A stretch of DNA of 24,915 nt from positions 1 to 24,915 of the IMG/VR virus record IMGVR_UViG_3300012363_000074; one strand, 5' to 3'. A program made the translations under genes and the position numbers. The first letter of the stretch is position 1, and each line of letters starts with the position of its first letter. The notes beneath the pieces were generated by a model. That model made no database searches. It was not told where the DNA came from and was given only the letters and a program-made list of their open reading frames with translations. This document shows positions 1 through 24,915 of this stretch, piece after piece. The DNA comes from a virus.

Positions 1-1
1 T

Positions 2-385
2 ATGTCTGAACCAGATCACTCTGCTGAGATCTACCTTAAGCGTATCGACGCTAATATAAAACTCATCCGTGAGATGCTCACTACCGTCGTCACCTACATG
101 CGTGATGCCGAAAGCGAGTGCTCCGAGAAGATGCGCCGCTTCATCATGTACATGCATGACGTCCATGACATCGCACATCTTTATGAAGAACGCGGCCTTC
201 CTGTCCCGCGCCACGTGATGGCCGAGTTAGAACGTTGTGACGATCGCTACCGTCAACTCCTCGAAGAGGCTCATACCGACGGCGGGACGTTCGAAAAGGT
301 CCGTCGGGATATGGCAGAAGACCCGGCAAATCGCTGGGACCACACAAGGCAACTATCGAAACCAAAGGAGAATGGATCGTTATGA
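2..385 (+). CDS. Conserved phage protein of unknown function, upstream of tail adaptor
   Basis: A 127-aa protein that I do not assign to a named family. It is mostly charged and helical, with a Met/Tyr-rich stretch near residues 45-60 (MYMHDVHDIAHLYEERGLPV) and no membrane segment or signal peptide. It is the first of four small genes before the head-tail adaptor. In phages with this late order that position usually follows the capsid gene, so a minor structural or assembly role is inferred from position only. The ATG at base 2 is the first available start; an upstream extension cannot be excluded because the window begins one base earlier. The stop overlaps the next start (ATGA). Confidence 0.75.
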   Translation: MSEPDHSAEIYLKRIDANIKLIREMLTTVVTYMRDAESECSEKMRRFIMYMHDVHDIAHLYEERGLPVPRHVMAELERCDDRYRQLLEEAHTDGGTFEKVRRDMAEDPANRWDHTRQLSKPKENGSL

Positions 386-612
386 AACAAGGCAAAGCAT
401 CTATCTCAGGCTCGCATGACCGAAAGGTCGAGCCCTCCCCGAAGGGAGTCAACCCCGGAGCCGTTTCCTATCTAGGGGAAAAGCTCGGAAACCACTCCAC
501 TGACACAGGAGACTTCCCCATCAAATCCACCCCATGGTCAGATAGCCGGGGATATATGGCGCCCTCGATTGCATCAAAGCGCCATAAGAATGGTTCACAG
601 GGAGAACACTAA
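382..612 (+). CDS. Small basic hypothetical phage protein
   Basis: A 76-aa protein rich in Ser, Gly, Lys and His with few hydrophobic residues, so it is probably disordered or a small virion-associated protein. No family recognised. The ATG overlaps the previous stop as ATGA, and an AAAGGAG stretch lies about 10 nt upstream. Its TAA overlaps the next ATG as TAATG. These couplings on both sides are the main support for it being real. Confidence 0.65.
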   Translation: MKQGKASISGSHDRKVEPSPKGVNPGAVSYLGEKLGNHSTDTGDFPIKSTPWSDSRGYMAPSIASKRHKNGSQGEH

Positions 613-866
613 TGCGTTTTGATTTGAACGAAGTCTCTTCACTACTTCACATCCATGAAAAGGCTACAGGCCACCCTAAGCTCAAGCCCCTTGCGGATGC
701 CGCTATGAAGCATCTTGAGACCTTGGCTGAAGAGACTGCGAAGCCTGAGCAAGAGTCTTTGGTTGATGCTAATCCGAAGGGACTTGATGATAATGAACCT
801 GAACTTGAAGACGATGACGTTGATGCTGGCGGTCCTGCACCAACCAATCCCATAAGGAGACTCTAA
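612..866 (+). CDS. Small acidic hypothetical phage protein
   Basis: An 84-aa protein. The first half is a likely amphipathic helix region. The second half (about residues 48-75) is strongly acidic, with runs of Asp and Glu such as ELEDDDVDAGG, and the end is short and basic (PIRRL). No family recognised. The start is fixed by TAATG overlap with the upstream gene and a GGGAG Shine-Dalgarno about 7 nt before it. The end overlaps the next start as TAATG. It belongs to the run of small genes before the adaptor; an acidic protein here could be an assembly factor, which is inference. Confidence 0.65.
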   Translation: MRFDLNEVSSLLHIHEKATGHPKLKPLADAAMKHLETLAEETAKPEQESLVDANPKGLDDNEPELEDDDVDAGGPAPTNPIRRL

Positions 867-1141
867 TGGCTCGCGAAATCCTTGGGGGCTTCGGCCCCAA
901 CTCTCGTCAACCCCAAGCACCTGCCGCTTCAAGCGGTGGGGTGATGCCGGGTGATACCAAAGACGTCCGCCGCTATGCTGAGCCGTGCGGACCTAAAGGC
1001 ATCATGGATCCAAAATCCCCTGGCCTGCATGGTTCCAACCATGGCATCCAGAACGGCCCCGACCAAGGCGGTTCGCATAGCGGCTCGCCTGGCATCGGTG
1101 GAACCAACCACGGCTGTTGCGGATCACAAGGCAAATACTAA
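866..1141 (+). CDS. Gly/Pro/Asn-rich small phage protein
   Basis: A 91-aa low-complexity protein rich in Gly, Ser, Pro, Asn and His. The C-terminal half has repeating short units of the type G-x-N-H-G (GSNHGIQNG, GGTNHGCCG), including a Cys-Cys pair. It is probably unstructured alone. No named family assigned; similar Gly-rich small proteins occur in front of the adaptor in related podophages, from memory. Starts by TAATG overlap with AAGGAG upstream. It ends 12 bases before the adaptor start. Confidence 0.65.
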   Translation: MAREILGGFGPNSRQPQAPAASSGGVMPGDTKDVRRYAEPCGPKGIMDPKSPGLHGSNHGIQNGPDQGGSHSGSPGIGGTNHGCCGSQGKY

Positions 1142-1153
1142 AAGGCACCGCCT

Positions 1154-2245
1154 ATGTCCGCTCAAGTTGATATGGCTAACCGCGCGCTCCAAACTTGGGG
1201 CTCGCGGACTACCGTCACAGCCGCACAACTCGCGGCCAACTCTTCCAATGAAGCCATCCAGTTCAACATAATCTACGCCCCCTTTCGTCGTCGTCTCCTC
1301 CGGCTAGCGCCTTGGAATTGTTCATTTAATACAGCCAACCTCACCTATATCACCTCCGTCCCTGGCACCCCAGAGAACACATCCGCGGCAACTCAACTCT
1401 GGACAAAGGGCCAACCGGCCCCGCCCTTTGCTTATGAATATCAATACCCAGTTGACTGCTTGCGGATGTGTTGGGTCACGCCCCAAACCGCAACCGGCTT
1501 CGCTTCAGGCGTCCCCATAACCACAGCCGTAACTGGCGGTTCCCCTTCATTCTGGCAAGGTCCTCCAGTTAAATACAACGTTGCTGTGGATCAATTCTTC
1601 GGTGTCCTTTCCGCAGCTATTGCAGCAGGAGGCTCAGGCTATGCCGTCGGCGATACTATCACTCTTGCTCAAGCCCCTTCCGGCACCGCTCCAGTTGGAG
1701 CCCCAGTGGTTCTTCAGGTTCTTACTATCGGCGGAGGCGGTGCTATTGCTACTGTTAGCGTTGTCAATGTCATCCGAGGGGCACCCACACTCATCGGTGG
1801 AAGCTACTTCGCGATCCAAGCCAACCCTGTGGCACAAGGCTCCACTTCGGGCGCAGGCATTGGTGCGACTTTCACCCTTACCCAAGCCGCGGCTGCTTCC
1901 GACCAAAGAGTGATCTTGGCGAACCAAGAGTTCGCTATCGGCAACTATGTCAAAGACGTCTCTGACGAGAACACCTTTGATGATGACTTCGTCGAAGCTC
2001 TCTCCCTCATTGTTGGTTCCCGTCTCTGCATCGCTCTTAGCGGAGACAAGACCCTCGCGAATATGAAGATCCAAGAAGCTAATGCAATGGTTGTTGAAGC
2101 ACGTGGTACTGACGCCAATGAGGGATTGAAGGTAAACGATGTTACCCCGGATTGGCTTCGCGTGCGAGGGATAGATTTTATCGAAGACTACTCGGGACCT
2201 TACAACACAGGATTCAATTGGGGGGCTTTGTGGCCCGGATATTAA
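1154..2245 (+). CDS. Head-tail adaptor, tail tubular protein A-like (T7 gp11-like), with extra beta insertion
   Basis: A 363-aa protein of the tail tubular protein A/gatekeeper type, which forms the ring between portal and nozzle. The N-terminus has the family look: MSAQVDMANRALQTWG, then a LAPWNCSF segment (about residues 50-56) and the hydrophobic YEYQYPVDCLRMCWV strand. The C-terminus has the DDDFVEALSLIVGSRL helix typical of the end of the fold. T7 gp11 is about 196 aa. The excess here is largely an inserted Gly-rich beta module at roughly residues 148-246 (GGSGYAVGDTITL, ending STSGAGIGATFTL). The same module occurs in the nozzle protein downstream. The start is supported by AAAAGG 8 nt upstream. 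Confidence 0.85.
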   Translation: MSAQVDMANRALQTWGSRTTVTAAQLAANSSNEAIQFNIIYAPFRRRLLRLAPWNCSFNTANLTYITSVPGTPENTSAATQLWTKGQPAPPFAYEYQYPVDCLRMCWVTPQTATGFASGVPITTAVTGGSPSFWQGPPVKYNVAVDQFFGVLSAAIAAGGSGYAVGDTITLAQAPSGTAPVGAPVVLQVLTIGGGGAIATVSVVNVIRGAPTLIGGSYFAIQANPVAQGSTSGAGIGATFTLTQAAAASDQRVILANQEFAIGNYVKDVSDENTFDDDFVEALSLIVGSRLCIALSGDKTLANMKIQEANAMVVEARGTDANEGLKVNDVTPDWLRVRGIDFIEDYSGPYNTGFNWGALWPGY

Positions 2246-2255
2246 GGAAAGCGGC

Positions 2256-2528
2256 ATGTACAAACCAACAACGATCTGTGGTGAGCGAGCTAAGAAATAT
2301 CTCTTGGCGCTTATTGAAGATATTGATCAGGGCGAGATAGCCGATCTCATTATTATTTACAGTGACATTAATAAAAGTTGGGGTACCGGCCCTGGCTCTT
2401 CAACTCCAGATGGTATGACACACAAGCTTAAAACACAATTATTGCGCCACGCTTTAGAACGCTCAGAGAGTTGGGAGCGGTTCTTTGATAGTGATGAAGG
2501 CAAGAAGTTGCAATGTCTGATAACGTAA
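2256..2528 (+). CDS. Hypothetical protein between tail tubular A and B genes
   Basis: A 90-aa protein of unknown function, with two likely helices (residues 10-30 and 55-80) and a Gly/Ser/Pro stretch between them. T7 has the two tail tubular genes adjacent, so this is an added cistron. By eye its codons are more A/T-rich than those of its neighbours (AAA, TTA, ATT frequent), which hints at separate origin. The ATG follows AAGGAAA by 5-6 nt, and the end overlaps the nozzle start by 16 bases, so it is well integrated into the transcript. Confidence 0.65.
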   Translation: MYKPTTICGERAKKYLLALIEDIDQGEIADLIIIYSDINKSWGTGPGSSTPDGMTHKLKTQLLRHALERSESWERFFDSDEGKKLQCLIT

Positions 2529-5356
2529 TCCAAACCTCCTTCAACTCTGGTGAGTGGTCACCTTCCCTTTACGCTCAGGTAAACCTGAAGCAGTACCACT
2601 CTGGCGCTACGCTATTGCGGAACTTCTTCGTCGATACCCGAGGAGGCGCAACCACCCGTCCGGGTACCAAGTACATTGCCGCATGTAAATCTAATGGCAT
2701 CGTCCGTCCCATTCCCTTTCAAGCTTCATTCACCGTTTCCTATCTCTTGGAATTTGGTCAGGGCTACGTTCGATTCTTCAATAATGGCGCACCTGTCCTC
2801 GAAGCCGGGAAAGCCATAACCGCCATAACTCAAGCCAACCCCGGAGTCATAACCTCCAATGCTCATGGCTACTCCAACGGTGATTGGATCGTCATCTCAG
2901 GCGTTGTAGGGATGGTCTTACTCAACGGCAATACCTTCATCGTCGCCGGTGCAACCGCTAACACCTACACCCTTACCGATCTCTTTGGCACTGTCATCAA
3001 CACTACTTCTTATGGCACCTACACTTCTGGTGGAATCACTCAACGAGTCTATACCATAGTCTCACCCTATCAAGCCTCAGAAGTCTTCGGCATCCGTTAC
3101 ACACAGAACGTAAACCAACTCATCCTTTGCCATCCAAACTACCCTCCATATGCCCTAACCTTGGTCACAGCCACTAACTGGACCCTGGCTTCAATCACCT
3201 TCGGCTCAACCGTTACATCCCCAACAGGACTTTCAACCGCAACGTCCTTATCAGCCGGCGCGGTTTTCTACGCCTATGTTGTAACAGCTGTGGACGCCTT
3301 TGGGCAAGAATCTGCCCCATCAGCATTTGCTACATTATCAAGTTTCCAGGACATTCGTTCTGTTGCAGGAACCATCACCGTCTCATGGAGTACTGTAGCT
3401 GGCGCTATTAGCTACAACGTTTATCGTGCTCAGCCACGCTATAACGTGGCTGTACCAGCAGGCTCTGACTTTGGCTTCGCCGGTAACTTAACCGGCACTA
3501 CGTTTGTAGACTCAAACATCAACATTGATTTCAGCCAAGGTCCACCAATACCAGTAAACCCCTTTGCCGGATCTGGAGTCCAAACTATCACAGTCACTGC
3601 GGGGGGCACTTATCAGAATACAAATCCGATCCCAACTGTATCCTTTACCGGTGGTGGTGGTAATGGTGTTACAGCCATTGCTACTGCAACTGGACAGAGT
3701 ATCAGTCTGGCTAATGGTGGTAGTGGCTATCACGTTGGTGACACTGTAACATTCCCAGGCAACATTCTGATCCGTGTTGCTGCTGTGAATAACTTTTTTA
3801 CTGGTGTTATCACTGTTATTACCATTTTATCAACAGGCAGTCTAAATTCCGGAACCGCCACGCCAAACGTACCTAGCGTCGCATCATCTACATCAGGCTC
3901 TGGAGTTGGGGCACAGCTTAACGCAAGCTGGGCGGTTGTAACCGTACCCGTAACAAGTCCGGGTGCTGGCTATTCCACACCGCCAACGGTAGTCTTCTCT
4001 TCAGGTGCAGCCGCAGCTACCGCCATACTTGGCGCAGCTTCAGCAGGTAACCCAACTGTTCCGGCATTGGCCAACCAGCGGCTTATCCTCGCCGGTCCTG
4101 TAAGCTCCCCCGGACAAATCAATGCCTCACAACCCGGAGCATACACTAATTTCAATATCAGCAGCCCAATCCAACCCGATGATGCTATTCAACAAACCTT
4201 AGTCGCAGGACAGTTAAACACAATCCAAGCCATGATCCCGATGCCTGCTGGCCTCATTGTCTTTGGTGACCGTCTCGCTTGGCTCGTTAATGGGGGCAGT
4301 GCCGGCTCACCCTTTAGTGCCACTTCGCTTGTAGCCAACCCTCAAGCATACAACGGCTCCTCCCCTCTCCCTCCAATCGTCGCCACCTCCGATATCCTCT
4401 ATGTTCAAGCCAAGCAATCCATCGTCCGCAACTTAGTTTATAACTTCTACACCAACGTTTACACAGGTACTGACATCTCTGTCTTATCCAACCATCTCTT
4501 TTATGGTTTCACTCTTGTTCAATGGGCTTGGGCTGAAGAGCCATTCAAACTTGCTTGGGCCGTCCGAAACGACGGTCAGCTTTTATGCCTTACCTTCCTA
4601 AAAGACCTCGAAATCATTGCTTGGACACACTCTGACACTCAAGGTGCATTCAAGGGTGTAGCCACGATAACCGAGTTCACCTTTTCCATAGGCAACGTTG
4701 ATGCTGTTTATCATATAGTTCAGCGGCAGGTTCAAGGCGTAACCATGAACTATATCGAGAGGTTTGTAGAACTGGCCTATCCTAATGATTACCAATCCTC
4801 ATGGCAAGTCGATGCGGGGATTGGATATAATGGTGCAGCTGCAACTATCTTCGGTGGCGCCCAACACCTCGGTGGCATGGCTGTTACAGGTCTAGCCGAT
4901 GGAGTTGTCATCAACTTCATAATGCCTGTTAATGGCATATTCCAATTTGGTGCTGGTGGCACTACAGGCCTAACCACTATCCCCAATGCTTCAATCGTAA
5001 CTATAGGCCTTTCTTTCCTTCCACAACTCGGCACCCTTCCCTTAGATCTCGGCGAACCCACAGTTCAAGGAAAGCGAAAGAAGGTCTCGGCCGTCACCCT
5101 TCGGGTCCGTAATACTCTTGGTCTAACCACTGGGCGTAACTTAGATACAGGCGTCCCAATGCAAGACCTTGTACTTGGCAATGTTGGAACCATGTCTAAC
5201 CAAATCGTCTCAGGCCTCGTGACTGGTGACGTTCGCACCATCGTCGACCCGCAATGGGATGTCTTTGGTCAATACTATATCCAACAACCCAACCCCTATC
5301 CGGCTTCCATTCTAGGCGTGATCCCAGAGATCGAACTTGGGGATACAGGGAAATGA
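2513..5356 (+). CDS. Tail nozzle, tail tubular protein B-like (T7 gp12-like), multi-domain
   Basis: A 947-aa nozzle protein, larger than T7 gp12 (about 794 aa). The N-terminus is characteristic: QTSFNSGEWSPSLYAQVNL and the RNFFVDTRGGATTRPGTKYI loop. Visible modules: an FCCH-like beta segment around residues 100-185 (NPGVITSNAHGYSNGD); a fibronectin-III-like domain around 225-345 (ITVSWSTVAGAISYNVYRA); Gly-rich decoration modules around 355-505 containing GGSGYHVGDTVTF and GAGYSTPPTVVF; then the conserved body and a C-terminal segment (EPTVQGKRKKVSAVTLRV) typical of the family. The Gly-rich part matches the insertion in the adaptor gene. The ATG lies inside the end of the preceding gene, and the stop overlaps the next start as ATGA. 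Confidence 0.9.
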   Translation: MSDNVIQTSFNSGEWSPSLYAQVNLKQYHSGATLLRNFFVDTRGGATTRPGTKYIAACKSNGIVRPIPFQASFTVSYLLEFGQGYVRFFNNGAPVLEAGKAITAITQANPGVITSNAHGYSNGDWIVISGVVGMVLLNGNTFIVAGATANTYTLTDLFGTVINTTSYGTYTSGGITQRVYTIVSPYQASEVFGIRYTQNVNQLILCHPNYPPYALTLVTATNWTLASITFGSTVTSPTGLSTATSLSAGAVFYAYVVTAVDAFGQESAPSAFATLSSFQDIRSVAGTITVSWSTVAGAISYNVYRAQPRYNVAVPAGSDFGFAGNLTGTTFVDSNINIDFSQGPPIPVNPFAGSGVQTITVTAGGTYQNTNPIPTVSFTGGGGNGVTAIATATGQSISLANGGSGYHVGDTVTFPGNILIRVAAVNNFFTGVITVITILSTGSLNSGTATPNVPSVASSTSGSGVGAQLNASWAVVTVPVTSPGAGYSTPPTVVFSSGAAAATAILGAASAGNPTVPALANQRLILAGPVSSPGQINASQPGAYTNFNISSPIQPDDAIQQTLVAGQLNTIQAMIPMPAGLIVFGDRLAWLVNGGSAGSPFSATSLVANPQAYNGSSPLPPIVATSDILYVQAKQSIVRNLVYNFYTNVYTGTDISVLSNHLFYGFTLVQWAWAEEPFKLAWAVRNDGQLLCLTFLKDLEIIAWTHSDTQGAFKGVATITEFTFSIGNVDAVYHIVQRQVQGVTMNYIERFVELAYPNDYQSSWQVDAGIGYNGAAATIFGGAQHLGGMAVTGLADGVVINFIMPVNGIFQFGAGGTTGLTTIPNASIVTIGLSFLPQLGTLPLDLGEPTVQGKRKKVSAVTLRVRNTLGLTTGRNLDTGVPMQDLVLGNVGTMSNQIVSGLVTGDVRTIVDPQWDVFGQYYIQQPNPYPASILGVIPEIELGDTGK

Positions 5357-5768
5357 CCACTATTATTTCAAAACTAGAAGGCCCTCTTTCGGAAATAATC
5401 TTGGCTGAGTTCGGCAAGATTCTCTCTGATCATGAAATGGAAATACTTGATCAATCCCAAGTCTTGGTGAGGTTTGGGTTGGCTACGTTGACGGACACTT
5501 CGTCTGCTGTTGGGGTCTTATCCCGCCTTCATTCCTTTCCAATCAAGCCTATATCTGGATGTGGGCCTCAGAAAAGGTCCCGCATCAATTTCTGTTCGTT
5601 CGTCACTCTCAACTACAGATGAATAAGTTCCTTGAACGTTATGATTCAATTGTGGGTCAATGCAGTCTTGAAAACGGCTCAGCACAGCGCTGGCTTCATT
5701 GGCTTGGTGCTGAGTTTGAGCCTCCTGTGAATGGCTTACGCCCCTTCGTTATCAATAGGAGTGCCTAA
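5353..5768 (+). CDS. Internal virion protein A-like (T7 gp13-like), interrupted by a frameshift
   Basis: The gene is read in two frames. Codons 1-36 from the ATG at 5353 end in ILDQSQ. The continuation VWVGYVDGHFVCCWGLIPP is in the -1 frame from base 5472 and runs to TAA at 5766-5768, through FVRHSQ and RWLHWLGAEF, which fit the family pattern. The original frame instead stops at 5622. Omitting 11 bases (5461-5471) joins the halves into a smooth 134-aa protein; T7 gp13 is 138 aa. Both ends keep the operon couplings (ATGA before, TAATG after), so the locus was recently intact or is recoded. A mutation, an assembly error or translational recoding cannot be separated here. By family, gp13-like proteins are needed for ejection-protein assembly; the match is by recognition. 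Confidence 0.75.
5461..5482 (+). repeat. Imperfect 11-bp tandem repeat at the frameshift in the gp13-like gene
   Basis: GTCTTGGTGAG (5461-5471) is followed directly by GTTTGGGTTGG (5472-5482), with 7 of 11 positions identical. Removing the first unit restores the reading frame and gives QVWVGYVDG. The similarity is modest, so a duplication is only one explanation; loss of one base nearby would also explain the frame change. Confidence 0.35.
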
Positions 5769-6310
5769 TGGTCGATCCGATCTCTGCCATAGCTATTGGC
5801 AGTATGGCCGCTACCGCTGGTGGAGCAGTCATCTCGGGTATCGGCGCCGAGAAGTCAGGCCAAGCCAACGCAGCTGCCTACCGCTATAAAGCTGGCGTGG
5901 CTCTTCTGAACAAACAGATCAATGAACAAAACGCTGCTTGGGCTACCCAGGCCGGAGGAGCTAAAGCTGAAGTTGAAGGGCTGAAGTCCCGCGAAGCCAT
6001 AGCCTCAACAAAAGTCGTCCAATCTGCCTCCGGCTTTGATGTGAACTCCGGCTCAAACGAAAAGGTCCGTGAGACCCAAACCGATGTGGCTCAATATGAT
6101 CAAAACGTCATCCGTTGGGACGCCGCCAAGACCGCTTGGGGCTATGAGACCAAAGCCACTACAGACGTGGCCGAGGCCAACCTAGATCAGATGGCCGCGA
6201 AGACCTCCGAAGAGGCTGGAGAGTTAGGAATGTGGGGATCCTTCATCTCCGGAGCGGGGAACGTTACTGGGAAGTGGATGCAGGGTAAGAGCACAGGAGC
6301 ATTTGGTTGA
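5768..6310 (+). CDS. Internal virion protein B-like (T7 gp14-like)
   Basis: A 180-aa protein matching the gp14-like ejection protein type. It has a hydrophobic Ala/Gly-rich N-terminus (AIAIGSMAATAGGAVISGIG, residues about 7-26), then long helices (AAAYRYKAGVALLNKQINEQN), the motif ASGFDVNSGSN and a Gly-rich C-terminus. T7 gp14 is 196 aa. In T7, gp14 is ejected into the cell envelope and forms an outer-membrane pore for DNA entry. It lies between gp13- and gp15-like genes as in T7. The ATG overlaps the previous stop (TAATG); the TGA stop overlaps the next gene (TGATG). Confidence 0.85.
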   Translation: MVDPISAIAIGSMAATAGGAVISGIGAEKSGQANAAAYRYKAGVALLNKQINEQNAAWATQAGGAKAEVEGLKSREAIASTKVVQSASGFDVNSGSNEKVRETQTDVAQYDQNVIRWDAAKTAWGYETKATTDVAEANLDQMAAKTSEEAGELGMWGSFISGAGNVTGKWMQGKSTGAFG

Positions 6311-8106
6311 TGCCACAGGTCCCCGGTTTAGTCCCTGACCAAACTCCCTCTCTTGGCGGCAGCCCTGATGTTAACTTGGCTGTGCCGGTTGATGCCTTTG
6401 GCGGTGCGGTAGGTCACGCCCTCTCCGGTCTTGGCCATGACATCGAAGGTGCCTCAGACAAGATCTGGGCGCAAGCGATGAATATGCAGAACCTCCAGAA
6501 TGAAACGGAGGCCAAGTCTGCTGACGCCGATTACATGATGAAGGCGGGGATGCTTCACGCGCAGTTCAACGCGAAGGAAGGAAACCAAGCTTCGCCTGAG
6601 GCCTTACAGGCGCACATCCAAGAACTCCAAGACCTTCGGGTAAAGACCCGTGGTGGCCTTTCCAACCCTATGGCTCAGAAGCTCTTCGATGGCTCCTCCC
6701 TTTCGTTTATGGGCCGGACCATATTCAATGCCGCCGGTCATGCCGCTCAGCAAACCAAAGTCGCCGCAAACAACGCCTCCACTGCTCGGGTACAGGCCAC
6801 ACAGGAAGCAATCTCTGCCTCGCCCGCTGATGACCTGACCTTCCTGCGTGGTAAGCGGGCTATCGAGAGCGAGGTTGAATCCCAAGGCCGGAACTCTGGT
6901 TGGTCTCCTGAGCAAACTGAAGAAACCTCAAAGCATGTAGTGTCCGATACCATTGCAAAACGTGCCACCACTTTGGCCAAGACTGATCTATTCGGGGCCC
7001 AAACGCTGTATGATCAAGGGGTAAAATCCAAAGCCCTCCTGCCCCAGGATGCAGACAAAGTCTCAAACACACTTCAAGTCCAGTTCCGTAATCAAGGCTC
7101 ACGGATCATTTCCGATACTGTGCTTGGCGACAGGCGTAGTGGTGATGAAGAGAATATTCCGGCACAGGACTACATCGACCGTGCGATGAAGATGGTTGAT
7201 ACCGACCCACGATTCAAATCCGCCGCAGCTGCCGACCCTCTATTCAAAGACTTTGTGCGTGAGAAGATCACTTCCCAATACAATCGCCAACGAGCAGTTG
7301 AAACTGACGCTGATAATATGAACGTCCGGACCATCGGCCAAGCCATGATGAAGGCCAATCAAGAAGGCCTGCGTCCTTCTACTGTAGAACAACTCCTTGC
7401 GGTTGACCCTGCCGTAGGCCCGGTCTGGGATGAAATCTCACGCAACCCCAAGCTCCAGATGAGTTTCCTCAAGACCCTTGAACACAACGCTACCGCGCCA
7501 CATATTGCCCCATCCCCCGAGAACCTGGCCCTACATCATGCCGCAATTGATCAGGCCAACACCGGCTCTCAGGAACAACAAGCCGAGTTCATGTCCCATG
7601 ATTGGGCCAACGAAACCAAGATGACCTACGCTCAGCGAAGTCAACTCTTGGACTTGCAGAGCCGAAAGCTGAAGGCGGGTGAAGCCAATATCACCGCGGA
7701 TCCTCGGGTTGGTCGGGCATTAGGAATCCTCGACCAAGAGATGTTCAACGCTGGTATTACAAAGACCGGCAGCCCTGACAACTATCACGCCCTTCGTGGG
7801 GCTCTCCAATCTGAATTGATTCAGTATCAAAGTGATAACAAGAAAATGCCAAAGCCCGAGGAAATCCTCGAGATGGGCAAGAATCTCATGAGATCCCAGA
7901 CCATCAAAGGTGCGGGGTGGTTCGGGTTTGACGCCAACACTCCGGTGTATCAAATCCCAATTACCGATGAAGACAAAGCCCCAATCGTCAAAGACTACAC
8001 CGCGAAGTTTGGCAAGCCTCCAGGTGATGCCATGATTGAACGTATCGTTCGTGCTCAACACTACAAACAATTCTATGGTGGTTCCGTCAAGAAGGGCAGT
8101 GAATGA
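6310..8106 (+). CDS. Internal virion protein C-like (T7 gp15-like)
   Basis: A 598-aa, almost entirely helical protein rich in Ala, Gln, Asp and Lys, in the position and general size class of T7 gp15 (747 aa), the periplasmic tube component of the ejectosome. The N-terminal 40 residues are Pro/Gly-rich (PQVPGLVPDQTPSLGGSPDV), followed by long helices with many charged residues. No enzyme motif or membrane segment seen. I choose the ATG at 6310 (TGATG overlap, AGGAG 10 nt upstream); a TTG at 6307 would add one residue. It is assigned largely by synteny between gp14- and gp16-like genes. Confidence 0.8.
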   Translation: MPQVPGLVPDQTPSLGGSPDVNLAVPVDAFGGAVGHALSGLGHDIEGASDKIWAQAMNMQNLQNETEAKSADADYMMKAGMLHAQFNAKEGNQASPEALQAHIQELQDLRVKTRGGLSNPMAQKLFDGSSLSFMGRTIFNAAGHAAQQTKVAANNASTARVQATQEAISASPADDLTFLRGKRAIESEVESQGRNSGWSPEQTEETSKHVVSDTIAKRATTLAKTDLFGAQTLYDQGVKSKALLPQDADKVSNTLQVQFRNQGSRIISDTVLGDRRSGDEENIPAQDYIDRAMKMVDTDPRFKSAAAADPLFKDFVREKITSQYNRQRAVETDADNMNVRTIGQAMMKANQEGLRPSTVEQLLAVDPAVGPVWDEISRNPKLQMSFLKTLEHNATAPHIAPSPENLALHHAAIDQANTGSQEQQAEFMSHDWANETKMTYAQRSQLLDLQSRKLKAGEANITADPRVGRALGILDQEMFNAGITKTGSPDNYHALRGALQSELIQYQSDNKKMPKPEEILEMGKNLMRSQTIKGAGWFGFDANTPVYQIPITDEDKAPIVKDYTAKFGKPPGDAMIERIVRAQHYKQFYGGSVKKGSE

Positions 8107-11100
8107 GTGCGGTCGAAGACTATTTCGAAGACTCACAGCTTGAAGCCAAGCAGGCTAATTACATCTCTCAGGATGACAATCCTGATGAGGCCTCAGAGGC
8201 TATAGAACTCTCAGATAGCACTGGTGTTCCTGCTGCGGCAATCCACAGCAATCTTGAGGATTTTAAGCGTCAGCATAAGCTTGCCCTCGGCAACGCCATT
8301 ATCAATGATAACCAGTATATTCAAGAATACCTAAACTCTCATCCCCTTGCGGCAAGTGTCTCTCAGGATGACCTTGGTCAGCTTGATGTAGCTTCACAAT
8401 CCATGTCCAACATTGGAGGGAAGACAGGACTCCAAAAGTGGCTGGATGACGATTCCATCTCTCAATCCTTCCAAAGGGGTTTCGGCGACCAGCCCTTTGG
8501 GCAGATGTTATATCAAAACCCAATAGAAGCCCAAAGGAAACATGATATTGATTGGGCCTTAAGTAATCCGCTTGTTGCCAGCACACTCGGTGCTGCATCA
8601 ATGCCCATCGAAGCCCTTTCTCGTGTAACTGGCGGCATGCTGCGTATGGGCTTCGATGGCATGTCAGCGATCTTCGGAGAAAGCGCCGCTCGGGACCTCA
8701 CGGCGATGGCCGAACTGGCCATGATGCGGGGGGACATCGGCGTTAAGTCCGCAGGAGGTGGAGCCTCGGGTCCTCTGGCCCGGATGGAACAGAACACGAA
8801 GCTGTTCAAAGACCTCCACAACGCCCTTCAGATCGCTGATCACTACACTGAAGGCCCATATAGAGGACCATCCTTAGGCCCATTACAGCGTGAGCCTTCA
8901 GCGCCAATCTCTGAAGGTGAACCCCCTCCAGGTGTCCACCCCCTCATCGACACCGCTAAAGTAGAACAGGCCAAAGCCGATGGAAAAGCCCTCAAGGATG
9001 CCCTTTCCGAATCCGCAAAGTCCGCCACCCGCGACCGTAGTGCAGATTACTACTCAAGATTTGCACGAATTAATGAAGCTGTGGGTGATAGAGAAATTGG
9101 GATTGACGCCGAAGCAGTGCGAAAGCTTTACGGCGATAAAGTCCCCGAGGTTGGCGATAATATCCTTGGCTGGGTTCCTGATCTTGCAGGGAAGCTGGCA
9201 GCTGCTGAAGGCATTGGTGGTGATATCCGTGTGCCTCTGGCTGATTATCTCGCTAGGGTAGATCCGGATGTAGCGAAGGAGTTGCATGATCATCTGAGGC
9301 TTCGCGACGGAGGGCTTACGGTAGAAGAGACCCGTGGGCTTCAGTCGAAGGAAGTCATCGCCGATCCGCTCCAACTCGTCCGCGGAGTTGGAGGGCTTGA
9401 GCCACAATTCTCCCTCGGAGATCGTAAGGTCACCATTCAGCGGATGGGAGAAGAGCCGGGCGCAGCCAAGGGACCCTTTGGTCGCGAAGCGGGCTTTCAT
9501 GATTTCGATCTTCTAGACGAAAGCGGGAAGAAGATCGGCTTTATGAACCTAAGCGAAGCCAAAGGAGGGAAGCAGATCTACGTCGAGATGATTCAAGCAG
9601 GCAAGACCGATAAGATGTACGACCCGAACTTCCTTGGGCCTGGGATCATCCGTGATCTTCGAAGACAGATCAAAGCTGAGTTTCCTCAAGCTGAGACCAT
9701 TACCGGCCATCGCGTTAGCGGCGCACGGGAAAAGGCCGGGGTGGAAATGACTGCGGCTATGCCAGTCATCAAGCTCTCACAGGAGACTGAAGGCTGGGGG
9801 CATGTAGATGCTTCACCGAGCTTGCGAGAACTCTTCGCGGAGATTGGAGGTCAATCTATCGACCAGACATACTCTACTTTCCACTACGGCCCGGAACTTG
9901 AGCAGCATAAGGTTCAGTTAGACGCCGCGATCCGTGATGAGCTTGCTCGGATCACTCCGAAGCAGGCACAGGTCTTCACCCCGGATCAGATCTCTGCCAT
10001 TCCTGAACGCCCTGGCTTTGCCCGTCGTGGGTTTCACCAACAGTTCAAGGAACAGGACCCTTGGATTGTCGTTGCTCTTGATAGCCCAAACGCAATGGAC
10101 GTAGCCCGACACGAGGCGGTTCATCATCTACGACAGCAAGGGTTCTTCACCGAAGGGGAGTGGTCTACACTTGAACGGGCCTCGCGGCAGAATGATTGGA
10201 CCAATCTTCACAATATCGAAGCTCGTTACAAGGAGTTCCCTGAAGAGGTTAAGTTAGAAGAGTCCATCGCCGAGGCGTACCGTACTTGGAAAGGCGCGAC
10301 TGATAAGAAGGCGTACCCTCCTGGGATCAACGCTATATTCCAAAAGCTCCAAGACTTCTTCGAAGCGCTGCGCCTACGCGTGAAGGAGATCACAGGGAAG
10401 GATCTCTCGTGGGATGAGATCTTCCAGAAGGTTGATACCGGAGAGGTCGGCTCCCGTGAAGGCAATGCGCCACTTAAGGAAGGGGCGTTTCGGCCTCAGG
10501 CCATGGACGAACCCATTGAAGGGATCTTCGATAAAGGCAAAGCCATGGGCGTCACCGAAGCCCACATGAACCGGATGCTCAATCTGATCGCGAAGCGCAA
10601 CGCCGAAGACCTCGCGAAGGCTACCGCTAGGGCCGAGAAGCAACAGAAGCGTTATCAAACCGCGGAGTGGAAACAACGCCGAACTGACATCCGGGACGAA
10701 GTCCGTGAACAGCTTGCTTCACGCCCGGACTTAGCCACTGACGAACTCTTCGCCAAAGGCGGGATCAAGCTTCACCCCGATTTCCTGAGTGAAGAACAAA
10801 AGGCCTCTCTCCCCAAAGATTACATCCAAAAGAAAGATGGAGTTAACCCTGATGTCCTTGCACCTTACTTCGGGTACACTTCTGGTGACGCCCTTGTCGA
10901 ACGTCTTGGTATGCTTACCACCGACCGTAAATCAGCTGGTATGTCTCAACGAGACTACTTTAACCGCCTCGTCGATGTTGAGACTGACCGCAGACTCAAC
11001 GCAGAATTTGGGGACCTTGGACAGAGCATTATGGATGCGGCTAAAGAGCAGGCCTATTCGGAAACTGCGGTCAACCAGATCCACGAAGAGACCTTAGCCT

Positions 11101-13955
11101 ACGCCCTTGCGGCTGGGGTGAAACCGAAGTTCACCAAGGAAGACGTCACCGCGATGGTGAAAGGTCAATTCGACAAAACTCCCATAGGCCAAATCAACTC
11201 CGACCGCTTAATTCAAACCTCAGGCAAGCTCGAACGTAAGGCTGCTGAGGCTGGGTCGAAGGGTGATTGGGTCGAGGCCTATCGGATTTATCAGCAGAAG
11301 CAATACGCTGTCGTTGCCACGAAGATGGCTATTGAGTATGAGAAGCTTCAGACCCAACTCGATCGCACCGCTAAGACCTTCCGCAATCGTGAAGTCGGGA
11401 GTGTTGAACAGCCGTACACCAATTGGGTCCATGACCTCCTGGCCCGTGTGGGTATGGGCAGCAAAGAGTTTCTTCGGGGTGACCTCATAGACCGTATTGG
11501 TCGTCAGCCTCAAGACAATCTGAAGGACTTCGTTCAAGCCAAAGAGGCTGAATGGATGGGCAACCGAACCCTGCCGATCGCTGACATCTTCACCGCTCCT
11601 GCCTTTCAAATCAAGCTCAAGGACCTTCCTTATGCAGACTTTAAAGAGTTCAAAAACGCTATCGACCTTTTGGTAAAGGCCGGGCGGGATGAGAAGAAGA
11701 TCTATAGTGAAGGCGGGGATGCTGATCGAGCACAAACCATTGGCGAGATGCGTGAGAAGCTAAAGACCTTCCCACAGCAATTGCTTCCTGATGAGCGGAA
11801 TTGGCTTCAGGAAAAAGCGCAGCAGCCAAAGAAGTTCGTCGCGGGCCTGACCGCCATTCCAACTCTACTCCGGCGTTGGGAACGTTACGACCCACGAGGG
11901 ATCTTCAGCCGTTATATAACCTACCCTATGCGCGAAGCAGACAACACTCACAGCACCCTTCAACGGGAAGTATCCAAGTCCTTAAAGGAAGTAGGCCCAA
12001 TCAAAGACTCCGAGAAACTAGTCGACTCTCCCTTCAACGATCCGAAGACCCGTACTGAGGAGAACCCAGATGGCACTCCATGGAACGGTTTCATGCGGAA
12101 GCACGTGCTAGGAATGCTGGCACATGCCGGTAACGCCAGCAATTGGCGGGTGCTTGCACAGGGCTATGGCGCCGACCCTGTAGCGTTGATGAAGTGGCTG
12201 GAGGCACACACCACCCCTGAGGACTGGGCTCAAGCACAGAAGCGTGGGGATCTAATCTTCAAACAATTGATCAAGAAGTCCGATGGAGTCTACGAACGCA
12301 CTGAAGGGGTACCTGTGGAGAAGATTCCCCTCGAGCCCATCACCAATGTCCACGGCAACTTCGCCGGTTGGTACCACCCTCTTGACGCGGATCCGATCCG
12401 GAAGGAAGTATGGACCAAGGACGAAAATGGTCAATGGTCCCGAAACACAGTTGGACGGCGTGATAGTGTCTTAGACAAGTATGGTAAATCCTACGCCACC
12501 ACTGCCAACGGCTACACCAAGAAACGCTCAGGCGCGGTGTACCCCTTGGACCTCGACATCACTGCGATGAATGGAACCATCAACCAGATGATTCAAGATA
12601 TCGCCTATCGAGAGCCCCTGCTAGAGATCCAGAAGATCTTCAAGAACGAAGCCTTCCGGAATGAAATCGATAACCACTACGGGGTCCACTACAAAGATCT
12701 CCTCGACCCCTGGCTTCAGCGTATGGCAGGTCAAACCTCCATCCCTAGCGCTACTTGGAAATGGGCGGGAGAGTGGAGTGAGTATTTGAGGCAGAATGTG
12801 ATCTCCACGTACATTGGGGGTAACATTTACACTGCCCTCAAGCATGGGCCTACGGCACTTGTTATGTCTTCGCGGGTGGTTGGAGCAAGAGAGTTCCTAC
12901 CTCAGTTTGGCAAGCAACTAGTTGAGCGCCTAGCGGGAGACCCCTTACGGAAAGCGATGGAATTGGTAGGGGCACAGAACTACGCCGAGGCCGTTAAGGC
13001 ACTCTATGCTCAAAGCCCTGAACTTGGTCTAACAATGTCCGAGTTCGCAATGAAATATGGCGAATCTCTTCAACGTCGTGAGCGGCATTGGCAGGATACC
13101 ATTGCCGGGGAGACCAAAGAACTGAAAGGTGAAAGTACCCTTCGGGAGAAGATCATTCAAAAGGGTTCCTGGTTGGTGGCTCAATCAGACATGCTCTCGG
13201 CAAAGCCCACGTGGGTCGCGGAGTTCAACAAACGTCAACGGGAGGGCCTGAGCTTTGGGGAATCCGTGAACCTCGCCGATGATGCAGTCACCCGAGCCCA
13301 CGGCACAACTGGTCGTGCCGACATTCCAGAATTAGTCGCGGGTGGTGGACCCGTTCACGGCTGGCTTACCTCAGTCTACGGCTTCATGGGCACCCGGATG
13401 CAGCGCATGATTGAGATCGGTCACCAACTAAATGACATCTATGATCTTGGAAAAGAGAAGGAACTCAATGAAGCCTTTAAGCGAGCGCCGAAGCTCCTTG
13501 GAGACCTGATGACCTTCGCCGTGTGGCCGATCATTGTAGAAGAAGCTGTGGTAGGGCTTGGCACCGAAGATCGCCAAACTGTTCTTCAACGGCTGGGAGG
13601 TGGCATAACTTTAGGAATGTCTAGTTCAGTGCTTTATCTTCGTGATTTTATTCACGGTCTCACTTCAGGCCACGAACCTGGAGTTGGGTTGTTGTCTTCA
13701 GCCGGGCATGATGCGGCCACCGCCGTTAAAGACCTGATGAAGGGCAAAGAAGCCTTTAGCAAACAACACGCAGGGAAGACCGTTGCCGATATTCTAACGC
13801 TATTGGGGGAAACTAAAGGCATTTCCCCGAAGGTTGTCGGCAACGCCGCCCGGTTCGGTATCGATCTTGTAAACAAACAAACCCATCCCCGCTCCGCTTC
13901 TGAAGTCTTCCGTGGTGTCACCCGCGGCATCACCAAACTGAGGGTAGAGAAATGA
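8103..13955 (+). CDS. Giant internal virion/ejection protein (gp16-like position) with HEXXH peptidase-like site
   Basis: A 1950-aa protein in the place of T7 gp16 (1318 aa). It probably enters the cell with the DNA as a polyvalent ejected protein. Residues about 441-547 look like a GNAT-type alpha/beta domain (GPGIIRDLRRQIKAEFPQAE, then GHRVSGARE). Residues 670-675 read HEAVHH inside a hydrophobic helix, followed at about 719-724 by EESIAE, an arrangement resembling the zinc-peptidase-like domains of large polyvalent phage proteins. A charged coiled coil lies near 820-870. The rest is long helical sequence. I see no lytic transglycosylase motif like the one at the start of T7 gp16. ATGA overlaps link it to both neighbours. 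Enzymatic activity is inference from motifs. Confidence 0.85.
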   Translation: MSAVEDYFEDSQLEAKQANYISQDDNPDEASEAIELSDSTGVPAAAIHSNLEDFKRQHKLALGNAIINDNQYIQEYLNSHPLAASVSQDDLGQLDVASQSMSNIGGKTGLQKWLDDDSISQSFQRGFGDQPFGQMLYQNPIEAQRKHDIDWALSNPLVASTLGAASMPIEALSRVTGGMLRMGFDGMSAIFGESAARDLTAMAELAMMRGDIGVKSAGGGASGPLARMEQNTKLFKDLHNALQIADHYTEGPYRGPSLGPLQREPSAPISEGEPPPGVHPLIDTAKVEQAKADGKALKDALSESAKSATRDRSADYYSRFARINEAVGDREIGIDAEAVRKLYGDKVPEVGDNILGWVPDLAGKLAAAEGIGGDIRVPLADYLARVDPDVAKELHDHLRLRDGGLTVEETRGLQSKEVIADPLQLVRGVGGLEPQFSLGDRKVTIQRMGEEPGAAKGPFGREAGFHDFDLLDESGKKIGFMNLSEAKGGKQIYVEMIQAGKTDKMYDPNFLGPGIIRDLRRQIKAEFPQAETITGHRVSGAREKAGVEMTAAMPVIKLSQETEGWGHVDASPSLRELFAEIGGQSIDQTYSTFHYGPELEQHKVQLDAAIRDELARITPKQAQVFTPDQISAIPERPGFARRGFHQQFKEQDPWIVVALDSPNAMDVARHEAVHHLRQQGFFTEGEWSTLERASRQNDWTNLHNIEARYKEFPEEVKLEESIAEAYRTWKGATDKKAYPPGINAIFQKLQDFFEALRLRVKEITGKDLSWDEIFQKVDTGEVGSREGNAPLKEGAFRPQAMDEPIEGIFDKGKAMGVTEAHMNRMLNLIAKRNAEDLAKATARAEKQQKRYQTAEWKQRRTDIRDEVREQLASRPDLATDELFAKGGIKLHPDFLSEEQKASLPKDYIQKKDGVNPDVLAPYFGYTSGDALVERLGMLTTDRKSAGMSQRDYFNRLVDVETDRRLNAEFGDLGQSIMDAAKEQAYSETAVNQIHEETLAYALAAGVKPKFTKEDVTAMVKGQFDKTPIGQINSDRLIQTSGKLERKAAEAGSKGDWVEAYRIYQQKQYAVVATKMAIEYEKLQTQLDRTAKTFRNREVGSVEQPYTNWVHDLLARVGMGSKEFLRGDLIDRIGRQPQDNLKDFVQAKEAEWMGNRTLPIADIFTAPAFQIKLKDLPYADFKEFKNAIDLLVKAGRDEKKIYSEGGDADRAQTIGEMREKLKTFPQQLLPDERNWLQEKAQQPKKFVAGLTAIPTLLRRWERYDPRGIFSRYITYPMREADNTHSTLQREVSKSLKEVGPIKDSEKLVDSPFNDPKTRTEENPDGTPWNGFMRKHVLGMLAHAGNASNWRVLAQGYGADPVALMKWLEAHTTPEDWAQAQKRGDLIFKQLIKKSDGVYERTEGVPVEKIPLEPITNVHGNFAGWYHPLDADPIRKEVWTKDENGQWSRNTVGRRDSVLDKYGKSYATTANGYTKKRSGAVYPLDLDITAMNGTINQMIQDIAYREPLLEIQKIFKNEAFRNEIDNHYGVHYKDLLDPWLQRMAGQTSIPSATWKWAGEWSEYLRQNVISTYIGGNIYTALKHGPTALVMSSRVVGAREFLPQFGKQLVERLAGDPLRKAMELVGAQNYAEAVKALYAQSPELGLTMSEFAMKYGESLQRRERHWQDTIAGETKELKGESTLREKIIQKGSWLVAQSDMLSAKPTWVAEFNKRQREGLSFGESVNLADDAVTRAHGTTGRADIPELVAGGGPVHGWLTSVYGFMGTRMQRMIEIGHQLNDIYDLGKEKELNEAFKRAPKLLGDLMTFAVWPIIVEEAVVGLGTEDRQTVLQRLGGGITLGMSSSVLYLRDFIHGLTSGHEPGVGLLSSAGHDAATAVKDLMKGKEAFSKQHAGKTVADILTLLGETKGISPKVVGNAARFGIDLVNKQTHPRSASEVFRGVTRGITKLRVEK

Positions 13956-14125
13956 CTGATTTTCCAGAAGTGATCCCAGAAGACGCCGTTTGTGATGCAT
14001 GCAAGGAGCCGATTGGAATGCACCCAGCTGCTTGTGCACAGGCCGTTCAAGATGATGAAGGGAATGAGATAATTGATGCCCCCTTCGTGTGGTTTCACAA
14101 GTCCTGTTTGGGGGTTGAGAAATGA
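13952..14125 (+). CDS. Small CxxC/HxxxC probable zinc-binding protein
   Basis: A 57-aa gene between the giant ejection protein and the endolysin, joined by ATGA overlaps at both ends. It has C14-x2-C17 (CDAC) near the start and H49-x2-C52 (HKSC) near the end, plus H24 and C28, with an acidic middle (QDDEGNEIID). The spacing suggests one zinc-binding knuckle. Function unknown. A link to lysis or late regulation is only positional. Confidence 0.6.
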   Translation: MTDFPEVIPEDAVCDACKEPIGMHPAACAQAVQDDEGNEIIDAPFVWFHKSCLGVEK

Positions 14126-14766
14126 CCGACGTTATGCAATATGTCTGGCCTCTTACAGTCTTAGTGATTTTCTTGGGAATGCTTGCGGTTGTTTGGCGGG
14201 CTCTTACTATCGCACATGACTTGGCAAAGATCGTTCTCCAGGCAGGGCTGACTCCCCCACCAACGATTCAAGTACCCAAGCCAATACCCCATCCTGTTCA
14301 AGCCCCACCCACACCACAAGGCCCAATCTCCACACAGCCTGTGGACATAGTTGACCAAGGCCTCGTTGCCTTCGTGAAGAAACAAGAAGGCTTCCAGCCC
14401 AAAGCCTATTGGGACTACAAGCAATACTCAATCGGCTATGGCACCAAGGCCAACTCTGCCACCGAAGTCATAACCGAAGCTGAAGCTTTAGCTCGACTAA
14501 CCGTGGAAATCGACAAAGCTTATCAACTGGTCAAACCAATTCTTCCCTCAAGCACACCAGTTGGTATTGAGCAGGCTCTTGTCGACCTCACCTACAACGC
14601 CGGTCCCGGCTGGGAGCACGCTTCGCTTGGCGCGGCTGTAAAAGCTGGGAAATGGGACACTGTCAAAGCAGACATCCTCCAGTACAACCACGCTGGCGGG
14701 CAGGTGAACGCAGGGCTGACCGCTCGGCGAGAGGCTGAAGTAACGTGGTTTGACCATCCACTTTAA
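14122..14766 (+). CDS. Endolysin, GH24 lysozyme (muramidase) with N-terminal membrane anchor
   Basis: A 214-aa protein. Residues 8-25 form one hydrophobic helix (signal-anchor like), residues 44-73 are a Pro-rich linker, and residues 76-214 are a phage lysozyme domain that cuts the glycan strands of peptidoglycan. The catalytic region fits GH24: E89 in KKQEGF, D98 in YWDYKQ, then S103-IGYGT, with Ser where T4 lysozyme has catalytic Thr26 and Thr in place of His31. The later YNAGPGWEHASL and AGLTARREAE segments are also typical. The anchor suggests export without a holin-sized hole, as in SAR endolysins; that is inference. Next to a holin-like and a spanin-like gene. Starts by ATGA overlap. 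Confidence 0.9.
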   Translation: MTDVMQYVWPLTVLVIFLGMLAVVWRALTIAHDLAKIVLQAGLTPPPTIQVPKPIPHPVQAPPTPQGPISTQPVDIVDQGLVAFVKKQEGFQPKAYWDYKQYSIGYGTKANSATEVITEAEALARLTVEIDKAYQLVKPILPSSTPVGIEQALVDLTYNAGPGWEHASLGAAVKAGKWDTVKADILQYNHAGGQVNAGLTARREAEVTWFDHPL

Positions 14767-14776
14767 GGAGAGAATG

Positions 14777-15082
14777 ATGACTGATCTTAAAAGTATTGGG
14801 GCTGAAGCTGAGAAAGTAGTTGAAGGTGTGATGAAGGTGGAACCTACCATTGCTACCATCGTCGGTATGTTCGTTCCGGGCGCCGCACCGGTTATGGCGG
14901 TGGTCCAACCTGCTGTTCTGGCCGCGGCTCCGTTTGTGGAGAAGGCCTTGAACGATCTCGCCGCGGGGAATAATGGGGATCTGATGGAGTCGTTTATTCA
15001 ACTCCTTCAGCACCTATCCCCAAACCACCACAATTCACCAATCCTAACCAAGTATGTATCGACCGAAATTGGCACCGGTTAA
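14777..15082 (+). CDS. Small membrane-active protein, candidate holin
   Basis: A 101-aa protein with a long hydrophobic stretch at about residues 23-55 (IATIVGMFVPGAAPVMAVVQ continuing to AAAPFV) that could form one or two membrane helices, and a hydrophilic C-terminus. It lies between the endolysin and a coiled-coil membrane protein, which is where a holin is expected, but no holin family was recognised. The ATG at 14777 has AAGGAG 6 nt upstream; the ATG at 14774 is also possible but too close. It could instead be another accessory lysis protein. Confidence 0.6.
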   Translation: MTDLKSIGAEAEKVVEGVMKVEPTIATIVGMFVPGAAPVMAVVQPAVLAAAPFVEKALNDLAAGNNGDLMESFIQLLQHLSPNHHNSPILTKYVSTEIGTG

Positions 15083-15091
15083 ATAAATCTA

Positions 15092-15114
15092 GGGTGAGGT
15101 TTGTTGCCTCACCC
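15092..15114 (+). promoter_or_regulatory. Perfect 8-bp hairpin in the leader of the spanin-like gene
   Basis: GGGTGAGG (15092-15099) pairs perfectly with CCTCACCC (15107-15114) around a 7-nt loop. No T-tract follows, so it is not a standard intrinsic terminator. It ends 9 nt before the AAGGAGG ribosome site of the next gene, so it could act as an RNA processing/stability element or modulate initiation. Confidence 0.5.
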
Positions 15115-15135
15115 ATTCACTCAAGGAGGGCTGGG

Positions 15136-15570
15136 ATGACAAGCGAAGCATGGATTGCACTTGGGGCTTTGGTGTTTACCATCCTCGCGGCTACAGCGGC
15201 GGCGGTGATTTTCCTATCCGGAAGTAAGAATGAAATCCTTCAGCGGATGGCGGATGATAAGGAATCAATTGATGAAGAGCTTATGGCTCTACGAATGTCC
15301 GCCTATGAGGAATACAAAACCCTTCGCCGTGAGATTGGTGAAGCTACTTCCGTGGCCAGAGTGGAGTTTGGGGAAACCATTCTTGCAATCCGCGAGAAGA
15401 TAACTCAGGTAGAGCTTTGGACACGGGATCAATTAAGTGAAACGCGTCATACTATTTTAGGCGGGATGGATATGCGTCATTCTATAGTGACTGAAGAGAT
15501 GGAAAAGATTGAAGGGCGTATACGTTTGTTGGAACTGTTTAATGCTGGACAAGGCTACAAGCCGGGCTAA
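15136..15570 (+). CDS. Membrane-anchored coiled-coil protein, candidate i-spanin (Rz-like)
   Basis: A 144-aa protein. Residues about 6-28 form a strong transmembrane helix (IALGALVFTILAATAAAVIF). The remainder is a highly charged, heptad-like helix rich in Glu, Arg, Met and Leu. This is the layout of inner-membrane spanin subunits, which link the inner membrane to an outer-membrane lipoprotein in the last step of Gram-negative lysis. No lipobox-bearing partner (Rz1-like) was seen inside or beside it, so the call is tentative. The start is fixed by AAGGAGG 6 nt upstream. Last gene of the + strand arm; its stop overlaps the stop of the converging gene. Confidence 0.55.
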   Translation: MTSEAWIALGALVFTILAATAAAVIFLSGSKNEILQRMADDKESIDEELMALRMSAYEEYKTLRREIGEATSVARVEFGETILAIREKITQVELWTRDQLSETRHTILGGMDMRHSIVTEEMEKIEGRIRLLELFNAGQGYKPG

Positions 15571-16835
15571 ATCAAACTCCCATCCTCATCCACATCTGGA
15601 ACCTCGGCCTTGAAGAATCTCTGTCCGGTGCGGAAGTCCTGTTTCACTACTTTAAGCCTTCCCCCCATTATCATAATCTGCACCACTCTCTCTATAGAGT
15701 GAAGCGGCACCCGGTCCTTCGCGAAGTTGATAATCTTCCTTTCTATCACAGGACCCCGTACCTGCATCGTCAAGACATGGTGGAAGATCTCATCCATCGC
15801 TTTCGCATCCGCGTTCCCCGCACCGGCCTTGAAGATATCCGGCATTTGTCGCTCAGCTTCAGTCATCCAATTCATCGCTCGGTTGAAGTCGTCTCTGGTG
15901 AGCACCAATAAATCAGATCGTTCAATCGCTGACACCATACTGAGCTTGTATAGGTGGACTCGCCTGCGGGTTCCATAATGTATAAGTTTGGGGTGTGACA
16001 CAACTGGCGGTTCTCCAAGCTTCCTCCATGTATTAACGCAGTCTCTGTACTCTTCTGTAACCTTGAACTGGCCCACCAAGCCGCTGATAGATTTAAGATC
16101 ATGGATAAGATCAAGGCTGAGGGAAGTATCCACGCCTGGAGCGAAGTCGTCGCCGATCGTTCGTTCATCTGAAAACACCATTATGATTCGAGAGGTGAAA
16201 CCCTGTTCCCATGCCGTTTCAGGCATGTAATGGAGAAGGTTGGAGGGGGTTGTACCGACGATGAGATTGAGTTGGGGCCGTTTCATTTTGATATTAAGGT
16301 CGTTGTTTCTTCGGGTCTGGCCGTAGGCCTTAGGGTCATAGAAAGCGGACATCGTCCCGATGGCTTCTTCGTCATAGGCTTTCATAAAAGCTGAAAGCTC
16401 ATCGGCGGTTATGTACATAGAGTTGTATTCAATCGGCCCGTCCGGTTCTGGAAGCATAGCAGTGCGCTTGTTTTTGGTAAGCGCATCGATCATTGAAGAG
16501 GCCGACATAGAAGTAGGGGCCATCGGCGACCCTTCTAGTGTCATATAGTAATCGCGAGCGCGATAGATGGATCTTGTTTTGCCTGTGCCCGGATGCCCTA
16601 TAAGCGCGCAGTATAGATTCGCGTGGAGCTTATCCCCTCCGGAGACAACATAAACGCGTTGCTCCACCGTAGCCGCGACCATAGAAATCGCGGCCCATTT
16701 CCTAAAGATCCGCGGGCTCTCAAGGGCCTCAGTGCTTTCGATGAAGGAGTCTATGAACGACCGACACTTTCGGCTGGCGTCGCCGTTCGTCATGGCCTTC
16801 GTAGTCTTTGAGGCCGTCGGGATTCGCTTCAGCAT
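15567..16835 (-). CDS. P-loop ATPase, DUF3987-like (candidate replicative helicase/primase-type protein)
   Basis: About 422 aa. A clean Walker A, GHPGTGKT, lies some 79 residues after the start, after a segment resembling DUF3987 proteins (SFIESTEALESPRIFRKWAA). A likely Walker B region is MYITADELSAF, and NLIVGTTPSNLL fits a sensor region. These proteins occur beside phage polymerases and are thought to serve as helicase or primase-helicase partners; the role is inferred from neighbours. The start is uncertain: the ATG at 16835 has AAGGTG upstream at good spacing, while 16871 (no ribosome site) and 16793 (site too close) are alternatives. All of them overlap the end of the polymerase gene by 65-143 bases. 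Confidence 0.75.
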   Translation of the reverse strand: MLKRIPTASKTTKAMTNGDASRKCRSFIDSFIESTEALESPRIFRKWAAISMVAATVEQRVYVVSGGDKLHANLYCALIGHPGTGKTRSIYRARDYYMTLEGSPMAPTSMSASSMIDALTKNKRTAMLPEPDGPIEYNSMYITADELSAFMKAYDEEAIGTMSAFYDPKAYGQTRRNNDLNIKMKRPQLNLIVGTTPSNLLHYMPETAWEQGFTSRIIMVFSDERTIGDDFAPGVDTSLSLDLIHDLKSISGLVGQFKVTEEYRDCVNTWRKLGEPPVVSHPKLIHYGTRRRVHLYKLSMVSAIERSDLLVLTRDDFNRAMNWMTEAERQMPDIFKAGAGNADAKAMDEIFHHVLTMQVRGPVIERKIINFAKDRVPLHSIERVVQIMIMGGRLKVVKQDFRTGQRFFKAEVPDVDEDGSLI

Positions 16836-18228
16836 TCCAGTCACCTTTGTTCCACCCTGTTTTGCAGTCATAGGGAATGCTTAGCGTACGGTCGTGCTGA
16901 AGCGGGAGTTCCTCCACGAGCATTTCTTGAAGCTTTGGAACAATGACATCTTCATCTTCTTCCTTATACATGAAAGTAAGGGCATCGTGATCTTGCATCA
17001 TTATGAGACAAGGGCGCTTGCGCCAGATATGGAGCATGGCACGGTTTACGATGTCGGCAAGTGATCCTTGAGGATTATATGCAATCGCTTCCCTGAGGGT
17101 AGCTGGATCATTCCTACGTCCAAAGAACCATCTTTTTCGTCCAGTAAGCGTTGTAAGCCACCCGCATTGTCGTAACTGGTTATCAGTCCAACTGTGCCAT
17201 CGAAGGTGGGCTGGGAATGCAGTGAAGTATTTGGGCTGAAATCCAATGACGACCGGCTCGGGGAGGTTGGTTTGCATGGCGAGGGTTTCGGATTGTCCTC
17301 CGTAGTTGCTTCCGTGTCCGAGCTTCTTGCACATGAAACGGTATGAGTAATGACGATAGAATGGCTGTTCAGCGATAGCTTTGTCTCTTCGAAGATCACC
17401 TGTCCAACCAAGTCCTGGCCAACATATTCTAGCAACAGCTGTGTGCACGTCCCCAGACTCGACGGCATCTAAATATCTCCAATCATCGAAGAGGTTTCCC
17501 TCGATGGCTCCGACGCAATAACTCTCTCCTGCCTTGGCGTCGAACTTGGCAAACTTCCATCCCCAATCACTGATGAAAACGCTTCTAAGGCTTTCCTCCA
17601 CGTTCTGTAGATTTCCGCCTGTGCCAAATTCCGAGTAGCTAGAGCTAAAGCGACCAGTATTTGTTCCTGAGATATTGTAGCTTGTTCTAATTCGTCCATC
17701 TGGATCGACTCCGGTTTTGAGGAAATCTATCTTCTTCTGAATCTCACGCATGGTTAGAAGGTGGTTTACGATAGGGCGGGCCACTAGGAAGATCTGCATC
17801 TTCTCAAGGGCCTTGTGGTCCGTGGTAGGGCGGCCTTGTTTGCGGATGGTGGGGATCCCGAGGTAGTCGAAGAAGAGCTTTTGGAGGTCGGGGTTGGAGC
17901 GCCAAGAGAAGGTTGGCATACCGACTCCATCGAGGACTATTTGCTCTAGTTGTCCTTCGAGTCGATCAATAACCTCATAGTACTCATCAATGACGTCTTG
18001 CCGCCTTGATTGATCCACCAAGATACCCCGCAGTTGCATTTCCAGAACGGGTCCTTGGAGAGCACGGCTGAAAGCATAAGTGGAAGATGTATGATCGTCC
18101 AGTTGTGGTAGGAGGACTTCCAAGATCTCGGCAGTGATACAGCAGTCGAGTCCATTGTAAACATCCTCTCGCTCCTGTTGGTTCTGAAGGTCTTCGGGAA
18201 GGGTGAGGTGGGTGCGGATCAGTTTCAT
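16729..18228 (-). CDS. DNA polymerase family A, polymerase chain (starts inside the exonuclease domain)
   Basis: A 499-aa chain that copies the phage DNA. The N-terminus has Exo III of the 3'-5' exonuclease (Y24-NGL-D28, then CCITAEI); Exo I and II are in the separate upstream protein. Polymerase motifs: TGRFSS and NLQN (residues 191-209); motif A D230 and E235 (FDAKAGES); motif B R297, K301, Y309-G310 (RFMCKKLGHGSNYGG), with His305 where E. coli Pol I has Phe762; motif C H414-D415 (QDHDAL). All catalytic acids are present. The ATG at 18228 overlaps the stop of the 52-aa gene (TAATG) and is preferred over the in-frame ATG at 18240. Its end overlaps the start of the DUF3987-like gene. Confidence 0.9.
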   Translation of the reverse strand: MKLIRTHLTLPEDLQNQQEREDVYNGLDCCITAEILEVLLPQLDDHTSSTYAFSRALQGPVLEMQLRGILVDQSRRQDVIDEYYEVIDRLEGQLEQIVLDGVGMPTFSWRSNPDLQKLFFDYLGIPTIRKQGRPTTDHKALEKMQIFLVARPIVNHLLTMREIQKKIDFLKTGVDPDGRIRTSYNISGTNTGRFSSSYSEFGTGGNLQNVEESLRSVFISDWGWKFAKFDAKAGESYCVGAIEGNLFDDWRYLDAVESGDVHTAVARICWPGLGWTGDLRRDKAIAEQPFYRHYSYRFMCKKLGHGSNYGGQSETLAMQTNLPEPVVIGFQPKYFTAFPAHLRWHSWTDNQLRQCGWLTTLTGRKRWFFGRRNDPATLREAIAYNPQGSLADIVNRAMLHIWRKRPCLIMMQDHDALTFMYKEEDEDVIVPKLQEMLVEELPLQHDRTLSIPYDCKTGWNKGDWNAEANPDGLKDYEGHDERRRQPKVSVVHRLLHRKH

Positions 18229-18386
18229 TAGGAAGACCATAACTTAACGCCGACATCCTGTAGTGCTAATAAGATTTCTGAGGCGAGTTCCTGTTGGCAG
18301 GTCTCATCCCACGCTGAGCAATCAAGCTCTGACTCCCGTATTACTTTTAATATAGCCTCTACAGCCTTTTCTATTTCTATTGTCAT
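18228..18386 (-). CDS. 52-aa gene between the two DNA polymerase parts
   Basis: A 52-aa acidic, probably helical protein (for example AVEAILKVIRES and ELASEILLALQDVG) with two cysteines and a central Trp. No family recognised. It lies in the same frame as the upstream UDG/exonuclease gene, separated by TGA TGA GTG. Its TAA overlaps the polymerase ATG as TAATG. The good coupling downstream and the coding-like composition support a real gene. The GTG at 18389 is an alternative start. It could be a subunit that helps join the split polymerase; that is speculation. Confidence 0.55.
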   Translation of the reverse strand: MTIEIEKAVEAILKVIRESELDCSAWDETCQQELASEILLALQDVGVKLWSS

Positions 18387-18392
18387 CACTCA

Positions 18393-19493
18393 TCACTCGT
18401 CTCTTTTAATCGTTTCAGTTCCCTTTCGCTCAGCCTTCCACGGTCCATGGTCGGTGTAGATGGAGCCGAGAAAGCCGAGTCCTTTAAGACTTTCCGGTTG
18501 TAAGGCGTGGTGAAGAAGCATTGTGTCGTGGACTGCTCCTTGCACTGCGATCCCTGTGGTCCTGAGGATGAAGGGGATGTCATACAATCCATTCTGGAAT
18601 AGCTTAGGGATTGATTGATCCTCAAGCACCTGACGTATAAGTTCCCAACATGATCGTTCAGCTTTTGCAGTCTCCCAATAACTACCGCTCTTCCTTCGGG
18701 AGTCATGGAACGGAATAACCAAAGCAAGGTCTGGTCTGGGAGCAAATCCAATGCGCGTAATTTGCTTCCTGCTTGTTTCAATATCAACCGAAAGGATCTT
18801 GCATCCACGGATGAACCGACGGATGAAGATGCGGATCTCAGTGAGCGACGGGTCTGTCCAGATGATACATGGAGGCCGCGAGACATTTGGGGTATCTTTC
18901 TCTTTAAGGATCTTTGATAGATCCGCTACAGTTGTGGGTCTGAGTTCCCATTGTCGGGTGACCGCAGAAGGGTGGTAAGTAAGAAGAAGCTTATAGCCAG
19001 CAACACAATGAGTACTAACGCAAGTAGTACCACGAAGTTTTGTAATGCCGGTACGGCCTCCCATAGCCCAAAGAGCAGAATTGCCCAGACAGACAATGAG
19101 ATTAGGGTCACAAGCAAGCACCTCATCACCAAGCCGGTCAAGCTCATGTTGAAATTCCTTCCGGACGTATTTGGATTTCTGCAGGATTGGATACCCAGCG
19201 ATGCCTTCGGCTTTGCCTCCGCAGAAGTAGAGAAGGTCATTGCCGGGCGGGTGTTGTTGAAAGACGTTCGTTCGATACAACTCAGGATGAAGGTCCCATA
19301 TCGCCGCAAGGGTCCATGGGTCCTTCGTCCGATAGTATTTGGAGAGATAGGATCGGTCTTCGGAAGTGAGGGTTATTACGCCTGCGTCGTTTAGCATACG
19401 GAGTAGCTCGGCGCCTGTTGCCCCTACGAAGCTCTTGCCGATCTTCTTCTCATTCTCGCCTTGGGCTTCGCCGATCAAGAAGATGGGTTTCAC
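18393..19493 (-). CDS. Uracil-DNA glycosylase-like domain fused to the N-terminal half of a polymerase 3'-5' exonuclease
   Basis: A 366-aa protein. Residues 1-195 are a UDG superfamily domain (family 4/5 style): GEAQG at 8-12 and FVGATG at 22-27, NVFQQHPPGN at 76-85, a CLGNSALWAMGG strand-loop at 135-146 and YHPSAV at 173-178. Residues about 210-360 are a DnaQ-like exonuclease half with Exo I D237-I-E239 and Exo II N301-xxx-D305 (QNGLYDIPF), ending in GSIYTDHGPWK. Exo III is missing here and sits in the polymerase chain downstream. The family 4 motif Pro (GEAPG) is Gln here, so glycosylase activity is uncertain. GTG start, overlapping the previous stop as GTGA. Confidence 0.85.
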   Translation of the reverse strand: MKPIFLIGEAQGENEKKIGKSFVGATGAELLRMLNDAGVITLTSEDRSYLSKYYRTKDPWTLAAIWDLHPELYRTNVFQQHPPGNDLLYFCGGKAEGIAGYPILQKSKYVRKEFQHELDRLGDEVLACDPNLIVCLGNSALWAMGGRTGITKLRGTTCVSTHCVAGYKLLLTYHPSAVTRQWELRPTTVADLSKILKEKDTPNVSRPPCIIWTDPSLTEIRIFIRRFIRGCKILSVDIETSRKQITRIGFAPRPDLALVIPFHDSRRKSGSYWETAKAERSCWELIRQVLEDQSIPKLFQNGLYDIPFILRTTGIAVQGAVHDTMLLHHALQPESLKGLGFLGSIYTDHGPWKAERKGTETIKRDE

Positions 19494-19921
19494 CGGGAGC
19501 CCTGCAATCTTCTGATCTCATCATCCAAATACCACTGTGCCTTCTTCAGATTCTCAATCGGATCACCTTTGTCCTGATACCGCCAGATGTACTTGATGGC
19601 ATTCCCTACATTGAAGTTCATATGTCGAGTGACTTCGATACACTCGATCCCTGACGCATGTCGGCGGTAGTGTGAAGGATTGATCGGGTCTTCGACCACG
19701 GCCTCAACACCGACGGGTTCTTCGTCAGACACCGTTGTATGGTTCTGTGACTCCTGTGCATCGCCTTCACCAGAAAGCATATGGACCTGCCTTCGACGTA
19801 GGCGCGGCGCACCAAACATCTGTCCAGCGGCGTCATGTGTTTGCGGGTCTGGCGCGAGCGCGGTGAGGCCATCTACCATCTCCTTTTGCATTTCGTTGGT
19901 GAGTTGGAAGGGCTTTGTCAT
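19490..19921 (-). CDS. DUF3310 domain protein
   Basis: A 143-aa protein. The N-terminal 75 residues are low-complexity and probably flexible. Residues about 79-139 match DUF3310, a small phage domain of unknown function: INPSHY, then ECIEV, the GNAIKYIWRY core and an AQWYLDDEI helix. It often lies in phage replication regions and is sometimes called nucleotide kinase-like, without a proven activity. GGAG lies 6 nt before the ATG. The stop overlaps the start of the UDG/exonuclease gene. The preceding gene ends 2 nt upstream. Confidence 0.85.
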   Translation of the reverse strand: MTKPFQLTNEMQKEMVDGLTALAPDPQTHDAAGQMFGAPRLRRRQVHMLSGEGDAQESQNHTTVSDEEPVGVEAVVEDPINPSHYRRHASGIECIEVTRHMNFNVGNAIKYIWRYQDKGDPIENLKKAQWYLDDEIRRLQGSR

Positions 19922-19923
19922 CT

Positions 19924-20196
19924 CTACTCCTCTTGTTCTACTTTGAGAATATCCGCTACTAGCTTCTGTAATTCGTCACTGTGATCACGCAGTTCTTTTG
20001 CCATCACATAGCATTCACGCTCTTCAGGCTTAGGGCCTGGACGAATGATATCAGCAGCTATCCGATCCACTATAGCCATGACAATCTTGTCTGCCAAAGC
20101 CATGCGCTCAGCATTATCTTCTTTCTCTTGTTCAGCTTCCCATTTCTTTTGAGCCGCTATGCGTTCTCGTTCATAATTTGGATTAGAAAAACCCAT
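19924..20196 (-). CDS. Charged helical small phage protein
   Basis: A 90-aa protein that starts MGFSNPNYERERIAAQ and then has a Lys/Glu-rich helix (residues 12-32) and a second helical part with DKIVMAIVDRIAADI and a Cys at about 62. No family recognised. The ATG at 20196 has GGAG 7 nt upstream; longer in-frame starts would run through the terminator hairpin and are rejected. It is the first gene after that terminator, so it may have its own promoter, but I see no convincing one. Confidence 0.65.
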   Translation of the reverse strand: MGFSNPNYERERIAAQKKWEAEQEKEDNAERMALADKIVMAIVDRIAADIIRPGPKPEERECYVMAKELRDHSDELQKLVADILKVEQEE

Positions 20197-20213
20197 GCTT
20201 GGCTCCGTAAAGG

Positions 20214-20249
20214 AAAAAAGGGAAGGGAGACATTTGCGTCCTCCCTTCC
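20214..20249 (-). terminator. Intrinsic terminator after the DUF669-like gene
   Basis: On the - strand, GGAAGGGAG (20249-20241) pairs over 9 bp with CTCCCTTCC (20229-20221) around an 11-nt loop, followed by C and six T (20219-20214). The shape is that of a rho-independent terminator, although the stem holds several A-T pairs. It would split the - strand arm into an upstream recombination unit and a downstream polymerase unit, or act as an attenuator. Confidence 0.7.
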
Positions 20250-20254
20250 AGTTA

Positions 20255-20276
20255 GCCCGGGTCAACGATACCGGGC
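20255..20276 (-). other. GC-rich stem-loop upstream of the terminator
   Basis: GCCCGG (20255-20260) pairs with CCGGGC (20271-20276) with a 10-nt loop. It sits between the terminator hairpin and another long hairpin in the same 127-nt gap. No T-tract. It may stabilise the 3' end of the upstream mRNA. Confidence 0.4.
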
Positions 20277-20282
20277 GGGAGG

Positions 20283-20317
20283 CCTCAGTGTGCGGCGGGG
20301 GCGCTCGCACACTGAGG
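20283..20317 (-). other. 12-bp perfect stem-loop just after the DUF669-like gene
   Basis: CCTCAGTGTGCG (20283-20294) and CGCACACTGAGG (20306-20317) form a perfect 12-bp stem with an 11-nt GC-rich loop, 5 nt downstream of the stop codon. There is no T-tract on either strand. It is the strongest inverted repeat I see in the window and could be an mRNA 3'-end stabiliser or a protein-binding site. Confidence 0.55.
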
Positions 20318-20322
20318 GAACT

Positions 20323-20769
20323 TTAGCTTACGCGAGCCGTAGAACCAACCTTCGAATACACCCGCTTGCCATCATCACTTGCCTCATGCTTGATGTTGAT
20401 GATGACCTCAGCGTTGGGGACTTCATCGAGACCTTCGGCCATGGAGCGACCTGTGAGATCAACTCCACAATTGATTAGGAACTCCTTCAGCATGTTCGCG
20501 GACTTATCAGTGACATAGAGAGTGTTCTCAATCTCCTGTCCGACGATGGTTTCGCCTTCGGCCTCGAACTCGGTGATGGCATCAGGGTCCACATCATCCA
20601 ATGGAGCAATGATCTTGTGGGTGAATTTCAGGAAGGGGGTTTTCTTCTTAGAAGATTCCCCTTGTTCTGGCAGGCCAACGACGATGGAGTGGTAGGAGCC
20701 CATTGGCAAGGTCGGAGCCGGTTTAATCTCTTCAGAAGGACGATTCAGAATGTCTTGGAAATTAGCCAT
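20323..20769 (-). CDS. DUF669-like protein, candidate single-stranded DNA-binding protein
   Basis: A 148-aa acidic protein. It starts MANFQDILNRPSEEIKPAPT, followed by the strand GSYHSIVVGL, a beta-rich core (LKFTHKIIAPLDDVD) and LKEFLINCGVDLTGRSM. The pattern (N-terminal MANF...RP, GSYxxxV, then a C-terminal strand VIINIKHEASDDGK) resembles phage proteins next to RecA-like ATPases that are annotated DUF669 or single-strand binding. The role is inferred from this and from the Sak4-like gene two cistrons upstream. I chose the ATG at 20769; the ribosome site is weak, and an in-frame ATG at 20808 is an alternative. A terminator follows the gene. Confidence 0.65.
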   Translation of the reverse strand: MANFQDILNRPSEEIKPAPTLPMGSYHSIVVGLPEQGESSKKKTPFLKFTHKIIAPLDDVDPDAITEFEAEGETIVGQEIENTLYVTDKSANMLKEFLINCGVDLTGRSMAEGLDEVPNAEVIINIKHEASDDGKRVYSKVGSTARVS

Positions 20770-20848
20770 TTGGTCATGCTTTCGTAAGGGGTTAGATTTC
20801 AGCAACATCGTCTGGATTGACGAAGTTAGAGGCAGCTGTAGCTGGCCT

Positions 20849-21010
20849 TCATGGCCATTGGATCTCCTTTTCTTTTTCTTTCTCGTATTTGGTAATCTCG
20901 TCCTTGAGAATTTCTTCGATGCGGAAAAAGCAGTCTGCTCCACTAGAGATTCGAGATAACGCCTCAAGGGCGATGGATAGGTTCTTGATTCGGAGTGTTG
21001 TATCACTCAC
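20849..21010 (-). CDS. 53-aa GTG-started charged helical protein
   Basis: A 53-aa protein: two short helices (LRIKNLSIALEALSRI and FFRIEEILKDEITKYEKEKE) ending in Glu/Lys repeats. The GTG start overlaps the TAG stop of the Sak4-like gene (TAGTG) and has GGAGAG about 5 nt upstream. No family recognised. After its TGA the same frame stays open for 18 more protein-like codons to TAA at 20792, so the C-terminus may be longer in relatives. Confidence 0.6.
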   Translation of the reverse strand: MSDTTLRIKNLSIALEALSRISSGADCFFRIEEILKDEITKYEKEKEKEIQWP

Positions 21011-21864
21011 TAAACTCTCCTCTGCATAACTACCGCCTTCGGTCTTACCTGTGGTGCGGCTGGCACAGGTGCTATCGCAGCGGGTTTGCCGCGAAGGGTT
21101 TGGAAGATCGTCGCGAGGCCATTTTCAGCAGGGATGGCCTTCTCTTTCATCTTCGATGGCATGGCGAGATCTATCATTACATCACTTTCAAGCTGTAAGG
21201 TTCGCTTCCCAGCAAGGTTCTTCAGCCTGATGTAAACAGGAAAGTACTGTGGGATCTTCGGTGATAGCTTCTGCCCTACCCCTTGCGGGAAGATCTTCGA
21301 GGTCCCATCTGCTTGATCCATGAGCTGGCCGTGGCAGATGACGATGACGTTGGTCCGGAACGTATCTGAAGTAAGATCAGCAAGGATCATCCCTACGGCA
21401 TCTTGAGCGTTCTTGTAAACCATCCAGCCATGAGCTTTAGCTCCCGCCAAGAACACGTGATGATCATAGACCACATCACAGAGCCGCGATAGCGAGTCGA
21501 TGACAAGGATACAATCTTCCCCCCACCCTGCCGGGTCTCCAAGATCAACATCACCATACTTCCAGTTATTAAGCATCTTTATGGCATTCATGGCGGCCTT
21601 GGGCGCGCCATCAATCACTACTCCATGAATGCCCATCTTATAATCGTCCCGAAGGGTACGGAACTCTACGTTGTCGAGTTGCTTAGGGCATTCCGTTAAG
21701 AGCTTCTGCTTGAGCGCATCGAGCAGGTTGTCAAAGTCCAGAATACGGAGCTTATACCCTGCCTTAACAAGGGACCAAAGCGCGGTGGTCTTACCGGACT
21801 TGGAGTCACCAAGGAATAGAACCTTGGTGAAAAGGTTGGATTGATGATCAGCTAGGCTGGGCAA
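21010..21864 (-). CDS. RecA-like P-loop ATPase, Sak4-type recombinase candidate
   Basis: A 284-aa protein. Walker A is at residues 19-26 (GDSKSGKT), preceded by the strand TKVLFL. A Walker B-like strand ILVIDSLS lies near residue 120, and a DVIVICH-like strand (NVIVICHGQLMD) resembles RecA-fold sensor strands. The C-terminal 40 residues are Ala/Pro/basic and probably disordered. Sak4-like proteins are short RecA-fold ATPases that promote single-strand annealing with phage SSB partners. The start is TTG with GGAGG 6 nt upstream; no ATG precedes Walker A, so TTG is well supported. It overlaps the preceding gene by 17 bases. Confidence 0.75.
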   Translation of the reverse strand: MPSLADHQSNLFTKVLFLGDSKSGKTTALWSLVKAGYKLRILDFDNLLDALKQKLLTECPKQLDNVEFRTLRDDYKMGIHGVVIDGAPKAAMNAIKMLNNWKYGDVDLGDPAGWGEDCILVIDSLSRLCDVVYDHHVFLAGAKAHGWMVYKNAQDAVGMILADLTSDTFRTNVIVICHGQLMDQADGTSKIFPQGVGQKLSPKIPQYFPVYIRLKNLAGKRTLQLESDVMIDLAMPSKMKEKAIPAENGLATIFQTLRGKPAAIAPVPAAPQVRPKAVVMQRRV

Positions 21865-22039
21865 GGAGCACCTCCGTGTAATAGGTTAAAAGATCCCCAT
21901 CTTTGATGTCATAAAGATGCATGTGATTCAGTTGAATGGTCATGGTGGTAGACCCACCCATTGAGACCTTTATGTGATTGGGTCCGCGCTCCACCACACG
22001 GAACTTTCCTAAGGGAAGGATAGCGCGGAGTTCATTCAT
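21848..22039 (-). CDS. Small beta-rich hypothetical protein
   Basis: A 63-aa protein with alternating hydrophobic strands (FRVVERGPNHIKVSM, TMTIQLNHMHLYDI, GDLLTYYTEVLL), likely a small beta barrel. Function unknown. I prefer the ATG at 22039 (AGGA 9 nt upstream, 8-base overlap with the previous gene); the ATG at 22048 would add three residues. The strand plan and the final G-D-x-hydrophobic run resemble those of the preceding 63-aa protein, so the two could be distant paralogues. Confidence 0.6.
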   Translation of the reverse strand: MNELRAILPLGKFRVVERGPNHIKVSMGGSTTMTIQLNHMHLYDIKDGDLLTYYTEVLLAQPS

Positions 22040-22223
22040 GTCCTTCATTCCTAAATATAATCCTAACTCTATCTCCTACGGCCCAAGTAGGCACCGCGTG
22101 AAATAAAATCGGAACTTTGTAACAATCAAACCAAACGTTGAATCCATCCTCCCAAGGTTCAATCTTTGTTATAAAAGTAGTGTCTCCGTGTTCAGTCCTT
22201 AACGGGCCTTGAGTGGATCCCAT
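22032..22223 (-). CDS. Small beta-rich hypothetical protein
   Basis: A 63-aa protein, mostly beta (TTFITKIEPWEDGFNVWFDC, then VPILFHAVPTWAVGDRVRII). No family recognised. The ATG has GGAGG 7 nt upstream. Its first 25 bases overlap, in another frame, the open C-terminal tail of the PD-(D/E)XK nuclease reading frame, which fits the tight packing used elsewhere in this arm. Confidence 0.6.
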   Translation of the reverse strand: MGSTQGPLRTEHGDTTFITKIEPWEDGFNVWFDCYKVPILFHAVPTWAVGDRVRIIFRNEGHE

Positions 22224-22348
22224 CTCTCGTCCTCCGGTAGTTGTATGAAATCACTCTTCAAGTAATGTTCTCTCACGGAAGGGTTCTTAGAGCAGATATC
22301 GCGAAAGCGGCACCCCCCATACATTCCACAAGACTGGTCATTCTGAGG
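22199..22348 (-). other. In-frame Fe-S cysteine tail of the nuclease, separated from it by a TGA codon
   Basis: Reading on in the nuclease frame after TGA at 22351-22349 gives 49 open codons to TAA at 22201-22199. They include C-x5-C-x5-C (SCGMYGGCRFRDIC; codons 277, 283, 289 of the combined frame), then SKNPSVREHYLKSDF and a WDPL ending. This fits the C-terminal Fe-S cysteines of Cas4/AddB-like nucleases. No other gene covers most of this interval. The interrupted codon is where Trp (TGG) would be expected from memory of relatives. Confidence 0.7.
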
Positions 22349-23158
22349 TCAATGATCGGCGTTCGCGAACGCCTCAGCCGCGTTGAGCCAATATTCCAAA
22401 TCTACAAGCCATTCGTCGATGAGGTCGTCAGAGCGATACGTGAACCCCCGAGCGAAGCGGGTGGTGAATTTCTCAAGGCCAATCTGAGCCCCTTCAATCA
22501 CAATCCCCTTCACCTCCATATCCATCACTACCTTCCCGGCGAAGGTGTAGAGGGTCATTTGGTTGTTGGGGGCGAAGCCTTTGAACCAGTAATCCCCAAT
22601 GGTGCTTTGAGAGGTCTTGTGATCCACAACGAAGACATTATCGTTTATCGTAACGACACGATCAAGATGACCACAGAGAAGATACTGAACGTCGGAATAC
22701 GCAGTGGGGCCAAAGTCGAGTTCGAACTTGAATGACAGTTCCACCGCTGGCCGACCATTCTCTAAGATGATGGTTTTCGCGGCATCCTCACGATAGTTAT
22801 CGAAATAATCTACCACCAACTGAAGCAAGGTCTTGGGGTTCTTGTATGTCCCAGCCTTGGTGGAAGTGTCTGGGTCCCAGTCTTTGATCCTCACCAGCAG
22901 TTGGCGCAATGTCTCGCGCAGTGCGTCTTCGAACTGAAGCCCGTTGGCGCGGAAGTTTTCGAAGTCTTGGATCGCGGAGTGGTACTCCCCGCCGAAGCGA
23001 AGGTGGATGTTTTCATCCTTCGCGACGTAGCCGTCGATCATGGTGTATTTGTAGTATTGAGGGCATTGTTTTAGGGCGCCGAGGCAGGTTGAGTCCCACG
23101 CTATGCGAAGGTGGGTTCCGGGCAGGTATTGGGAAGAGGGCACGGCTACTATGTTCAT
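22349..23158 (-). CDS. PD-(D/E)XK nuclease, RecB/Cas4-like, truncated by in-frame TGA
   Basis: The 269-aa reading frame holds the nuclease core: C32 in LKQCPQYYKY (first Fe-S cysteine), H60 in GGEYHSAIQ, then GHLDRV with D166, and the D179-H-K181 pair (VVDHKTSQ), followed by a Q-x4-Y element (NNQMTLYTFAG). Such enzymes cut DNA ends and work in phage recombination or replication. The family normally has three more cysteines at the C-terminus. Here they lie downstream in the same frame but behind the TGA at 22351-22349. If that stop is absolute, the product lacks the cluster. The ATG lies directly after the TAG stop of the upstream gene. Confidence 0.8.
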   Translation of the reverse strand: MNIVAVPSSQYLPGTHLRIAWDSTCLGALKQCPQYYKYTMIDGYVAKDENIHLRFGGEYHSAIQDFENFRANGLQFEDALRETLRQLLVRIKDWDPDTSTKAGTYKNPKTLLQLVVDYFDNYREDAAKTIILENGRPAVELSFKFELDFGPTAYSDVQYLLCGHLDRVVTINDNVFVVDHKTSQSTIGDYWFKGFAPNNQMTLYTFAGKVVMDMEVKGIVIEGAQIGLEKFTTRFARGFTYRSDDLIDEWLVDLEYWLNAAEAFANADH

Positions 23159-23458
23159 CTAGAGCCTCCTAATGAAGCCCTTACCAGGCGGCGGCGGGGT
23201 GAGACCTACATCTTTAATTTGCTGAGATGTTTTCGAGAGTGGAGCCGCGGCTGGCTTCTGGATCTTCCCCAAAAGGGCCTTAATATCCACCGCCGGTGCT
23301 TCGCCAGTGGCCTTCTTCGTCCTGCCTCCGGCTTCGCGGGTCATCCGTTGCTTTCGCTGATAGGCGATGATCTTATCGAGGTCTTGCTTAGTGAGATCTA
23401 GGGGATCGAGGGACATGAGGGCTGTGAGATCGGTTGGGGGTTCTGGAAGGTCAGTCAT
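23159..23458 (-). CDS. Hypothetical phage protein, basic with Pro-rich tail
   Basis: A 99-aa protein. Residues 16-40 contain a helical stretch DPLDLTKQDLDKIIAYQRKQ that I recall as recurring in small phage proteins near replication genes. The C-terminal half is basic and Ala/Pro-rich, ending PPPPGKGFIRRL. Function unknown. The ATG at 23458 overlaps the previous stop by 8 bases and has AAAGG 9 nt upstream; a longer in-frame start at 23509 is rejected because it would overlap the neighbour by about 60 bases. Confidence 0.65.
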   Translation of the reverse strand: MTDLPEPPTDLTALMSLDPLDLTKQDLDKIIAYQRKQRMTREAGGRTKKATGEAPAVDIKALLGKIQKPAAAPLSKTSQQIKDVGLTPPPPGKGFIRRL

Positions 23459-23648
23459 TGAGTGTGCACCTTTCAAGTAAGGCCACGAACTCAACGTTGG
23501 CGGTTTCATAGTCAGCCCAGAACTGTTGAGCCTTACGTTCTAGCTCCGGTTTGTAATCATCAGTATGACCAAGGGCCTCATCTGTCTGTATGGCTGAATA
23601 ATGCTTGTTGGTGACTTTGGCATAAGCCTTTCGTAGCTGGTCGTTCAT
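23451..23648 (-). CDS. Small helical hypothetical protein
   Basis: A 65-aa protein, helical throughout (MNDQLRKAYAKVTNKHYSAI, later WADYETANVEFVALLER). No family recognised. The start overlaps the previous stop (ATGA). Its last 8 bases overlap the next start. Confidence 0.6.
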   Translation of the reverse strand: MNDQLRKAYAKVTNKHYSAIQTDEALGHTDDYKPELERKAQQFWADYETANVEFVALLERCTLND

Positions 23649-23875
23649 TCCGGCAACTCCGTTGTTTTCTTCGCGATGTAGAGGACATTGGACGGGTGGG
23701 GTTGGAAGATCATCAAATCGTCAAACCCTCCGCTTTGCTTCCGGCATTCATAGAGGGCGTTTACTAAAAGACGCTTGTCATCCTCGCCGGCGCATTCAAC
23801 GAAGAGCCCGAACTCAAGCGCCGCGGCTTCTTCCCAGAAGTTCAGATAGGAGAGGGGGTTGGCTTTAGTTGTCAT
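23645..23875 (-). CDS. Small hypothetical protein
   Basis: A 76-aa protein. An N-terminal FWEEAAALEFGLFVEC segment leads into DDKRLLVNALYECRKQSGG and a final strand SNVLYIAKK, suggesting a compact alpha/beta fold. Unknown function. The ATG at 23875 overlaps the TGA of the 46-aa membrane gene (TGATG). The GTG one codon upstream is less likely. The stop overlaps the next start (ATGA). Confidence 0.6.
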   Translation of the reverse strand: MTTKANPLSYLNFWEEAAALEFGLFVECAGEDDKRLLVNALYECRKQSGGFDDLMIFQPHPSNVLYIAKKTTELPE

Positions 23876-24015
23876 CACTTTGGCTCATAGTTATGAATTG
23901 CAAATGGCAGGCCAATTGAGATGAAACAAAGTCCCCACCCTCCATATAAATATGCACCATAGCAGGTTAATGCCCAACCTAAAAGACCGACTATAATACC
24001 TATGATTCTGTCCAT
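23875..24015 (-). CDS. 46-aa two-helix membrane protein
   Basis: The product has two adjoining hydrophobic stretches (IIGIIVGLLGWALTCYGAYL and WGLCFISIGLPFAI) separated by a Gly-Gly turn, with a short polar tail (HNYEPK). A membrane hairpin is the likely form. The ATG and stop both overlap neighbours as TGATG, which supports translation. Early-region small membrane proteins of phages can act on host envelope functions or exclusion; the specific role here is unknown. Confidence 0.6.
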   Translation of the reverse strand: MDRIIGIIVGLLGWALTCYGAYLYGGWGLCFISIGLPFAIHNYEPK

Positions 24016-24338
24016 CAGTCCAACTCACTCAAAAGCTCAACCGAACTAGGATCAAGGCTCGTGCGTTCTGCATAAACCCACCACGCCCCGTCCGTGTCCT
24101 CCTTGAGCTTTAGCTGCAAAGGGTCGTATTCGGAGGCGCCCCAAAGAGGCATGTTCGGTTCATGTACCTTCTTGTTTTCCTCACGGTGCAGAACCCGAGC
24201 TTTGTTACACCTGAGGCGAAAGTAATGCGCATCCGCGTAAGCCCCAAGACAAACCCGACCCCCTTTAGGGTCATCGACAACCCTTTCGAAGAAATCGAGG
24301 CAGTCTTGATATGACTGTAGGGAGGTAGGGAGAGACAT
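24015..24338 (-). CDS. Hypothetical phage protein
   Basis: A 107-aa protein that starts MSLPTSLQSYQDCLDFFERV, followed by an Arg/Cys/His-rich middle (HYFRLRCNKARVLHREEN) and the end segment WWVYAERTSLDPSS. The alternation of helix and strand suggests a small alpha/beta fold. Unknown function. I prefer the ATG at 24338 (GGTGA 5-7 nt upstream) over the ATG at 24350, which lacks a ribosome site and overlaps the helicase stop. Confidence 0.6.
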   Translation of the reverse strand: MSLPTSLQSYQDCLDFFERVVDDPKGGRVCLGAYADAHYFRLRCNKARVLHREENKKVHEPNMPLWGASEYDPLQLKLKEDTDGAWWVYAERTSLDPSSVELLSELD

Positions 24339-24343
24339 TTCAT

Positions 24344-24915
24344 TCACCATTCTATCTGTTCAGAGTCGATCTCAGTCAGCCGATCTGAGCTTCGGGTTGA
24401 AATGACATAATCAAGGTTCTTATTTTGAGGGGAGGGATCCTTCCGCACCAGCCAAGGGTCGAGATGGATCACATTCTCCCACTCCAAGCCCTTGGCCTTA
24501 TGGCCTGTGGTGAGGAGGATGCTACCCGTTTGCTTGAAGATATGTTCAGCATAAGTAATAGCGGCGCGGAGGTCACGGCCTTGAAGCGCAAAGATCCTCA
24601 TACACGCAGCCATGTCTGAAGCTGTCTTTGATTCCTTTTCAAGCCGGTCGGCTTCCCATTCCTTAATAGAGGCAAGGACCCCTTCACGCCAAAGGGTTTC
24701 TGGGCCCAGCTTCTTCATTATGCCAATAAGCCTAGGCCCAATATCAGAGCCAGCAATACTAATAGACCTACCCGCAGCCAGAAGACGGAATGCCACGGAT
24801 AAAAGCGGGGCGTTATTGCGGCATATAATAGTGCTATCATCGGCAATATCACTAACGTGAATGTGAGATGGCTTATCAACTCGGCCTCCTTCTGAAAACC
24901 ACCTGAAGTGCGGAA
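24344..24915 (-). CDS. UvrD/Rep-type superfamily 1 helicase, C-terminal fragment
   Basis: 189 codons are visible and the 5' end lies beyond the window. The reading frame stays open to the edge, so a GTG at 24796 is not the true start. Motifs of the second RecA-like half are clear: STIICRNNAPLLS (motif IV region), then TTGHKAKGLEWENVIHLD (motif V, TxHxxKGLEW) and LDYVISTRSSDRLTEID (motif VI, YVxxTR). Such enzymes unwind DNA 3'-5' using ATP in repair or recombination. It opens the visible - strand run ahead of small genes, the nuclease and the recombinase. Confidence 0.9.
   Translation of the reverse strand, partial: PHFRWFSEGGRVDKPSHIHVSDIADDSTIICRNNAPLLSVAFRLLAAGRSISIAGSDIGPRLIGIMKKLGPETLWREGVLASIKEWEADRLEKESKTASDMAACMRIFALQGRDLRAAITYAEHIFKQTGSILLTTGHKAKGLEWENVIHLDPWLVRKDPSPQNKNLDYVISTRSSDRLTEIDSEQIEW

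Follow-up and report, generated by a model that had tools for sequence, protein, structure and literature searches.

A TGA private to one phage contig separates an iron-staple nuclease gene from its predicted Fe-S tail

Introduction

In the iron-staple domain of AddB and AdnAB (PDB 4cej, 9np6), one N-terminal cysteine is followed by the nuclease motifs and then by three C-terminal cysteines. The Cas4 family (Sso0001, PDB 4ic1; ACE1, PDB 9iab; phage solo-Cas4) comprises stand-alone Fe-S-type PD-(D/E)XK nucleases. In Sso0001 Cas4, every single Cys-to-Ala change yielded insoluble protein (PMC3466216), and cysteine changes in Bad gave a labile protein that was lost during purification (PMC7430649).

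Here we describe a phage nuclease gene of this type in a 24,915-base stretch of DNA from a metagenomic contig, hereafter the window. The gene family shares the cysteine order of AddB/AdnAB, whereas the nuclease of this contig stands alone without a helicase, is only about 15% identical to these proteins, and has its tail removed by an in-frame TGA. Like Cas4 it is a stand-alone enzyme, but its nearest neighbors in sequence are phage hypothetical proteins rather than CRISPR Cas4, and a mycobacteriophage 'Cas4 exonuclease' is a weak match (26% identity over 58%). A full-length homologue, Kuura_035 (WCD44113.1) of Caulobacter phage Kuura, is 32% identical over 96% and carries the tail cysteines; unlike the contig gene, it has no internal stop, and a Tyr stands at the position of W270. 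An annotated 'putative helicase' lies three genes downstream of Kuura_035.

Results

The nuclease frame occupies positions 23158-22199 on the minus strand and consists of 269 codons, a TGA at 22351-22349 (codon 270, context CAT-TGA-CCT), and 49 further open codons that end at a TAA at 22201-22199, the terminator of the full-length frame as read from the sequence. The truncated open reading frame (22349-23158, minus strand) encodes 269 amino acids, including C32, the catalytic D166, D179-x-K181, and Q200/Y204. The tail on the 3′ side of the stop (22202-22348, minus strand), which reads PQNDQSCGMYGGCRFRDICSKNPSVREHYLKSDFIQLPEDERWDPLKAR, contains C277, C283, and C289 in a C-x5-C-x5-C arrangement and ends in WDPLKAR. 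Under the standard code, the product of this contig thus ends at residue 269, before C277, and its set of four cysteines is incomplete. The end of the tail is overlapped by a small gene of 63 amino acids (22032-22223, minus strand; ATG at 22223), which two relatives carry in intact form at 92-95% identity. The preliminary description of this DNA had placed the TGA between the nuclease and its cysteine tail and had reported the overlap with the next gene; its coordinates and motifs proved exact, and the ATG was located.

For searching and modeling only, the nuclease was treated as one protein read through the TGA. This protein matched Pfam PDDEXK_1 over residues 28-289 (1.5e-13, 51.7 bits against a cutoff of 22) and also matched PHROG exonuclease families. 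Besides the profile match, it has the D...D-x-K and Q-xxx-Y motifs of the PD-(D/E)XK superfamily, and D166, D179, K181, Q200, and Y204 were invariant among the aligned relatives. Sequence searches returned no solved structure, and structural relatives were found by fold comparison instead. An AlphaFold2 model built on 26 aligned family members (mean pLDDT 88.3, pTM 0.84) resembled the AddB/AdnAB iron-staple domain (Z 16-18), with the AdnAB nuclease domain (Z 17.7, 237 residues, 3.4 Å) and AddAB (Z 16.1) as best matches, followed by ACE1 (Z 15.0) and Cas4/Dna2 (Z 10-11); the Eubacterium rectale exonuclease 3l0a, RecE, and EXO5 were also matched, below AdnAB/AddAB. Most of the matched nucleases with a four-cysteine staple aligned to about residue 290-298 of the model. 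Those that lack a cluster mostly ended earlier, namely RecB at 256, lambda Exo at 269, and all but one entry of MGME1 at about 262-268, and the TGA therefore lies near the point where the shared core gives way to the cluster-binding tail. C277, C283, and C289 were present in 90 of 90 relatives, and C32 in all 79 that have a residue aligned there. Profile, predicted fold, and cysteines together identify the full-length product as an AddB/Cas4-type iron-staple PD-(D/E)XK nuclease, predicted to bind an Fe-S cluster through the tail encoded by the 49 codons, in line with the Cas4/RecB-like nuclease and Fe-S tail proposed earlier.

Wherever the match to a relative extended to the stop, homology continued beyond it. 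In eight close relatives (identity of 72-96% in the best segment), codon 270 is always TGG and the frame reads through, and in each of them the tail aligns to residue 315-319, so the open stretch of 49 codons is not a product of chance. Within the tail, C277, G281, G282, C283, C289, W313, and P315 were invariant in the 26-row alignment; the apparent invariance of W270 there is biased, as 18 of the rows had been retrieved with a pattern in which this codon had to be TGR. A scan with a degenerate pattern likewise gave 39 stretches that all had TGG, a biased tally because the pattern admitted only TGG or TGA. A fairer count came from a profile-based scan that used another pattern, placed in the GGC motif, and was supplemented with GenBank phages; TTC alternatives emerged from it. 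In the resulting 90 distinct relatives (132 aligned loci), codon 270 was TGG in 84, TTC in four, TAC in one, and CCC in one. The aligned frame was free of stops in all of them, at codon 270 as at every other position, although the collections may omit records very near the window, and a sister contig that shares the TGA may therefore exist. A conserved stop was rejected on the absence of the TGA from all relatives found. No nucleotide matches were found among GenBank phages, and a scan of bacterial genomes added three distant relatives, in metagenome-assembled genomes. The preliminary description had suggested looking for Trp at codon 270 in homologues and had regarded the intact form as ancestral. 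Trp is found in nearly all relatives, none ends at the TGA, tail homology is present, and the stop-free frame with its tail cysteines is common to all, which bears out that reading. As a separate observation, in close relatives (L005 and L009) the loop before the GHLD motif of the nuclease (query residues about 155-160) is lengthened by insertions of about 12 to 35 residues.

Comparison of the tail with the four nearest relatives (L002, L003, L005, and L006) gave dN of 0.017-0.115 and dS of 0.45-2.7, and on these rates the tail is under strong purifying selection in the family. Changes private to the window amounted to two nonsynonymous and two synonymous in the 269 codons of the head, and one of each in the 49 codons of the tail. 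Decay beyond the stop is not evident from these small counts, which would indicate only that the stop is recent or not real. A second private change in the tail (22217-22220) has a double effect, replacing Asn with Asp at codon 314 of the nuclease and changing codon 2 of the overlapping small gene.

Among the window genes compared with four related contigs (G001, G002, G004, and G007), that of the nuclease alone is truncated, and its homologues run 50 codons further in all four. Other gene ends differ by 1-7 codons from those of the relatives, which is ordinary, and larger values belong to poorly conserved or alternative-frame open reading frames or to contig ends. An earlier tblastn screen with the relatives' open reading frames gave many stops, and the non-nuclease cases among those listed look like alternative-frame or antisense frames. 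A damaged or error-rich contig was rejected, as no other gene is truncated. About 15 other genes of the window terminate at TGA, many at the same position as in relatives, and TGA therefore does not serve as a sense codon in the window. Since the most similar contig measures 49.5 kb, the window probably represents part of a larger genome.

Near the nuclease gene lies a gene for a Sak4-like/AAA_24 ATPase (21010-21864, minus strand), the likely recombination partner of the nuclease; this neighbor suggests a role in DNA end resection paired with Sak4. No cas1 or cas2 was found beside the nuclease, where the neighbors tested were the Sak4-like ATPase, a DNA polymerase A, a primase-like protein, and small phage open reading frames. 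At 18393-19493 (minus strand), an N-terminal uracil-DNA-glycosylase-like domain and a C-terminal DNA_pol_A 3′-5′ exonuclease domain are joined in one protein, while the family A polymerase domain is encoded apart from it at 16729-18240 (minus strand), with a variable small open reading frame in between. This split is also found in G001, G002, and G004, and is therefore not a mutation of this contig. Elsewhere in the window, an open reading frame of 1950 amino acids (8103-13955, plus strand) matches phrog_9880, a family of unknown function; it is 91% identical to G002 over the C-terminal 1155 residues but only 64% identical to G001 over the whole length, a pattern that suggests mosaic exchange.

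Discussion

We are confident that the stop, which interrupts an ordinary iron-staple nuclease of a phage, is an isolated private change and not a device. It would have arisen by one base change, from TGG to TGA at Trp codon 270, in an AddB/AdnAB/Cas4/Dna2-like nuclease encoded near a Sak4-like recombinase. The preliminary description had left three options, namely a recent nonsense mutation, a sequencing error, and UGA readthrough giving two nuclease forms, of which the first two survive. We see roughly even chances that the mutation is real, that is, a recent nonsense allele. Slightly short of even, in our judgment, is an error of consensus or assembly, or a minor variant caught in the consensus, in which case the real phage would encode the full nuclease of 319 amino acids. 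A change confined to this contig, in a gene that all relatives keep intact, a tail without decay, and an intact rest of the contig all fit such an error, but a contig with no other truncation in 24.9 kb is not error-rich, and with seven private substitutions in the gene anyway, one more real change would be unremarkable.

Programmed readthrough or recoding is unsupported and very unlikely, even when both are taken together. Readthrough as a regulatory device, yielding one nuclease with the Fe-S tail and one that lacks it, would make use of the open and conserved frame after the TGA and of the C that follows it. A C after UGA is usually considered a weak termination context in E. coli. A literature search on UGA readthrough context, with limited terms, found nothing. 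Readthrough is nevertheless very unlikely, and this part of the preliminary description did not stand: the stop is conserved in none of the relatives despite the constrained extension, contrary to what is expected of a readthrough gene; TGA is a usual terminator in the window; and no suppressor tRNA was found in the window, a fragment that covers part of the phage and yielded no tRNA, or in four related contigs, which yielded one tRNA-Met only. The RNA downstream of the TGA folds slightly worse than shuffled sequences (z +1.14), on which a structured recoding signal was rejected. Recoding, in which UGA would stand for Trp or selenocysteine across the whole phage or at codon 270, is barely conceivable: Trp in the relatives fits the former amino acid, but UGA closes intact genes where their homologues end, a tRNA to decode it was not found, and selenocysteine would be expected in place of Cys, not Trp, and with a strong hairpin after the stop, which is absent.

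Should the base be real, ribosomes would stop just past the last core helix, and the product would retain all nuclease motifs and C32 but lose the three tail cysteines, leaving no cluster. Loss of three of the four ligands together with the last 50 residues should destabilize the nuclease, since cysteine mutants of Sso0001 Cas4 and Bad are insoluble or labile. By this analogy the truncated protein is probably unstable, and the change would be a recent loss-of-function allele. An active core of 269 residues is conceivable, as the alignments of RecB, lambda Exo, and most MGME1 entries to the model reach no further than about residue 256-269. It is highly improbable, however, that the allele is real and maintained in the population, with leaky UGA decoding giving a mixture of a cluster-less core of RecB/lambda Exo extent and the Fe-S form.

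Whether a single recent mutation or an artifact of sequencing, the stop at codon 270 involves no new mechanism and has little significance beyond annotation. Gene callers will report a nuclease of 269 amino acids without its Fe-S tail, followed by a gap of 49 codons, whereas the family is full length. An erroneous stop would serve as a reminder to compare singleton stops in metagenomic contigs with relatives. If the nonsense allele is real, the nuclease can be lost, at least temporarily, in this phage.
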